From the NCBI RefSeq assembly GCF_002799245.1, contig NZ_NEQV01000001.1:186001-250000 (forward strand): a stretch of DNA of 64,000 nucleotides, in the 5' to 3' direction. Source of the stretch: Stenotrophomonas maltophilia. GTDB taxonomy: Bacteria > Pseudomonadota > Gammaproteobacteria > Xanthomonadales > Xanthomonadaceae. Below the pieces are notes generated by a model that saw only the letters and a list, made by a program, of their open reading frames with translations, had not been told where the DNA came from and did no database searches. The position numbers were made by a program, and so were the translations under genes. Of the stretch, positions 1 through 64,000 are shown in pieces; position 1 is the first letter of the stretch; each line of letters opens with the position of its first letter.

Positions 1-980
1 CTCGGGTAGAACTTGGTCTTCGCAACCTTGATCTGCTTGTCGGCCGCTTCAACGCGCCAGCGTGCGGCAACGATGTCGGGGCGACGGCCAAGCAGCTCGC
101 TGGGCAGCACGCCTGGCAGCTGCAGCGCCACCGGGTTCAGCGGCTGCGGGCGCTGGATCGACAGGCCGCGGTCCGGGCCCTTGCCGACCAGCGCGGCCAG
201 TGCGGTGCGGGCCGCGTCGATACGCTGCTGTGCGGCCTGCACCTGCTGCTGCGCGGCCGGTACGCGGGCCTCGGCCTGGCGCACCTGCAGGTCGCTGTCG
301 ATGCCGGCGCTGCGGCGCTGGCGGGTCAGTTCCAGCGACTTCTGCGAGCGGGCCAGTTCTTCCTCGGCCACATCGTTCAGCTGCCACGCATAGGCGAGGT
401 CGGCATAGGCCTGGGTGATGCCGGTGGACAGGTTCAGGCGTGCGGCCTGCGCTTCGACGGTGGCGGCATGCGCGCCGTCCACGGCGGCTTCCCAGGCGGC
501 ACGCTTGCCACCCCACAGGTCCACGCCGTAGCTGAAGTCGAAAGCGACCTGGCTGCTGCCGCCATAGCGGCCGCCCATCTCGCTGCCGACCATCGACTCG
601 GGCAGGCGCAGGCCGGTGTAGCCACCGGACACCGACAGGCTGGGCAGCTCATCGGCGCGTGCGGTGCCGACCTGGGCCTGGGCCTGGCGCAGGCGCGCGT
701 CGGCGGCGTCCAGGCTCGGGTGGCCAGCCAGGCCCTCGGCGACCAGCGCGTCCAGCTGCGCATCGCCCAGCGCCTTCCACCAGTCCTGCGCCGGGAAGCC
801 GGTGGCGCTCAGGTCGGTGTCGGCCAGGGTGCGTTCGCTGTGCAGGCTGTCCACTTCAAGCACGTGGCCCTGCGGGTTGAGGCCGCGACTGCTGGCGCAG
901 GCGGCCAGGGCCAGGGCCAGCGCTGACACCAGCAGCGCGCGCCCGGACCGGCGGAGAGTGGAATGCGGGATCGGGTTCAT
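1..980 (-). CDS. emrC: Outer-membrane efflux lipoprotein EmrC (TolC/NodT-OprM family), partial at window edge
   Basis: Outer-membrane channel of a tripartite drug efflux pump. The N-terminus is a lipoprotein signal with lipobox LALAAC (Cys about residue 28). It is followed by the OEP-family pattern: a GFPAQDWW segment near residue 60, the LDAADARLRQAQAQVGTARADELPSL-type helix (given here as positions 90-115), and a second OEP half with RRPDIVAARWRVEAADKQIKVAKT near the window edge. The C-terminal part lies beyond position 1. The start codon overlaps the emrR stop (ATGA), so the two are translationally coupled. The order MarR regulator then outer-membrane protein matches the S. maltophilia emrR-emrCAB operon, an MFS pump; emrA and emrB would follow to the left. 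The naming rests on synteny and family. Confidence 0.85.
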   Translation of the reverse strand, partial: MNPIPHSTLRRSGRALLVSALALALAACASSRGLNPQGHVLEVDSLHSERTLADTDLSATGFPAQDWWKALGDAQLDALVAEGLAGHPSLDAADARLRQAQAQVGTARADELPSLSVSGGYTGLRLPESMVGSEMGGRYGGSSQVAFDFSYGVDLWGGKRAAWEAAVDGAHAATVEAQAARLNLSTGITQAYADLAYAWQLNDVAEEELARSQKSLELTRQRRSAGIDSDLQVRQAEARVPAAQQQVQAAQQRIDAARTALAALVGKGPDRGLSIQRPQPLNPVALQLPGVLPSELLGRRPDIVAARWRVEAADKQIKVAKTKFYP

Positions 981-1420
981 GGGGTCGTCAGTGAATCGCG
1001 GATTCGGGTAAGGAGGGACAGCAGCAGCGTGCGCTCATCGGCGGAAAGATCGCGCAGGGCGTAATCCATCACCGCGTCGCCGCGCAGCTTCAACCGCGCC
1101 CACAACGCGCGGCCTTCATCGGTCAGTACGATCTGCAGGGCCCGCCGGTCCTGCGCATGCGGCTCGCGGCGGACGCAGCCCAGCGCCTCCAGCTTGTCCA
1201 GCAGCCGGGTCACCGCACTGGGTACCTGGTCGATGGCCTGGGCCAGTTCGTTGGCGGTGCACGGCGCCATGCTGGAAAGCACCTTCAACCCGATGTAGTG
1301 GGTGAAGCCGATACCCAGATCTTCTTCAGCCATGGATGCGTCAAGTTGGCGGACCAGGCCGTCGCGCACCTGGCGCAGCAGCAGGCCAAAGCTGGGGGGA
1401 GTGGTTGCAGGACAGATCAT
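977..1420 (-). CDS. emrR: MarR-family transcriptional repressor EmrR
   Basis: A 147-residue winged-helix regulator. The recognition region TANELAQAIDQVPSAVTRLLDKLEALGCV and the wing residues REPHAQDRR (about 60-100) are typical of MarR proteins. It is the first gene of the minus-strand operon with emrC, overlapping by 4 bp. By family knowledge it represses its own operon and releases DNA when it binds hydrophobic compounds. The start at 1420 was chosen because upstream codons run into the AT-rich operator-like palindrome; the ribosome binding site is weak. A divergent AraC gene shares the upstream region. Confidence 0.87.
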   Translation of the reverse strand: MICPATTPPSFGLLLRQVRDGLVRQLDASMAEEDLGIGFTHYIGLKVLSSMAPCTANELAQAIDQVPSAVTRLLDKLEALGCVRREPHAQDRRALQIVLTDEGRALWARLKLRGDAVMDYALRDLSADERTLLLSLLTRIRDSLTTP

Positions 1421-1444
1421 GGGGGAGCATTCTCTTCCAAAAAA

Positions 1445-1466
1445 AATATTTCTCAATGGAAATATT
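1445..1466. promoter_or_regulatory. Candidate EmrR operator (AT-rich inverted repeat)
   Basis: AATATTTC and GAAATATT form perfect 8-bp arms separated by 6 bp, 25 bp upstream of the emrR start. It is the only strikingly AT-rich palindrome in this GC-rich neighbourhood and has the size of MarR-family operators. It lies between divergent emrR and the AraC gene, so it could affect both. The operator role is inferred. Confidence 0.5.
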
Positions 1467-1592
1467 CGATCTGGCATCGAATGCTGTGTTGCAGCAGTGG
1501 GCTGGATCGGTGAAGGCGCCTACCTTAATGATCTGGTCAGGTGGCCCGGTAGTACAATCCAGCCAATGGATGACACATTTCAGCCAGCGAAC

Positions 1593-2474
1593 ATGATGAA
1601 CAAGGCAGAAATTCAGGTTCCCAAGCGCCTGCTCAGGGATGACGCACTGGACTGGTTCGAGCGCAATGACGGCCCGCCGGTCATCGCCTTCCGCTTCGAC
1701 AGCCAGCAGGGACTGGCCCGTGAGGTCGACTGGCACCACCATCAGCGTGCCCAGCTGATCTGCGTCGAACGCGGCCTGCTGACCACCCGCACCTCGCATG
1801 GCACCTGGTCGCTGGCACCGGGTTCGGCCGGCTGGATGCCGCCGCTGGAACCGCATACGGTCACCCTCGACGGCCCGCTGCGTGGCTGGGGCATGGCGTT
1901 GGCCGCACCGGCCTGCGCCACCCTGCCCGCCGACCCCTGCGTGCTGGGCCTGTCCAAGCTGGCGCAGGCACTGGCCGACCGCATCTGCGAATGGCCGCTG
2001 GGCTATGACACCACGCCCGAGCGCCAGCACATCATCGACGTGCTGCTGGACGAGATCGGCACCGCGCCGCGCCAGCGCATGCATCTGCCGATGCCACACG
2101 ACCGGCGCCTGCTGAAGATCGCCTCGCAGCTGCTGGCCGACCCCTCCGACGAACGCAGCCTGGCCGAATGGGCCCATTGGGCCGGCCTGTCGCCGCGCAG
2201 CCTGACCCGTCACTTCCGCGATGAGACCACGCTCAGCTTCGCCCAGTGGCGGCAGCAGGCCCGCCTGTCCGAGGCCCTGCGCCAGCTCACCGACGGCCGC
2301 AGCGTGGCCGACATCGCCCACGCGCTGGGCTTCAGCAGCGCCAGCGCGTTCGTTACCGTGTTCCGCCGCCACTTCGGGCTGCCGCCGGGGCGCTACCTGG
2401 CGCGGGCCGGGCATGGCCTGGAAACCGGGCTGGACCCTGCACGTGGCTTGGCATCCCCCGCCGCATCCGGATAA
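1593..2474 (+). CDS. AraC-family transcriptional regulator
   Basis: The protein has an N-terminal cupin-like sensor (REVDWHHHQRAQLICVERG, then GSAGWMPPLEPHTV) and a C-terminal double helix-turn-helix. The first HTH is around SLAEWAHWAGLSPRSLTRHF and the second around SVADIAHALGFSSASAFVTVFRRHFG, the AraC signature. It is transcribed divergently from the emr operon, so it may regulate that pump or itself; this is inference from position. An in-frame ATG at 1566 would add 9 residues, but a TACAAT box at 1553-1558 would place the transcript start almost on it, so the MMNKAE start at 1593/1596 is preferred. Neither start has a clear Shine-Dalgarno. Confidence 0.85.
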   Translation: MMNKAEIQVPKRLLRDDALDWFERNDGPPVIAFRFDSQQGLAREVDWHHHQRAQLICVERGLLTTRTSHGTWSLAPGSAGWMPPLEPHTVTLDGPLRGWGMALAAPACATLPADPCVLGLSKLAQALADRICEWPLGYDTTPERQHIIDVLLDEIGTAPRQRMHLPMPHDRRLLKIASQLLADPSDERSLAEWAHWAGLSPRSLTRHFRDETTLSFAQWRQQARLSEALRQLTDGRSVADIAHALGFSSASAFVTVFRRHFGLPPGRYLARAGHGLETGLDPARGLASPAASG

Positions 2475-2534
2475 TCACAGGATTGCGAGCGGCGACCGCC
2501 GTCGCCGCCTCCCGACAACAGGTAACAACGCCGC

Positions 2535-4778
2535 ATGACCGAACTTGCCCGCCCCGTGTTCCACGGATTCGAACAACTGCCGCTGCGCGAGTACGCCGAA
2601 CGCGCCTACCTCGACTACTCGATGTATGTGGTCCTGGACCGCGCCCTGCCGTTCATCGGTGACGGCCTGAAGCCGGTGCAGCGCCGCATCATCTACTCGA
2701 TGAGCGAGCTGGGCCTGAATGCCGCGTCCAAGCCGAAGAAGTCCGCGCGCACCGTCGGTGACGTGATCGGCAAGTACCACCCGCACGGCGACAGCGCGTG
2801 CTACGAAGCGCTGGTGCTGATGGCGCAGCCGTTCTCGTACCGCTACCCGCTGATCGAGGGCCAGGGCAACTTCGGCTCCAGCGACGACCCTAAGTCGTTC
2901 GCGGCGATGCGTTACACCGAATCCAAGCTGACCCCGATCGCCGAAGTGCTGCTGGGCGAACTGGGCCAGGGCACCACCGACTGGGCACCGAACTTCGACG
3001 GCACCCTGCAGGAGCCGACCTGGATGCCGGCACGGCTGCCGCACCTGCTGCTCAACGGCACCACCGGCATCGCCGTGGGCATGGCCACCGACGTGCCGCC
3101 GCACAATCTCAACGAGATCGTCAACGCACTGCTGCACCTGCTGGACAACCCCGATGCCAGCGTGCGCGACCTGTGCGAGCACGTGCAGGGCCCGGACTAC
3201 CCGTCCAGCGCCGAGATCATCACCGCGGCCAACGACCTGCGGAACATCTACGAGACCGGCAACGGCAGCGTGCGCGCGCGTGCGACCTTCACCAAGGAAG
3301 CGCACAACATCGTGGTCACCGCGCTGCCGTTCCAGGTGTCGCCGTCGAAGGTGATCGAGCAGATCGCCGCGCAGATGCGCGCCAAGAAGCTGCCGTGGCT
3401 GGAGGACATCCGCGATGAATCCGACCACGCCAACCCGGTGCGCGTGGTGCTGGTGCCGCGCTCCAACCGCGTCGACGCCGACCAGCTGATGGGCCACCTG
3501 TTCGCAACCACGGACATGGAACGCAGCTACCGCGTCAACCTCAACGTGATCGGGCTGGACGGCCGCCCGCAGGTGAAGAACCTGAAGATGCTGCTCAGCG
3601 AATGGCTGACCTTCCGCAGCAACACCGTCACCCGCCGCCTGCAGCACCGCCTGCAGAAGGTCGAGCGCCGCCTGCACCTGTTGGAAGGCCTGCTGGTTGC
3701 CTTCCTCAACCTGGACGAGGTGATCCACATCATCCGTACCGAGGACGAACCGAAGGCAGCGCTGATCGCGCGCTTCGGCCTGTCCGACGACCAGGCCGAG
3801 TACATCCTGGAAACCAAGCTGAAGCAGCTGGCCCGCCTGGAAGAGATGAAGATCCGTGGCGAGCAGGACGAGCTGGCCAAGGAGCGCGAGAAGATCCTCG
3901 GCATCCTCGACAGCAAGGCCAAGCTGAAGAAGCTGATCCGCGACGAACTGACCGCCGATGCCAAAAAGTTCGGCGACGCGCGCCGTTCGCCGCTGGTGCA
4001 GCGCCAGGCCGCACAGGCCATCGACGAGACCGAGCTGGTGCCGAGCGAGCCGATGACCGTGGTGCTGTCGGAGAAGGGCTGGATCCGTGCCGCCAAGGGC
4101 CACGATGTCGATGCGTCCGCCCTGTCCTACCGCGACGGCGATGCGCTGCAGGGCGCAGTGCGCGCGCGCAGCACCCAGCAGGTTGCGTTCCTCGACAGCG
4201 AGGGCCGCGCCTACTCGACGCCGGTGCACACCCTGCCCTCCGCGCGCGGCAACGGTGAACCGCTGACCGGCCGCTTCTCGCCGGCACCGGGCACCAGCTT
4301 CGTGACCCTGGCCAGCGCCGAGCCGGAGACCCGCTTCGTGCTGGCCTCCACCCACGGCTACGGCTTCGTCACCCGCTTCGAGAACCTGATCGGCCGCAAC
4401 AAGGCCGGCAAGGCGATGCTGAACCTGTCGGCCGGCTCGTCGGTGCTGACCCCCTCGGTGGTCGCCAACGTCGCCACCGATCGCATCGTGGCGGTGACCA
4501 GCTCCGGCAACCTGCTGGCGATCGCCGCCAACGACCTGCCGGAACTGGACAAGGGCAAGGGCAACAAGATCATCGAGATCCCGAAGGCCAAGCTCGCTAC
4601 CGAACGCGTGGTCGCCATCGTGGCGATCAGCCCGGGGCAGACCCTGCAGGTCCGCGCCGGCCAGCGCACCATGGGCCTGAAGTTCAACGAGCTCGACGCC
4701 TACCTCGGCGCCCGCGCCACCCGCGGCCACCTGCTGCCACGCGGCTGGCAGAAGGTGGAAGGGTTGTCGGTGGAATGA
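2535..4778 (+). CDS. parC: DNA topoisomerase IV subunit A
   Basis: Breakage-reunion subunit of topoisomerase IV, which with ParE decatenates daughter chromosomes. It is 747 residues, close to E. coli ParC (752). The active-site tyrosine is in AAMRYTES (Tyr127). The quinolone-resistance region [18 protein letters not shown] keeps the susceptible-type Ser87 and Glu91 (E. coli Ser80/Glu84). A C-terminal six-bladed DNA-wrapping domain follows from about residue 490. The segment DRYNVELPVL-type GyrA box is absent, as expected for ParC. It appears monocistronic, ending in a terminator-rich spacer. Confidence 0.97.
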
Positions 4779-4791
4779 CGCGCTGCTCCTG

Positions 4792-4850
4792 GTAGGTGTC
4801 AACCTGGGTTGGCACCCCTTGGCGCGGTAGACGCCAACCTTGGTTGGCGC
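4792..4850. repeat. Two SMAG (GTAG) palindromes after parC
   Basis: Two copies start with GTAG and form short hairpins: GTAGGTGTCAACC…GTTGGCACCC at 4792-4818 and GTAGACGCCAACC…GGTTGGCGC at 4827-4850. The form matches the REP-like GTAG repeats known from S. maltophilia. Confidence 0.75.
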
Positions 4851-4863
4851 TTTCCCTCCAATG

Positions 4864-4902
4864 GGGGTCAGAGCCGTTTTCGTTGAAAACGGATCTGACC
4901 CC
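4864..4902. repeat. GGGGTC-type dispersed hairpin, copy 1
   Basis: A 39-bp near-perfect palindrome beginning GGGGTCAGAGCCGTTTTC and ending GAAAACGGATCTGACCCC. It belongs to a family with five more copies in this window (8142, 51016, 51070, 60851, 60905), always intergenic. Confidence 0.75.
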
Positions 4903-4909
4903 GGACACG

Positions 4910-4937
4910 AAAAAGCCGGGGAATTCCCCGGCTTTTT
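4910..4937. terminator. Bidirectional rho-independent terminator between parC and bfr
   Basis: AAAAAGCCGGGG, loop AATT, CCCCGGCTTTTT: a perfect GC-rich stem flanked by A and T runs on both sides. It can serve parC on plus and bfr on minus, which converge here. Confidence 0.85.
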
Positions 4938-5166
4938 CGTTGTCGGCTGGCGGGCGGTGGAGCGGCTGGCTGGCGAAGGCTGGCGGGCGCTGCTCCGGTG
5001 CTGGCGGGCGACAGAACGCGGTGTTTCTGGTTGAGCCGGCTGTCAGTCGGCTGCTTCCTGCTTCTGGTAGAGCCGACTGTCAGTCGGCTGCTCTGCCGAA
5101 ATGCAGCCGACCAGCGGTCGGCTCTACCGGGCGGCCGCCGGGCATTGCCCGGCGCCAGGCGTCGGC
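4938..5166. repeat. Repeat-rich parC-bfr spacer with inverted SMAG pair
   Basis: The spacer first holds several GCTGGCGGGCG-like direct repeats (about 4945-5012). An inverted pair of SMAG elements follows at 5067-5091 (GTAGAGCCGACTGTCAGTCGG) and 5103-5127 (ending GGTCGGCTCTAC), with a degenerate copy at about 5034-5055. A GCCGGGCATTGCCCGGC hairpin lies at about 5136-5152. No credible gene was seen in it. Confidence 0.7.
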
Positions 5167-5655
5167 TCAGTGCGCCGGGGCGCCGTTGCCGTCGATCTTG
5201 CTCAGCTGGTACAGCTCCAGGCCGATGCGCTTGATCAGGCCCAGCTGCTGTTCCAGCCACCAGGCGTGGTCTTCCTCGGTGTCCTTCAGCTGCGCCAGCA
5301 GGATGTCGCGGCTCACGTAGTCGCCCTTCTCCTCGCACAGCTTCATGCCGGCGGCGAGATTGTTCCGAACGGCGTATTCAGTATCGAGATCCTTCTGCAG
5401 CATCTCCTCCACGGTCTTTCCCGGCTCGGTGGCATGCGGGCGCATGTCCGGGTCGCCGCCCAGGAACAGGATCCGGCGCAGCAGCGCGTCGGCGTGCTGG
5501 GTCTCTTCTTCCATCTCGTGGTCCAGGCGTTCGTACAGCGCGAACAGGCCCTGGTCCTCGTAGCGGCGGGAATGGATGAAGTACTGGTCGCGGGCAGCAA
5601 GCTCGCCGCGCAGCAGTTCCTTCAGGCAGGCGATGACGTCCGGGTTGCCTTTCAT
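5167..5655 (-). CDS. bfr: Bacterioferritin without the canonical haem-ligand methionine
   Basis: Iron-storage 24-mer subunit, 162 residues. The ferroxidase ligands are visible: Glu18, Glu51, His54, Glu93, Glu127 and His130. The residue after Glu51 is Thr (EETQHAD) where E. coli Bfr has the haem ligand Met52 (DEMKHAD). This subunit may therefore not bind inter-subunit haem, or may need a partner subunit. The start at 5655 has a good AGGAG Shine-Dalgarno; upstream extensions do not. The gene is convergent with parC and divergent from the acylase gene. No Fur box or bacterioferritin-associated ferredoxin gene was recognised next to it. Confidence 0.93.
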
Positions 5656-5780
5656 GGGGGGGGCTCCTGTGAATCGATGCTGCATAGGGTGACGCATTTC
5701 CGGCGACGGTGATCTAATCGGAATCAGTCGCAGTTGCGCCTGCGGCTACAATCAGCCCACGAGTTCGGAAAGGACGTGCG

Positions 5781-8108
5781 ATGCGACGTACATGGCGTTG
5801 GGTGCTGGGCGTATTGATCGCCATCGTGCTGGCCACCGCACTGATCCCGTGGCTGCTGCTGCGCGGCAGCCTGGCCGACCTGGATGGCGAACATGCACTG
5901 CCGGGCCTGGCCAGGCCGGTCACCATCGAGCGCGATGCGCTGGGCGTGGTCACCATCACTGCCGGCAGCCAGGCCGACGCGATGCGCGCACTGGGCCGCG
6001 TGCATGCGCAGGAACGCTATTTCGAGATGGACCTGATGCGCCGCAGCGCTGCCGGCGAACTGTCGGCACTGTTCGGTCCGAAGGCCATCGACGCCGACAA
6101 GCGCATGCGCGTGCACCGCCTGCGCGCACGTACCGAGGCACACCTGGACGCTGCATTGGGCGACAACGGCGATGCCGTGCGTGCCTATGTGGACGGCGTC
6201 AATGAAGGCCTGGCCGATCTCTCCGTGCGCCCGTGGGCCTACCTGCTGCTGCGGCAGTCGCCGCAACCGTGGCAGGCCAGCGACAGCGTGCTGACCGGGC
6301 TGGCCATGTACGCCGACCTGCAGGACCCGGGCAACCAGACCGAGCTTGCGCTCAGCCGCATCCGCGCGGTGGTGCCGCCGGCGCTGTACACCCTGCTCGC
6401 CCACGAAGGCAGCGAATGGGATGCACCGCTGTTCGGCGAACCCACCGGCAACGCCATCCTGCCCGATGCCAGCCAGCTGGACCTGCGCACGCTGAAGGGG
6501 AAGCCGGGCACCGAGCAGGAGGAAGCCGACGTCATCGGCAGCAACAACTTCGCGGTGGCCGGTGCACTCACCGCCGATGGTCGCGCGATCGTCGCCGACG
6601 ACATGCACCTGGGCCTGCGCGCGCCGGGCCTGTGGTTCCGCGTGCGCCTGCGCTACCCCGACCCACAGGCCGCCGGCGGCCAGGTCGATGTCACCGGCTT
6701 CTCGCTGCCCGGCCTGCCGGCAGTGATCGTCGGCAGCAACGGGCATGTCGCCTGGGGCTTCACCAACAGCTACATCGACACGGCGGACTACCGCACGGAA
6801 CCGGCCAACGCCGCGGTGACCGTGCATGAAGAGCGGATTGCGGTGGCCGGCCAGGCCGATGTGCTGCTCCCGGTTCGCGAAACCGCCTGGGGGCCGATCC
6901 TGCACACCCATGCCGATGGCAGCGGCGATGCGCTGCGCTGGGTCGCCCACCTGCCCGGCGCGGTACGCCTGGACTTCGGCGACCTGGCCCGCGCCGGTGA
7001 TCTGGACGCCGCCCTGCGCTTTGCCGATCACGCTGGCATTCCCGCACAGAACCTGGTGGTCGGCGACCGCAGCGGACGCATCGCCTGGCGCCTGATCGGC
7101 GCCCGCCCGGACCGCGGTCCGGGCTGTGCACCGGCCGGCTTCACCGCCGCCAGCAACCAGGGCTGCGCCCCCTGGCCGATCCGCAGCGATGCCTCGCCGG
7201 CACTGATCGACCCGCCCAACCATCGCCTGTGGACTGCCAACGGCCGCGTCCTCGACGGCGAGGCACTGGCCAGCGTCGGCAACGGTGGCTATGACCTCGG
7301 TGCCCGCGCGCGGCAGATCCGCGACCTGCTGGCGATCCAGGAGCGCTTCAACGAACACGACCTGCTGGCGATCCAGCTCGATGACCGCGCCGTGTTCCTG
7401 CAGCGCTGGTGGGCCCTGCTGCACGACGTCATCGAACGCAGTGACGATCCGGCACTGACGCGTTTGAAGGAGGTCAGCCATCAATGGGGTGGCCGCGCCT
7501 CGGCCAGTTCGGTCAGCTACCGTGTGGTGCGTGAATTCCGCACGCAGGTGATGGAGACGTTGTCCGATGCATTGCTGGCACCGGCCAACGCGCAACTGGG
7601 CGATGACTATCTGGACCCGCGCCTGGCCCAACTGGAAGGCGTGGTCTGGCCGATGCTGCAACAGCGTCCGGCCAATCTGCTGCCACCCGCCTTCGACAGC
7701 TGGGATGCTCTGCTGGTCGACGCGGCACGCCGTACCGAGAGTGAACTGGCCAGGCAGGGGCCGCTGGCCAAGCGCACCTGGGGCGAACGCAATACTGCGG
7801 CGATCTGCCATCCCATCGCACGGGCGCTGCCGGACATCGCCAAGCGCTGGCTGTGCATGCCGGCCGACCGCCTGCCCGGCGACCGCGACATGCCGCGCGT
7901 GCAGACACCCAACTTCGGTGCTTCCGAACGCATGGTGGTCTCGCCCGGCCACGAGGCCGACGGCATCGTGCACATGCCCGGCGGCCAGAGCGGCCATCCA
8001 CTGTCACCGTACTGGGGCGCCGGCCACGAGGACTGGGTGCATGGGCGCCCGACACCGTTCCTGCCCGGCAAGGCGCAGCACGTGATGACGCTGGTGCCGA
8101 CGCGGTAG
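5781..8108 (+). CDS. Penicillin acylase family Ntn hydrolase (S45), periplasmic/membrane-anchored
   Basis: A 775-residue precursor of the penicillin amidase/AHL acylase superfamily. An N-terminal hydrophobic segment (residues 7-27) acts as signal or anchor. The alpha-chain motif RVHAQERYFEMDLMRR is at about 74-89. The self-cleavage site is predicted before Ser254 in VIG-SNNFAVAG, where Ser becomes the N-terminal nucleophile of the beta chain. LPGLPAVIVGSNGHVAWGFTN further on is also typical. The substrate is not predictable; quorum-signal acylase, beta-lactam or other amide hydrolysis are all possible. Its stop codon TAG is formed by the GTAG of a following palindrome. Confidence 0.88.
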   Translation: MRRTWRWVLGVLIAIVLATALIPWLLLRGSLADLDGEHALPGLARPVTIERDALGVVTITAGSQADAMRALGRVHAQERYFEMDLMRRSAAGELSALFGPKAIDADKRMRVHRLRARTEAHLDAALGDNGDAVRAYVDGVNEGLADLSVRPWAYLLLRQSPQPWQASDSVLTGLAMYADLQDPGNQTELALSRIRAVVPPALYTLLAHEGSEWDAPLFGEPTGNAILPDASQLDLRTLKGKPGTEQEEADVIGSNNFAVAGALTADGRAIVADDMHLGLRAPGLWFRVRLRYPDPQAAGGQVDVTGFSLPGLPAVIVGSNGHVAWGFTNSYIDTADYRTEPANAAVTVHEERIAVAGQADVLLPVRETAWGPILHTHADGSGDALRWVAHLPGAVRLDFGDLARAGDLDAALRFADHAGIPAQNLVVGDRSGRIAWRLIGARPDRGPGCAPAGFTAASNQGCAPWPIRSDASPALIDPPNHRLWTANGRVLDGEALASVGNGGYDLGARARQIRDLLAIQERFNEHDLLAIQLDDRAVFLQRWWALLHDVIERSDDPALTRLKEVSHQWGGRASASSVSYRVVREFRTQVMETLSDALLAPANAQLGDDYLDPRLAQLEGVVWPMLQQRPANLLPPAFDSWDALLVDAARRTESELARQGPLAKRTWGERNTAAICHPIARALPDIAKRWLCMPADRLPGDRDMPRVQTPNFGASERMVVSPGHEADGIVHMPGGQSGHPLSPYWGAGHEDWVHGRPTPFLPGKAQHVMTLVPTR

Positions 8109-8129
8109 TGCCGGCCGCTGGCCGGCAAC
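8105..8129. repeat. SMAG-like palindrome overlapping the acylase stop codon
   Basis: GTAGTGCCGGCCGCTGGCCGGCAAC: the GTAG tetranucleotide supplies the TAG stop of the upstream gene. A sister copy is at about 50976-50998. Confidence 0.65.
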
Positions 8130-8141
8130 CCCGGAAGACCA

Positions 8142-8182
8142 GGGGTCAGATCCCTTTTCCAAGGGAAAAGGGATCTGACCCC
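8142..8182. repeat. GGGGTC-type hairpin, copy 2, between convergent genes
   Basis: Perfect 19-bp arms (8142-8160 and 8164-8182) with a 3-nt loop. It begins GGGGTCAGATCCCTTTTCC and ends one base before the antiporter stop codon. It probably forms a stable 3'-end hairpin for one or both convergent transcripts. Confidence 0.8.
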
Positions 8183-8183
8183 A

Positions 8184-9569
8184 TCACCGACGGTAGCGCC
8201 GTTCGATCAGGTTCAGCAGCGGCCCGGTCATCGCCGTGGTCACCAGCGCCATGATCACCAGCACCGCGAACAGGCGGTCGCCGAGCAGGCCCAGCTCGTA
8301 ACCCAGGTTGAGCACGATCAGCTCCATCAGGCCACGGGTATTCATCAGTGCGCCCAGCCGCCACGCCTCGCGCGTGGGCATGCCGGCACTGCGCGCGGCA
8401 CTGAAGGTGCCCAGCAGCTTGCCCGTCGTGGCCACCGCGATCACCACCACGCACAACACGATATCGCTGGCCTGCAGCGCATCGGCGCGCATGCGCAGCC
8501 CGGTCATGGCGAAGAACAACGGCAGCAGCAGGGTTACCGCGAACGGTTCGACGCGGGCCATCAGCAGGCCGCGCAGCTGCGCGTTGGACGATACCGCTAC
8601 GCCCGCAGCGAACGCACCGAACAGCGCATGGATGCCCAGCATCTCGGTGACCAGCGCACTGCCCAGCGACAGCAGCAGGATGCCGAGCAGCCAGCGTCCC
8701 TCACGGCCCGGCGCGATCTGCTGACGGGCGAACCACGGCTTCACCAGCACCAGCATCAGCGCCACGAACGCGACCACGCACAACAGGTTGAGGCTGGCCG
8801 GCAGCCACCCGCTGGCCTGCGCGGCGGCCACGACCAGCGCCAGCAGGCACCACGCGGTGGCATCGCCCAAGGCAGCGCAGGCGATCGCGGTCTGCCCCAG
8901 TGGGGTCTGTGTGATGCCGCGGTCGGCAAGGATGCGCAGCAACACGGGGAAGGCCGTGATGCTCATCGAGATGCCAACGAAAAGCGCGAATGCAGTGAAG
9001 TCCACGCCTTGCGGGCCGTGCTGCGGATACAGCCAGATTGCCAGGGCGACGCCAAGCAAGAATGGCACCGCGATGCCGGCATGGCTGACCGTGAAGGCGA
9101 AACGCCGGCGGCCACGCAGCGCCGCCAGGTCCAGCTCGGCACCGGCAACCAGCAGGAACATCAGCACGCCCAGCTGGCTGAGCATGCCCAGCGGGCCAAG
9201 CGAACTGGCCGGGAACAAGGCGCCATGCAGTTGCGGCAACAGGCTGCCGAGCACCAGCGGCCCCATCATCAGGCCGGCAGCCATCTCGCCGATCACTGCC
9301 GGTTGTCCAAGGCGCTTGAGCAGCGCACCTGCGCCCTTGGCCACCAGCAGCAGCACCAGCAGCTGCAGCAGGAACAGGCCCAGCGGTGACGCCAGATGCT
9401 GCACCCAACTGCCTTCGGCCGCGGCCGCGGCACGGGCAACCGCCTCGGGCGCCGCCGGCCCGGCATACCGCGCCAGCAGCACGCCGGCCAGCAACGGCAC
9501 CCCGGCCCAGGCCAGGTAGCGCCATCCCCACTTCATCGGTGGCGCCTGGCCCCCGGTCTGTACGTCCAT
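8184..9569 (-). CDS. Monovalent cation:proton antiporter, CPA2 family
   Basis: A 461-residue polytopic protein with about 12-13 hydrophobic segments of the Na+/H+ exchanger domain. Motifs include LGQPAVIGEMAAGLMMGPLVLG (about 95-116), VLMFLLVAGAELDL and SITAFPVLLRILADRG. ATAWC follows a conserved Asp in the ALGDATAW segment, where CPA2 proteins carry the ion-binding Asp. There is no C-terminal TrkA-N/RCK domain. The start at 9569 has GGGGAG five bases upstream. It stands alone on minus, its 3' end facing the acylase gene across a hairpin. Na+ versus K+ specificity cannot be told. Confidence 0.87.
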   Translation of the reverse strand: MDVQTGGQAPPMKWGWRYLAWAGVPLLAGVLLARYAGPAAPEAVARAAAAAEGSWVQHLASPLGLFLLQLLVLLLVAKGAGALLKRLGQPAVIGEMAAGLMMGPLVLGSLLPQLHGALFPASSLGPLGMLSQLGVLMFLLVAGAELDLAALRGRRRFAFTVSHAGIAVPFLLGVALAIWLYPQHGPQGVDFTAFALFVGISMSITAFPVLLRILADRGITQTPLGQTAIACAALGDATAWCLLALVVAAAQASGWLPASLNLLCVVAFVALMLVLVKPWFARQQIAPGREGRWLLGILLLSLGSALVTEMLGIHALFGAFAAGVAVSSNAQLRGLLMARVEPFAVTLLLPLFFAMTGLRMRADALQASDIVLCVVVIAVATTGKLLGTFSAARSAGMPTREAWRLGALMNTRGLMELIVLNLGYELGLLGDRLFAVLVIMALVTTAMTGPLLNLIERRYRR

Positions 9570-9599
9570 GAACACTCCCCAATCTGCGGGGCGATGATA

Positions 9600-9670
9600 C
9601 AAAAAAGGGGACGGAGGGGATTAAGTCGTTTGTGGCACATACGACTTAATCCCCTCCGTCCCCTTTTTTG
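9600..9670. terminator. Very long (71-bp) palindromic terminator downstream of asnB
   Basis: Arms 9600-9629 and 9641-9670 are perfect 30-bp complements starting CAAAAAAGGGGACGGAGGGG. The apical TTGTGGCACAT continues the pairing with a single mismatch. A6 and T6 runs flank the stem, so it reads as a terminator in both directions. It sits six bases after the asnB stop and just upstream of the antiporter gene. Confidence 0.8.
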
Positions 9671-9675
9671 GGCGC

Positions 9676-11367
9676 TTAGGCCAGGGCCTGCTCGTGCACG
9701 CCGGCGATCGCGCGACCTGACGGATCTGCAGCCATGGCGAAGCTGGCGTCCCAGGCAATGGCCGCCGGCGACGAACAGGCGATCGACTTGCCCCCTGGTA
9801 CGGTTTCGGCGGCTGCACGGCTCGGGAAGAACTGCTCGAACAGGTGGCGGTAGTAGTACGCCTCCTTGGTCTGCGGCGGGTTGTGCGGGAAGCGCTTGTC
9901 GGCCGCCGCCAGTACGCGGTCGCTCACCTGTGCTTCGGCATGCGCCTTCAGCCCATCGATCCAGCCGTAGCCAACGCCATCACTGAACTGCTCCTTCTGT
10001 CGCCACAGGATGCTGTCCGGCAGGTAGCCTTCGAACGCCTCGCGCAAGACCGCCTTTTCGATGCGGCGGCCGCCAAAGCCGGCGCCGACCATCTTGTGCG
10101 CGGCATCGAAGCGCATCGCTACATCGAGGAACTCACGGTCCAGGAACGGCACGCGCGGCTCCACGCCCCAGGCCATCATCGACTTGTTGGCGCGCAGGCA
10201 GTCGTAGTTGTGCAGGGCATCGAGCTTGCGTACCAGCTCGTCATGGAATTCACGCGCGTCCGGCGCCTTGTGGAAATACAGGTAGCCACCAAAGATCTCG
10301 TCGCTGCCCTCGCCGGAAAGCACCATCTTCACCCCCATTGCCTTGATCCGCCGCGCCAGCAGGAACATCGGCGTCGATGCACGGATGGTGGTGACGTCGT
10401 AGGTCTCGATGTGGCGGATCACTTCCGGCAGCGCATCGAGGCCTTCCTCGAAGGTGTACTCGAAGCCGTGATGCACGGTGCCCAGCGCTTCGGCGGCGAT
10501 GGCAGCAGCGGCCAGGTCGGGCGAGCCCTTCAAACCGATCGCGAACGAGTGCAGCCGCGGCCACCAGGCTTCGGTCTGCCCCCCGTCCTCGATGCGGCGA
10601 CGTGCATAGCGTGCGGCTACTGCCGCCACCAGCGACGAGTCCAGGCCTCCGGACAGCAGCACCCCATACGGCACGTCGCTCATCAGCTGGCGCTCCACCG
10701 CATGCTCGAACGCCTGGCGCAGCTCGGCCAGATCGGCCTGGCGCCCCTGCACGTCGGCATAGTCGCGCCACGGCTGCTGGTAGTAGCGCACCAGCTCACC
10801 ACTGGCACTGTCGAAGTAATGGCCCGGCGGGAACTGCGCGACGTCGGCACAGGTATCAGCCAGCGCCTTCATCTCCGAGGCCACGCGCAGGCGCCCCTGG
10901 GCATCGTGGCCCCAGTACAAGGGCACCACGCCGACCGGATCGCGCGCCACCAGCACGCGGCCGCTGTCGCGGTCCCACAGCGCGAACGCAAAGATGCCAT
11001 TGAGCTGTTCCAGCCACTGCGCCGGCGAAGCGCCCTGGCGGTGCAGCGCGTTGATCACCTCGCAGTCCGAGCCGGTCTGGAAGTCGTAGGGGGTGGTCAG
11101 CGCCGCCTTCAATGCCTGATGGTTGTAGATCTCGCCGTTCACCGCCAGCGCCAGCTGGCCATCGGCCGACAGCAGCGGCTGCGAACCACCGGCCGGGTCG
11201 ACGATGGCCAGCCGCTCGTGGACCAGCAGCGCACCTTCGTCGAGGTATACGCCGCTCCAGTCCGGACCACGATGGCGTTGGCGCTGCGACAGTTCCAGCG
11301 CATGGCGGCGCAGGGCCGGAAGATCGTCACCGGCCTGCAGGCCGAAGATTCCGAAGATCGAACACAT
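9676..11367 (-). CDS. asnB: Asparagine synthetase B (glutamine-hydrolysing)
   Basis: Converts Asp, Gln and ATP to Asn, Glu, AMP and PPi. It is 563 residues. Cys2 (MCSIFGIFG) is the class-II amidotransferase nucleophile, with RHRGPDWSG and VNGEIYNH in the glutaminase domain. The ATP-pyrophosphatase loop LLSGGLDSSLVAA is at about 238-250, and GEGSDEIFGGYLYF follows. The start at 11367 has AGGAG six bases upstream. An Asn-rich leader ORF and attenuator lie 80-240 bases upstream on the same strand, so expression should respond to Asn-tRNA charging. A 71-bp hairpin terminates it. Confidence 0.97.
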   Translation of the reverse strand: MCSIFGIFGLQAGDDLPALRRHALELSQRQRHRGPDWSGVYLDEGALLVHERLAIVDPAGGSQPLLSADGQLALAVNGEIYNHQALKAALTTPYDFQTGSDCEVINALHRQGASPAQWLEQLNGIFAFALWDRDSGRVLVARDPVGVVPLYWGHDAQGRLRVASEMKALADTCADVAQFPPGHYFDSASGELVRYYQQPWRDYADVQGRQADLAELRQAFEHAVERQLMSDVPYGVLLSGGLDSSLVAAVAARYARRRIEDGGQTEAWWPRLHSFAIGLKGSPDLAAAAIAAEALGTVHHGFEYTFEEGLDALPEVIRHIETYDVTTIRASTPMFLLARRIKAMGVKMVLSGEGSDEIFGGYLYFHKAPDAREFHDELVRKLDALHNYDCLRANKSMMAWGVEPRVPFLDREFLDVAMRFDAAHKMVGAGFGGRRIEKAVLREAFEGYLPDSILWRQKEQFSDGVGYGWIDGLKAHAEAQVSDRVLAAADKRFPHNPPQTKEAYYYRHLFEQFFPSRAAAETVPGGKSIACSSPAAIAWDASFAMAADPSGRAIAGVHEQALA

Positions 11368-11450
11368 GGGGAAGCTCCTGTTGGGGGATTTCACGGGTGG
11401 GAAGGTGTTCGACCGGCCATCCAGGCCCGGGTGGGGCTGCGCCCGGGCAC

Positions 11451-11481
11451 AAAAAAACCCGCATCGACCGATGCGGGTTTT
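11451..11481 (-). terminator. Attenuator (rho-independent terminator) in the asnB leader
   Basis: On the minus-strand RNA, CCCGCAUCG (11477-11469) pairs with CGAUGCGGG (11466-11458), followed by seven U (11457-11451). It lies before the asnB start and after the leader ORF, so it must be read through for asnB expression. An A/T run on the other side could also let it terminate plus-strand RNA, but no plus-strand gene ends there. Confidence 0.88.
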
Positions 11482-11536
11482 CTGGTGTCCGGGCGTGTGT
11501 TGCTGTCTATCTACCCAGGGCGCAGTCCCGCATCGG
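11468..11536 (-). promoter_or_regulatory. Alternative antiterminator pairing in the asnB leader
   Basis: The RNA segment CCGAUGCGGG (11536-11527, codons 25-28 of the leader ORF) is perfectly complementary to CCCGCAUCGG (11477-11468), the 5' arm of the terminator. With one G-U pair the helix extends to 12 bp. It is mutually exclusive with the terminator and longer than it. The leader copy has the same sequence as the terminator's 3' arm, as in classical attenuators. A small hairpin (11552-11558 with 11539-11545, one G-U) just upstream presents Asn codons 20-21 in its loop and may be a pause site. Confidence 0.8.
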
Positions 11537-11608
11537 CCGCGCACGATTATTCGCGCGCAGATTATTGCGGTTGTTGTTATTGACGGCGGTGGCCAGGCGG
11601 ATCGACAT
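11507..11608 (-). CDS. Asparagine-rich leader peptide controlling asnB
   Basis: A 33-codon ORF beginning MSIRLATAV and continuing NNNNRNNLRANN. Eight of the twelve codons 10-21 are Asn (five AAT, three AAC). It ends in TAG at 11507, followed 30 bases later by the attenuator stem. A GTAGGG element 8 bases before the ATG is a plausible ribosome binding site. The predicted role is regulatory: when tRNA-Asn is uncharged the ribosome stalls on the Asn run. Codons 25-28 are then left free to sequester the terminator arm, and asnB is transcribed. Translation and regulation are inferred; the codon run and the alternative structures are seen directly. Confidence 0.82.
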   Translation of the reverse strand: MSIRLATAVNNNNRNNLRANNRARPMRDCALGR

Positions 11609-11700
11609 GGCATCGACCCTACCCCGGTTTCCGGCACCGCGCAACCGTTGCGTTGGCAACCACTCCCCGGAGCGCATAATGGCCCGCCCCGAAACGTGTA

Positions 11701-12585
11701 ATGGAAATGCAACACCGCAATGGACGCAACGCGGCGCTGGCCGCCCTGCTCTGCCTGGGCCTGGCCGCCTGCCAGACCCTGCCCCCACCCTCGCCCCTGC
11801 CGCCGGCCCAGCAGCAAAGCCTGGAACAGCGCGGAAGCGACGGCAGCTTCGAGGGGGCCTTTGATACCGCGGAAACCTTCGAGCGCTTCAACGATCCACG
11901 CGCCATCACCTACTACGAGCGTGCCGCAGCGGTCACGCCCTGGACCTTCCACAACACCAGGGCGGAAGAAGCACTGGGCCGGATCTGGGTCTCCGGCACG
12001 CTGCGGTATGCCGACAGCCCCCACATCAACCCGGCACCGGTGCTGCGCGCGTCCTGGCGACGTGGCGAACGCGCCTACCTGGCGGCGGCCTACCACGGCA
12101 ATCCCTATGCGTTCTACGAACTCGCCAAGGCCTATCGCCAGCGTGGCGACGCACAACAGGCGCTGCGCTGGGACCTGCGCGAAATGATCTACAAGCGCTA
12201 CCCGAGTTCATCATCGCGACTGCCGGATGCGGTGGCCGCACAGGGTGGCACCGTGCATCCGCTGGTTGCGCAGATCCAGCGTCGCGCCGAGCGCGGCGAT
12301 GCCGAAGCGCAGGTGGACCTGGGCGCGCTGCTGGAGAAGGGCGTGGGATTGCCGCGTGATCCGGCGCGTGCGCTGCAGCTGTACCAGCGCGCCGGGGAGA
12401 ACGGAAATGTGTTCGGCCAGTACTTCGCCGGACTGCTGCTGGGCCGCAGTGCGCCGGGCGTGGAGAAGGACACCGACGCAGCCGCACGCTGGTTCGCGCG
12501 GGCCGACGCGCAGCACTTCTACATGGCGGCGCCGAGCTACTGGGAAAAAGCGATCAAGCCGCCGTTCTTCATTTTTTCGGAATAG
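11701..12585 (+). CDS. Sel1-repeat-containing lipoprotein
   Basis: A 294-residue secreted protein with a lipoprotein signal ending LGLAAC (Cys about residue 24) and a Pro-rich linker. The C-terminal half has Sel1-like/TPR-like helices: AERGDAEAQVDLGALLEKGVGLPRDPARALQLYQRAGENGNVFGQYFAGLLL, then a second repeat, spanning about 200-275. Such proteins usually mediate protein contacts in the envelope. It is transcribed divergently from the asnB leader and convergently toward dapE. The start is either ATG 11701 or ATG 11707; neither has a strong ribosome site. Confidence 0.78.
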   Translation: MEMQHRNGRNAALAALLCLGLAACQTLPPPSPLPPAQQQSLEQRGSDGSFEGAFDTAETFERFNDPRAITYYERAAAVTPWTFHNTRAEEALGRIWVSGTLRYADSPHINPAPVLRASWRRGERAYLAAAYHGNPYAFYELAKAYRQRGDAQQALRWDLREMIYKRYPSSSSRLPDAVAAQGGTVHPLVAQIQRRAERGDAEAQVDLGALLEKGVGLPRDPARALQLYQRAGENGNVFGQYFAGLLLGRSAPGVEKDTDAAARWFARADAQHFYMAAPSYWEKAIKPPFFIFSE

Positions 12586-12640
12586 TGCCGCCGGGCCATG
12601 CCTGGCGGGATGGGTGCCGGCCAACGGTCGGCACCCACCT
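12586..12640. repeat. SMAG-like palindromes between lipoprotein gene and dapE
   Basis: Two adjacent hairpins: GCCGCCGGGC…GCCTGGCGG, and GGGTGCCGGCC…GGTCGGCACCC at about 12611-12637. They lie between convergent genes and start immediately after the lipoprotein stop codon. Confidence 0.65.
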
Positions 12641-12671
12641 CAGCAGGATCGAGGCTTCCCCACCGCCGGGT

Positions 12672-13799
12672 TCACACCAGCAGCCGTTCCACCAGCCGCT
12701 GGTACAGCCCCGGCAACGCCTCCAGATCGTCCACGCGCACGTTCTCGTCCACCTGGTGGATGCTCGCGTTGACCGGCCCCACTTCAATGCACTGCGCGCC
12801 CAATGGCGCGATGAAGCGGGCATCGGACGTGCCGCCACCGGTGCTTTCCTCCGGCGCACGGCCGATGTGCTCGGCCAGCACCGCACGCGCGGTGGCGCGC
12901 AGCGTGCCCTCCGGGGTGTAGAACGGTTCGCCGCTGCGATGCCACTTCAGCGTGTACTGCAGGCCATGCCGGTCCAGCAGCGCGGTGATGTCCGCTTCCA
13001 GCTTCGGCGCATCCCAGTGCGGGTTGTAGCGGATGTTGAAATCCACTTCGAGCTCGCCGGGAATCACGTTGTTGGCACCGGTACCGGCATGGATGTTGGA
13101 GATCTGCAGGCTGGTCGGCGGGAAACTCTCGTAGCCGTCATCCCAGCGCCGTGCACTCAGCTCGGCCAGGGCCGGCGCCGCCTGGTGGATCGGGTTGCGT
13201 GCCTTCTCCGGATACGCCACATGGCCCTGCACGCCCTGCACCCGCAGCTTGGCCGACAGGCTGCCACGACGGCCTACGCGCAGCAGGTCACCCAGCGTCG
13301 CGGTCGACGACGGCTCGCCGGTGATGCACCAGTCGATGCGTTGGCCGCGTTCGGCGAACAGGCGTGCGACGTGGCGCACGCCATCGATGGCATCGCCCTC
13401 CTCGTCGCTGGTGAGCAGCACCGCCAGCGTGCCGGGGTGATCGGGATGTGCGGCGACGAACTGCTCGGCAGCCACCACGAACGCCGCCACGCTGCCCTTC
13501 ATGTCGGCGGTGCCACGGCCATACAGCACGCCGTCACGGATCTGCGGCATGAACGGGTCGCTGGCCCAGGCCTCGCGCGGACCGGTCGGCACCACGTCGG
13601 TATGGCCCAGCAGCACCAGTACCGGCGCGCCCTGGCCATGGGTCGCCCACAGGTTGTCGACCTCGCCCAGCCGCAGGTGGTCGCACTGGAACCCGGCCTG
13701 CTTCAGGCGTGCTGCCAGCAGTGCCTGGCAACCGGCATCCTCCGGCGTTACCGAGGGCCGTGCGATCAGCTCGCAGGTCAGGTCGAGGACCGCGCTCAT
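12672..13799 (-). CDS. dapE: Succinyl-diaminopimelate desuccinylase
   Basis: Hydrolyses N-succinyl-LL-diaminopimelate in lysine and peptidoglycan precursor synthesis. It is a 375-residue M20 metallopeptidase. Zinc-site motifs are [11 protein letters not shown] (His about 67), [10 protein letters not shown] (Asp about 100), LTSDEEGDA (catalytic and metal Glu about 133-135) and the C-terminal His in [14 protein letters not shown]. It overlaps the upstream ArsC-like gene by 4 bp (ATGA). It is the last gene of the minus-strand map-glnD-dapD group. Confidence 0.96.
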
Positions 13800-14161
13800 G
13801 CGTCACCCACCCCGAAGCGGGCCTTGAAGCCGTTGTCACTGAACCCCTGGCTGGCCGTGCCATCGGCGGTGACCACCAGCGGGCGCTTGATCAGCTGCGG
13901 GTACTCGCGCAGCAGCAGCTTCCATTCGGCCTCGGAGTCCGCGGCCTTGCGGTTGTCCGGCAGCTGCCGCCAGGTGGTGGAGGACTTGTTCACCATCGCG
14001 GCCAGGCCGCCCAGCTGCGCTGCCCACGCCAGCAGCATCTCCGGGCTGGGTTTGTTGTCGCGGTAGTCGACGAAGGTGTACGGCACGCCGAAGCGGTCCA
14101 GCCACTTGGTCGCCTTCTTGCAGGTATCGCAGTTCTTCAAACCGTAGACAGTGGTGCTCAT
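13796..14161 (-). CDS. ArsC/Spx-like thioredoxin-fold protein (YffB family)
   Basis: A 121-residue small protein with the fold signature [19 protein letters not shown], giving a Cys-x-x-Cys near residues 11-14, then [11 protein letters not shown] and LIKRPLVV. In many proteobacteria this family (annotated YffB or ArsC-like) sits directly before dapE, as here with a 4-bp overlap. A true arsenate reductase role is doubtful because the neighbourhood is lysine biosynthesis. The molecular function is unknown. An ATG at 14167 would add two residues. Confidence 0.88.
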
Positions 14162-14198
14162 GGCCATCTGTGATGCTGGAAAACAGAGGCCCAGAATC

Positions 14199-15065
14199 TC
14201 ACAACAGGCGCTCGGACACGACCCGGAACGGCACCCTTGGCAGGCGGAAGGCCAGCCCCTCGTGCAACGCCACGCCCATTGCCAGCAGGCGCGGGCAATG
14301 CAGTTCGCCGAGCAGGCGCAGGGGCTGCAGGCTGTCGACCGCGACCGGTAGTGCGATGCGCGTGCTGGCCCAGTGCCGGTCACAGGTGCGGGCAATGGCC
14401 TCGTCCTGGCAGGTCAGGAAGCGCAGCAGGGCCTGATGGCCGCCGAAGGCCGCCGACCACCCGGCATCGTCCCAGCCCGCAGCGGCCTGCCACTGCAGGT
14501 GCAGCGCAGGAGCACTCCCCTGCCCGCCTTCGATCAGGGTGTACCCGTCGCCGTCGGCACCCACCACGTGCTCGAAGCGCGCCGACAGGTGGGGTTGCAT
14601 GGCATCGCTGAAAGCGCGCGCGCCGGCGACGAAGGCCAGCTGGTCCATCACGTTGCGATCGAACAGCACCACCGGCGTCCCGTCCGGATCATCGTCTCGG
14701 CGCAGGTACCAGCGCCAGTTGCTCTGCCTTGGGGATGGCATCAGGGAACGCAGCGGCCCCGCCAGCGCCGGCCCGAAGTGGCCGTGTCGGTAGCTGAGGA
14801 TGGTGTATGGCGTGCGTCCGGCATGAACCACGTAGTGGTGGCCCGCTGGCGCCGGCGGCGCATGGCGCACGTCAACCCACCAGCTCACGTACACCACGTC
14901 GCGCACATCGCTGACCAGCGCCGGCATCGGCCAGCGTTGCGACAACGCCCGGCGCAGCCGGGTCCAGTGCGGGGCGTGCAGCAGGCGCGGCAGCATCCGC
15001 CCGAACAGGGTATCGGACGGATGCCGGTAGATCGCGGACCGCGCCAGATCCTCCGGCGCAGTCAT
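14199..15065 (-). CDS. Conserved hypothetical protein in the dap operon (possibly DUF2071-like)
   Basis: A 288-residue soluble protein without signal peptide or membrane segments. Segments such as DVVYVSWWVDVRHAPP, RTPYTILSYRHGHFGPAL and SPRQSNWRWYLRR faintly recall the DUF2071/acetoacetate-decarboxylase-like fold, but I cannot claim family membership. It is placed between the ArsC-like gene and dapD, 2 bases after dapD, suggesting cotranscription. Nothing indicates a role in lysine synthesis beyond position. Confidence 0.7.
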   Translation of the reverse strand: MTAPEDLARSAIYRHPSDTLFGRMLPRLLHAPHWTRLRRALSQRWPMPALVSDVRDVVYVSWWVDVRHAPPAPAGHHYVVHAGRTPYTILSYRHGHFGPALAGPLRSLMPSPRQSNWRWYLRRDDDPDGTPVVLFDRNVMDQLAFVAGARAFSDAMQPHLSARFEHVVGADGDGYTLIEGGQGSAPALHLQWQAAAGWDDAGWSAAFGGHQALLRFLTCQDEAIARTCDRHWASTRIALPVAVDSLQPLRLLGELHCPRLLAMGVALHEGLAFRLPRVPFRVVSERLL

Positions 15066-15067
15066 CT

Positions 15068-16159
15068 TCAGTCAGCCAGGCCGCGCAACAGGTCGTTGAC
15101 GCTGGTCTTGCTGCGGGTGCGGGCATCGACCTGCTTGACGATCACCGCGCAGTACAGCGAATGGGTACCGTCCTTGCTCGGCAGCGAGCCGGACACCACC
15201 ACGCTGTAGGGCGGGATGTAGCCGTAGGTGATCTCGCCGGTGGCACGGTTGTAGATGCGGGTGCTCTGGCTGAGGAACACGCCCATGCCGATCACGCTGT
15301 GGTGGCCCACCACCACGCCCTCCACCACTTCCGAACGGGCACCGATGAAGCAGTGGTCCTCGATGATGGTTGGGCTGGCCTGCAGCGGCTCCAGCACGCC
15401 GCCGATGCCGGCACCACCGGACAGGTGGCAGTGCTGGCCGATCTGCGCGCAGGAACCAACGGTGGCCCAGGTGTCGACCATGGTGCCTTCGCCGACATAG
15501 GCGCCGATGTTGGTGAAGCTCGGCATCAGCACCACGTCCTTGCCGAAGTAGGTACCACGGCGGGCGATCGCGCCCGGCACCACGCGCACGCCGCCACGGC
15601 GGAACTTCGCTTCGTCATAGCCGGCGAAGCGCGATTCGACCTTGTCCCAGAACGGCGCCGGGCGTGCATCGACCACCGCCATGTCGTTGACGCGGAAATA
15701 CAGCAGCACGGCCTTCTTCAGCCACTCGTTGACCTTCCAGCCACCCTGGCCATCCGGCTCGGCGACGCGGAACTCACCGCTCTCCAGGCCGTCGATCACG
15801 CGGTTGACCAGCGGCTTGGTCGAGCCTTCCAGTTCGTGCAGGGTCAAGGTGGCACGGCGCTCGAAGGCGCTCTCGATGCCGAACTTCAGTTCTTCCACGC
15901 CCGGTGCCGACGGCTTGCGCAGCGACTTGCGGGCGATGGTTTCGGCGCGGACGGCCTCGGCACTCTTGGCCGGCGCCTTCTTCACCGCAGCCGTTTTCTT
16001 CGCCGGGGTCTTCACCGCAGTGGCCTTCTTCGGCGCAGCGGCCTTCTTCGCGGCCGGTGCAGCGGCAGCCGGTTTCCGGGCCGCTGCGCCCTTCGGGGTC
16101 GCGGCGGTCGGACCAGCCTTCGGCTGTTGTTGAACTTTCTTGGCGGGCTTGGTGGCCAT
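15068..16159 (-). CDS. dapD: Tetrahydrodipicolinate N-succinyltransferase with histone-H1-like N-terminal tail
   Basis: Succinyl-CoA-dependent enzyme of the lysine/DAP pathway, 363 residues against about 274 in E. coli DapD. The enzyme starts near residue 86 ([17 protein letters not shown]) and shows the left-handed beta-helix hexapeptides ([28 protein letters not shown]) and GGVLEPLQA. Residues 1-85 form a basic tail made almost only of Lys, Ala, Pro, Thr and Val, with repeated PAKKAA-type units as in histone H1 C-terminal domains. Its start codon overlaps the glnD stop by one base (TGATG), which supports translation from the tail start. Confidence 0.94.
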
Positions 16160-18786
16160 CAGGCGGAATCTCCGGCGTTTCGATCAGGGTCCAGGCAGGC
16201 CAGCATCGCGTCATGCAGCTGCTGCCGGGCAGGTTCAGTCAGGGGGAGGTCGTGTTCGTCACTGATCACGAAGGTGTCTTCGGCGCGTTCGCCGAACGTG
16301 GCAATGCGCGCATCATGCACGCGCAGGCCCTGGTTGCGCAGCACGAACGCCACATCGGCCAGCAGGCCGGGACGGTCGGGGGCGACCAGGGCGAATCGGG
16401 TTGCACCCGGCTCATCGCGGAACTCGATGCGCGGGGCGAAGCGGAAGTGCCGCAGCTGCCGCGGTACCACCCGGCGCGACGGCCGCAGGCGCGACAGGTC
16501 ACCACCGAGTGCCTCGCGCAGCGCCGCTTCCAGGTTGGCACTGCTGCCATCGGCAAAGGTGTCGGCCGGGTTCACTTCGAAGGTATCGAAGATGGTGTCG
16601 GCCGGGCCGTCCAGCACGCGTGCGCGGTGGATGCCGTAGCCCTTGCGGTCCAGGGTCATCACGATCGCGGCGAACAGGCCGTCGCGGTCGGGCGAATGCA
16701 CGAACACTTCCAGCGCCGGGTCGTCGACGCTGATCCGGCGCACCTTCACCAGCGCCTGGCCCTGCTTCACCGGCACCAGTGCGGCGGCCTGCCAGGCCAG
16801 CTGCTCCGGGCGCAGGCGGATGAAGCCCTCATCAGGCATCACCGCGAACTGGCGGTCGATGGTGGCATCGTCGTAGCCCTGCTCGCGCACCAGTGCGCGC
16901 ACGCTGTCACGTGCCTCGGCCACGCGCTCGGCGGCCGGCACCGGATGCTCAAGCCCCTCGCGCAGCGCGCGCCGGGTGGCAAAGTACAGGTCGGCCAGCA
17001 GGCGATCCTTCCAGGCATTCCATAGCTTCGGGCTGGTGCCGGCGATGTCGGCACAGGTCAGCAGGTACAGGTAGTCCAGGCGGTCGCGGCTGCCGACCAG
17101 GGTAGCGAAGCGATGGATCACCACCGGATCGGCGATGTCCTGCTTCTGCGCGGTCACCGACATGCGCAGGTGCTGTTCGACCAGCCATGCCACCAGCTCG
17201 GTATCGGTGCCACTCAGCGCATGCGCCTGGCAGAACGCACGCGCGTCCACCGCACCCAGCTCCGAGTGGTCGCCGCCACGGCCCTTGGCGATGTCATGGA
17301 ACAGGCCGGCCAGCAGCAGCAGCTCCGGCTTGCGCAGGCGTGGCCACACTTCGTGCGCGATCGAGAAGCGCTCGTCGGCACGGCTGCTGGCGAACTGGCC
17401 GATGTTGCGCAGGACCATCAGCGTGTGCTGGTCGACCGTATAGACATGGAACAGGTCGAACTGCATGCGCCCGCTGACCTGGGCAAACGCGGGAATCCAC
17501 TGCCCAAGCACGCCCAGCCGTGCCATGCGCGAAAGCGTATCGACCGGGCGCTGGCCGCGCAGCAGGGCCAGGAACTGCTCGCGTGCATCGGTATCGGCCT
17601 GGTCGTAGGCCGGAAGCAACGGCAGCGACTCGGCCAGCGCACGCGCGGTAAGCGAGTGCAGGCCGCGCACCTGCGGATTGTTGGCCCAACTGGAAAACAG
17701 TGCGAACACCTGGCCGATGTCGCCGCGCGGCCAATCGGCCTCGTTGGCAGCCAGGTAGCCGCGGCGCAGGGAAAAGCCCACGGTCAACGGTTCCGGCTGG
17801 GCCTCGCCATCGAACTGTTCCTCGAAGCGCTGCAGCAGGCGGTCGCTGATCCGGCGCACCACCAACGCGGCGCGGTAGAAGCCCTGCATCATTTTCTCGA
17901 CACCGAGGTTCTCGGCATCGTCTTCGAAGCCCAGGCGCGCGGCCAGGGTCTTCTGGTAATCGAAACGCAGGCGCTCTTCCGGACGACGCGCCACCAGGTG
18001 CAGGCCGAAGCGCAACCGCGCCAGCACCGCACGTTCGCGCTTCAAGGCCGCGGCTTCGTCAGCGCCCAGATGGCCAAGCCCGACCAGCGCCTCCAGGTCG
18101 CGCACGCCGAATGCACGCAGCGCCATCCAGCCCAGCGTGTTGAGATCGCGCAGGCCGCCGGGCCCATCCTTCAGGTCCGGCTCCAGGTTGTCGGCGGTAT
18201 CGCCGAAGCGCTGGTGCCGGTTGCGCAGCTCTTCCAGCTTGGCCAGGAAGAAGGTGCGTGCCGGCCACAGTTCGCGGTCGTCGGTGGCCTCGCGCAGCGC
18301 GCGACGCGCGGCATCATCGGCCAGGATCGGACGCGCCTCGATCAGCGCGGTAAGCACGGTCTGGTCAGCCGCCGCCTCGCGGCACTGCCATGCAGAACGC
18401 ACCGCATGGCTGACCGCCAACCCGCAGTCCCACAGCAGCGCGAACAGGCGCGCCAATGCCGCTTCATGCGCCAGTTGTGCCGGCGGATCGCCGAACACCA
18501 GCAGGTCGATGTCCGAACGCGGAAACAGTTCACCGCGGCCATAGCCGCCCACCGCGAACAGCGACAGGCCGCTGTCGGCCGGCAGGCAGCGCTGCCAGGC
18601 CAGGCGGATCAGATGGTCGGCAGCACGTGCGCGCAGCGCCAGCAGGCGCTCGATGTTGTCGCCCTGGTCGAAGCGGCGGTACAGGCGCGCGTCGGCCTGC
18701 TGCAGCGCCTGGCGCGCGGCAGCAGCCCAATCCGGGTCGTTGAGCGACGCGGCCGGCGTGTCCAGCAGCGAACTCGCCGGCAGCAT
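16159..18786 (-). CDS. glnD: PII uridylyltransferase/uridylyl-removing enzyme
   Basis: Nitrogen sensor that uridylylates or deuridylylates PII according to glutamine. It is 875 residues in the usual domain order. The nucleotidyltransferase has [21 protein letters not shown] at 78-98. A central helical linker follows, then an HD domain ([16 protein letters not shown]) and two C-terminal ACT domains ([40 protein letters not shown]). It starts two bases after the map stop and is coupled to dapD. The start MLPASS at 18786 was preferred over upstream codons inside map. Confidence 0.96.
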
Positions 18787-18788
18787 CT

Positions 18789-19565
18789 TCAGGAGACCTG
18801 CGACTCGCCTGGCGACAGGGTCAGCACGTCCACGCCGGTCTCGGTGACCGCGATCATGTGCTCCCACTGCGCCGACAGCTTGCGGTCCTTGGTCACCACG
18901 GTCCAGCCATCCGGCAGCACCTTGTTGTAGCGGGTGCCCTCGTTGATCATCGGCTCGATGGTGAAGGTCATGCCCGGCTGCAGCACCAGGCCCTGGCCCG
19001 GGCGGCCGTAATGCACCACCTGCGGCTCGTCGTGGTAGACCTTGCCGATGCCGTGGCCGCAGTACTCGCGCACCACGCTGAAACGCTCGCCTTCGGCATA
19101 GCTCTGGATGGCATGGCCGATGTCACCCAGGGTGGCGCCCGGACGCACCGCACGGATGCCGCGCCACATGGCTTCGTAGGTGGTTTCCACCAGGCGGCGG
19201 GCCATCACCGACGGGGTGCCGACGAAGTACATGCGGCTGGTGTCGCCGTGCCAGCCGTCCTTGATGACGGTGACGTCGATATTGATGATGTCGCCATCCT
19301 TGAGCACCTTCCCTTCGCTGGGGATGCCATGGCAGATGACGTTGTTGACCGAGGTGCACACGGTCTTCGGGAAGCCGCGGTAGCCGACGTTGGCCGGAAC
19401 GGCGCCCTGCACGTTCACGATGTGGTCGTGGCAGATGCGGTCCAGTTCCTCGGTGGTGACACCGGGCTTGACGTGGGGGGTGACGATGTCGAGCACTTCG
19501 CTGGCCAGGCGGCCGGCGATGCGCATCATCTCGATTTCCTGCGGGGTTTTCAGATTCACGCTCAT
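18789..19565 (-). CDS. map: Type I methionine aminopeptidase
   Basis: Removes N-terminal Met from nascent proteins. It is 258 residues. The dinuclear metal ligands appear in INIDVTVIKDGWHGDTSRM (two Asp), CGHGIGKVYHDEPQVVHY (His), MTFTIEPMI (Glu) and QWEHMIAVTE (Glu). The start is MSVNLKTPQEIEMMRIAG at 19565. It is first in the map-glnD-dapD-dapE group. In relatives it lies divergent from rpsB; here a fimbrial cluster separates the two. Confidence 0.96.
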   Translation of the reverse strand: MSVNLKTPQEIEMMRIAGRLASEVLDIVTPHVKPGVTTEELDRICHDHIVNVQGAVPANVGYRGFPKTVCTSVNNVICHGIPSEGKVLKDGDIINIDVTVIKDGWHGDTSRMYFVGTPSVMARRLVETTYEAMWRGIRAVRPGATLGDIGHAIQSYAEGERFSVVREYCGHGIGKVYHDEPQVVHYGRPGQGLVLQPGMTFTIEPMINEGTRYNKVLPDGWTVVTKDRKLSAQWEHMIAVTETGVDVLTLSPGESQVS

Positions 19566-19805
19566 GGCACCCATTATCGCCGATCCGGCCGCAATCTGAA
19601 CGAACGCCACCCAACTGGCGTTCCGGGCCATGCACGGTTCCGGCAAGGAAAGTGAAAGCGTGATGGCCTCCACCCTTTCGCCCGCCTATTTATCACGGAT
19701 TACAGACACTTGCGCTGCCTAAGCTGGCCGCGACCGTCGTCAAAGCGGCGCCGAACGTGCCGCCTTCGCCTTGTTCAACGGACCTTCGGGTCAGGGAGGT
19801 TGTCC
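19566..19805. other. Divergent intergenic region map / fimbrial cluster
   Basis: 240 bp that must hold promoters for map (minus) and the first pilin (plus). An AT-richer patch, TATTTATCACGGATTACAG, lies at about 19687-19705. No promoter reaching consensus in both boxes could be assigned. A strong Shine-Dalgarno GGGAGGTT sits just before the pilin start. Confidence 0.4.
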
Positions 19806-20342
19806 ATGCGATCCCCAGTTCGATCCCTGCGCGCCTGGGCCCTGCTGGCCCTGCTGCTGGCCGGTCCCGCCCTGGCCCAGGCCGCCGACACCACCACCTT
19901 CAACGTCACCCTGGTGGTCACCAAGGCCTGCACCATCACGGCGGCGGCGGCCACCAACGTCGACTTCGGCACCGCGGCCTCGACCACCGCCACCCCCACC
20001 CTGGGCCAGGGCACGGTGACCGCGCAGTGCTCGGCCCTGACCCCGTACACGATCTCGCTGAATGCGGGTGCCAATGCCGGCACCGCCAATGACGTCACCA
20101 CCCGGCGGATGAAGAACACCAATGCGGCGGTGACCGCCAACAACTACGTCGGCTACCAGCTCTACCAGGACGCCGCGCATACCCTGGTCTGGGGCGCCAC
20201 ATCCGGCACCAATACCCAGGCCGGCATCGGCACCGGCCTGGCCGTGCCCTACATCGTCTACGGCCAGATCCTGAACCTGAGCACCAACAACCCGGCCACC
20301 GGTAGCTACCTGGATACGGTCACCGCCACGATCACCTATTGA
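19806..20342 (+). CDS. Spore-coat-U (SCPU) family pilin, CsuA/B-like major subunit
   Basis: A 178-residue secreted subunit with signal peptide ALLALLLAGPALAQAA. The mature N-terminus TTTFNVTLVVTKACTITA and C-terminus YLDTVTATITY are typical of SCPU pilins assembled by archaic (Csu-type) chaperone/usher systems. A Cys pair (KACTI and AQCSA) probably forms the domain disulfide. The start is chosen at 19806 for the perfect GGGAGG site. It is the first gene of the cluster, and the stop overlaps the chaperone start (TGATG). Confidence 0.87.
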   Translation: MRSPVRSLRAWALLALLLAGPALAQAADTTTFNVTLVVTKACTITAAAATNVDFGTAASTTATPTLGQGTVTAQCSALTPYTISLNAGANAGTANDVTTRRMKNTNAAVTANNYVGYQLYQDAAHTLVWGATSGTNTQAGIGTGLAVPYIVYGQILNLSTNNPATGSYLDTVTATITY

Positions 20343-21091
20343 TGGAGCACGCCCGCATGGCCGGACCCCGCCCGTGGCGCGCCACCGGCGTGGCGCTGCT
20401 CGCCCTGTACCTGCTGGCCGTCGCCACCGCCGGCGCCACCAGCCTGCAGGTGGCCCCGACCAGCCTGCAGCTGGAAGCGCGCCAACGTGCCGGCGAGTTG
20501 TGGCTGACCAACAGCGGCACCTCGCCGGTGAAGCTGCAGGTGCGCGTGTTCCGCTGGGTGCAGCAGGACGGCCAGGAACAGCTGCTGCCCACCGATGAAG
20601 TGATGGCCACCCCGCCGATGCAGGAACTGGCCGCCGGCCAGCAGCAGCTGGTGCGGGTAATGCGCCCGGACAGGGAACCGCCGCCGGCACAGCGGTATTA
20701 CCGCCTGATCGTCGATGAGGTGCCCGACCTGGCCACCCGTGCCGATGGCATGCAGTTCGTGCTGCGCTATTCGATTCCGGTGTTCGTGCAGCCCTCGGCC
20801 GGCACGCTGGCACCGCGGCTGCAGGCCCGCCTGGTGCAGTTGGCGGACGGCCGCAACGGCGTCGAGGTGGCCAATTCGGGCAACGGCTACGCACAGATCG
20901 CCGATCTCGCGCTGGGCAGCGCCACGCGCCCGCGCATCGTCCATCCCGGGCTGCTGGGCTATGTGCTGCCTGGCCAGGTGATGCGCTGGCCGATCGAACG
21001 CACGGCGATCGACCGCGACAACGACCAGATCACGGCCAAGCTCAATGGCGAGTCGGAACAGACGCCACTGTCGCCCCCACCGGCTCGCTGA
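20342..21091 (+). CDS. Periplasmic fimbrial chaperone, CsuC-like
   Basis: A 249-residue PapD-fold chaperone. The signal peptide includes VALLALYLLAVATAGA. Domain 1 shows LQVAPTSLQLEARQRAGELWLTNSGTSPVKLQVRVFRW, then YYRLIVDEVPD and VLRYSIPVFVQP, matching the conserved strand and the Arg/Lys anchor region. It donates a strand to pilin subunits and delivers them to the usher. The start overlaps the pilin stop; an internal ATG at 20357 is an alternative start. Confidence 0.88.
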   Translation: MEHARMAGPRPWRATGVALLALYLLAVATAGATSLQVAPTSLQLEARQRAGELWLTNSGTSPVKLQVRVFRWVQQDGQEQLLPTDEVMATPPMQELAAGQQQLVRVMRPDREPPPAQRYYRLIVDEVPDLATRADGMQFVLRYSIPVFVQPSAGTLAPRLQARLVQLADGRNGVEVANSGNGYAQIADLALGSATRPRIVHPGLLGYVLPGQVMRWPIERTAIDRDNDQITAKLNGESEQTPLSPPPAR

Positions 21092-23465
21092 GGCGTTGAT
21101 GGGCGCGCTGCTGGCTGCCCTGGCTCCCGCGGCGACCGAGGCCGCCGATGTGTCCGGCGTGGCGGCCGATGTATCCGGCGTATCGGCAGATGCCGTCCTG
21201 CCGCCCCCGACCCCGCTGACCGCCAGCCAGGCGCTGTACCTGGATGTGTCGCTCAACAGCACGCCGCGCGGCCTGCTGCCATTCACCGAGACCCGCGGCC
21301 GGCTGCAGGCCAGCCCCGAAGTGCTGCGCCAGCTCGGCTTCAACGCCAGCGGCGATGCGCCGGTCTACCTGGACCAGATCAGCGGTGCGGTGGTGCGCTA
21401 CGACGCACACATGCAGACGCTGGCACTGGACGTGCCGCTGGACCAGCTGACCCTGCCCACCACCGTGCTCAGCCGCCCGCAGACGCGCGTTCCCACCGGC
21501 AGCGCCTCGCCTGGTGTGCTGCTCAACTACGACGTCTACGGCAGCCGGGTGGACACGCTCGGCAATCTCAGCCTGAGCTCGGAGCTGCGCGTGTTCGGTA
21601 TCGGCGACGGCACTTTCGAGAACACCGCCATCAGCCGCCGCTACCAGCAACCCGGCGACCGCCATTGGCGCGGCGAGAGCGTGCGCCTGGACACGCGCTG
21701 GAGCCTGGATTTCCCCGACAGCGCAACGACCCTGGAGGTCGGCGACTTCTACAGTGGCTTCGTCGACTGGACCCGCCCGGTGCGCCTGGGCGGCCTGCAG
21801 ATCGGCCGCAACTACGGCCTGCAGCCCTATCGCGTGCTCACGCCCACGCCGAGCTTCCTCGGCCAGGCCGTGGTGCCCTCCACGGTCGAGCTGTATGTCG
21901 ATGGCCTGCGCCAGTACAGCGGCCAGGTGCCGGTCGGTCCCTTCCAGCTGGCAGCCCAGCCCGGCATCAGCGGCACCGGCAACGCGCAGGTGGTGGTGAC
22001 CGACGCATTCGGCCGCATGCAGACGCTGGACTTCAGCTTCTACGGCACCCAGCAGCTGCTCGCCAAGGGCCTGTCGGACTGGTCGGTCGGCGTCGGCCGC
22101 CTGCGCAGGGATTTCGGCGAACGCTCCTTCGCCTATGACGATCGCACGGTGGCCAGTGGCAGCTGGCGCGGCGGCGTCACCGACTCGTTCACCGGCGAAG
22201 CGCATGCCGAAGGCGGCGGTGGCCTGGCCCAGGCCGGCATCGGCGGCTGGTGGCTGCTCGGCGCTGCCGGCGTGTTCAATGCCGCCTATGCGCACAGTGA
22301 TTACCAGGGCCTGCAGGGGGGGCAATGGGCGTTGGGCTACAGCTGGAACAACCGTCGTTTCAACCTCAATCTGCGCAGCGTACGCAGCCACGGCGACTAC
22401 CGCGACCTGGGCGCGCTGCAGGGCAACCTGCCACCGAGCATCAGCGAGCAGGCCACGGTCGGCCTGGACCTGCTGCGGCTGGGCACGCTCAGCGCCAGCT
22501 ATCTTCGCCTGCGCTACCCCGATGGAGACGACAACCGCTATGCCAGCCTGTTCTGGTCACGTACCTGGAGCCAGCGCTGGTCGGCCTACCTGTCGGTGAA
22601 CCAGAACCTGGACCGCAGCGACGACCGCAGCATCTACCTGTCGGTGACTGCCAGCCTGGGCAACAACCGCCAGGCCAGCCTCTCCAGCCAACGCAACGGC
22701 GACAGCCAGAGCTGGGTAGCGGACGTGACCCAGCCAGTGCCCGGCGATGGCAGTGCCGGCGGCGTCGGCTGGCGCGCGCAGCTGCGCCACGGCGAGGACG
22801 GCAACGGCGGCCTGGCCGAGGTCGGCATCCTCAACGATGTCGGCCGCTATTCGTTCGGCGCCTCGCGCCAGGGCGGGCTCAACTATGCCTACGCCAGTGC
22901 CAGCGGCAGCCTGGTGTGGATGGGCGGGCACACCTTCGCCACGCGCGAGGTGTCCGATGCGTTTGCGGTGATCAGCACCAATGGCGTCGGCGGCGTCCCG
23001 GTACGGCTGGAGAACCGCCTGATCGGCGTCACCGATGATCGCGGCCTGCTGCTGGTCAGTCCGTTGCTGTCCTGGCAGCGCAACCGGGTCTCGATCGACA
23101 CGCTGGACCTGCCCGAAGACATGCGCGCCGACCGCATCGAGGACTGGGTCACCCCGCGCCAGCGCGCCGGCACCCGCGTGACCTTCCAGCTGCGCTCGCG
23201 GCCGTCACTGAGCCTGACCCTGCTGGCGATGGACGGGCAGCCGCTGGAAGTGGGCAGCGAAGTGCAGCTGCCTGGCGGCCGCCAGGCCACGGTCGGCTAC
23301 GACGGCCTGCTCTATCTGGAAGATGTCGCCGCCGGCAGCGTGCTGTACGTCACCACCAGCCGCGGCTCCTGCCGGGTGAAAGTGCCGGACCTGCCCAAGG
23401 TGGTGGCATCCGGCGCCCGGCCGACGCCGGCGCCGCAGCAGTGCATTCCGGAGGTGGCGCCATGA
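21045..23465 (+). CDS. Fimbrial outer-membrane usher, CsuD-like
   Basis: About 800 residues. The N-terminal periplasmic domain contains LYLDVSLNSTPRGLLPFTE, followed by the 24-strand barrel (TLEVGDFYSGFVDWTRPVRLGGLQIGRNYGLQPY) and a plug region (ELYVDGLRQYSGQVPVGPFQL). C-terminal domains carry GGRQATVGYDGLLYLEDV. It forms the pore for pilus secretion and assembly. The start at 21045 overlaps the chaperone by 47 bp but gives an Arg-rich n-region before a hydrophobic core. ATG 21099 has a better GAGG site but leaves a weak signal peptide. Confidence 0.9.
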   Translation: MASRNRRHCRPHRLAEALMGALLAALAPAATEAADVSGVAADVSGVSADAVLPPPTPLTASQALYLDVSLNSTPRGLLPFTETRGRLQASPEVLRQLGFNASGDAPVYLDQISGAVVRYDAHMQTLALDVPLDQLTLPTTVLSRPQTRVPTGSASPGVLLNYDVYGSRVDTLGNLSLSSELRVFGIGDGTFENTAISRRYQQPGDRHWRGESVRLDTRWSLDFPDSATTLEVGDFYSGFVDWTRPVRLGGLQIGRNYGLQPYRVLTPTPSFLGQAVVPSTVELYVDGLRQYSGQVPVGPFQLAAQPGISGTGNAQVVVTDAFGRMQTLDFSFYGTQQLLAKGLSDWSVGVGRLRRDFGERSFAYDDRTVASGSWRGGVTDSFTGEAHAEGGGGLAQAGIGGWWLLGAAGVFNAAYAHSDYQGLQGGQWALGYSWNNRRFNLNLRSVRSHGDYRDLGALQGNLPPSISEQATVGLDLLRLGTLSASYLRLRYPDGDDNRYASLFWSRTWSQRWSAYLSVNQNLDRSDDRSIYLSVTASLGNNRQASLSSQRNGDSQSWVADVTQPVPGDGSAGGVGWRAQLRHGEDGNGGLAEVGILNDVGRYSFGASRQGGLNYAYASASGSLVWMGGHTFATREVSDAFAVISTNGVGGVPVRLENRLIGVTDDRGLLLVSPLLSWQRNRVSIDTLDLPEDMRADRIEDWVTPRQRAGTRVTFQLRSRPSLSLTLLAMDGQPLEVGSEVQLPGGRQATVGYDGLLYLEDVAAGSVLYVTTSRGSCRVKVPDLPKVVASGARPTPAPQQCIPEVAP

Positions 23466-24499
23466 GGCTGCTGCTGCTCGTCCTGCTGCTGTGGGCCGGC
23501 CTGCTGGCAGCGGCGCCCGCCGGCGCCACCGCGGTCTGCACGGCAGTCGCCAATCCGACCCTGCCGTTCGGCAACATCAACAGCAATGCGCCCGGCCCGA
23601 GCACGGCCAACCTCAACATCACGGTGACCTGCACCACCGCCGCGCTGAGCCTGCTGGCCACCACCGGCGTGCGCGTCTGCGTGGGCATCGGCGCGGGCAG
23701 CGGCGGCGGCAGCAGTTCCACCTTCCGCACGATGGCCACCTCCACCAGCGACACCATGAACTTCCAGCTGTACAACAATGCCAGCTTCGGCCAGGTCACC
23801 GGCCTGGCTCCGCACGGCACGCCACCAGCGCAGGAACTGACCATGAGCTACAACGTGCCGCTGCTGACCGGCGGCAGCGGTGCGCAGACCGTGCAGCTGT
23901 TCGGGCAGATCCCGGCCAACCAGGTCCTGGCCTCGGGCGCGTACAGCAGCACCTTCAGCGGTGCCAGCGTGGTGCTGACCTGGGCCTGGAACGAAGTCCT
24001 GCTCGGCACCGCCACCGTCCCCGCCACCTGCAACGGCGGCGCCACCGGCACCAACAGTGCGAGTGCGGCCTTCAGCTTCACCGCCACCGCCAATGTGCTG
24101 CCGCAGTGCGGCAGCTACGTCACCACCAACATGAACTTCGGCAACGTCACCGGCGGCATCCCGGCCAATATCGACCAGACCGCCACCCTGACCCTGACCT
24201 GCCTGAAGAACACCGCCTTCCAGGTCGGCCTCAACAACGGCCAGAACAACCCCGCCGCCACCACCACCCGGCGCATGGCCACCACCATCGGCAGCAGCAC
24301 CTACTACCTCACCTATGAGCTGTACCGCGATGCGGCACGGAGCCAGCGCTGGGGAAACACGTTGACGGTCGATACCGCCAGCAGCACCGGCACCGGCAGC
24401 GCACAGCAGCTGACCATCTACGGCCGGGTACCGCCAGTCACCGGCCAGCCCCCGGCCGGCACCTACAACGACCTGGTGCAGGTGACGATCACCTATTGA
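23462..24499 (+). CDS. Two-domain SCPU protein, CsuE-like tip adhesin
   Basis: A 345-residue secreted protein with signal peptide (LLLLVLLLWAGLLAAAPAGA) and two tandem SCPU-like domains. The first opens with TAVCTAVANPTLPFGNI (about 23-39). The second opens with ANVLPQCGSYVTTNMNFGNV (about 212-231) and ends DLVQVTITY. In Csu systems the two-domain subunit sits at the pilus tip and mediates adhesion. ATGA overlap with the usher stop indicates coupling. A tandem repeat array follows immediately. Confidence 0.85.
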   Translation: MRLLLLVLLLWAGLLAAAPAGATAVCTAVANPTLPFGNINSNAPGPSTANLNITVTCTTAALSLLATTGVRVCVGIGAGSGGGSSSTFRTMATSTSDTMNFQLYNNASFGQVTGLAPHGTPPAQELTMSYNVPLLTGGSGAQTVQLFGQIPANQVLASGAYSSTFSGASVVLTWAWNEVLLGTATVPATCNGGATGTNSASAAFSFTATANVLPQCGSYVTTNMNFGNVTGGIPANIDQTATLTLTCLKNTAFQVGLNNGQNNPAATTTRRMATTIGSSTYYLTYELYRDAARSQRWGNTLTVDTASSTGTGSAQQLTIYGRVPPVTGQPPAGTYNDLVQVTITY

Positions 24500-24506
24500 T
24501 GCGCGT

Positions 24507-24652
24507 GCCGACCAACGGTCGGCACCCACCTACAGATCCAGCGCCGACCAACGGTCGGCACCCACCTACAGATCCAGCGCCGACCAACGGTCGGCACCCA
24601 CCTACAGATCCAGCGCACCCACCTAGGGTCGGCACCCACCTACAGATCCAGC
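24507..24652. repeat. Tandem 36-bp SMAG array inside the fimbrial cluster
   Basis: Three identical 36-bp units (24507-24542, 24543-24578, 24579-24614) are followed by a degenerate fourth (24615-24652). Each unit contains the hairpin GCCGACC AAC GGTCGGC and, on the minus strand, the GTAG of SMAG repeats (CTACAGATCCAGC on plus). The units abut with no spacers. The array separates the adhesin gene from the last two genes of the cluster. Confidence 0.88.
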
Positions 24653-24701
24653 ACATCCGGCCGATACCGCGCAGCGAGTCTTTCAGCACGGTGGATGGCA
24701 G

Positions 24702-24944
24702 GTGGTTCGCGCACTTCTGATCGGGGCGATGCTGGTCGCCAGCACGTCGGCATGGGCCGAACCCAGCAGCACGCTGCAGATCCGGCTGACCGTGGTCGAA
24801 TCCTGCAGTGACGATGCCGGCAGCGCCCGTTGCCCGGCGCCACACCAGCGCAGTGACGCCCCCCAGCTGCCGCCCCAGGTCCGCGAGCTCGCACCACCGG
24901 CGACGGACGAGAGCGCAATACCGGCCGTGACCCTCATCTACTGA
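24702..24944 (+). CDS. Miniature pilin-like secreted protein
   Basis: An 80-residue ORF starting at GTG 24702. It has a signal peptide (ALLIGAMLVASTSAWA) and a mature start STLQIRLTVVESC that resembles the first strand of the cluster's pilins. The end AVTLIY resembles their last strand (ATITY, VTITY). The central part is short, Pro-rich and without pilin character. It may be an internally deleted pilin or a small accessory subunit. Its stop overlaps the next chaperone start (TGATG), so it looks maintained as a gene. An ATG at 24729 would destroy the signal peptide. Confidence 0.6.
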   Translation: MVRALLIGAMLVASTSAWAEPSSTLQIRLTVVESCSDDAGSARCPAPHQRSDAPQLPPQVRELAPPATDESAIPAVTLIY

Positions 24945-25642
24945 TGCGCGCACTGCTGATCCTGCTTGCATTGCTGCTGGCGCAGCCCGCCGCGGCGCTG
25001 GAGCTGTTGCCGACCACCCTGCAGCTGCCGGCCGAAGGCGGCCGCGCCGAACTGTGGCTGCACAATCCCGGCCCCGGTCGCTGGCAGGGCCAGGTGCAGG
25101 TCCTGGCCTGGGATCAGCAGCTGGACGCCGAACGGCTGCACCCCAGCGACCAGATCCGGGTCAGTCCGGCGCGGCTGGACCTGGCCCCCGGCAGCACCCA
25201 GCGGGTCTGGCTGCTGCCAGGCGGTCCGGCAGCGGCGCTCGATGAACAGGCCTATCGGATCGTGCTGGCGCCGGCATTGCCGGGGTTGCCCCGCTACTCG
25301 CTGCCGCTGTTCCGCGGCCCAGCGGCGCCAGCGCTGCATGCCCGGTTGCACGGCCGCGTCGAGGCCCAGGGGTCGCAGGCCATACTGCGACTCAGCAATT
25401 CCGGTACCCTGCATGGCCGCCTGCACGATCTGCGCTTCATCACGGCCGACGGCCAGTCGTCGCTGCTGCTGGCCGGGCTCGCCGGCTACATCCTCGCTGG
25501 CCATGAACGCCGCTGGCCCCTGCCCGCCCGCACCGACGGCTATGCGGGCGGCCGCTTCCAGGCCCGCCTGCAGGACGGCCGCGAGGTCGATCTGGCCGCA
25601 TCCGACCCTGCAATTGCAGCGAGCGCCCCCAGCGGGCTATAA
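24944..25642 (+). CDS. Second periplasmic fimbrial chaperone
   Basis: A 232-residue PapD-like chaperone, divergent from the first one in the cluster. Features are the signal peptide LLILLALLLAQPAAA, then LELLPTTLQLPAEGGRAELWLHNPGPGRWQGQVQVLAW, AYRIVLAPAL and RYSLPLFR. With one usher and two chaperones it may serve the mini-pilin or the tip subunit. The start overlaps the mini-pilin stop. Its TAA stop lies inside the -10 box of the rpsB promoter. Confidence 0.82.
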   Translation: MRALLILLALLLAQPAAALELLPTTLQLPAEGGRAELWLHNPGPGRWQGQVQVLAWDQQLDAERLHPSDQIRVSPARLDLAPGSTQRVWLLPGGPAAALDEQAYRIVLAPALPGLPRYSLPLFRGPAAPALHARLHGRVEAQGSQAILRLSNSGTLHGRLHDLRFITADGQSSLLLAGLAGYILAGHERRWPLPARTDGYAGGRFQARLQDGREVDLAASDPAIAASAPSGL

Positions 25643-25643
25643 T
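25614..25643 (+). promoter_or_regulatory. rpsB promoter
   Basis: -35 TTGCAG (25614-25619), 18-bp spacer, perfect -10 TATAAT (25638-25643). It is embedded in the last codons of the fimbrial chaperone gene, whose stop TAA is within the -10 box. Transcription would start near 25650, leaving a leader of about 210 nt before rpsB. Confidence 0.75.
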
Positions 25644-25649
25644 CGATCG

Positions 25650-25861
25650 GATTCCTGCCGCCAGCGTGCGCGGGAACCCGTCCACACCGGACGTCACCGG
25701 TGAATCCACACCTGCTGCCCCCATCCGTGCCGGGGTGCTCCGCAAGGAGTTCGGCCACGGAGGCGACAGGGAAGCCCAACCCCGGAACCGATCGCGCTTC
25801 CACGCGTCCCGCATACCTATCCCGCGGGCGGAATCGCTGGTTCCATATCAGGAGTATTGCA
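25650..25861 (+). promoter_or_regulatory. Long rpsB 5' leader, possible S2-responsive region
   Basis: About 210 untranslated bases between the promoter and rpsB. In E. coli and relatives the rpsB leader folds into a structure through which S2 represses its own operon, so the length here fits. I could not verify a homologous fold by eye. GGACGTCACCGG-type short inverted segments occur near 25690. Confidence 0.35.
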
Positions 25862-26668
25862 ATGCCCCAGGTCACCATGCGTCAGATGCTGGAAGCCGGC
25901 GTCCACTTCGGCCACCAGACCCGCTACTGGAACCCGAAGATGGCTCCGTACATCTTCGGCGCCCGCGGCAAGATCCACATCATCAACCTGGAAAAGACCG
26001 TCCCGCTGTTCAACGACGCGATGAACTTCATCTCGTCGGTTGCCCAGAAGCGCGGCACCGTCCTGTTCCTGGGCACCAAGCGCAGCGCCCGCGAAACCAT
26101 CAAGGAAGAAGCCGAGCGTTGCGGCATGCCGTTCATGAACCAGCGCTGGCTGGGCGGCACCCTGACCAACTTCCGTACCGTCAAGCAGTCGGTTGCCCGC
26201 CTGAAGGAACTGGAAGCCGGTGAAACCGACGGCACCTTCGAGAAGCTGGTCAAGCACGAAGTGCTGGGCCTGCGTCGCGAGCGCGACAAGCTGGAAGCCT
26301 CGCTGGGCGGCATCAAGGACATGAACCGCCTGCCGGACGCCATCTTCGTGATCGACATCGGCCACGAAGACATCGCGATCAAGGAAGCCAAGAAGCTGGG
26401 CATCCCGGTCATCGCCGTGGTCGACACCAACTACAACCCGGAACTGGTTGATTACGCCATCCCGGGCAACGACGACGCCATCCGCGCTGTGCAGCTGTAC
26501 GCCCGCGCCGCTGCCGACGCCGTGCTGGAAGGCAAGGCTGCTGCTCCGCACGCTGCCTCGGTGCGTGAGGAAGAGTTCGCTGAAGCCGCTGCTGAAGGCG
26601 AAGAGAAGCCGGCCCGCCGCGCTCCGGCCAAGAAGGCTGCCAAGAAGGGCGACGACGCCCAGGCCTGA
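25862..26668 (+). CDS. rpsB: 30S ribosomal protein S2
   Basis: A 268-residue protein with the S2 signatures [22 protein letters not shown] (residues 6-27) and the later [33 protein letters not shown]. It is about 27 residues longer than E. coli S2 because of an acidic then Lys/Ala-rich C-terminal tail ([17 protein letters not shown]). The promoter lies in the preceding gene, and tsf follows after 126 bp containing a GGTGGACGC…GCGTCCACC hairpin (26681-26701) without a U-run. Confidence 0.97.
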
Positions 26669-26794
26669 TCCAGGCCCCGGGGTGGACGCCCGGCGTCCAC
26701 CCTCCCTGCACGCAGCCCTTGGCGCGTGACAGGACCGTGTCACACGGGCCGGCCACCATGCCGGCCCAACCCCTTTCTTTCGTGAGGTAATCCC

Positions 26795-27670
26795 GTGGAA
26801 ATCACTGCTTCCCTGGTCAAGGAACTGCGCGAGCGCACCGGCGCCGGCATGATGGAATGCAAGAAGGCGCTCACCGAAGCCAACGGCGACATCAACGCCG
26901 CTGCTGAAGCCATGCGCAAGTCGGGCGCTGCCAAGGCCGACAAGAAGGCTGACCGCGTGGCCGCCGAAGGCCGTCTGGGCCTGGCCCAGGACGGCGGCAA
27001 GGCCGTGCTGGTCGAAGTCAACTCGGAAACCGACTTCGTCGCCAACGATGACAACTTCAAGTCCTTCGTCAACGCCGTCGCCGCTGCTGCCCTGGCATCG
27101 GGCGCCACCGACGTTGAAGCCGTGAAGGCCGCCAAGCTGGCCGACGGCCGCACCGTCGAGGAAGCCCGCGCCACCGCCGTGCAGACCCTGGGCGAGAACA
27201 TCCAGATCCGTCGCATGGTGAAGGTTGATGGCAACAACACCATCGGCGCCTACGTCCACACCAACGGCAAGGTCGGCGTGCTGGTCGACCTGGTCGGCGG
27301 CGACGTCGAGCTGGCCCGTGGCCTGGCCATGCACGTGGCCGCGCTGAAGCCGCCGCACAACAAGGCTGCGGACGTCCCGGCCGAGTTCGTCGAGAAGGAA
27401 AAGGAAATCGAGCTGGCCAAGATGTCCGAGAAGGACAAGGCCAAGCCGGCCGACATCCTGGAAAAGATCATCAGCGGCAAGATCAACAAGATCGTCAGCG
27501 ACGTGACCCTGTACGGCCAGACCTATGTGCTGGGCGACACCACCGTCGAGCAGGTGGTCAAGGCCGCTGGCGCCGACGTGGCAGGCTTCAAGCTGCTGAT
27601 CGTCGGCGAAGGCATCGAGAAGGTGGTGGAAGACTACGCCGCCGAAGTTGCCAAGGCGATGCAGGTCTGA
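26795..27670 (+). CDS. tsf: Elongation factor Ts
   Basis: Guanine nucleotide exchange factor for EF-Tu, 291 residues. The N-terminal signature is [38 protein letters not shown] (UBA-like region). The core motif [15 protein letters not shown] is at about 70-84. It starts with GTG, supported by GAGGTAA seven to eight bases upstream. It is cotranscribed with rpsB by position and ends at a strong terminator. Confidence 0.97.
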
Positions 27671-27702
27671 TTCCAGCCTTCCGGCTGTGAGGCGACCAGA
27701 AG

Positions 27703-27733
27703 GAGCCGCGGGAAACCGCGGCTCTTTTTTTAT
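27703..27733 (+). terminator. rpsB-tsf operon terminator
   Basis: GAGCCGCGG, loop GAAA, CCGCGGCTC followed by T7AT: an ideal rho-independent terminator 33 bases after the tsf stop. Confidence 0.92.
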
Positions 27734-27761
27734 GCCCGCTGCACCTGTGGCTCCCCTCCAC

Positions 27762-27871
27762 CTGTGGGTGGCCATATCTGTGGGTGGCCATATCTGTGGG
27801 TGAGCCATATCTGTGGGTGGCAATCTCCTGTGGGTGGCAATCTCCTGTGGGTGCGCACCGTTGGTGCGCAC
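27762..27871. repeat. Tandem 16/17-bp repeat array with terminal palindrome
   Basis: Five units and a partial sixth: CTGTGGGTGGCCATAT twice (27762, 27778), CTGTGGGTGAGCCATAT (27794), CTGTGGGTGGCAATCTC twice (27811, 27828), then CTGTGGGTGCGCACC (27845). The last unit merges into the hairpin GTGCGCACC GTT GGTGCGCAC (27851-27871). The rest of the tsf-to-28015 spacer (27872-28014) shows no gene. Confidence 0.85.
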
Positions 27872-28014
27872 ACCTCCCCCCAGGGGCTTTGCGTTGCGCG
27901 CGAATCAAGCCGATACTCGGCGCAGGGAATCCACAGTCACTTAGCAGGAACGAAAATCGCGGACTGTGATGCATTCCTAGGTATTCTTGTCCCAATGGAA
28001 TTGAACGACCCGAC

Positions 28015-29550
28015 ATGCCTCCCGAGCTGACAGCTGCCCTGGCGCTCTGCCGCAACCTGCCTTCGCCACCCGGTATTGCCCTGCGCATCATCGAACTGGC
28101 CCAGGACCCGGAAGCGGACATCGCCACCGCCGCCGACATCATCGCCATCGACATGGCGCTGAGCGCTCGCATGCTGCGCATCGCCAATTCGCCGCTGTAT
28201 GCCAGCCGCCGCCGCATCGAGAATCTCGGCCAGGCACTGACCATGCTGGGCCTGAACGCCACGATCAGCCTCGCCCTCGGCTTCACCGTCACCCAGGGCC
28301 TGACCGGCGGCGGCGCCGACCATGACCTGCGCCAGCGTGCGTGGAAGCGCAGCATCCTCAGCGCGCTGGCCGCCAGCCAGCTGGGCCAGGCGCGCGGCCT
28401 GCGCCGGCTGGAGGAACTGATGCTGGCCGGCCTGCTGCAGGACCTGGGCGTGCTGTGCCTGGCCCAGGCCGAGTCGGAGCGCTACCTGCCGCTGCTGCGC
28501 GAGGCACACGACAACATCGACCTGGTCGCCCGCGAGCGCGACGAACTGGGCTGCAGCCACGCCGAGGTCGGCGCCTGGGTGGCCGAGCAATGGGGCCTGC
28601 CACGCTACCTGGTGGAGAGCATCAGCCACAGCGAGGACGAGGACGCCGCCGAATCACCGTTCCAGGCCTGCGTGCAGCTGTCCGGCGCAGTGGCCGACAT
28701 CTGGCTGGATACCGACGCCGATGCCGCGCGCGAGCGCGCCCTGCATCAGGTGCATGACCGCCTGGAACTGGACAGCGCGCGCTTCGACCAGGTGCTGGCG
28801 CGCATCAGCGAGGCCCTGCCCGACATCGCCAGCCTGTTCGATGCCGGCCTCAATTCACCGTCGCGGGTGCGCGAGCTGATCGATCACGCGCAGGAGCTGG
28901 CCACGCTGCGCAACCTGCGCGAACTGCAGGATGCCGACCAGGCACGCCGCCGCGCCGACGAGTTCGAGGCGCGCGCCAAGCGCCTCGCCGACCAGGCCCA
29001 TCGTGACGCGTTGACCGGCGTGCTCAACCGTCGCCAGCTGGAAGCGGTGCTGGAGCAGGAATTCCTGCGCGCCGGCCGCCAGGGCTGGCCCCTATCGGTG
29101 GCCTTCATCGACCTGGACGACTTCAAGAAGATCAACGACGCCCATGGCCACCTGACCGGCGACGAAGTGCTGCGCGCCTTCGCCGGCAAACTGCAGGGTC
29201 AGCTGCGCAACAGCGACACCGTGGCCCGCTTCGGCGGCGAGGAATTCGTCGCGCTGCTGCCCAATACCAGCGAAAGCGTGGCCCTGGACGTGATCCGCCG
29301 GGTGCTGGCCAACATCGTCGCCACGCCGATGGCCGAGCTGGAGGGCGGACCGCTGTTCGTCACCTTCTCCGCCGGCGTGGCCACCCAGGGCGGCTACGAA
29401 CGCTTCGCCGACGTGCAGGACCTGCTGCGCGCCGCTGACGACGTGCTGTACCGCTCCAAGAACCTGGGCCGCAACCGGGTGATCGCCCGCTCGCCGGGCG
29501 CCCTCGGCCACGACGAGCTGTCGGCCACCGCCGGCGCCGAGCTGGGCTGA
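28015..29550 (+). CDS. HDOD-GGDEF diguanylate cyclase
   Basis: A 511-residue cytoplasmic signalling protein. The N-terminal HDOD domain (about 5-210) has [19 protein letters not shown] and [11 protein letters not shown] coiled linker of about 290-335 ([26 protein letters not shown], given as positions) follows. The GGDEF domain starts at [14 protein letters not shown] and carries the active loop GGEEF (407-411). An RxxD inhibitory site (RNSD, 398-401) lies five residues before it, so it should synthesise c-di-GMP under product inhibition. It interrupts the otherwise conserved tsf-pyrH order. Confidence 0.92.
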
Positions 29551-29612
29551 ACGGGAAGCCCCGGGCAACCGGGGCGAACCACCGGATTCTGCGCCGCAGT
29601 GCACAAAACACT

Positions 29613-29640
29613 TTGGCACAACGCCGCATGCGCGTAGAAT
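29613..29640 (+). promoter_or_regulatory. pyrH promoter
   Basis: -35 TTGGCA (29613-29618), 16-bp spacer, -10 TAGAAT (29635-29640), 32 bp before the pyrH start. It gives the pyrH-frr-uppS block its own promoter after the GGDEF gene. Confidence 0.65.
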
Positions 29641-29671
29641 CGCCCGCGATTTCCACGCACCCGAGGTCCCC

Positions 29672-30400
29672 ATGTCCAAGCTCGCCTATCGCCGCATCCT
29701 TCTGAAACTGTCCGGGGAGGCGCTGATGGGAGAAGAGGACTACGGCATCGACCCGAAGATCATCAATCGCCTGGCCCGTGAGGTCATCGAAGCCCAACAG
29801 GCCGGTGCCGAAGTCGCGCTGGTGATCGGTGGCGGCAACATCTTCCGCGGCGCCGGCCTGGCCGCTGGCGGCATGGACCGGGTCACCGGCGACCAGATGG
29901 GCATGCTGGCCACGGTCATCAACGCCCTGGCCATGCAGGACGCGCTGGAGAAGCTGGGCGCCAAGGCCCGCGTGATGAGCGCGATCAAGATCAACGACGT
30001 GTGCGAGGACTACATCCGTCGCCGCGCCATCCGCCACCTGGAAAAGGGCCGCCTGGTGATCTTCGCCGCCGGCGTCGGCAGCCCGTTCTTCACCACCGAT
30101 TCGGGCGCCGCCCTGCGCGCCATCGAGATCGGCGCCGACCTGCTGCTGAAGGCCACCAAGGTCGATGGCGTGTACGACAAGGACCCGAACAAGCACAGCG
30201 ATGCGGTCCGCTTCGACAGCCTGAGCTACGACGAAGTGATCCGCCGCGGCCTGGAAGTGATGGACACCGCGGCCTTCGCGCTGGCCCGCGACAGCGACCT
30301 GCCGATGCGCGTGTTCGACATGGGCCAGCCGGGCGAGCTGCTGAAGATCCTCAACGGTGCGAACATCGGCACCCTGGTCCAGGGCCGCGACCCGGCCTGA
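29672..30400 (+). CDS. pyrH: Uridylate kinase
   Basis: Phosphorylates UMP to UDP; hexameric amino-acid-kinase fold. It is 242 residues, the standard length. Motifs are [13 protein letters not shown] (residues 8-20), [29 protein letters not shown], and the nucleotide-site region [17 protein letters not shown]. It is followed by frr in the conserved bacterial order. Confidence 0.97.
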
Positions 30401-30458
30401 GCCTGAGCGCAAAGCGACGACCGGGCCGATTCAGGCCCGGCAGCGTCCCGTATTCGCC

Positions 30459-30464
30459 TATAAT
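30459..30464 (+). promoter_or_regulatory. -10 box candidate upstream of frr
   Basis: A perfect TATAAT followed by CGCCCGATT, 32 bp before frr. No convincing -35 hexamer is seen at 16-18 bp spacing, so promoter activity is uncertain. Confidence 0.35.
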
Positions 30465-30496
30465 CGCCCGATTCCAGATACATCCAGGACCGGGCG

Positions 30497-31051
30497 ATGC
30501 TCAACGACATCAAGAACAACGCGCAGACGCGCATGGCCAAGAGCATCGACGCTCTGAAGCACACCCTCACCTCGATCCGGACCGGGCGTGCCACGCCGGC
30601 GCTGCTGGACCGTGTCACGGTCAATGCCTACGGCAATGCCAGCACCCCGCTGAACCAGGTCGCATCGATCTCCAACGCCGATGCCCACTCGCTGCTGGTC
30701 ACGCCGTTCGACAAGAGCATGATCAAGGAGATCGAGAAGGGTCTCTACAACGCCGAGTTCACCCCGAACACCCTGGGCACCGCGATCCGCATCAACATGC
30801 CGCCGCCGACCGAAGAGCGCCGCAAGGAGCTGGCCAAGCAGGTGCAGAAGGAAGGTGAAGGCGCCAAGATCGCGATCCGCAACATCCGCCAGGACGCGAA
30901 CAAGGAAATCGCCAAGCTGGACAAGGACAAGGCGATCAGCGAAGACGAGAAGAAGCGCGGCGAAGACGATATCCAGAAGCTGACCGACGCCAACATCAAG
31001 GACGTCGACAAGGTCGTTGCCGACAAGGAAAAAGAGCTTCTGTCGGTCTGA
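30497..31051 (+). CDS. frr: Ribosome recycling factor
   Basis: A 184-residue factor that splits post-termination ribosomes with EF-G. The helical bundle is recognisable from SIDALKHTLTSIRTGRATPALLDRV, INMPPPTEERRKELAKQVQKEGEGAKIAIRNIRQDAN and the C-terminal helix rich in Lys and Asp. It sits 96 bp after pyrH and 5 bp before uppS. Confidence 0.97.
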   Translation: MLNDIKNNAQTRMAKSIDALKHTLTSIRTGRATPALLDRVTVNAYGNASTPLNQVASISNADAHSLLVTPFDKSMIKEIEKGLYNAEFTPNTLGTAIRINMPPPTEERRKELAKQVQKEGEGAKIAIRNIRQDANKEIAKLDKDKAISEDEKKRGEDDIQKLTDANIKDVDKVVADKEKELLSV

Positions 31052-31056
31052 AGTCG

Positions 31057-31824
31057 ATGCCTTCAGCCCCGCCTCCATTGCCGGCCGCCCTGCCCCGCCA
31101 CATTGCCATCATCATGGATGGCAATGGGCGCTGGGCACAGCAGCGCCGTCGCCCCCGCGTGATCGGCCACCGTGCCGGCGCGCGCGCGGTCAACCGCACC
31201 ATCGAGCGCTGCCTTGAACTGGGCATTCCGGCGCTGACCCTGTTCGCCTTCTCCAGCGAGAACTGGGGCCGGCCGCAGGAGGAAGTGGACGCGCTGATGA
31301 AGCTGTTCCTCGGCGCGCTCGACCGCGAAGTGGACGAGCTGCACCGGCGTGGCGTGCGCGTGCGCTTCATCGGCGAACGCGAGCGCTTCGGTGCCGGGCT
31401 GGTCAGCCGCATGCAGCTGGCCGAGCAGCGCACCGCCGACAACACCACCCTGACCCTGTCGATCGCCGCCAGCTACGGTGGCCGCCAGGACATCGCCCGC
31501 GCCGCGCGCGCCCTGGCCGTCGAAGTGGCGGCCGGTCGCCTGCTGCCCGAGCAGATCGACGAATCGCTGCTGGGCAGCCAGGTAGCCCTGGCCGACCTGC
31601 CTCCGCCGGATCTGTTCATCCGCACCGGCGGCGACACCCGCATCAGCAACTTCCTGCTGTGGCAGCTGGCATATACCGAGCTGTGGTTCACCGAGGCCCT
31701 GTGGCCGGACTTCGATGCCGGGCAGCTGCAGCAGGCGCTGGACGCCTATGCCGGCCGCGAGCGTCGTTTCGGCCTGACCAGCGCCCAGATTGCCGCACTG
31801 GCCACCGAGACTTCCAGCCCATGA
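31057..31824 (+). CDS. uppS: Undecaprenyl diphosphate synthase
   Basis: A cis-prenyltransferase making the C55 lipid carrier for peptidoglycan and polysaccharide export, 255 residues. The catalytic Asp21 is in [14 protein letters not shown]. Other conserved motifs are [45 protein letters not shown] and [14 protein letters not shown]. The stop overlaps the cdsA start (ATGA). Confidence 0.97.
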
Positions 31825-32657
31825 CCAAGACCCGAGTCCTTGCCGCGCTGATCATGGCGCCGGTTGCCATTGCGGCGATCCTGCTGCTGCCCACGCAATG
31901 GCTGGCCGCCGCCGCAGCAGCGGTGCTGCTGATCGGCCTGTGGGAATGGCTGAAGCTGTCCGGCATCGAAGACACCCTGGCGCGCACCGTGCTGCTGGTG
32001 CTGAACCTGCTGCTGATGGTGCTGCTGGTCTGGGCCGACGGCAGCACGCTGGTCCTGTTCCAGATAACCACCCTGGCCGGCGTTGCCTGGTGGCTGGCCG
32101 CGCTGGTCTGGCTGCGCTTCTTCAACTTCGGTGCACAACCGTCGGCGCCTTCGCGGATCCTGAAGATGCTGGCCGGCACCCTGGCCATCGTGCCCGCCTG
32201 GGCCGCACTGGTGCTGATCCATGCCGGCGGCGATCCGCCGGGCAGGCAGGGCCACCTGTGGCTGCTGGCTGCGCTGGCGCTGGTGTGGGCGGCCGACTCG
32301 GGCGCCTATTTCGCCGGCCGCCATTTCGGCAAGCACAAGCTGGCCCCGCGGATCAGCCCCAACAAGACCTGGGAAGGCCTGTTCGGCGGCCTGCTGGCCG
32401 GTGTCGCCGTGGCCCTCGGCCTGGGCTGGCTGGCCGGCATCGATACCGCACACCTGCCGGGCCTGCTGATCACCTCGGTGGTGGCTGTGTTCGCCTCGGT
32501 GCTGGGCGACCTGTTCGAAAGCCTGATCAAGCGCCACGCGGGCGCCAAGGACTCGGGCCACCTGATCCCGGGCCACGGCGGCGTGCTCGACCGTGTCGAC
32601 GGCGTCCTGGCCGCCGTGCCGGTGTTCGCGCTGGGCAAGGAAATCTTCGGGTTCTGA
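31821..32657 (+). CDS. cdsA: Phosphatidate cytidylyltransferase
   Basis: Makes CDP-diacylglycerol, the branch point for phospholipids, in the inner membrane. It is 278 residues with about eight hydrophobic segments. The CTP-transferase signature near the C-terminus is seen as [20 protein letters not shown] followed by [14 protein letters not shown]. The upstream [13 protein letters not shown] is also conserved. It is coupled to uppS by a 4-bp overlap; dxr starts two bases after its stop. Confidence 0.96.
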
Positions 32658-32659
32658 CC

Positions 32660-33850
32660 ATGAATGCTGCTGCAGACCTGCGCCGGGTCGCCGTATTCGG
32701 CGCCACCGGCTCGATTGGTGCCTCCACGCTGGACGTGATCGCCCGCCACCCGCAGCGCTACCAGGCCACGGTGCTCGCCGCCGGGCGCCAGGTGCAGGCG
32801 CTGCTGGCGCTGTGCCGCCAGCACAAACCGGCGCACGCGGTGATCGCCGACGAATCGCTGTTCGCCGAACTGCGTGACGGCCTGCGCGACGCCGGACTGG
32901 CCACCGAGGCCCATGCCGGCCATGCCGCGCTGGACCAGCTGGCCGCCAGCGATGCCTGCGATACCGTGGTCGCGGCCATCGTCGGTGCTGCCGGCCTGTC
33001 CTCAACCCTGGCCGCGGCCGCCGCCGGCAAGCGCATCCTGCTGGCCAACAAGGAATCGCTGGTGCTGGCCGGCGAACTGCTGACCCGCACCGCCGAACGT
33101 GCCGGTGCCGAAATCATCCCGATCGACAGCGAACACAGCGCGATCTTCCAGTGCCTGCGCTCGCGCGACGCCAGCGTCGACGGCGCCGGCGTGCGCCGGA
33201 TCCTGCTGACCGCCTCCGGCGGCCCGTTCCGTGGCCGCAGCCGCGCCGAACTGGCCCAGGTCACTCCGGCCCAGGCCGTTGCCCATCCGAAGTGGTCGAT
33301 GGGGCCGAAGATCTCGGTCGATTCGGCGACGTTGATGAACAAGGGCCTGGAAGTGATCGAGGCCCACCACCTGTTCGCCGTGCCCGGTGAACGCATCGAG
33401 GTGCTGGTGCACCCGCAGAGCCTGGTCCATTCGCTGGTCGAGTTCGTCGACGGCTCGACCCTGGCACAGATGGGCCTGCCGGACATGCGCACCACCCTGG
33501 CCGTTGGCCTGGGCTGGCCGCAGCGCATCGAATCGGGCGTGGCCGGGCTGGACCTGCTGGCCCAGGGCCGCCTCGATTTCGAGGCCCCGGACACCGACGC
33601 CTTCCCCTGCCTGGCCCTGGCCTGGCAGGCGATGCAGGCCGGCGGCACCGCGCCGGCGGTGCTGAACGCCGCCAACGAGGAGGCCGTTTCAGCGTTTCTT
33701 CAGGGCCGGATCGGTTTCCTGACGATCCCGGAACTGGTCGCTAACGCTCTTTCAACACTGCCGACCGAACCAGCCGATACACTGGAGGTCCTGTTGTCCG
33801 CCGACCAGCGGGCTCGCCAGCTCACCCTGAACACCATCGACGCCGCCTGA
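32660..33850 (+). CDS. dxr: 1-deoxy-D-xylulose 5-phosphate reductoisomerase
   Basis: Second step of the MEP isoprenoid pathway, supplying precursors for UppS. It is 396 residues. The NADPH site [22 protein letters not shown] is at about 10-31. Metal and substrate residues are in [66 protein letters not shown] (key Lys, Ser, Asn, Glu). The fosmidomycin-site Trp is in HPKWSMG. Confidence 0.97.
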
Positions 33851-33909
33851 ACGACCGCCCTGCCCAGCCCGCATGACGACGCCGCCCCTGCCTGACAACG
33901 TGAGCCTGC

Positions 33910-35268
33910 ATGACTGACTTCATCGGATCGGTCTGGTGGATGATTGTCAGCCTCGGGCTGCTGGTCACGTTCCACGAGTTCGGGCATTACTGGGTCGGGC
34001 GCCTGTGCGGGGTCAAGATCCTGCGCTTCTCGGTGGGCTTCGGCCGGCCGCTGTGGTCGCGCCGCGACAGGCATGGCACCGAGTTCGCCATCGCCGCCAT
34101 CCCGCTGGGTGGCTATGTGAAGTTCCTCGACGAGCGCGAGGTCGAAGTCCACCCGCACGAGCGCGGCCAGGCCTTCAACCACAAGACCGTCTGGCAGCGC
34201 ATCGCCATCGTTGCCGCCGGCCCGATCGCCAACCTGCTGCTGTGCATCCTGCTGCTGTGGGCGATGTTCGTGATCGGCAAGCAGGACTACTCGCCCACGA
34301 TCGGCCGTGTCAGCGGCATCGCCGCCAGCGCCGGCCTGGCCAGCGGCGACCGCGTGCTGCGCGTGGACGACCGCCAGGTGGTCACCCTCGGCGAGGCCAG
34401 CATGGCGCTGACCGCTGCCGCGATGGACCGCCGCGACGTGAAGCTGGAAGTACTGGATACAGCCGACCAGGTGCGCATGCGTACCCTGCCGCTGTCGCAG
34501 CTGCCGGCGGGCTTCGATGAACGGCGGGTACCGATCCTGGCCGGCCTGTACTGGCAGTCGTGGCTGCAGCCGGCACTGGTCGATTCGCTCACTGCGGACT
34601 CCGTGGTGGCCGGGCAGCTGCAGCCGGGCGACCTCATCGTGGCCATCGATGGCCAGCGCATCGACAGCGTCGACCAGGTGATCGGCGAGATCCAGGCCCT
34701 GGGCCGCGCCGGCGGGCCGGGCATGATCGAGGTCCTGCGCGGCGGCGAGCGGCTGGCGCTGGAAGTCACCCCGCGCCAGGGCAAGGACGGCAAGGGCAAC
34801 CCGGTCTGGCAGATCGGCGTCGGCTTCCCGACCAGCTACAGCCCCGCCTATGACACCCTGCTGCGCTATGGCCCGCTGGATGCGGTGACCGTGGCGGTGC
34901 GCGAGACCGGCCGCCTGGCGGCCGACTCGCTGGGCATGATGGGCCGCATCGTGACCGGCAAAGCCTCGCTGCAGAACGTTTCCGGGCCGGTCACCATCGC
35001 CCGCGTGGCCAATGTCTCGGCCAAGCGCGGCCTCGACTGGTTCCTGCAGTTCCTTGCCCTGCTGTCCCTCAGCCTGTGCATCATCAACCTGCTGCCGATC
35101 CCGATCTTGGACGGCGGCCACCTGCTGTATTACCTTATCGAGTTGGTCAAGGGCAGCCCGCTGAGCGAGCGTGCCATCGCCGCCGGCCAATACATCGGCC
35201 TGGCGTTGCTGGCCGGGCTGATGGGGTTGGCGTTCTACAACGACATCCTCGGCCTGGTCCCGCGATGA
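33910..35268 (+). CDS. rseP: Site-2 intramembrane zinc protease RseP
   Basis: Cleaves the anti-sigma factor RseA after DegS in the envelope stress pathway. It is 452 residues. The active-site motif HEFGH is at 22-26 in the first membrane segment. Two PDZ domains follow (about 115-190 and 205-295; GLASGDRVLRVDD and QLQPGDLIVAIDG). The second metal-binding LDG motif is in INLLPIPILDGGHLLYY near residue 395. The last bases overlap an upstream bamA-frame ATG. Confidence 0.96.
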   Translation: MTDFIGSVWWMIVSLGLLVTFHEFGHYWVGRLCGVKILRFSVGFGRPLWSRRDRHGTEFAIAAIPLGGYVKFLDEREVEVHPHERGQAFNHKTVWQRIAIVAAGPIANLLLCILLLWAMFVIGKQDYSPTIGRVSGIAASAGLASGDRVLRVDDRQVVTLGEASMALTAAAMDRRDVKLEVLDTADQVRMRTLPLSQLPAGFDERRVPILAGLYWQSWLQPALVDSLTADSVVAGQLQPGDLIVAIDGQRIDSVDQVIGEIQALGRAGGPGMIEVLRGGERLALEVTPRQGKDGKGNPVWQIGVGFPTSYSPAYDTLLRYGPLDAVTVAVRETGRLAADSLGMMGRIVTGKASLQNVSGPVTIARVANVSAKRGLDWFLQFLALLSLSLCIINLLPIPILDGGHLLYYLIELVKGSPLSERAIAAGQYIGLALLAGLMGLAFYNDILGLVPR

Positions 35269-35342
35269 ACTTTTCCACGTTGTTGCCGTCTACAGCGTCG
35301 GCATCCCGTACCAATGAAATCGACCTTCCTACCGGACGTGAC

Positions 35343-37706
35343 ATGACGCGACTCCCCAATCGCCGCCTGCTGGCCCTCGCCCTCGCCGCCGTCACCGGCG
35401 CCCCCGCCCTGGCCCAGGCAGCCGAGCCCTTCACTGTCAGCGACATCCGCGTCGATGGCCTGCAGCGCATCAGCTCGGGCACGGTGTTCACCTACCTGCC
35501 GGTGGAACGTGGCGAGACGGTCACCGACAACAAGGTCGGCGAGACGATCCGCGCCCTGTACAAGACCGGCTTCTTCGAAGACGTCCAGTTGGACCGCCAG
35601 GGCACGATCCTGGTGGTGACCGTCAAGGAACGCCCGGCGATCAACAAGCTGACCGTGACCGGCAACAAGGACATCAAGTCCGACCAGCTGCTCAAGGGCC
35701 TGTCCGACATCGGCCTGACCGAGGGCGGCACCTTCGATCGCCTGAGCCTGGACCGCGTGACCCAGGAACTGCGCCGCCAGTACAACGACCGCGGCAAGTA
35801 CAACGTCGACATCACCCCGACGGTGAGCCCGCTGGACCGCAACCGCGTGGACATCGCCATCGCCATCAAGGAAGGCAAGGCGGCCAAGATCCGTCACGTC
35901 AACCTGGTCGGCACCGAGAAGTACGAGAGCAAGGACATCCTGGAGACCTGGGAGTCCAAGGAGCACAACTGGGCCTCGTGGTACCGCCGTGACGACCAGT
36001 ACTCCAAGGAAAAGCTGTCCGGCGACCTGGAAAAGCTCAACTCCTGGTACCTGGACCGCGGCTACGTCGATTTCAGCATCGATTCCACCCAGGTCTCGAT
36101 CAGCCCCGACAAGCGCGACATGTTCCTGACCGCGGGCGTGACCGAGGGTGCGCAGTACAAGATCTCCGAGATCAAGGTCAGCGGCGACACCATCCTCCCG
36201 CAGGAGGACGTCGAGCGCATGGTGATCCAGAAGGCCGGCGACACGTTCTCGCGTGCCCTGCTGGAATTCAGCTCGGACAGCATCACCAATTCGCTGTCCA
36301 ACATCGGCTACGCGTTCGCCAAGGTGAACCCGATCCCGACCACCAACCGCGCCGAGCAGACCGTCGCCATCAACATGCAGGTCGTGCCCGGCCCGCGCGT
36401 GTCGGTGCGCCGCATCCTGTTCCGCGGCAATACCCGTACCTCCGACGAAGTGATGCGTCGCGAGCTGCGCCAGTTCGAGAACAGCTGGTACTCGCAGGCC
36501 GCGATCGACCGCTCCAAGATCCGCCTGCAGCGCCTGGGCTACTTCGAATCGGTGGAAGTGGAGACCCCGGCCGTCAGCGGCAGCAACGACCAGGTCGACG
36601 TCGTCTACAACGTCAAGGAAACCACCTCGGGCAGCTTCGTGTTCGGCCTGGGCTACTCGCAGTCCTACGGCATGACCACGTCGGTGCAGCTGTCGCAGAA
36701 CAACTTCCTCGGCGGCGGCAACCGCGTGTCGGTCGAAGCCTCGCGCAGCAGCTACCTGCAGCGCTACGGCTTCAGCTACACCAACCCGTACTTCACCGAC
36801 GACGGCGTGTCGCTGGGCTACAACCTGTCCTGGCGCGAACTGGACTACTCCGACTTCAACACCGCGCAGTACAACAGCACCAACGGTTCGGCGCAGGTGG
36901 TGTTCGGCGTGCCGCTGACCGAGACCGATACCGTCTCGCTGATGTTCGGCATCGACAGCAACCAGATCACCACCTACCAGGGCTCGACCCCGCAGTCGAT
37001 CATCGACTACATCAATGCGGTCGGTAAGCGCACCTTCCATGCCTGGCGCACCGAGCTGGGCTGGGCACGCGACTCGCGCAACGATTACTTCATGCCGACC
37101 CGCGGCACCTACCAGCGCGTGGGCCTGGAAACCACGCTGCCGGGCTCGACCATCGAGTACTACAAGCTGAACTACCAGATCAGCAAGTACTGGCCGATCA
37201 TGCCGTCGCTGGTGATCAACACCCGCGCGGAAATCGGCTACGGCGATGCCTACGGCAAGGACTACACCCGCGTCATCGACAACGGCGACGGCACCACCCG
37301 CACGGTCACCGCTTCGGGCCTGCCGTTCTTCGAGAACTTCTACGCCGGTGGTACCAACTCGGTGCGCGGCTTCGAGGACAACACCCTCGGCCCGCGCGAA
37401 GTCACCACCGGTTATCCGGAAGGCCAGCCGCTGGGTGGTTCGCTGAAGACGGTCGGTTCGGTCGAAGCCTACTTCCCGCGCCTGTTCGACAGCCCGTCGG
37501 CACGCGTGTCGGCCTTCGTCGACTTCGGCAACGTCTACAACGGCACCAAGAACTTCAAGGCCAACGAGCTGCGCGTGTCCACCGGTGTGGCCCTGCTGTG
37601 GCGCGCCCCGGTCGGCCCGATCTCGATCAGCTACGCCTTCCCGCTGAAGAAGGAAGACGATGACAAGATCGAACGCCTGCAATTCACCTTCGGTGGCCAG
37701 TTCTGA
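35343..37706 (+). CDS. bamA: Outer membrane protein assembly factor BamA
   Basis: Essential Omp85 insertase. It is 787 residues with signal peptide NRRLLALALAAVTGAPALAQAA. Five POTRA domains run from about 27 to 430, beginning FTVSDIRVDGLQRISSGTVF. The C-terminal 16-stranded barrel has the Omp85 signature FENFYAGGTNSVRGFEDNTLGP (loop 6 VRGF) and ends FTFGGQF with terminal Phe. An ATG at 35265 overlapping the rseP stop would add 26 non-signal-like residues; 35343 gives a proper signal peptide. No skp gene follows. Confidence 0.96.
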   Translation: MTRLPNRRLLALALAAVTGAPALAQAAEPFTVSDIRVDGLQRISSGTVFTYLPVERGETVTDNKVGETIRALYKTGFFEDVQLDRQGTILVVTVKERPAINKLTVTGNKDIKSDQLLKGLSDIGLTEGGTFDRLSLDRVTQELRRQYNDRGKYNVDITPTVSPLDRNRVDIAIAIKEGKAAKIRHVNLVGTEKYESKDILETWESKEHNWASWYRRDDQYSKEKLSGDLEKLNSWYLDRGYVDFSIDSTQVSISPDKRDMFLTAGVTEGAQYKISEIKVSGDTILPQEDVERMVIQKAGDTFSRALLEFSSDSITNSLSNIGYAFAKVNPIPTTNRAEQTVAINMQVVPGPRVSVRRILFRGNTRTSDEVMRRELRQFENSWYSQAAIDRSKIRLQRLGYFESVEVETPAVSGSNDQVDVVYNVKETTSGSFVFGLGYSQSYGMTTSVQLSQNNFLGGGNRVSVEASRSSYLQRYGFSYTNPYFTDDGVSLGYNLSWRELDYSDFNTAQYNSTNGSAQVVFGVPLTETDTVSLMFGIDSNQITTYQGSTPQSIIDYINAVGKRTFHAWRTELGWARDSRNDYFMPTRGTYQRVGLETTLPGSTIEYYKLNYQISKYWPIMPSLVINTRAEIGYGDAYGKDYTRVIDNGDGTTRTVTASGLPFFENFYAGGTNSVRGFEDNTLGPREVTTGYPEGQPLGGSLKTVGSVEAYFPRLFDSPSARVSAFVDFGNVYNGTKNFKANELRVSTGVALLWRAPVGPISISYAFPLKKEDDDKIERLQFTFGGQF

Positions 37707-38167
37707 GGAACGTCGTTCCTCAGGACTGATCCACCTCCGGTGAATTGCCCCCGCATTTCACCTATCCCCCGCGCCGTTGGCGCGCCCCCCTTAACAGAAG
37801 GGGGGCTCTCCACCAGACGGGTCTCGAATCGCCGGGCTTTGCCCGGCGTTTTCGTTTTGCAGATGACACTGCACGGCACGGGTTTTTGGCCGCGCTCGCG
37901 GGAAATTGTCCAGAGACGGCGGGTGGCCCTGGACAGGACCGTTGGCGCCATGGGCCCGAGGCATGCCTCGGGCGGGTTGGGCAGGACGCCCTACCCCGGT
38001 CTTGCCGTTTGCGCAGGACTGCGCACAAGAGCAAGGCGCCATCGAGCACCCTGGAGGGGCTTTTGCGTGTCCTGGCCAGGGCCATCCGCCGCCTCCCGCC
38101 CGTACCAGGCAGGCGCCAAGCCCTGCCCCCGCATGACCGAAATGGCGCCACACGTTAAACTCCCGCC
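37707..38167. other. Intergenic region bamA-lpxD, no skp
   Basis: 461 bp without a convincing gene. In E. coli the chaperone gene skp occupies this place. No Skp-like coding (secreted, about 160 residues, coiled coil) is visible in any frame. Besides the terminator it contains the short palindrome GGCCCGAGGCATGCCTCGGGC (about 37952-37972). Several frames are open but have no family resemblance and unusual Arg/Pro/Gly-rich composition. Confidence 0.6.
37830..37858 (+). terminator. Terminator after bamA
   Basis: CGCCGGGC, loop TTT, GCCCGGCG followed by TTTTCGTTTT. It separates the dxr-rseP-bamA transcript from the lpxD block. Confidence 0.8.
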
Positions 38168-39190
38168 GTGAATACTCCCACCTACACCGCCCAGCAACTT
38201 GCCGAGCAGTTCGGCCTGCAGGTCCATGGCGACCCGGCGACCGCCATCCATGGCGTGGCCACCCTCGCCCATGCCGGTCCTGGCCAGCTGACCTTCCTTG
38301 CCAACCCGCGCTACCGCGCCCAGCTGGCCGACAGCCACGCCTCGCTGGTGGTCCTGCGCGCCGACGACGTCGAGGCCGCCCCCGGCGCCGCGCTCGTGGC
38401 CAAGGACCCGTACACTGCATTCGCCAAGATCGCCGCCCTGTTCGACATCGCGCCGACCCGCCCGCCGGGCATCCACCCCAGCGCCGTGATCGATCCCGAC
38501 GCCCAGGTGGCCGCCAGCGCCCACATCGGCCCGTTCGTCACCATCGGTGCACGCAGTGTCATCGGCGAGAACTGCATCGTCGGTGCCGGCAGCGTGATCG
38601 GCGAGGACTGCAGCCTGGATACCGGCTGTGAACTGATTGCCCGGGTCACTCTGGTCACCCGGGTCAAGCTGGGCAAGCGCGTGCGCATCCACCCCGGTGC
38701 AGTGCTCGGCGCCGATGGCTTCGGCCTGGCGATGGATGCCGGCAAGTGGATCAAGGTGCCCCAGCTGGGCGGCGTCCGCGTCGGCGACGATTGCGAGATC
38801 GGTGCCAACACCTGCGTTGATCGTGGCGCGCTGGAAGACACCGTCCTGGCCGAGGACGTGCGCCTGGACAACCTGGTGCAGATCGCCCACAACGTGCAGA
38901 TCGGTGCCCACTCGGCCATCGCCGGCTGCACCGGCATCGCCGGCAGTGCCAAGATCGGCCGTTACTGCCTGCTGGGCGGCGCCGTGGGCGTGGTCGGCCA
39001 CCTCGAGATCTGCGACAAGGTCGTGATCACCGGCAAGTCGGTGGTCCGCAATTCCATTACCGAGCCGGGCGAGTACTCCTCCGGCACCCCATTGACCGAC
39101 AACCGCACGTGGCGCAAGAACGCCGCGCGCTTCAAGCAGCTGGACGCATTGGCTCGCCGCGTCCTGGCTGCTGGCAAGGAGAAAGAATGA
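38168..39190 (+). CDS. lpxD: UDP-3-O-acylglucosamine N-acyltransferase
   Basis: Third step of lipid A synthesis, 340 residues, beginning with GTG. The N-terminal uridine-binding domain ends near residue 100. The left-handed beta-helix then shows the hexapeptide repeats IHPSAVIDPDAQVAASAHIGPFVTIG. The catalytic His lies in LVQIAHNVQIG and the C-terminal helix is Arg/Lys-rich. It is the first gene of the tightly coupled lpxD-fabZ-lpxA-lpxB-rnhB set. Confidence 0.96.
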   Translation: MNTPTYTAQQLAEQFGLQVHGDPATAIHGVATLAHAGPGQLTFLANPRYRAQLADSHASLVVLRADDVEAAPGAALVAKDPYTAFAKIAALFDIAPTRPPGIHPSAVIDPDAQVAASAHIGPFVTIGARSVIGENCIVGAGSVIGEDCSLDTGCELIARVTLVTRVKLGKRVRIHPGAVLGADGFGLAMDAGKWIKVPQLGGVRVGDDCEIGANTCVDRGALEDTVLAEDVRLDNLVQIAHNVQIGAHSAIAGCTGIAGSAKIGRYCLLGGAVGVVGHLEICDKVVITGKSVVRNSITEPGEYSSGTPLTDNRTWRKNAARFKQLDALARRVLAAGKEKE

Positions 39191-39645
39191 ACGATTCGCT
39201 GCAGCTTCCGATCGACGTCTGCCAGATCCAGGAACTGCTTCCGCACCGCTACCCGTTCCTGCTGGTGGACCGGGTGCTTGAACTCGACGTCGAGGCCAAG
39301 CGCATCCTGGCGCAGAAGAACGTCAGCATCAACGAGCCGTTCTTCCAGGGCCATTTCCCGGGCCGCCCGATCATGCCCGGCGTGCTGATCATCGAAGCGC
39401 TGGCGCAGGCCGGCGGTGTCATGACCCAGCTCACGCTTGGCCGCGATGCGCAGTCCAAGCTGTTCTACATGGTCAAGGTGGAAAACGCCCGCTTCAACAA
39501 GCAGGTCGTGCCCGGCGACGTGCTGATGCTGGATGTGCAGATGAAGCGCCTGATCCGCAACATGGGCTGGTACTACGGCGAAGCCAAGGTCAACGGCGAA
39601 GTCGTTGCGTCGGCCGAGGTCATGTGCGCCGGCGCCAAGGGCTGA
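39187..39645 (+). CDS. fabZ: 3-hydroxyacyl-ACP dehydratase
   Basis: Dehydrates 3-hydroxyacyl-ACP, competing with LpxA for the same substrate and so balancing fatty acid and lipid A synthesis. It is 152 residues. Catalytic His56 is in [14 protein letters not shown] and Glu70 in [12 protein letters not shown]. It overlaps the lpxD stop (ATGA). Confidence 0.97.
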
Positions 39646-39661
39646 TCCACTGGAGGCAGCA

Positions 39662-40453
39662 ATGACTGACAACGCACCGCGGATCCACCCCACCGCCGTC
39701 ATCGATCCGGCCGCGCGCCTGGCCGACGATGTCCAGGTGGGCGCCTTCACCCTGATCGGCCCCGACGTTGAAATCGGCGCCGGCACGGTGGTGGGCCCCC
39801 ATTGCAGCATCCACGGCCCGACGCGGATCGGCCGCGACAACCGCTTCGTCGGCCATGCCGCGATCGGTGGCGAGCCGCAGGACAAGAAGTTCGCCGGCGA
39901 GCGCACCGAACTGGTGATCGGCGACCGCAACGTGTTCCGCGAGTTCGTCACGCTGAACCGTGGCACCGGCGGCGGCGGCGGTATCACCACCATCGGCAAC
40001 GACAACTGGATGCTGGCCTACACGCACGTGGCACACGACTGCCATGTCGGCAACTTCTGCGTGTTCTCCAACAACACCACCCTGGCCGGCCACGTCACCG
40101 TGGGCGACTACGTGATCATCAGCGGCTTCGCCGGTGCCCACCAGTTCTGCCGCATCGGTGCGCATGCCTTCCTCGGCATGGGCGCGCTGACCAATGGCGA
40201 TGTACCGCCGTTCACCATGGTCGGTACCGATTCACTGGGACGTCCGCGCGGCATCAACAGCGAAGGCCTGAAGCGACGCGGCTTCGACGCCGATCGCATT
40301 TCGGCCATCAAGCGCGCCTACCGCACGCTGTACGTCGCGGGCCTGCCGCTGGCCGAGGCCAAACAGCAGCTGACCGAACAGGCGCGTGACAGCGATGATG
40401 TGAAGGCCATGCTGGACTTCATCGAGCACGCTGAGAGGCCGTTGCTGCGATGA
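39662..40453 (+). CDS. lpxA: UDP-N-acetylglucosamine O-acyltransferase
   Basis: First lipid A acyltransferase, 263 residues, trimeric beta-helix. The catalytic His125 is in [14 protein letters not shown]. Other motifs are [10 protein letters not shown] and [20 protein letters not shown] in the C-terminal helical part. Its ribosome site GGAGG lies 6-10 bases upstream. The stop overlaps lpxB (ATGA). Confidence 0.97.
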
Positions 40454-41709
40454 GCAGCACCACCGGCCAGGCGCCGGCCGGCGCCGCGGTGATCCCGCTG
40501 GCCTCGATGGCCGGCAGCGTTCCCGCGCAGCGGGTGCTCAGCGAGCGCCCGTTGCGGATCGCGCTGGTCGCCGGCGAAGCGTCCGGCGACCTGCTCGGTG
40601 CGGGCCTGGTGCGTGAACTGAAAGCGCGCTTCCCGAATGCCGAGTTCGCCGGCATCGGCGGCGATGCCATGCGCAGCGCCGGCTGCCAGACCTGGCACGA
40701 TGCCAGCGAGCTGGCGGTGATGGGCCTGACCGAAGTACTGCGCCACCTGCCACGCCTGCTCAAGCTGCGCTCGGCGTTCCGCCAGCGCGCCCTGGAATGG
40801 CAGCCGGACGTGTTCATCGGCATCGACGCGCCCGACTTCAATCTGGGCATCGAGCGCTGGCTGAAGCAGCGCGGCGTGCGCACCGTGCATTACGTCAGCC
40901 CCTCGGTCTGGGCCTGGCGCGAAAAGCGCGCCGAGAAGATCGGCAGCAGCGCCGACCTGGTGCTGTGCCTGTTCCCGATGGAGCCGCCGATCTATGCCAG
41001 GCATGGCATCGATGCGCGCTTCGTCGGCCACCCGATGGCCGATGACATTCCCTTGCAGGGCAGCCGCGAGGAAGCACGCGCCGCACTCGGACTGCCGACC
41101 TCGGCCAAGGTGCTGGCGGTGTTGCCGGGCAGCCGCCTGGGCGAGATTTCGCGCCTGGGGGAACCGTTCTTCGAAGCCGCCTGGCAGGTCTCCGAACGGA
41201 TTCCGGGCCTGCATGTGGTGGTGCCTGCCGCCAACCCGGCATGCAGGCAGCTGATCGAAGAACAACTGTCACGCTCGGCGTTGCCGGTGGCCTACTCGCA
41301 CGTGCTTGATGGCCAGGCGCGCAACGCGATGATCGCAGCCGACGTGGTGGTGCTGGCCTCCGGCACCGCGACCCTGGAAGCGATGCTGGTGAAGCGGCCG
41401 ATGGTGGTCGGTTACCGCGTCAACGAGCTGACCTATCGCCTGGTCAAGGCGCTTGGCCTGATCAAGGTCGACCGCTTCGCCCTGCCCAACATCCTGGCCG
41501 GCCAGGACCTGGCGCCGGAGCTGATGCAGCACGACTGCACGCCGGACAAGCTGGCCGCCGCCATCCAGCAGTGGTTCGACCATCCCCAACGGGTGACCGA
41601 CCTGCAGGGCACCTACGCACGCCTGCACGAGCGCCTGCGTCGCAATGCCTCGGCACGCGCCGCCGACGCCGTTGGCGAGCTGCTGATGCGCAACCAGGCA
41701 GCGGCATGA
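40450..41709 (+). CDS. lpxB: Lipid A disaccharide synthase
   Basis: Condenses UDP-2,3-diacylglucosamine with lipid X; family GT19. It is 419 residues. Motifs are [18 protein letters not shown] (about 37-54), [41 protein letters not shown] and [13 protein letters not shown]. The N-terminus has about 35 extra residues (low complexity, Ala/Ser) before the GT-B fold compared with E. coli LpxB. Confidence 0.96.
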
Positions 41710-42365
41710 GCCGTCGCCATGCCGCTGCGGCCAGCCTGGCCCTGTTCGACGGCGCCGCAGTGGTCGAGCCGGAGCGCCTGGTCGCGGGGGTCGACGAGGC
41801 CGGCCGTGGCCCTCTGGCCGGGCCGGTGGCGGTGGCGGCGGTGGTGTTCGACCCGTCCCGGCCACGGATCAATGGCCTGGATGACTCCAAGCAGCTGACC
41901 GCGGCGCGCCGCGAGCAGCTGCATGACCGCATCATCGAGCGTGCCCTGGCCTGGCACGTGGTGCTGGTGGACGTGGACACCATCGACCGCCTGAACATCT
42001 ACCAGGCCACCCTGCAGGGCATGCGTGAGGTCGTTGCGGCGGTCGCCCATGTGGCCGGCTTCGCCCGCATCGATGGCAACGTGGTGCCCAAGGGCCTGGT
42101 GCTGCCGGCGCAGGCGCTGGTCGGCGGCGACGGCATCGATCGCGCGATCATGGCCGCATCGATCCTGGCCAAGGTCTCGCGCGACCGTTACATGCTGGAC
42201 GTGCACAGCCGCCACCCGCAGTACGGCTTCGAGCAGCACAAGGGCTATGGCACCCCGGCCCACCTGGCCGCCCTGCGCGCGCACGGCCCGTGCGCGGAGC
42301 ACCGGCGCAGCTTCGCCCCGGTGCGTGAATGCCTGCAGGTCGCACAGGGCGCCACGATCGCCTGA
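41706..42365 (+). CDS. rnhB: Ribonuclease HII
   Basis: Cleaves RNA of RNA-DNA hybrids and misincorporated ribonucleotides. It is 219 residues. The metal-binding carboxylates appear in [17 protein letters not shown] (Asp and Glu), the later Asp in [10 protein letters not shown], and the Asp in [14 protein letters not shown]. It is coupled to lpxB by ATGA. The typical final motif [24 protein letters not shown] is present. Confidence 0.96.
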
Positions 42366-42378
42366 ACCTCAGGCAGTT

Positions 42379-42435
42379 GTAGAGCCGAGCCCACGCTCGG
42401 CTGCCCGCAGCAGCCGAGCGTGGGCTCGGCCCTAC
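42379..42435. repeat. Inverted SMAG dimer between rnhB and dnaE
   Basis: GTAGAGCCGAGCCCACGCTCGGCTGC (42379-42404, quoted here in parts) and its inverse ending GGGCTCGGCCCTAC (42410-42435) form a large two-hairpin palindrome. Confidence 0.85.
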
Positions 42436-42602
42436 AGGAAACGGTCTCCCGCACGCCTGAACCCGGTCGTCTTCCGGGGCATGTCAAGAGCTTGTCGCCT
42501 CTCCCTGCCCTCGCTACCCTGACCGGGCACTCCAGCGCTTCCCGACCCCGGCGACGAACCTCCGTCAGCACCCGGGGCCCGCGCGCTCCAACCTGGTCCG
42601 GC

Positions 42603-45600
42603 ATGTCCAACTCCCGCTTCGTACATCTCCACGTCCACACCGAGTTCTCGCTGGCGGACTCGACCATCCGCGTGCCGGCCAAGCCGGACCAGGCGGACCC
42701 GAAGAAGGCCAAGCAGGCCAACCTGCTGTCGCGCTCCGTCGAGCTCGGCCTGCCCGCGCTGGCGGTGACCGACCTCAACAACCTGTTCGCCCTGGTCAAG
42801 TTCTACAAGGCCGCCGAAGGCGTGGGCATCAAGCCGATCGCCGGTGCCGACGTGCTGATCGCCGAGGAAGGCCAGGATCCGTGGCGGATGACCCTGCTGT
42901 GCCGTGATCGCGAGGGCTACCTGAGCCTGTCGCGGCTGCTGACCCGCGCCTGGATGGAAGGCCATCGCCCGGAAGGCGGCGTAGCCGTGCATCCGGACTG
43001 GCTGAAGGCCGGCAACGCCAACCTGTTCGCGCTGGCCGGCCGGCAGAGCCTGGCCGGGCGCCTGGCGCTGGACGGCAAGCATGAGCTGGCCGAGCAGCAG
43101 CTGGCCGACTGGCAACGCGTGTTCGGCGATGGCCTGCACCTGGAGCTGACCCGTACCGGCCGCGAGGGCGAGGAAACCTTCAACCAGTTCGCGCTGATGG
43201 CCGCCGGCCAGCGTGGCCTGCCGGTGGTGGCCAGCAACGACGTGCGCTTCCTGTCGCCGTCGGACTTCAGCGCGCACGAAGCGCGCGTGTGCATTTCCAC
43301 CGGCCGCGTGCTGGACGACCCCAAGCGCCCACGCGAGTACAGCGACCAGCAGTACCTGAAGTCGGCCGAGGAGATGTGCGCGCTGTTCGCCGACATCCCC
43401 GATGCGATCGACAACACGCTGGCGCTGGCCGAGCGCTGCAACATCGAGATGCGGCTGGGTACCTACTTCCTGCCCAACTACCCGGTACCCGACGACGAGA
43501 CCCTGGACACCTGGATCCAGAAGATGTCGCGCGACGGCCTGGAAGAGCGCCTGGAGAAGAATCCGCTGGCGCCGGGCAAGACCCGCGAAGAGTACTTCGA
43601 GCGGCTGGAGTTCGAGCTCAACACCATCATCAAGATGGGCTTCCCGGGCTACTTCCTGATCGTGGCCGACTTCATCCAGTGGGGCAAGAACCAGGGCATC
43701 CCGATCGGCCCCGGCCGTGGTTCGGGTGCCGGCTCGCTGGTGGCGTGGGCGCTGAAGATCACCGATCTGGACCCGCTGCCGTACAACCTGCTGTTCGAGC
43801 GATTCCTCAATCCGGAACGCGTGTCGATGCCCGACTTCGACATCGACTTCTGCATGGATCGCCGCGACGAGGTGATCGACTACGTTGCGCGCAAGTACGG
43901 GCGCGAGCGCGTCAGCCAGATCATCACCTACGGCACCATGGCCGCCAAGGCGGTGGTGCGCGACTCCGGCCGCGTGCTCGGTTTCCCGTACGGCCTGGTC
44001 GACGGTGTATCCAAGCTGATCCCGAACATCCTGGGCATCCACCTGAAGGATGCGCTGGGCAAGGGCAAGGAAGGCCCCAGCTCGGAAATGGCCTCGGCCG
44101 AACTGATCCAGCGTTACGAGACCGAGGACGATGTCCGCGACCTGATCGACCTGGCGCTGCAGCTGGAAGACCTGACCCGCAACGCCGGCAAGCATGCCGG
44201 TGGCGTGGTGATCGGGCCCGAGCCGCTGAGCGAGTTCTGCCCGCTGTACGCCGAACATGACGAGAACGGCCTCGGCAAGAATCCCGTCACCCAGTTCGAC
44301 AAGAACGACGTGGAAGAAGTCGGCCTGGTGAAGTTCGACTTCCTCGGCCTGCGCACGCTGACCATCATCGACTGGGCGGTGAAGGCGATCAACAAGCGCC
44401 ACGCGCGCGCCGGCATCCCGCCGGTGGACATCGCCGCGATCCCGCTCGACGACACGCCCACCTACAAGGACATCTTCGCCAACGGCAACACCGGCGCGGT
44501 ATTCCAGTTCGAATCCTCGGGCATGCGCCGCCTGCTGAAGGACGCCCGCCCCGACCGGTTCGAAGACCTGATCGCGCTGGTGTCGCTGTACCGCCCCGGC
44601 CCGATGGACCTGATTCCCTCCTTCAACGCGCGCAAGCACGGCCAGGAAGAGATCATCTATCCCGATCCGCGCACCGAAGCCATCCTGAAGGACACCTACG
44701 GCATCATGGTGTACCAGGAGCAGGTGATGCAGATGGCGCAGATCGTCGGCGGCTACTCGCTGGGCGGCGCCGACCTGCTGCGCCGTGCGATGGGCAAGAA
44801 GGTCCCGGCCGAAATGGCCAAGCACCGCGAGATCTTCCGCGAAGGCGCGGCCAAGGACGGCGTGGACGAGGCCAAGGCCGATGCGATCTTCGACCTGATG
44901 GAGAAGTTCGCCGGCTACGGCTTCAACAAGTCGCATGCCGCGGCCTACGCGCTGGTCAGTTACCAGACCGCGTGGCTGAAGCGCCATTACCCGGCCGAAT
45001 TCATGGCGGCCACCCTGTCCTCGGACCTGGACAATACCGAGAAGGTGGTCGGCTTCCTGGACGAGGTGCGCAACCTCGGCCTGACCGTGCTGCCGCCGAA
45101 GGTGAACCACTCTGCCTTCATGTTCGAAGCGGTCACGCCGGACACCATCCAGTACGGCCTGGGCGCGATCAAGGGCGTCGGCCAGGGTGCCTGCGAGGCG
45201 GTGGTGGACGAGCGCCTGAAGGGCGGCGACTACAAGGACCTGCTGGACTTCTGCACCCGCGTCGGTTCGGCCAAGCTCAACCGGCGCACGCTGGAAGCGA
45301 TGATCAACTGCGGCGCACTGGACGAGCTGGGCCACAACCGGGCGTCGCTGATGCTGCAGCTGCCGGAAGTGATCAAGGCCACCGACCAGATGGCACGCGA
45401 ACGCGCGTCGGGCCAGAACTCGCTGTTTGGCGGCCCCGACCCGAGCGCAACCACGATCCAGCTGGACCTGCCCGAAGCCGATGAATGGCCGCTGCTGCAG
45501 CGCCTGAACGGCGAGCGCGACACGCTGGGCTTCTATCTCAGCGGCCACCCGTTCGATCCCTGGCGCGACGATGTGCGCGACCTGGTCGGCAACGACCTGG

Positions 45601-46193
45601 GTTCGGTGGAGAAGATCTGGAGCGCCAACAGTGGTGGCGGTGGCGGCGGCGAAAAGCGCTGGCGCCCGGAAGTGCAGACCGTGCTGGCCGGCCAGGTGGT
45701 CGGTGTGCGCCGCAAGGGCGAGAGCCAGATCTTCATCCAGCTGGAGGATGGCCGCGGCCGCGTCGAGTGCAGCGCGTTCTCCGACGCGATGGCCGAGTTC
45801 GGTCACCTGATGACCAAGGACCGCATCCTGGTGGTCAAGGGCGGCCTGCGCGAGGATGAATTCAACGGCGGTTTCGCGCTGCGCATCCGCCAGTGCTGGG
45901 ACTTCGACGAAGTCTGCGCCAACTACGCCACGCGGCTGTCGCTGCGCCTGGACCTGCGCCAGCAGCGCCCGGTCTGGGAGCGCATCGACGCCCTGCTCGA
46001 CCGCCATCGCCCGGGCCGGACGCCGCTGCGCCTGGACCTGCTGCTGAAGGGCCCGCAGGGCGGCGTCGCCGGCATGCTCGATGTTTCCGGGCAGAGCGCG
46101 GTACGCATCGATTCCAAGCTGATGGAGGCGCTGCGCGCCGACCCGGCCGTGCGCACGCTGAAGGTGCGCTACAGCCCGCCATGGGCCAGCTGA
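42603..46193 (+). CDS. dnaE: DNA polymerase III alpha subunit
   Basis: Replicative polymerase, 1196 residues. The N-terminal PHP domain begins RFVHLHVHTEFSLADST. The polymerase active site has the catalytic Asp pair in SMPDFDIDFCMDRR and GRGSGAGSLVAWALKITDLDPL before it. A tandem HhH region and an OB domain (QIFIQLEDGRGRVECSAFSD) follow. The C-terminal tau-binding part completes it. The start was placed at 42603 (MSNSRFVHLHVH) because upstream frame codons belong to the repeat region. Confidence 0.97.
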   Translation: MSNSRFVHLHVHTEFSLADSTIRVPAKPDQADPKKAKQANLLSRSVELGLPALAVTDLNNLFALVKFYKAAEGVGIKPIAGADVLIAEEGQDPWRMTLLCRDREGYLSLSRLLTRAWMEGHRPEGGVAVHPDWLKAGNANLFALAGRQSLAGRLALDGKHELAEQQLADWQRVFGDGLHLELTRTGREGEETFNQFALMAAGQRGLPVVASNDVRFLSPSDFSAHEARVCISTGRVLDDPKRPREYSDQQYLKSAEEMCALFADIPDAIDNTLALAERCNIEMRLGTYFLPNYPVPDDETLDTWIQKMSRDGLEERLEKNPLAPGKTREEYFERLEFELNTIIKMGFPGYFLIVADFIQWGKNQGIPIGPGRGSGAGSLVAWALKITDLDPLPYNLLFERFLNPERVSMPDFDIDFCMDRRDEVIDYVARKYGRERVSQIITYGTMAAKAVVRDSGRVLGFPYGLVDGVSKLIPNILGIHLKDALGKGKEGPSSEMASAELIQRYETEDDVRDLIDLALQLEDLTRNAGKHAGGVVIGPEPLSEFCPLYAEHDENGLGKNPVTQFDKNDVEEVGLVKFDFLGLRTLTIIDWAVKAINKRHARAGIPPVDIAAIPLDDTPTYKDIFANGNTGAVFQFESSGMRRLLKDARPDRFEDLIALVSLYRPGPMDLIPSFNARKHGQEEIIYPDPRTEAILKDTYGIMVYQEQVMQMAQIVGGYSLGGADLLRRAMGKKVPAEMAKHREIFREGAAKDGVDEAKADAIFDLMEKFAGYGFNKSHAAAYALVSYQTAWLKRHYPAEFMAATLSSDLDNTEKVVGFLDEVRNLGLTVLPPKVNHSAFMFEAVTPDTIQYGLGAIKGVGQGACEAVVDERLKGGDYKDLLDFCTRVGSAKLNRRTLEAMINCGALDELGHNRASLMLQLPEVIKATDQMARERASGQNSLFGGPDPSATTIQLDLPEADEWPLLQRLNGERDTLGFYLSGHPFDPWRDDVRDLVGNDLGSVEKIWSANSGGGGGGEKRWRPEVQTVLAGQVVGVRRKGESQIFIQLEDGRGRVECSAFSDAMAEFGHLMTKDRILVVKGGLREDEFNGGFALRIRQCWDFDEVCANYATRLSLRLDLRQQRPVWERIDALLDRHRPGRTPLRLDLLLKGPQGGVAGMLDVSGQSAVRIDSKLMEALRADPAVRTLKVRYSPPWAS

Positions 46194-46257
46194 GGCTGGC
46201 TCCCTGGTTTTCCTGTCTCCCCCGTTTCCCCGTTCCAAGTATCAAGGACGATTGCCG

Positions 46258-47127
46258 ATGAAGACCCTGCTGTTCCCGTTCGCTGCCGCACTGGCCCTGG
46301 CCGCCTGCTCCCCGTCGAAGATCGAGTTCCAGATCGACAACCCGACCGACACGCCGCTGGCCCTGAGCATCGACGGCCAGGACCTGCCGGTGGCCGCACA
46401 GGGCTCGCGCCCGGTCTCGCTGGCCATCGGCGAGCATCGCCTGCACACCGAAAAGCTGGGTGATGTGCGCTTCATCGTCTACGTCGACGGCCGTGGCGGC
46501 CTGATCAACCCGACCCTGAGCGAGTACGTGATCGCCCGCGAGATCTACGTCACCGACGAGAGCAAGGCGAAGAACTTCGGTGTCGGCAACAGCGGTATCC
46601 AGCTGGGTGGCGTCGACTTCGAAGGCCCGTTCGAGAAGAGCCACGCGCTGTTCATCGACAAGACGTGGACCTACGGCGTACGCGAACCCTTCCCGAAGGA
46701 AAAGGTGGTGGCCCACGTCGACGCCAGCGGCGGCCAGATCGTGGCCAAGGTGTTCACCGCCCCCGACTTCATCAGTTACGTGGAAGAAGGCATGGGCGAG
46801 CCCGGCGCGTTCAAGCGCGAGCAGCCGGCCGGCTACGTGGCCCCGGTGTTCAGCCTGGAACCGGCCCCGGCCAGCCTGCCGGCGCTGGTGCCGGCCTTCG
46901 AGGCGCATGCCGCGCCGCTGCGCGAGGTCTATGCGCGCTGGCTGAAGGCCACCACCGCCGATGAACAGAAGGCCCTGCGCAAGCAGGACTTCGCCGCGCA
47001 GATGGCGTTCACCTCGGCCACCGCCACCCTGGGCAGCACGCTGGGCCGGGACGCCAACGAGGCCTACAACGACTTCGTCTCCCAGCGCAGCCAGCTGATG
47101 GGCCGCAGCGCCCTGGTGGTGCCCTGA
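46258..47127 (+). CDS. Hypothetical lipoprotein between dnaE and accA
   Basis: A 289-residue protein with a clear lipoprotein signal (LFPFAAALALAAC, Cys about 17) and AAGGA ribosome site. After the signal come KIEFQIDNPTDTPLALSIDGQDLPVAAQGSRPVSL (a beta-rich segment) and later a helical C-terminal half (residues about 215-289, Ala/Glu-rich). I recognise no family. It is inserted in the widely conserved dnaE-accA pair, 64 bp after dnaE, and may be cotranscribed with it. Confidence 0.75.
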   Translation: MKTLLFPFAAALALAACSPSKIEFQIDNPTDTPLALSIDGQDLPVAAQGSRPVSLAIGEHRLHTEKLGDVRFIVYVDGRGGLINPTLSEYVIAREIYVTDESKAKNFGVGNSGIQLGGVDFEGPFEKSHALFIDKTWTYGVREPFPKEKVVAHVDASGGQIVAKVFTAPDFISYVEEGMGEPGAFKREQPAGYVAPVFSLEPAPASLPALVPAFEAHAAPLREVYARWLKATTADEQKALRKQDFAAQMAFTSATATLGSTLGRDANEAYNDFVSQRSQLMGRSALVVP

Positions 47128-47240
47128 GCTGACTGGCGCGCCCTGCCCGGCTGCGCTACCGTCGCCTTCCAGACGAAGGCGTACGGGTGGTTTGCACGCA
47201 TTCGGCTAGAATTCCCCCCTTCTTTACACGACGGCTTCCG

Positions 47241-48200
47241 ATGAATCCGAACTACCTCGACTTCGAGCAACCCATCGCCGACCTGGAAGCCAAGATCCAG
47301 GAACTGCGCAACGCCAGTGCCGGGCCGGCGGTCAATGTCGAGGCGGAAGTGCATGCGCTGCAGGACAAGCTGCGCGTGCGCACCGCGCAGATCTTCCGCA
47401 ACCTGACCTCGTGGCAGGTGCTGCAGCTGGCCCGCCATCCGTCGCGTCCGTACACCGCCGACTACATCCGCATCATCTGCGATGAGTTCCAGGAGCTGGC
47501 CGGTGACCGTGCCTTCGCCGACGACAAGGCCATCATGGGCGGCCTGGCCCGCATCAATGGCCGCGCGGTGATGGTGATCGGCCACCAGAAGGGCCGTGAC
47601 ACCAAGGAAAAGATCAAGCGCAACTTCGGCATGCCCAAGCCGGAGGGCTACCGCAAGGCGCTGCGCCTGATGAAGATGGCCGAACGCTTCGGCCTGCCGG
47701 TACTGACCCTGATCGACACCGCTGGCGCCTGGCCGGGCATCGACGCCGAATCGCGCGGCCAGTCCGAAGCGATCGCGCGCAACCTGATCGAGATGGCCGA
47801 GCTGAAGGTGCCGATCATCTGCACCGTGATCGGTGAAGGCGGCTCCGGCGGCGCGCTGGCACTGGGCGTGGGCGACCGTACCGTGATGCTGGAATACTCG
47901 GTGTACTCGACCATCACGCCGGAAGGCTGCGCCTCGATCCTGTGGAAGGATGCCGGCAAGGCCAAGGATGCCGCCGAACAGCTGGGCCTGACCGCGCCGC
48001 GCCTGAAGAGCCTGGGCCTGGTCGACAAGGTCGTGCGCGAGCCGACCGGTGGCGCCCACCGCAACCCGACGCAGATGGCCAAGCGCCTGAAGGCAGTGCT
48101 GCTGAACGAACTGGACGCGCTGGACAAGCTGTCCACCGAACAGCTGCTGGAGCAGCGCTACACGCGCCTGCGCAGCTACGGCACCTACGAAGCGGCCTGA
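47241..48200 (+). CDS. accA: Acetyl-CoA carboxylase carboxyltransferase subunit alpha
   Basis: Transfers the carboxyl group from biotin to acetyl-CoA in fatty acid initiation, acting with AccD. It is 319 residues as in E. coli. Motifs are [19 protein letters not shown] at the start, then [59 protein letters not shown] and [28 protein letters not shown]. Spacing from the lipoprotein gene (113 bp) suggests its own promoter; no clear -35/-10 pair was found. Confidence 0.97.
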
Positions 48201-48216
48201 TTCGGCCACGATACCT

Positions 48217-48367
48217 GTAGAGCCGAGCCATGCTCGGCTGCTTTTGATTGAAGCAGTCGAGCATGGCTCGACGCTACAAGGGCGTTCGGCGCACCGCATC
48301 CACGCATGGCGTGGATCTACTGGAACGCCACACACAGCACGCGTAAGCCGAGCATGGCTCGGCTCTA
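48217..48367. repeat. Cluster of four SMAG repeats between accA and hemJ
   Basis: Copies at 48217-48241 (GTAGAGCCGAGCCATGCTCGG), 48253-48277 (inverse, ends CGACGCTAC), 48298-48320 (ATCCACGCATGGCGTGGATCTAC family) and 48347-48367 (GCCGAGCATGGCTCGGCTCTAC family; all quoted in part). They lie between convergent genes. Confidence 0.85.
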
Positions 48368-48381
48368 CGGGGAACGGCGCT

Positions 48382-48837
48382 TCAGAACGGCTTGGCCAGC
48401 ACCAGCCACACGATCGGGATGAAGGCCAGCAGCGGGATCTCGTTGATCCAGCGCAGCGCGCGCGACGACGGCAGCGCCCTGCCCTTGGCCACGCCTTTGA
48501 GCAGGCGCCCGATCCAGATGAAATACACCAGCAGCAGTACGACCAGGCCAAGCTTGGCGTGCAGCCAGCCGGCGCCGCTCGGGGCGACCATGGTCGGGAA
48601 GTCCGGAATGACCTTGTAGCCCAGCCACAGCACCAGGCCGAGCAGAAACGCCAGGCCGAACATCGAATGGCCGAAGCGGTACAGGCGCAGGCCCATCAGC
48701 TGCAGGCGCTCGCTCACCGCCGGCTGGCCTGCGGTCTCGGCCAGGTTGACCAGGATGCGCGGCAGGTAGAACACGGTGGCCATCCACGCCACCACGAACA
48801 CGATGTGGAAGGTCTTCACCCAGTAGTAGCTCTGCAT
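48382..48837 (-). CDS. hemJ: Protoporphyrinogen IX oxidase HemJ
   Basis: Haem biosynthesis enzyme of the HemJ/UPF0093 type, 151 residues, four predicted membrane helices. The N-terminal signature is YYWVKTFHIVFVVAWMATVFYLPRILV (His about 11 is the conserved haem ligand). Others are FGHSMFGLAFLLGLVL and WLHAKLGLVVLLLVY with the conserved Lys. The start at 48837 has a GGAG site eight bases upstream; longer forms have no support. Confidence 0.88.
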   Translation of the reverse strand: MQSYYWVKTFHIVFVVAWMATVFYLPRILVNLAETAGQPAVSERLQLMGLRLYRFGHSMFGLAFLLGLVLWLGYKVIPDFPTMVAPSGAGWLHAKLGLVVLLLVYFIWIGRLLKGVAKGRALPSSRALRWINEIPLLAFIPIVWLVLAKPF

Positions 48838-48986
48838 GCGCTCGCTCCGGCGGCTGGCGTAGATTGGCGGCCATTCTCGCATGCCGTGGCGAAGCCGCCG
48901 CAGGCACGCATGCCGCGACACATCGACGCATGGCGCGCCGCAACACCGTACGATAGGCGCCGTTTTCCCCGACCGCGCACCGCCCC

Positions 48987-49577
48987 ATGGACAAGACCTA
49001 CGACGCCGCCTACTTCCAACGCTGGTACCGCGCTGCCGACATCGGTGGCAGCGCCCGCCTGGCGCGCAAGGTCGCGTTGGCCGTGTCCAGTGCCGAGTAC
49101 TACCTCGAGCGCCCGATCCGCAGCGTGCTGGACATCGGCTGCGGTGAAGGCGCCTGGCGTGCGCCGCTGCTGAAGCTGCGTCCAAAGGTCGAATACCTCG
49201 GCTTCGACAGCAGCGAGTACGCTGTGCGCCGCTACGGCAGGACCCGCAACCTGCACCTGGCCCGCTTCGGCGATTTCGCCTGGCTGCGGCCCTGTGCTCC
49301 GGTCGACCTGCTGGTCTGCTCGGACGTGATGCACTACGTGCCCAACCGCGAGCTGAGCGCTGGCCTGGCCGGCGTGGCCGAGCTGACCGGCGGCGTGGCC
49401 TTCCTGGAGACCTTCGCCGCCGAGGACGCGTTCGAGGGCGACCACGACGGTTTCCAGGCCCGCCCGGCGCGCTGGTATCGCCGCACGCTGGCCCGGCACG
49501 GGCTGCAGCCGGTCGGGTCGCACTGCTGGCTCGGCCCCGCCCTGGCAGGCGATGCGACCGCGCTGGAACGGATGTGA
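48987..49577 (+). CDS. Class I SAM-dependent methyltransferase
   Basis: A 196-residue single-domain Rossmann methyltransferase. The SAM site is SVLDIGCGEGAWRAPLLKLRP (about 46-66). Motif II is YLGFDSSEYAVRR and motif IV is VDLLVCSDVMHYVPN. The substrate is unknown. It is divergent from hemJ and followed after 93 bp by the PhaZ-like gene. Confidence 0.87.
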   Translation: MDKTYDAAYFQRWYRAADIGGSARLARKVALAVSSAEYYLERPIRSVLDIGCGEGAWRAPLLKLRPKVEYLGFDSSEYAVRRYGRTRNLHLARFGDFAWLRPCAPVDLLVCSDVMHYVPNRELSAGLAGVAELTGGVAFLETFAAEDAFEGDHDGFQARPARWYRRTLARHGLQPVGSHCWLGPALAGDATALERM

Positions 49578-49670
49578 ATCCGGATTCATTATTTTCAGCC
49601 AACTTAACCTGCGGGACACCTGGATGGGATATGCTGCGCGGCAACATATGACCATACATATTCGGTCGTC

Positions 49671-50978
49671 ATGCTCTATCAACTGCACGAACTGACCCGC
49701 AACCTGCTCGCCCCCTGGGTGCATCAGGCCCAGGCCAACGCCAAGTTCTTCGCCAACCCGGGCCACTGGTGGTCGCAGATGCCGGGTGCCGATCGCCTGG
49801 CCGCGGTCAATGAGCTCTTCCACCGCATCGGCAAGGATTACGAGAAGCCCGAGTGGGGCATCAACGAAATCGAGGTCGATGGCGAGCGCGTGCCGATCGT
49901 CGTGCACGAGGAAGTGAGCAAGCCGTTCTGCAAGTTGCTGCGCTTCAAGCGCCACAGCAATGAAGCCGACCAGCTGCACACCATGCTCAACCAGCCGTTC
50001 GTGCTGGTGGTGGCGCCGCTGTCCGGCCACCACGCCACCCTGCTGCGCGATACCGTGCGCACGCTGCTGCGCGACCACCGCGTGTACGTGACCGACTGGG
50101 TCGACGCGCGCATGGTGCCGTCCAGCGAAGGCGAATTCGGCCTGGACGATTACATCGCCTACATCCAGGAGTTCATCCGCCACCTCGGCGTGGAGCGCCT
50201 GCACGTGGTGAGCGTGTGCCAGCCGACCGTACCGGTGCTGGCTGCGGTTTCGCTGATGGCCAGCCGTGGCGAGCCGACGCCGCGCACGCTGGTGATGATG
50301 GGTGGCCCGATCGATGCGCGCTGCAGCCCGACCGCAGTGAACAACCTGGCCACGCAGAACCCGCTGTCGTGGTTCGAGAACAACGTCATCCACACCGTAC
50401 CGGCCAGCTATCCCGGCGCCGGCCGTCGGGTGTACCCGGGCTTCCTGCAGCACGCCGGCTTCCTGTCGATGAACCCGAGCCGCCACTTCAGCTCGCACTG
50501 GGATTTCTACACCGACCTGGTCAAGGGCGATCTGGAAGACGCCGACGCGCACCGTCGCTTCTACGACGAGTACAACGCGGTGCTGGACATGCCGGCCAAG
50601 TACTACCTGGATACCATCCGCGTAGTGTTCCAGGACTTCCTGCTGCCGCGCGGCGAGTGGGTGGTCAACGGCGAGAAGGTCGATCCGTCGGCGATCCGTG
50701 ACACCGCGCTGCTGAGCATCGAAGGCGAGCTGGACGACATTGCCGGCCTCGGCCAGACCGAAGCCGCGCAGGCGCTGTGCACCGGCATTGCGGCTGAGCG
50801 CCGCGAGCATTTCATCGTCGAAGGTGCCGGCCACTACGGCATCTTCAGCGGCCGTCGCTGGCGCGAGGTGGTGTACCCGAAGGTGCGCGACTTCTTCGCC
50901 GCGCATGCCGAGGCGCCGGCAGCCAAGGCCACCAGGAAGAAGAGCAACGTCACCCCGTTGCGGCGCAAGGCAGGGTAA
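49671..50978 (+). CDS. phaZ: Intracellular polyhydroxybutyrate depolymerase-like hydrolase (PhaZ1 type)
   Basis: A 435-residue alpha/beta hydrolase of the short-chain intracellular PHB depolymerase family. It has no signal peptide. The cysteine nucleophile Cys183 is in VVSVCQPTVPV. Asp355 (ELDDIAG) and His388 (EGAGHYGIFSG) complete the triad at the positions known for Ralstonia PhaZ1. A basic tail (KATRKKSNVTPLRRKAG) ends the protein. No PHB synthase or phasin gene is nearby. The upstream 93 bp are unusually AT-rich. Confidence 0.87.
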   Translation: MLYQLHELTRNLLAPWVHQAQANAKFFANPGHWWSQMPGADRLAAVNELFHRIGKDYEKPEWGINEIEVDGERVPIVVHEEVSKPFCKLLRFKRHSNEADQLHTMLNQPFVLVVAPLSGHHATLLRDTVRTLLRDHRVYVTDWVDARMVPSSEGEFGLDDYIAYIQEFIRHLGVERLHVVSVCQPTVPVLAAVSLMASRGEPTPRTLVMMGGPIDARCSPTAVNNLATQNPLSWFENNVIHTVPASYPGAGRRVYPGFLQHAGFLSMNPSRHFSSHWDFYTDLVKGDLEDADAHRRFYDEYNAVLDMPAKYYLDTIRVVFQDFLLPRGEWVVNGEKVDPSAIRDTALLSIEGELDDIAGLGQTEAAQALCTGIAAERREHFIVEGAGHYGIFSGRRWREVVYPKVRDFFAAHAEAPAAKATRKKSNVTPLRRKAG

Positions 50979-50998
50979 TGCCGGCCACTGGCCGGCGG
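50976..50998. repeat. GCCGGCCACTGGCCGGC palindrome at the phaZ stop
   Basis: TAATGCCGGCCACTGGCCGGC starts at the stop codon of the preceding gene. It has the same core and position as the element at 8105-8129. Confidence 0.65.
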
Positions 50999-51015
50999 TG
51001 CTTCTTCGGCCCTAC

Positions 51016-51108
51016 GGGGTCGGATCCCTTTCCAACGGAAAGGGCTCTGACCCCAGCCTGATGGGATCCGGGATCAGAGCCCTGTTCTGCGAACAGGGAT
51101 CCGACCCC
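51016..51108. repeat. Two GGGGTC-type hairpins, copies 3 and 4
   Basis: Copy 3 is at 51016-51054 (GGGGTCGGATCCCTTTCC … CTCTGACCCC). Copy 4 is at 51070-51108 (GGATCAGAGCCCTGTTC … GGGATCCGACCCC). They lie 15 bp apart. The rest of 51109-51259 shows no gene. Confidence 0.78.
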
Positions 51109-51259
51109 AGCCCGGGCCAGCACCACCGGCCCTGCACTCCATTGAAGTCCCCAGTCGTGTGAAGTCCGGTACAGCGGATGTGTCGTCAACCCTCGTGCCG
51201 GTTGGCGAGAACGGGCCGCTCGCGCAGAATCGAAGCCTCGTTCATGTTCCGGGGTTCCC

Positions 51260-52162
51260 ATGCCGCACCGTCGTCGCCTTGCCCTGACCGCCCTCGCTCT
51301 CGCCTGCCTGCTGCCCGCCCTGGCCAACGCAGCCTCGCCCTACCGCAGCCCGCAGCAGATCCTTGATGCCTCGGCGGCCAGCGACTGGCGCACGCCGGAC
51401 CCGGCCAACCTGCTGTACATGGACCTGCCGGGCGGGCGGGTAATCATCGAGCTGGCGCCGCAGTTCGCCCCGCGCCATGTGGCCAACATCCAGACCTTCG
51501 CCCACGAACATTTCTGGGATGGCACCAGCATTTACCGTTCGCAGGACAACTTCGTGGTGCAGTTCGGCGATGCCGACGCCGATGATGCGGCCAAGGCCAA
51601 GCCGTTCGGCAGTGCCGCACGCAAGCTGCCGGCCGAGTTCGAACGCGCCAGCGCCGGCCTGAAGGTGAGCGTGCTGCCGGACCGCGATGGCTGGGCCGCG
51701 CAGACCGGTTTCGTCGATGGCTTCCCGGTCGGCCAGGATCCGCAGGCCGGCAAGGCCTGGCTGGCGCACTGCTACGGCATGCTGGGCGCGGGCCGCAGCA
51801 ACGAGGAAGACAGCAGCATCGGTGCTGAACTGTACGTGGTGACCGGCCAATCGCCGCGCCAGCTGGACCGCAACATCACCCTGGTCGGCCGCGTGCTGAA
51901 GGGCATGGAGCTGCTCAGTGCAACCCCGCGCGGACCGGCGTCGATGGGCTTCTATGCCGACCCGAAGCTGCGCACGCCGATCGTGTCGATCCGCCGGGCC
52001 AGCGACGTGCCGGCGGCCGAGCGCACACCGCTCCAGGTCCTGCGAACCGACTCGAAGACCTTCGCCGATACGGTCGAGGCACGCCGCAATCGCGTGGATG
52101 ATTTCTACAAGCGCCCGGCGGGGCATATCGATCTTTGCAATATTCCGGTGCCGGTGCGGTAG
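51260..52162 (+). CDS. Periplasmic cyclophilin-type peptidyl-prolyl isomerase
   Basis: A 300-residue protein with signal peptide [17 protein letters not shown]. The cyclophilin core starts [54 protein letters not shown]. It continues with the [22 protein letters not shown] segment and [11 protein letters not shown]. Compared with PpiA it has an extra C-terminal segment of about 80 residues. Catalytic strength is uncertain because the canonical FHRV and FxMAN motifs are altered ([12 protein letters not shown]). Confidence 0.87.
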
Positions 52163-52180
52163 GAGCGGGGTTTCCTGCGC

Positions 52181-52633
52181 GTGGCGCGTGCTGAAGGGGC
52201 TTCACCTTTCATGGGCGTCACTTTTCTTTTCGCGCGAAAAGAAAAGTAACCAAAAGAAGCGCGCCGCCGAGTCGCGAGCCGCCGTGCTTCGCACGTCGGT
52301 GCCCTGCGCTTCTCGGTGAATCAGGGGACGGTGCCGAACTCGCTTCGCTCAGACATCGGCACCTCTTCGCCCCTGATACCCCTGCGATGCTCGGCGCGCT
52401 CAAGGCGGACCCAAGATCAAAGGCCGCAGCTGCACGTAGTAGATCCACGCCATGCGTGGATGCCTTTGCCGTTGATCTTGATCTTCCAGTCCGCCTTGAG
52501 CGCGCCGAGGAGCACAGGGTACCGGTGCGCAGCACCGGCTCGCGGCTGGCGGAACGTTTCTTTTGGTTACTTTTCTTTGCGTACAAAGAAAAGTAACGCC
52601 CATGAACAATGAAGCCCCTTCAGCACGTGCCAC
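52181..52633. repeat. 453-bp nested palindromic element
   Basis: Terminal inverted repeats of 24 bp (52181-52204 and 52610-52633, one mismatch) bound a region whose two halves are divergent mirror images. Each half has a self-complementary ACTTTTCTTT…AAAGAAAAGT hairpin (52220-52249; 52569-52596), then CAAAAGAAGCG or its complement, then a CGCGAGCC…GTGC arm. Inner inverted repeats (CTCGGCGCGCTCAAGGCGG at about 52391 against its complement at about 52491) flank a central SMAG copy at 52439-52461. No gene is credible inside. It lies between convergent genes. Confidence 0.8.
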
Positions 52634-52652
52634 GTGCCACGTGCAAAGCGCC

Positions 52653-53525
52653 TCAGCCCTTCTGACTCACCGCCACGCTACCCAGAATCAACGCACCCGC
52701 CACCAGCATCTGCAGCGTCACCGGCTCCCCCAGGAACAACCACGCAAACGCCGCGCCGAACAGCGGAATCAGGTAGGTCACCGTCGATGCGCGTGACGGG
52801 CCGATACGACCGATCAGGCGGTAGAACATCAGGAACGCCAATCCGGTACAGGCCACGCCCAATGCGATCGCCGCGCCCCACGCCTTCAGCGGAATTGCCG
52901 CCTGCGGCCAGTGGGTCACCGCCATCGGCAGCATCCACAGCGAGGCGCACGACAGCGTCGCCGCTGCCGCCGCTGCCGATGGCAGGCCGGTCATGTGCCG
53001 CTTCACCAGGTTCACGCCCAGTCCGTACAGCAGCGAGGCCGCCGCACCGGCCAGCACTGCGGTGCCGATGCTCAGCCCCGAGACCTTGGCCGTGGCTAGT
53101 ACCACCACGCCGGCGAAGCCGACCAGCAACGCGCCAGCGCGGCGCATGCCGATCTTTTCACCGAAGAACAGGAAGGCGATCAGCGCGGCGAACAGCACGG
53201 TCATCGCATTGCAGATCGCACCGATCGCGGCCGGTGCCTGTTCGGCGGCATAGGCGAACAGCACGAACGGCAGCGCCGAGTTGATCAGGCCGATCGGTGC
53301 CAGCCACAGCCAGCGCCGCGGCGGAAACTGTGCGCGGGCGCGCCACAGGAACGGCAGCAGCACCAGCGCACCCAGCACCAGCCGCACCTCGACCAGCGCG
53401 AACGGGCCGAACGACGGCACCGCCACCCGCATGAACAGGAACGAGCAGCCCCAGATGGCGCCCAGCAGGGTCAATTCCAGCGGCGTGCGCCAATCGCGCT
53501 CAGCCACCTGTGGGACCGCGTTCAT
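52653..53525 (-). CDS. EamA/DMT-family inner-membrane exporter
   Basis: A 290-residue protein with ten hydrophobic segments in two EamA repeats. The first starts LLGAIWGCSFLFMRVAVPSFGPFALVEVR and ends FFGEKIGMRRAGALLVGFAGVVVL. The second ends YLIPLFGAAFAWLFLGEPVTLQMLVAGALILG. It probably exports amino acids or metabolites; the substrate is unknown. The start MNAVPQVAE at 53525 is divergent from a LysR gene 115 bp away. Confidence 0.87.
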   Translation of the reverse strand: MNAVPQVAERDWRTPLELTLLGAIWGCSFLFMRVAVPSFGPFALVEVRLVLGALVLLPFLWRARAQFPPRRWLWLAPIGLINSALPFVLFAYAAEQAPAAIGAICNAMTVLFAALIAFLFFGEKIGMRRAGALLVGFAGVVVLATAKVSGLSIGTAVLAGAAASLLYGLGVNLVKRHMTGLPSAAAAAATLSCASLWMLPMAVTHWPQAAIPLKAWGAAIALGVACTGLAFLMFYRLIGRIGPSRASTVTYLIPLFGAAFAWLFLGEPVTLQMLVAGALILGSVAVSQKG

Positions 53526-53640
53526 ACCCTGCCTCCGTCCATCGTCCATTCCTCGCCAAGGCAGACAGGATCGGGCGCAGACGCCCGCCGCACAAGCGCG
53601 TAGTATCGCTGCCAGCCACAAAAATGGTTTGAGGCTCGTC

Positions 53641-54585
53641 ATGCAGCTGCGCCCTTCCCTGCTCCCCGCCCTGGCCGTGTTCGCGGTCGCGGCGCGCCAC
53701 CAGAACTTCGCCCAGGCTGCGCAGGAGCTGCACCTGACCGCCAGCGCGGTCAGCCACCATGTGCGCCGTCTGGAAGAAGTGCTGGAAGTACGCCTGTTCC
53801 TGCGCCACGCCCGCGGCGTGCGCCTGACTGCCGAGGGCCGGCAGCTGGCCGACGCCGCCAGCGCCGCCTTCACCGATGTCGCGGCGGTCGCCCATCACCT
53901 GCAGCCGGATGCCGACAGCGTGCCGCTGCGGATCACCACGCTGCGCTCGCTGTCCTACTGCTGGCTGTTGCCGCGACTGCCACGCTTCACCCAGGCCTAT
54001 CCGCACATCCGCATCGAACTGCATACCGGCAGCGGCCTGGACCGCTACGACGACAACGGGCCGGAAGTGGGCATCCGCTATGGCCTGGGCCAATGGCCGG
54101 GCCTGCGTGCGCAGCACCTGATGGATGACTACCTGTTCCCGGTGGCCTCACCGGCACTGGCCGGGGTCGAAACACTGGCCGATCCGGCGCGCATCGCCGA
54201 CCTGCCGCTGCTGACCGATCTGTCGCCGCAGGGCTGGCGTGACTGGTTCCGCCACGCCGGTGTGCGCCCACCGTCGCCCCTGCCGCCGATGCATACCTTC
54301 GCCGACAGCACCGATGCGATGCGTGCGGCGGTGTATGGCATGGGCGCGGTGCTGGCGCGCACCCACATCGCCCAGCCCTACCTGCAGCGCTACGAGGTGG
54401 TGCGCCTGCCCGGCCCGGCGCTGAAGGCGCGCTACGCCTATCACGTGGTGCATGCCGAAGGACAACCGCCCAGCCCGGCCGCACGCCTGTTCATCGACTG
54501 GTTGCTGGAGCAGGCGCAGGACGAACGCACGCCGATCCCGGCCTTGCCGGACAGCCTGCTCGGGCGCCCGGCCACGCATGCCTGA
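53641..54585 (+). CDS. LysR-family transcriptional regulator (GcvA-like)
   Basis: A 314-residue protein. The winged HTH at the N-terminus reads SLLPALAVFAVAARHQNFAQAAQELHLTASAVSHHVRRLEEVLEVRLFLRHARGVRLTAEG. The effector-binding domain starts near residue 93 (LRITTLRSLSYCWLLPRLPRF). Divergent arrangement with the DMT exporter suggests it controls that gene in response to the exported compound; this is inference. Confidence 0.9.
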   Translation: MQLRPSLLPALAVFAVAARHQNFAQAAQELHLTASAVSHHVRRLEEVLEVRLFLRHARGVRLTAEGRQLADAASAAFTDVAAVAHHLQPDADSVPLRITTLRSLSYCWLLPRLPRFTQAYPHIRIELHTGSGLDRYDDNGPEVGIRYGLGQWPGLRAQHLMDDYLFPVASPALAGVETLADPARIADLPLLTDLSPQGWRDWFRHAGVRPPSPLPPMHTFADSTDAMRAAVYGMGAVLARTHIAQPYLQRYEVVRLPGPALKARYAYHVVHAEGQPPSPAARLFIDWLLEQAQDERTPIPALPDSLLGRPATHA

Positions 54586-54653
54586 CTACGCCCTCACCCG
54601 TTCTTTGCTTCCCCCTGGCTAGGCTGCTGGCGAACCCACAACGTATCTACGCC

Positions 54654-54947
54654 ATGGCCATGCTGCGACTGCGCATCACCGGAACCGAAGACGACGCCCG
54701 CGCCATCAGCGACCTGCTGCTCGGCCTGGACGGCATTGAACATGTCGAGGAAACCGACGACCTGATGCCGCACATGGACGACGACGATTCCAGTTCGGCG
54801 GGGCTGTCCGATGACATCGGCCCGGGCATCCATGAGCTGGAAGTGGAAGTCGGCAATGAAAGCACCGCGCAGAAGGTGCGCGATGCGGTGCAGGAACTGG
54901 CGCTGGAGCTGGATGTGTTCGTCGAGTACGAGACCGACGAGGGCTGA
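54654..54947 (+). CDS. Small acidic conserved hypothetical protein
   Basis: 97 residues, strongly acidic. A beta-alpha-beta pattern at the start (MLRLRITGTEDDARAISDLLLGLDGIEHVEET) and end (HELEVEVGNESTAQKVRDAVQELALELDVFVEYE) suggests a ferredoxin-like/ACT-type fold. It is interrupted by a disordered acidic loop (HMDDDDSSSAG). No function is recognised. It stands alone between the LysR gene and a hairpin. Confidence 0.7.
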   Translation: MAMLRLRITGTEDDARAISDLLLGLDGIEHVEETDDLMPHMDDDDSSSAGLSDDIGPGIHELEVEVGNESTAQKVRDAVQELALELDVFVEYETDEG

Positions 54948-54950
54948 GAT

Positions 54951-54973
54951 TCCGCCGGGCATGGCCCGGCGGA
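54951..54973. terminator. 3'-end hairpin between convergent genes
   Basis: TCCGCCGGGC ATG GCCCGGCGGA: perfect 10-bp stem with 3-nt loop, no U-run. It belongs to the REP-like palindromes of this genome and may act as transcript 3'-end stabiliser rather than a true terminator. Confidence 0.55.
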
Positions 54974-54982
54974 TACACGGGA

Positions 54983-55786
54983 TTACGGCATGCGGCGGCG
55001 GCGACGCCACCAGGCCCGGACGCCCCAGGCCACGACCAGGGCCAGCACCGCCACCGGCAGCAGGGCCGCCATGGCGCGGATCAGGAACGCAATGCTGCTG
55101 CTGAGGATGCTGCCCGACTCGCTCAGCGCCTCGCCGATCTCGCTGCGGCTGCGCTGGCCCGAGGTGGTGTCGAAGTGGATCGTCACCAGCTGGGTATCGA
55201 TGCGCCGGCGCTGCTGCGCGGCGTCCTTGTTGGCCTGCTCGACTCCCGCCTCGATCTCCGACAGGCGCGTGGTGATCGCCATCAGGTCTTCAATCTTCAG
55301 GTCCTTGCGGTCCTGGTAGGACAGCAGCCGCGCGTGCTCCTTCTCCAATCGCGCCTTGGTCAGTGCCGTGTCGGCCACGGCCTGTGCGAGATCCTCGGCG
55401 CGCGTATTGCGCGACTGCAGCTTACCGCCCTCACCGGCCATCGCGATCAACGGCTCGGCGCCCTTCGGTGCAATCCGCACCTTGACCTCGCCGCTGGGCT
55501 GCTCGCCACTGCGCTGATCGACCTGCAGCACCGCGCAGTCGCCGAACTTCGCACTCTGGCAGGCCTGGGCGATCTGCTGGATGCGCGGCGCGATCTGCGC
55601 CGCCTCCAGCTGCACCTGCACGTCATGCTCGTAGGCGAGGAATGCGCCTTCCGGCGAAGCGACAGCGGCATCGGCTGCGCTGGCGCCCGCTTCTGCCGCG
55701 TGCTCACCGTTCCTGGCGCAGGCTGCCAGTGCCAGCAGCAGCACCGGCACTGCCACCATGCGCGTCCACGCGCGCAGCGGCCTCAC
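54983..55786 (-). CDS. DUF4349-type membrane-anchored lipoprotein
   Basis: A 267-residue protein with GTG start. The lipoprotein signal ends LLALAAC (Cys about 23). The central region contains SRNTRAEDLAQAVADTALTKARLEKEHARLL and a coiled coil (LMAITTRLSEIEAGVEQANKD). A C-terminal membrane helix (AMAALLPVAVLALVVAWGV) and Arg-rich cytoplasmic end follow. This is the DUF4349 layout; function unknown. It is coupled to the upstream GFA-family gene by a 4-bp overlap (GTGA). Confidence 0.82.
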   Translation of the reverse strand: MRPLRAWTRMVAVPVLLLALAACARNGEHAAEAGASAADAAVASPEGAFLAYEHDVQVQLEAAQIAPRIQQIAQACQSAKFGDCAVLQVDQRSGEQPSGEVKVRIAPKGAEPLIAMAGEGGKLQSRNTRAEDLAQAVADTALTKARLEKEHARLLSYQDRKDLKIEDLMAITTRLSEIEAGVEQANKDAAQQRRRIDTQLVTIHFDTTSGQRSRSEIGEALSESGSILSSSIAFLIRAMAALLPVAVLALVVAWGVRAWWRRRRRMP

Positions 55787-56139
55787 AGTGCGGCTCCGTT
55801 GTAGGAGGTCACCGAAAGACCGGCCAGATCCACCTGCGGCACGCAGCGCACGTTCACCGCCACCATCGGCGTGCCGGTGCGCGGGTCGAGCGCTTCGCTA
55901 TAGGGAGCGACGCCACACTCGCGGCAATGGTGATGGTCGATATGCGCCTTGTTGAAGTGGTAGGTGGCTACGTCCGCCGGATCGGTGGCCAGCTGGAACG
56001 CCGCGCGCGGGGCGAACCACAGCAGGCTGCCGCGGCGGCGGCACATCGAGCAGTTGCAGTCGATGACGTCGCTGATCGGCGCCTCGGCCTGTACGGTGAA
56101 TGCGATCCTGCCGCAATGGCAGCTTCCCTGGTATTCCAT
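55783..56139 (-). CDS. GFA/CENP-V family zinc protein
   Basis: 118 residues. Zinc-binding cysteines appear in GSCHCGRIAF (7-9), DCNCSMCRRRG (27-34) and CRECG (73-76), the glutathione-dependent formaldehyde-activating enzyme (GFA) fold. Members bind or transfer S-hydroxymethyl-glutathione in a few cases; most are uncharacterised. It is cotranscribed with the DUF4349 gene. Confidence 0.88.
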   Translation of the reverse strand: MEYQGSCHCGRIAFTVQAEAPISDVIDCNCSMCRRRGSLLWFAPRAAFQLATDPADVATYHFNKAHIDHHHCRECGVAPYSEALDPRTGTPMVAVNVRCVPQVDLAGLSVTSYNGAAL

Positions 56140-56251
56140 GTCCTGCGCTCCGCTGGAGGGTCCTTGTCTGCGCCCATGGTAATCCTATGGCACGGGGACA
56201 AAGCCGCCGCAGGGCCCTATGCTCAGGGTTTGACCCTGTACAGGAACGCCG

Positions 56252-58060
56252 ATGCGCCCGCATCTTCTTGCCCTCGCCCTGGTCGCCGCCCTCGCCGGTT
56301 GCCAGCCGGCCGACGCCCCGACCAACGGTTCAACCCCAGCCGCCAGCCAGCAGGCCGGCGACGCGGCGGTCGATGCCGCCTTCGCCGATCTGTCCAAGCG
56401 TGCCCTGGACACCTGGATGCAGCTGTCTCCGGTCAGCGCCACCCAGATCGGTGACCATCGCTACGACAGCGAGCTGGACGACCTGAGTGCCGCCGGCCAG
56501 CAGAAGACCGTGGCCGCCTACAAGGCGCTGCTGGGCGAGCTGGACAAGATCGAGGTGGCCAAGCTGGGCCGCGAGAACCAGGTGGACGCAGCGATCCTGC
56601 GCAACCAGCTGCAGTCGGAGATCTGGAACGCCGAAGTGCTGCAGTCCGCCAAGTGGGACCCGCAGCTGTACAACGGCATCGCCGGCAGTGCGATCTACGG
56701 CCTGATGGCCCGCGAGTTCGCGCCGCTGCCGGAGCGCCTGAAGTCGGCCACCGCGCGCATGGAAAAGCTGCCGGCGATCTTCGCCCAGGCACGCGAGAAC
56801 CTGGACCCGGCGCGCGTGCCGAAGATCCATGCCGAGACGGTGGCCAAGCAGAACAAGGGCATCCTCAGCATCGTCGATACGTTCATCACCCCGCACATCG
56901 GCGAACTCCCGCAGGCCGACCAGCAGCGCCTGCAGGCCGCCATCGACGGCCTGAAGAAGGCCGTGGACGAGCAGCAGACCTGGCTGGACAAGACCCTGGT
57001 GCCGAATGCCAAGGGCGACTTCCGCATCGGTGCGGAAAAGTACGACCAGAAGCTGAAGTTCGCGCTGAGCTCCTCGTTGTCGCGCCAGGAGATCGGTGAG
57101 CGTGCGCGCGCCGAACTCAAGCGCGTGCGCGAAGACATGTACGGCATCGCGCAGACCGTGCTGAAGGACAAGCCCGGTGCGCCGGAGATGCCGGCCCAGC
57201 CGACCGACGAGCAGCAGCAGAAGGCGATCGAGGCCGCACTGGAACTGGCCTACGCCGACAAGCCGGCACGCGACAAGGTGGTCGACGATGCCAAGGCCGC
57301 GCTGGAGCAGTCCACCGCGTTCGTGCGCGAGCACGACCTGGTGACCCTGCCCGACGCGCCGGTGGACATCATCCTGATGCCGGAATTCCAGCGTGGCGTG
57401 GCCGTGGCCTACTGCGATTCGCCGGGCCCGCTGGACAAGAACCTGAAGACCTTCTACGCCGTCTCTCCGATTCCGGACGACTGGAACGAGAAGCAGGTCG
57501 ACTCGTTCCTGCGTGAATACAACTCGCGCATGATCCACCTGCTGAGCATCCACGAAGGCACCCCGGGCCATTACCTGGAAGGCTGGCACTCGGCCAAGTT
57601 CCCCTCCACCCTGCGTGCGGTACTGCGTTCGGGCCTGTTCGCCGAAGGCTGGGCGGTCTACACCGAGCGCATGATGCAGGAGCAGGGCTACCTCAACAAC
57701 GACCCGCTGTTCCATCTGGTGCAGCTGAAGTTCTACCTGCGCACGATCTCCAACGCGATCCTCGACCAGGGCGTGCACGTGGACAACTGGGATCGCGAGA
57801 AGGCGATGCACCTGATGACCCACGACGCCTTCCAGCAGGAAAGCGAAGCGGCCGGCAAGTGGGTGCGCGCGCAGCTGACGTCGGCGCAGCTGCCGACCTA
57901 CTTCGTCGGTGCGCAGGAACACTTCGACACCCGCAAGGCGGTGCAGGAGAAGCTGGGCGACAAGTTCAACCTGAAGGCGTACCACGACCAGGTGCTGTCC
58001 TACGGCGCACCGCCGGTGCGTTTCGCACGCCAGCTGATGCTGGACCAGCCGATCGAGTGA
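56252..58060 (+). CDS. DUF885 family metallopeptidase-like lipoprotein
   Basis: 602 residues with lipoprotein signal LVAALAGC (Cys about 17). It is mostly alpha-helical. The zinc-site-like motif HEGTPGH is at 434-440, with a Glu in the following FAEGWAVYTERMM, as in gluzincin-like DUF885 enzymes. Physiological substrate unknown. It ends at a strong terminator. Confidence 0.9.
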   Translation: MRPHLLALALVAALAGCQPADAPTNGSTPAASQQAGDAAVDAAFADLSKRALDTWMQLSPVSATQIGDHRYDSELDDLSAAGQQKTVAAYKALLGELDKIEVAKLGRENQVDAAILRNQLQSEIWNAEVLQSAKWDPQLYNGIAGSAIYGLMAREFAPLPERLKSATARMEKLPAIFAQARENLDPARVPKIHAETVAKQNKGILSIVDTFITPHIGELPQADQQRLQAAIDGLKKAVDEQQTWLDKTLVPNAKGDFRIGAEKYDQKLKFALSSSLSRQEIGERARAELKRVREDMYGIAQTVLKDKPGAPEMPAQPTDEQQQKAIEAALELAYADKPARDKVVDDAKAALEQSTAFVREHDLVTLPDAPVDIILMPEFQRGVAVAYCDSPGPLDKNLKTFYAVSPIPDDWNEKQVDSFLREYNSRMIHLLSIHEGTPGHYLEGWHSAKFPSTLRAVLRSGLFAEGWAVYTERMMQEQGYLNNDPLFHLVQLKFYLRTISNAILDQGVHVDNWDREKAMHLMTHDAFQQESEAAGKWVRAQLTSAQLPTYFVGAQEHFDTRKAVQEKLGDKFNLKAYHDQVLSYGAPPVRFARQLMLDQPIE

Positions 58061-58102
58061 TCGGGCGCGGGGCTGAATGCCCCGCGGGTCTGACAGCACC
58101 TC

Positions 58103-58130
58103 ACGGCCCGGGCTTCCCGGGCCGTTCTCG
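58103..58130 (+). terminator. Terminator after the DUF885 gene
   Basis: ACGGCCCGGG CTT CCCGGGCCGT followed by TCTCGTTT: perfect 10-bp stem with a weak U-tract. Confidence 0.65.
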
Positions 58131-58149
58131 TTTGAAGCGCCCGACTGCC

Positions 58150-58386
58150 TCACATCCGGTGTATGTACAGCTTCCCGGCATGGCTGCGGAGATCAAGAAA
58201 GTACTTCGCCTTGCAGCCCCGGCATGCCACTGGATGCATTTCATCAAATCCACGCTGGTTCTCCAGCGCGACGGCCAGTATGGGATGCCCGCAGTCGAAA
58301 CAGCAGAATGCAATGTTGTTGCCATGGGGATCGGCGTAAATCTGGTCGCCATAGTGATCCATCACCAGGAAGTCTGTGATTTTCAT
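58150..58386 (-). CDS. Small zinc-ribbon-like hypothetical protein
   Basis: 78 residues, with cysteines CCFDCGHP (about 28-33) and CRGCK (about 55-58) spaced as in a zinc ribbon. A good GGAG site lies eight bases upstream of the ATG at 58386. The ending HAGKLYIHRM is basic. No function is recognised. It is single and convergent with the DUF885 gene. The 211-bp region from 58387 to 58597 holds its promoter but no other recognisable feature apart from GGCGAACG…CGTTCGCC (about 58545-58574). Confidence 0.72.
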   Translation of the reverse strand: MKITDFLVMDHYGDQIYADPHGNNIAFCCFDCGHPILAVALENQRGFDEMHPVACRGCKAKYFLDLRSHAGKLYIHRM

Positions 58387-58597
58387 GATCGATCTCCGGA
58401 GTAGGTGAGCCACCCGCAGACTACATCGCCACCCCGCTGCCCAGAAGGGCACGCGTCGGCTACAGGGCAACGCATCCTTCCAGCCACGCTGGAGCCGCTC
58501 AGGTCCTGAACAGTTGCATATCGAGCGTGCGTGACCTCACACCTGGCGAACGACTCCGGGCGCATCGTTCGCCGGGTTCCCCCTTCCGCCGGCATCC

Positions 58598-59596
58598 ATG
58601 TCTCTCCCCCTGTTCCGTCTTGCACTGCTACCCGCGCTGCTGGTCAGTGCCTGCGCCCTCGCCGCCTGCCCGCCGCCACCGGCGGGACAGCCCGACATCC
58701 GCGCCCTGGGTTACTACACCGACAAGGCGGGTTCGGTGATCGACCCGGCACTGCACCAGCAGAACAAGGACGCCACCGCGCCACTGGACCGCTATGCCGC
58801 CGAGGTGGCGCGCATGAGCGACGACTACCTGCGCGACGGGGATCCAGCCACCGCGCAGTGCACGCTGGCCTGGCTCGGCGCCTGGGCAAAAGACGGCGCG
58901 ATGCTCGGGCAGATGGTGCGGGTCAACAACGACCAGTCGTTCTACATGCGGCAGTGGATGCTCGATGCGGTAGCGATGGCCTACCTGAAGGTGCACGACC
59001 AGGCCGATGCCCGGCAGCGCGCGCGTATCGACCCGTGGCTGAAGCAGCTGGCGCACGCCAACCTGGCGTACTGGGACAACCCGAAACGGCGCCGCAACAA
59101 TCACTACTACTGGGGAGGCCTGGGCGTGCTGGCGACCGGCCTGGCCACCGATGACGACGCCCTGTGGCAGGCCGGCCACGCCGCGTTCCAGGCAGGTATC
59201 GATGCCATCCAGGACGATGGCAGCCTGCCGCTGGAAATGACCCGCGGGCAACGTGCCCTGCACTACCACGACTACGCGTTGGCGCCACTGGTGATGATGG
59301 CCGAGCTGGCGCGCCTGCGCGGCCAGGACTGGTATGCCAGCAAGGACCATGCAATCGACCGCCTTGCCCGCCGGGTCATCGAAGGCAGCGAGGACCCCGT
59401 GTGGTTCAACCAGCACACCGGTGTGGCACAACTGCCGCTGCAGGCCAGCGGCTGGGTCGAGTTCTACCGGTTGCGGTCACCCGATGGCGGCCTGTTCGAT
59501 GCCGCACATGCACACGGGCCGTTCCACTCCCCACGGCTGGGCGGCGACCTTACGTTGATGGCTACGCATGGCATCGTGCGCTCGCCGTTGCGATAG
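58598..59596 (+). CDS. PL5 family polyuronate (alginate-type) lyase
   Basis: Periplasmic or secreted polysaccharide lyase, 332 residues, all-alpha. The signal region ends near CALAAC (Cys 24). The catalytic signature RRRNNHYYWGG gives Asn168 and His169; Arg216 (TRGQRA) and Tyr223 (LHYHDY) follow, the set used for beta-elimination in AlgL-type enzymes. It looks like the S. maltophilia PL5 enzyme known to degrade several polyuronates rather than only alginate. No alginate synthesis genes accompany it. Confidence 0.87.
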   Translation: MSLPLFRLALLPALLVSACALAACPPPPAGQPDIRALGYYTDKAGSVIDPALHQQNKDATAPLDRYAAEVARMSDDYLRDGDPATAQCTLAWLGAWAKDGAMLGQMVRVNNDQSFYMRQWMLDAVAMAYLKVHDQADARQRARIDPWLKQLAHANLAYWDNPKRRRNNHYYWGGLGVLATGLATDDDALWQAGHAAFQAGIDAIQDDGSLPLEMTRGQRALHYHDYALAPLVMMAELARLRGQDWYASKDHAIDRLARRVIEGSEDPVWFNQHTGVAQLPLQASGWVEFYRLRSPDGGLFDAAHAHGPFHSPRLGGDLTLMATHGIVRSPLR

Positions 59597-59605
59597 CTCC
59601 CTGTT

Positions 59606-60829
59606 TCAGCGACCGGCCCGCTGCAGCAGCTGCTGGAACTGCGCACGGCTGCAGCCCTGCCGGTCACAGCCCGGCAAGGGCAGTGCGACGCGCCCCGGCG
59701 GCTGTGCCCCGGTCAGCGGCAATGCATCGCGCAGCTGCGCGGTGGTCGGGTAGACGTAGGCCAGGCGGAAACGCGGGTCACCGCTACTGCGTTCGCGCCA
59801 ACGCTCGAACTGCAGCAGGCCACCGATCGGGGTCTTCTCGTACTGGCCCGGCAGCAGGTAGTCACCGATTCCCAACGCCGCCAGCAGCGAACCGATATTG
59901 GAATCATGACCGACCAGCAGGGTCACCTTCGGCGACGCCGGATCGTCAAGCAAGGCGCCCACCCGTACCAGCAGTGGAGCTGCCACATCCCGCGCCACCT
60001 CGGGCGTTCCGAACAGGATGTCCTGGTAGCGGTTGCGGATCTGCGCCAACGCCTGCCACTGCGCCTCGCTGTTCAACCGCCCCCAGCCTTCGTGCGGCGT
60101 ACCGCTTCCCTGGTAGTGGCCCATCAACAAGGCATCGACCAGCCCGCTGGCCAAGGCCAGTGAACCGGAGGCGCGCGGCTCCTTGACCGGCTGCACGCTG
60201 AAGGTCGTGCCGGCCAGCATCAGATGGCAGTCGCTGTGCCCCGCACAGGCGGCCGACCGCGGGTAGAGGGTGATCTGCTCCAGCACGGACAGTGCCGGTG
60301 CCAGATCCGATTCGGCCATCGCCTGCTGCATCGCCAGCAGCGCGCGCTCACGGAAGGCCGCGTCACCGTTGTGGATCACCGGGTCGAACAGCGGATCCAT
60401 CGTGCCCAGCGCCATGCGCTGTTCGACCGTGACATGGCAACCCGGGAATGCGCCGGCAATGAAGAACTGCGCGGTGGCCTGGGTGCGCTGCAGGCTGTTG
60501 GCATGGGCGTGGAAGTCAGCCGGCTGCGGGCAACCGGACACCGGCAGCAGCTGCGCCTGGCGCAGCCACTGGCCCATGTAGCGGCCCATGTAGACCTCCA
60601 GCACGCCGCCCTTGGTGGTCAGCTCGCCTGCAGCGACGTCCCAGCCTGGCCAGCGCTCCGGAGTGGCATTGGCAAGAGCGCCCGATGCCACCACCGGCGC
60701 GCGCAGGTTGTGGCGGCTGAGCAGGACGACCTGCTCGAGCTGGTCGCCCTCCACTGAGGCCGTCGACGCGGTTGCGGTCGTGGTGGCCAGACCGAGTGCC
60801 AGCAGCAGGGCGTGCAGGGGGCGGATCAT
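59606..60829 (-). CDS. agp: Glucose-1-phosphatase (histidine acid phosphatase)
   Basis: Periplasmic phosphatase, 407 residues, with signal peptide ALLLALGLATTTATA. The phosphohistidine motif is LLSRHNLRAP (Arg39, His40) and the acid motif LVGHDSNIG (His308, Asp309). LTTKGGVLEVYMG, ANSLQRTQATAQFFIAGAFPGC and YQDILFGTPEVAR closely match E. coli Agp. The start at 60829 has GGAG seven bases upstream. It would let the cell scavenge glucose from glucose-1-phosphate. Confidence 0.93.
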   Translation of the reverse strand: MIRPLHALLLALGLATTTATASTASVEGDQLEQVVLLSRHNLRAPVVASGALANATPERWPGWDVAAGELTTKGGVLEVYMGRYMGQWLRQAQLLPVSGCPQPADFHAHANSLQRTQATAQFFIAGAFPGCHVTVEQRMALGTMDPLFDPVIHNGDAAFRERALLAMQQAMAESDLAPALSVLEQITLYPRSAACAGHSDCHLMLAGTTFSVQPVKEPRASGSLALASGLVDALLMGHYQGSGTPHEGWGRLNSEAQWQALAQIRNRYQDILFGTPEVARDVAAPLLVRVGALLDDPASPKVTLLVGHDSNIGSLLAALGIGDYLLPGQYEKTPIGGLLQFERWRERSSGDPRFRLAYVYPTTAQLRDALPLTGAQPPGRVALPLPGCDRQGCSRAQFQQLLQRAGR

Positions 60830-60850
60830 GCAGGTCTCCGGAAACACGTT

Positions 60851-60941
60851 GGGGTCAGAGCCCTTTCCTACGAAAAGGGATCCGACCGCAAGGGATACAT
60901 GGCTGGGGTCGGATCCTTCTCGCAGAGAAGGCTCCGACCCC
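60851..60941. repeat. Two GGGGTC-type hairpins, copies 5 and 6
   Basis: Copy 5 is at 60851-60887 (GGGGTCAGAGCCCTTTCC … GGGATCCGACC). Copy 6 is at 60905-60941 (GGGGTCGGATCCTTCTC … GGCTCCGACCCC). They fill the space between the ABC transporter stop and the agp start. Confidence 0.78.
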
Positions 60942-60949
60942 GAAAGCAA

Positions 60950-62782
60950 TCATTGGTCGGCAGCCACAAAACCACCTGTCTGCCGCGCCCACAACCGCGC
61001 ATACAGGCCACCGCTGGCAATCAGTTCGGCGTGGGTGCCGGTCTCGACGATGCGGCCCTGGTCCATCACCACCAGCCGGTCCATGCGTGCGATGGTCGAC
61101 AGCCGGTGCGCGATCGCGATCACCGTCTTGCCGCCCATCAGCTGGTCCAGGCTGTCCTGGATCGCGGCTTCCACTTCCGAGTCCAGCGCCGAAGTCGCTT
61201 CGTCCAGCACCAGGATCGGCGCGTCCTTCAGCAGCACGCGGGCAATGGCGATGCGCTGGCGCTGGCCCCCCGACAGCTTCACGCCACGCTCGCCGACATG
61301 TGCGTCGTAGCCACGACGTCCCTGCCCGTCCACCAGCGTATCGATGAAGCTCTCGGCACGCGCCTTGGCCACGGCAGCGCGCAACTGCTCATCGGTCGCA
61401 TCGGGACGGCCGTACAGCAGGTTGTCGCGGATCGAGCGATGCAGCAACGAGGTGTCCTGGGTGACCACGCCGATCTGCTGGCGCAGGCTTTCCTGGGTGA
61501 CGTACGCAATGTCCTGGTCGTCGATCAGGATGCGGCCGCTTTCCAGGTCGTACAGGCGCAGCAGCACGTTGACCAGGGTCGACTTGCCGGCACCGGACGG
61601 ACCAACCAGGCCGATCTTCTCGCCCGGCTTCACCACCAGGTCGAGGCCGGCGATCACGCCACCCTTCTTGCCGTAGTGGAAGTGGATGTCCTGGAAGTGC
61701 ACGCCACCACGAGACACCTGCAACGGCACCGCATCCTCGCGGTCCTGCACGGTCAGCGGCTGGGCGATGGTGGTGATGCCATCCTGCACCGTGCCGATGT
61801 CCTCGAAGATGCCGTTGATGGTCCACATGATCCAGCCGGACATGTTGTGGATGCGGATCACCAGGCCGGTCGCAAGCGTGATCGCACCGACGGTGATGTG
61901 GCCGCCATTCCACAGCCACAGCGCGAGCCCGCAGGTACCGGCAATCAGGAAGCCGTTGACGATGGCGATGGCCAGGTCCATGCCGGTGGTCACCCGGGTC
62001 TGCGCGCGGTGCTTGACCGCCAGTTCCTGGATCGACTCGGCCACGTAGGCCTGCTCGCGCCCGCCATGGGCGAACAGCTTCAACGTGGGAATGTTGGTGT
62101 AGCCATCGACGATGCGGCCCATCGCCTTGGAACGCGCTTCGGAAGCAATCCAGGCCCGCTCCTTCGCGCGCGGCACGAAGTAGACCATGATCACCGCATA
62201 GGCCAGCAGCCACAGGATCAGCGGCACCATCAGCCGCCAGTCGGCCTGCGCGAACAGGTACAGCGCCGTGCCGGTGTAGACCACGATGTACCAGAGCGAG
62301 TCGACCATCTGCACCGCCGACTCGCGCAGCGAGGTACCGGTCTGCATCACCCGGTTGGCCACGCTGCCGGCGAAGTCGTTCTGGAAGAAGCTCAGGCTCT
62401 GCCGCACCACGTAGTTGTGCATCAACCAGCGCGAGCGGTTGCTCAGGCCGGGCACGATGGCCTGGTTGACCAGCAGGTTGTGCAGGCCGACCAGGATCGG
62501 CCGCGCGATGACCGTGATGAACAGCATCCAGCCCAGCTCATTGGCATGGCGCGTGAAGAAGCCGGCCCCGGGTTGCTCGGCGACCATGTCGACGATGCGG
62601 CCCAGGTAGTCGAACATCGCCACTTCCACCAGCGCCAGCAGCAGGCCGGCGATCAGGGTGGCCAGCAGCACCGGCCACACCGGGCGCAGGTAGTGCAGGT
62701 AGAACGGCAGCACCTTGCGCGGTGGCATGCGCCCATCCACGGGCGGGAAGACCGGGATCAGGGATTCAAACCAACGGAACAT
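60950..62782 (-). CDS. ABC exporter, fused permease-ATPase half transporter
   Basis: A 610-residue MsbA/MdlB-type protein. The N-terminal domain has six membrane helices (about 25-330; PVLLATLIAGLLLALVEVAMFDYL at the start). The nucleotide-binding domain has Walker A GLVGPSGAGKST, Q-loop VTQDTSLLHRSIRDNLLYG, signature LSGGQRQRIAIARVLL, Walker B ILVLDEATSALD and H-loop AHRLSTI. It should work as a homodimer exporting a lipophilic compound; the substrate is unknown. Confidence 0.92.
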   Translation of the reverse strand: MFRWFESLIPVFPPVDGRMPPRKVLPFYLHYLRPVWPVLLATLIAGLLLALVEVAMFDYLGRIVDMVAEQPGAGFFTRHANELGWMLFITVIARPILVGLHNLLVNQAIVPGLSNRSRWLMHNYVVRQSLSFFQNDFAGSVANRVMQTGTSLRESAVQMVDSLWYIVVYTGTALYLFAQADWRLMVPLILWLLAYAVIMVYFVPRAKERAWIASEARSKAMGRIVDGYTNIPTLKLFAHGGREQAYVAESIQELAVKHRAQTRVTTGMDLAIAIVNGFLIAGTCGLALWLWNGGHITVGAITLATGLVIRIHNMSGWIMWTINGIFEDIGTVQDGITTIAQPLTVQDREDAVPLQVSRGGVHFQDIHFHYGKKGGVIAGLDLVVKPGEKIGLVGPSGAGKSTLVNVLLRLYDLESGRILIDDQDIAYVTQESLRQQIGVVTQDTSLLHRSIRDNLLYGRPDATDEQLRAAVAKARAESFIDTLVDGQGRRGYDAHVGERGVKLSGGQRQRIAIARVLLKDAPILVLDEATSALDSEVEAAIQDSLDQLMGGKTVIAIAHRLSTIARMDRLVVMDQGRIVETGTHAELIASGGLYARLWARQTGGFVAADQ

Positions 62783-62863
62783 CGCATTCCCTCGCCATCA
62801 ATAGCCGGCGGAGTATCCCACGCCGCATGTGTACGCCGGCCGACGATGCCCGCTCCGCCCGGG

Positions 62864-62919
62864 GTAGTCGCCCACCCTGGTGGGCGCCGTAGCGCACGCC
62901 GACCCGGGTCGGCATCTAC
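62864..62919. repeat. SMAG pair overlapping the stop of the serine hydrolase gene
   Basis: GTAGTCGCCCACC…GGTGGGCGCC (62864-62888) and, on minus, GTAGATGCCGACCCGGGTCGGC (62919-62898, quoted in part). In the second copy the GTAG provides the TAG stop of the minus-strand gene. Confidence 0.75.
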
Positions 62920-64000
62920 CGGTCAGTCGGGGTGAACAGCAGGTCCTGGAAATCGAAGCTGAAATCGGTCAGGTCGGAGATCGACTGCATGCGCACGTCG
63001 CTCACCTTGCCGTCCGGGTCCAGGTTGAAATTCACGAACGCGTCGGCATTGAGCGAACGGTCGTCCCAGCGCACGATGAAGGTGTCGTGCTGCCAGTGCT
63101 CCAGGCGCCCGCTCAGCTGCGCGGTCTTCATGAAGCGAAGGCGCAGGCCCTTGCCCTCGGCACGGATCTGCATGTCGCCATACCAGCGGTCGCGGTACGT
63201 GCCGGTGTAGCCGGCCAGTGCCAGCGACGGCTTGCTGCCCTTGTCGCGCGCACTCTGGTGCTTGGCCCAGGCCTCGTCGGCCTTGTCCTGGCCCTTGGCC
63301 ACGGCCTTGGCATAGGCGTCCACCCAATCGTGCTTTTCTCCGCCCAGGTAAGCGTCAAGCACGCTCAGGGTGATCGCATTGAAGGCCGCGCCCACTTCCT
63401 GGTTGGTCAGCACCACCACGCCCAGCTTCTCGCCCGGCACCAGGGTCAACCGCGAGACCATGCCCGGCCAGCCACCGGTATGCCAGACCAGTTTCTGGCC
63501 GCGGTAGTCACTCAGGCTCCAGCCCTCGCCATAGCCGGCAAAGTTGGCCCGCGCCGGTGCCAGCTCCGGCACGCTCGGCGCCGGGATCGACTGCGGCGTG
63601 ATCATCCGCCACATCTGCTGCTGGCTCTTTTCACTGAACAGCACAGTGCCATCGGCCAGCTTGCCTTCGGCCAGCTGCACCTGCATCCAGCGCGCCATGT
63701 CGTGCGCACTGGAATAGATGCCACCGGCGCCGGCATTGTTCGACCAGGTCAGCGGTGCCACCGTGCGCAGGTCCTTGAAATCGTACTTGGCGTGGCCGAC
63801 CGCCGCCCTGTCACCCGGCTTCAGGTGGTCGGCGTTGTAGCGCGTGCCGGCCATGCCCACCTTGTCGAAGATGCGGGTCTGCAGGAACTGCTGGTAACTC
63901 ATGCCGGAGACGTGCTCGATCACCTGCTGGGCGACCGCGTACAGGATGTTGTCGTAGGCATAGCTCTCGCGGAAGCCGCCCTTCAGCGGCACCTTGCCCA
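62916..64000 (-). CDS. Beta-lactamase-family serine hydrolase with C-terminal DUF3471-like domain, partial
   Basis: The visible C-terminal 360 residues belong to the class-C beta-lactamase/esterase fold. They contain the Tyr-x-Asn motif in ESYAYDNILYAVAQQVIEHVSG and HTGGWPGMVSRLTLVPGEKLGVVVLTN (KTG-like box). A C-terminal beta domain (PSLALAGYTGTYRDRWYGDMQIRAEGKGLRLRF) follows, as in DUF3471. The catalytic Ser-x-x-Lys and the N-terminus are beyond position 64000. It is more likely a peptidase or esterase than a true beta-lactamase. The stop TAG overlaps a SMAG repeat. Confidence 0.85.
   Translation of the reverse strand, partial: GKVPLKGGFRESYAYDNILYAVAQQVIEHVSGMSYQQFLQTRIFDKVGMAGTRYNADHLKPGDRAAVGHAKYDFKDLRTVAPLTWSNNAGAGGIYSSAHDMARWMQVQLAEGKLADGTVLFSEKSQQQMWRMITPQSIPAPSVPELAPARANFAGYGEGWSLSDYRGQKLVWHTGGWPGMVSRLTLVPGEKLGVVVLTNQEVGAAFNAITLSVLDAYLGGEKHDWVDAYAKAVAKGQDKADEAWAKHQSARDKGSKPSLALAGYTGTYRDRWYGDMQIRAEGKGLRLRFMKTAQLSGRLEHWQHDTFIVRWDDRSLNADAFVNFNLDPDGKVSDVRMQSISDLTDFSFDFQDLLFTPTDR

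Follow-up and report, generated by a model that had tools for sequence, protein, structure and literature searches.

A short frame rich in asparagine codons precedes asnB in a 64,000-nt stretch of the Stenotrophomonas maltophilia genome (the window, meaning the whole stretch analysed), raising the question of whether translation of this frame could control the synthesis of asparagine synthase.

The leader frame and its distribution

The asnB gene, the proposed target of regulation, occupies 9676-11367 on the minus strand and encodes the glutamine-hydrolysing asparagine synthase B. Its product scored 860.9 bits against the NF006949 asparagine synthase B model (cut-off 499), and the closest named record for AsnB came from Stenotrophomonas maltophilia, with 98% identity over AsnB. 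Upstream on the same strand lies the putative leader peptide ORF (11608-11507), whose translation gave 33 codons, MSIRLATAVNNNNRNNLRANNRARPMRDCALGR followed by a stop, with eight Asn at codons 10-13, 15, 16, 20 and 21. The 33-codon minus-strand ORF with eight Asn codons in the preliminary description was therefore read correctly. The leader stop is 139 nt from the asnB start and 29 nt from the start of an intrinsic terminator, which lies between the leader ORF and asnB; the run of codons in the leader is for the amino acid that the downstream gene product makes. When all six frames of the 64-kb window were scanned, eight Asn within 14 codons was unique to the leader, the runner-up having 5. 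This Asn density is not due to chance.

With a limit of E 1e-150, asnB was matched in 178 of the 198 family genomes, and upstream DNA was read in 149 of them. Of these 149 regions, 141 contained a frame reaching 4 or more Asn per 14 codons, compared with 1/149 on the reverse strand. Eight regions fell below 4 Asn. Six of them had a frame of typical form with 3 Asn, and another (L103) was counted as a miss, its leader being located further upstream (L291). The last one (L127/L290, genome G003) belongs to a family member with asnB and showed no recognisable leader, even in 1.1 kb. No leader was seen either at the divergent asnB copy L259, from a family genome outside the 149. For L118, L129, L132 and L146, which were included in the 149, the asnB start motif was not recognised, yet the frames were Asn-dense. 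Of 145 parsed family regions, 143 carried a terminator-like hairpin beyond the frame, which a strict rule recognised in 104 and a looser rule, whose count carries no chance rate, in 39. The leader was found in named records of Stenotrophomonas, Xanthomonas, Pseudoxanthomonas, Lysobacter, Luteimonas, Thermomonas and Arenimonas, and also in those of Dyella, Rhodanobacter, Luteibacter, Frateuria and Fulvimonas. The preliminary description had staked its reading on conservation of the Asn run and of two competing stems in relatives such as Xanthomonas, Lysobacter and Stenotrophomonas. Both were kept in the main, and the possibility that relatives lack them is contradicted by the Asn run in the family regions.

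Further out in the order the leader was patchy, being present in 3/20 regions (L263, L266 and L273), most of which had a more distant asnB. Records from other groups (L202, L210, L240, L241, L243, L245 and L246, and likewise L248, L249, L251, L252 and L253) had no Asn leader, with at most 3 Asn per 14 codons; L250 has no upstream DNA and L212 just 60 nt of it. At 1e-120 or better, an asnB match was found in 5 of 275 genomes of the class. Four of these belong to the window's own family, and no leader was seen in the fifth (L274). A filter for Asn plus terminator was passed by 231 of 245 upstream regions, a set that includes duplicate genomes; one of the passes, L249 (Psychromonas), was a false positive by eye.

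Covariance models were also searched. Model R1 matched in 11 of 230 genomes of the class, and two of these matches were asnB leaders of the same genus (G029 and G000). The R1 matches L277-L284 had no Asn leader by eye, nor had a second match in the window's own genome (L287); a further match was in G457. With model R2 and 31 genomes, the strongest match in the own genome was the asnB leader, and the top matches in other genomes were not all placed adjacent to asnB.

Competing helices in the leader RNA

In the window, with all coordinates on the minus strand, segment 2 (CCGATGCGGG, 11536-11527) corresponds to leader codons 25-28 and provides the 5′ half of a putative antiterminator. Segment 3 (CCCGCATCGG, 11477-11468) was assigned from leader complementarity and pairing counts, and serves both as the 5′ arm of the terminator and as the 3′ half of the antiterminator. 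Segment 4 (GATGCGGG, 11465-11458) is the 3′ arm of the terminator and is followed in the sequence by a run of seven T (11457-11451), giving an overall terminator span of 11477-11451. Segments 2 and 3 are exact complements over 10 nt, as the preliminary description had claimed for codons 25-28 and the terminator arm. It had also described a terminator with a T7 run and a 9-bp stem. The terminator and its T7 run were recovered, but the stem is 8 bp (11477-11470 with 11465-11458, loop of 4 nt), since the loop would shrink to 2 nt with a ninth pair; A-U pairs prolong this stem into the T7 run. In a terminator consensus scan of the window, the asnB-leader terminator was missing from the list, probably because stem counting ran into the T run. 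The stretch 11440-11620 folded 6.5 sd below dinucleotide shuffles, a value to which the terminator itself contributes part. This stretch folded as 1:2 plus 3:4, suggesting that termination is the default state.

Covariation was examined in two alignments, A1 with 39 type A sequences (...NNRARPMR...) and A2 with 44 type B sequences (...NNNNRNNASLP(R/Q)AGD and stop), which were thinned from 76 and 71 loci; 84 further loci were of neither type. Terminator (3:4) pairs formed in 99.7% of cells in A1 and 100% in A2, and antiterminator (2:3) pairs in 91.1% and 82.0%, while slid controls gave 18-46% and 29-39%. Among the outer 2:3 pairs of A2, two of eight formed in less than half of the rows. The type B antiterminator is lengthened by a stem starting just before the stop (A2 columns 71-75/104-108), which was paired in 81.8% of cells. 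Moreover, complementarity between a leader and the terminator arm of the same region exceeded the shuffle mean in 142/143 regions, and in 127/143 it exceeded the mean obtained with arms from other genomes.

One pair of A2 is particularly informative, that of base 65 in the leader with base 121 in the arm. It was GC in 28 sequences and AU in 16, and was unpaired in 0/44. The same arm base within the terminator formed CG in 28, UG in 13 and UA in 3, so that G-U is tolerated in 13/44. The change of the leader base turns CGG into CAG and thus Arg into Gln, altering the peptide and keeping the RNA pairing. Pairing that is kept despite such a residue change, with a matching change in the arm, is a clean case of selection on the RNA over the peptide. 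The asnB tree used for this pair had 56 entries, from which L331/L136 and L195 (no parsable leader tail) and 3 identical proteins were removed. On the resulting tree of 51 proteins, at least 6 changes were counted at the leader position and at least 6 at its partner in the arm, and the two bases agreed in 51/51 rows; the parser accepted G and A in the leader and C and T in the arm, and no other bases at these positions. Just 3 pairs of rows counted as independent when well-supported branches were required, a number that leaves a sign test underpowered (p 0.25).

The antiterminator helix, which is mutually exclusive with the terminator, is conserved by covariation, some of the shuffle measures not being exceeded. 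For 2:3 in A2, 3:4 in A2 and 2:3 in A1, none of the 500 shuffles reached the observed proportion of paired cells or the observed covariation score. On the other measures, the number of double-change pairs was reached by 296/500 shuffles for 2:3 in A2, 182/500 for 3:4 in A2 and 74/500 for 2:3 in A1, and the number of pair types by 500/500 and 434/500 for the two A2 helices, respectively.

A third helix involves segment 1, which would act as a protector by pairing with the region of segment 2. In the fold, its outer part, CCGCA (11570-11566), which contains an Arg codon within the Asn run, pairs with 11532-11528, and its inner part, CUGCGCGCG (11560-11552), forms the protector hairpin with 11545-11537. 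In the 39 type A sequences, the outer 1:2 helix CCGCA/UGCGG connects the Arg codon CGC to segment 2 and was paired in 96.4% of cells, with no pair changed on both sides. The inner hairpin that it encloses consists of two helices, paired in 72.4% and 86.5% of cells. In the 44 type B sequences, the 1:2 helix CGCC.GCC/GGC.GGCG comes directly after the last Asn codon and was paired in 97.4% of cells, with both-side changes at 3 pairs in four cells. Both types therefore have a protector 1:2 helix, whose formation could be blocked by a stalled ribosome, and these helices resemble those of classical attenuators. The predicted 1:2 helix could explain why a conserved Arg codon interrupts the Asn run.

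Ribosome position, asparagine codons and the predicted promoter

At the level of sequence, the comparison shows a conserved Asn frame, a terminator, covarying 2:3 and 3:4 helices, a 1:2 helix and a predicted promoter at a fixed distance; stalling, termination, the exact start site and the direction of the response are what we infer. Very probably, the element controls asnB by ribosome-mediated transcription attenuation, with charged tRNA-Asn as the signal. The preliminary description had proposed Asn attenuation of this kind, and the conserved Asn frame and the covarying competing stems support it. In such an attenuator, transcription would begin at the leader ATG and ribosomes would load onto a leaderless RNA. 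When Asn-tRNA is scarce, the ribosome would halt in the Asn run and occupy segment 1, leaving segment 2 free for the 2:3 antiterminator, and the polymerase would proceed into asnB. When Asn-tRNA is plentiful, the ribosome would move onto segment 2, or 1:2 would form behind it; with segment 2 sequestered, 3:4 would pair and transcription would end about 158 nt from its start.

The effect of ribosome position was estimated with an equilibrium fold of 201 sequences, taking the RNA up to segment 3, before segment 4, and placing the stall in the Asn run. The mean arm-leader pairing probability was 0.645 without a ribosome, 0.717 with a stalled ribosome and 0.463 with the ribosome at the stop. The stalled value exceeded the at-stop value in 150/201 sequences and the no-ribosome value in 81/201, and the fold favours 2:3 even without a ribosome. 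For the window's own leader, the value was 0.80 in all three states, and therefore the switch there must rest on timing. The preliminary description had warned that a ribosome at the stop codon would cover segment 2 only partly. This caveat stands for the window's sequence, in which segment 2 ends 17 nt before the stop and the fold is identical across ribosome states. The distance from the end of the best-paired leader segment to the stop was at most 10 nt in 99 of 143 family regions, in which a terminating ribosome would cover the segment; it was 11-14 nt in 17 and at least 15 nt in 23, and in 4 the segment ended past the stop. Where this distance is long, timing would decide, in that 1:2 would precede segment 3 or the ribosome would remain on segment 2. 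The window's leader has its final two Asn codons 9 nt ahead of segment 2, which a ribosome stalled at these codons may itself cover.

The structures described above would serve any slow ribosome, and attenuation could in principle follow leader translation as such, as a sensor of general stress or coupling, rather than the Asn codons. AAU, the rarer Asn codon, is indeed over-used in the leader, as would suit a generally slow frame. Counted over the 35 codons that precede the leader stop, in related loci and with short leaders adding sequence from before the ATG, leader Asn codons were AAT in 328 and AAC in 351 of 679 cases, compared with 107 and 806 of 913 for the asnB genes at these loci, and the AAU share was higher in the leader than in asnB in 102/107 loci. 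On the other hand, Asn is retained among very different leaders that precede an asparagine synthase. Moreover, the Asn codons are most variable at the third position, with values of 0.438 versus 0.228 and 0.223 for the five Asn columns of A2. A general translation sensor is thus considered quite unlikely.

Within attenuation by the Asn codons, the over-use of AAU could reflect relief from G+C-rich structure equally well as a decoding effect. A tgt-family gene is present in the window's genome. That the leader senses queuosine modification of tRNA-Asn in addition to its charging, or the speed of AAU decoding, is a speculative extension to which we give little weight; if true, asnB would be tuned by queuosine status via a leaderless RNA.

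The supply of Asn-tRNA was also considered. AsnRS was over the cut-off in 13/13 genomes (the window's genome and 12 relatives), and no match to gatB or asnA was found in the window's genome. Given AsnRS and no gatB match, Asn-tRNA should be charged from free Asn. Two further proteins of the own genome, L002 (647 aa, L002:1498-3441) and L003 (638 aa, L003:91-2007), were over the TIGR01536 asparagine-synthase cut-off, with 466.4 and 325.1 versus 267.1 bits; both scored higher, though below the cut-off, with an amidotransferase family. Because of these two TIGR01536 proteins, AsnB may not be the sole Asn source.

Upstream of the leader, a -35 element TTGCGC is predicted at 11644-11639 and, from the alignment profile, a -10 element TAGGGT at 11621-11616, both on the minus strand, the latter 7 nt upstream of the leader ATG. 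Conservation of the promoter was assessed at 195 distinct leader starts, which were left from 231 regions after excluding duplicates, short upstream pieces and two regions without an in-frame ATG. With starts picked as the first ATG within 52 codons, a rule that is wrong for some rows, TTG at -37..-32 of the leader ATG was present at 170/195 starts versus 7.3% at shifted origins, and the -35 and -10 elements jointly at 137/195 versus 0.2%. With 7-8 nt between the end of the -10 element and the ATG, the RNA is expected to start at or beside the ATG. The leader transcript thus probably begins at or adjacent to the leader's own ATG, i.e. it is leaderless. A Shine-Dalgarno-like string was found at 41/195 leader starts versus 208/231 asnB starts, and the strings before leaders are probably often the type B -10 element CAGGAT itself. 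A transcription start downstream of 11507, which the preliminary description had named as fatal to its reading, is contradicted by this conserved predicted promoter just 5′ of the leader ATG. Three features go beyond that description, namely the 1:2 hairpin located where the Asn run ends, the fixed-distance promoter and the over-use of AAU.

The promoter also bears on the idea that the hairpin merely terminates upstream dapE and that the Asn-rich frame is incidental. In Xanthomonas-type loci such as L020 and L022, a frame ending like dapE by eye does adjoin the promoter. In the window, however, a divergent gene (11701-12585, plus strand) separates dapE (12672-13799, TIGR01246) from asnB. Moreover, the predicted promoter would intervene between dapE and the hairpin, the Asn frame is conserved, and the 2:3 pairing is both conserved and covarying. 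Termination of dapE is accordingly a highly improbable account of the element.

Boxes GTTGC, GCAAC and GTTGC were noticed at 11641-11660 (minus strand) of the window, adjoining and overlapping the -35 element, and also in type A relatives. In Xanthomonas-type loci, the GTTGC/GCAAC boxes overlap the apparent end of dapE. They may be an operator or a relic.

Relation to known leaders

The asnB leader shares several features with the his, thr, leu, phe, trp and ilv attenuators: a short ORF with many codons for the amino acid that the pathway makes, alternative 1:2, 2:3 and 3:4 helices, and a terminator with a T run upstream of the biosynthetic gene. Unlike them, it would sense Asn, is probably leaderless and has no match at an Rfam gathering score. 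The mechanism appears to be classical ribosome-mediated attenuation, and Asn appears to be new as the sensed amino acid. No Asn attenuator was found in the open-access literature searched; an earlier prediction may exist, for example in the 2004 survey of proteobacterial attenuators. The terms "asparagin" and "asnB" had 0 occurrences in the main text of PMC2965389. If the proposed attenuator is true, asparagine joins the amino acids sensed through translation of a leader peptide.

In Firmicutes, Asn genes are under T-boxes; the type of gene and the signal (uncharged tRNA-Asn) would be shared with the asnB leader, as would control at the level of transcription attenuation. In a T-box the RNA itself binds the tRNA, whereas the asnB leader has a translated Asn run, and the T-box covariance model gave no match at the gathering threshold in the window and 20 relatives. 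The Rfam library includes T-box. Control of asnB by a small-molecule riboswitch or a tRNA-binding, T-box-like leader, for which the T-boxes of Firmicutes Asn genes are the precedent, has a negligible probability, as no Rfam family reached its gathering threshold in the window and 20 relatives and the best weak hits were to other attenuators, Thr_leader with 22.8 of the required 55 bits and Leu_leader with 20.3 of 50. The host order comprises plant-associated, soil and clinical bacteria, for which translational sensing of Asn would represent a second solution to the task of the Firmicutes T-box.

Leaderless attenuators have been described elsewhere. In mycobacteria, leaderless poly-Cys uORF attenuators precede Cys biosynthetic genes and act by a mechanism that is not known to be terminator-based; they share the leaderless run of a single amino acid with the asnB leader and differ from it in using Cys. 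Another precedent comes from Sinorhizobium meliloti, which belongs to another class of bacteria. According to PMC7298713, the trpL attenuator RNA of this species has the leader ORF's ATG at its very 5′ end and is thus leaderless, but it uses Trp codons and encodes a 14-residue peptide. The probable leaderless start of the asnB leader offers a handle on how initiation at a 5′-terminal AUG couples to attenuation.

A leader of similar build was found in the same genome before ilvC (NF004017, 512.2 bits), with Ile/Leu/Val codons and a terminator. Its frame, ending in RSILVLVLITQPTGAGRASV and a stop (L285:1253-1382 = G000:C2:361552-361681, minus strand), was the next own-genome match of model R2, and it is likely a branched-chain attenuator of the same architecture as the asnB leader. 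Model R2 also matched L286:1006-1082 of the own genome, which is a tRNA-Asn(GTT) gene with its terminator; this match is probably a coincidence.
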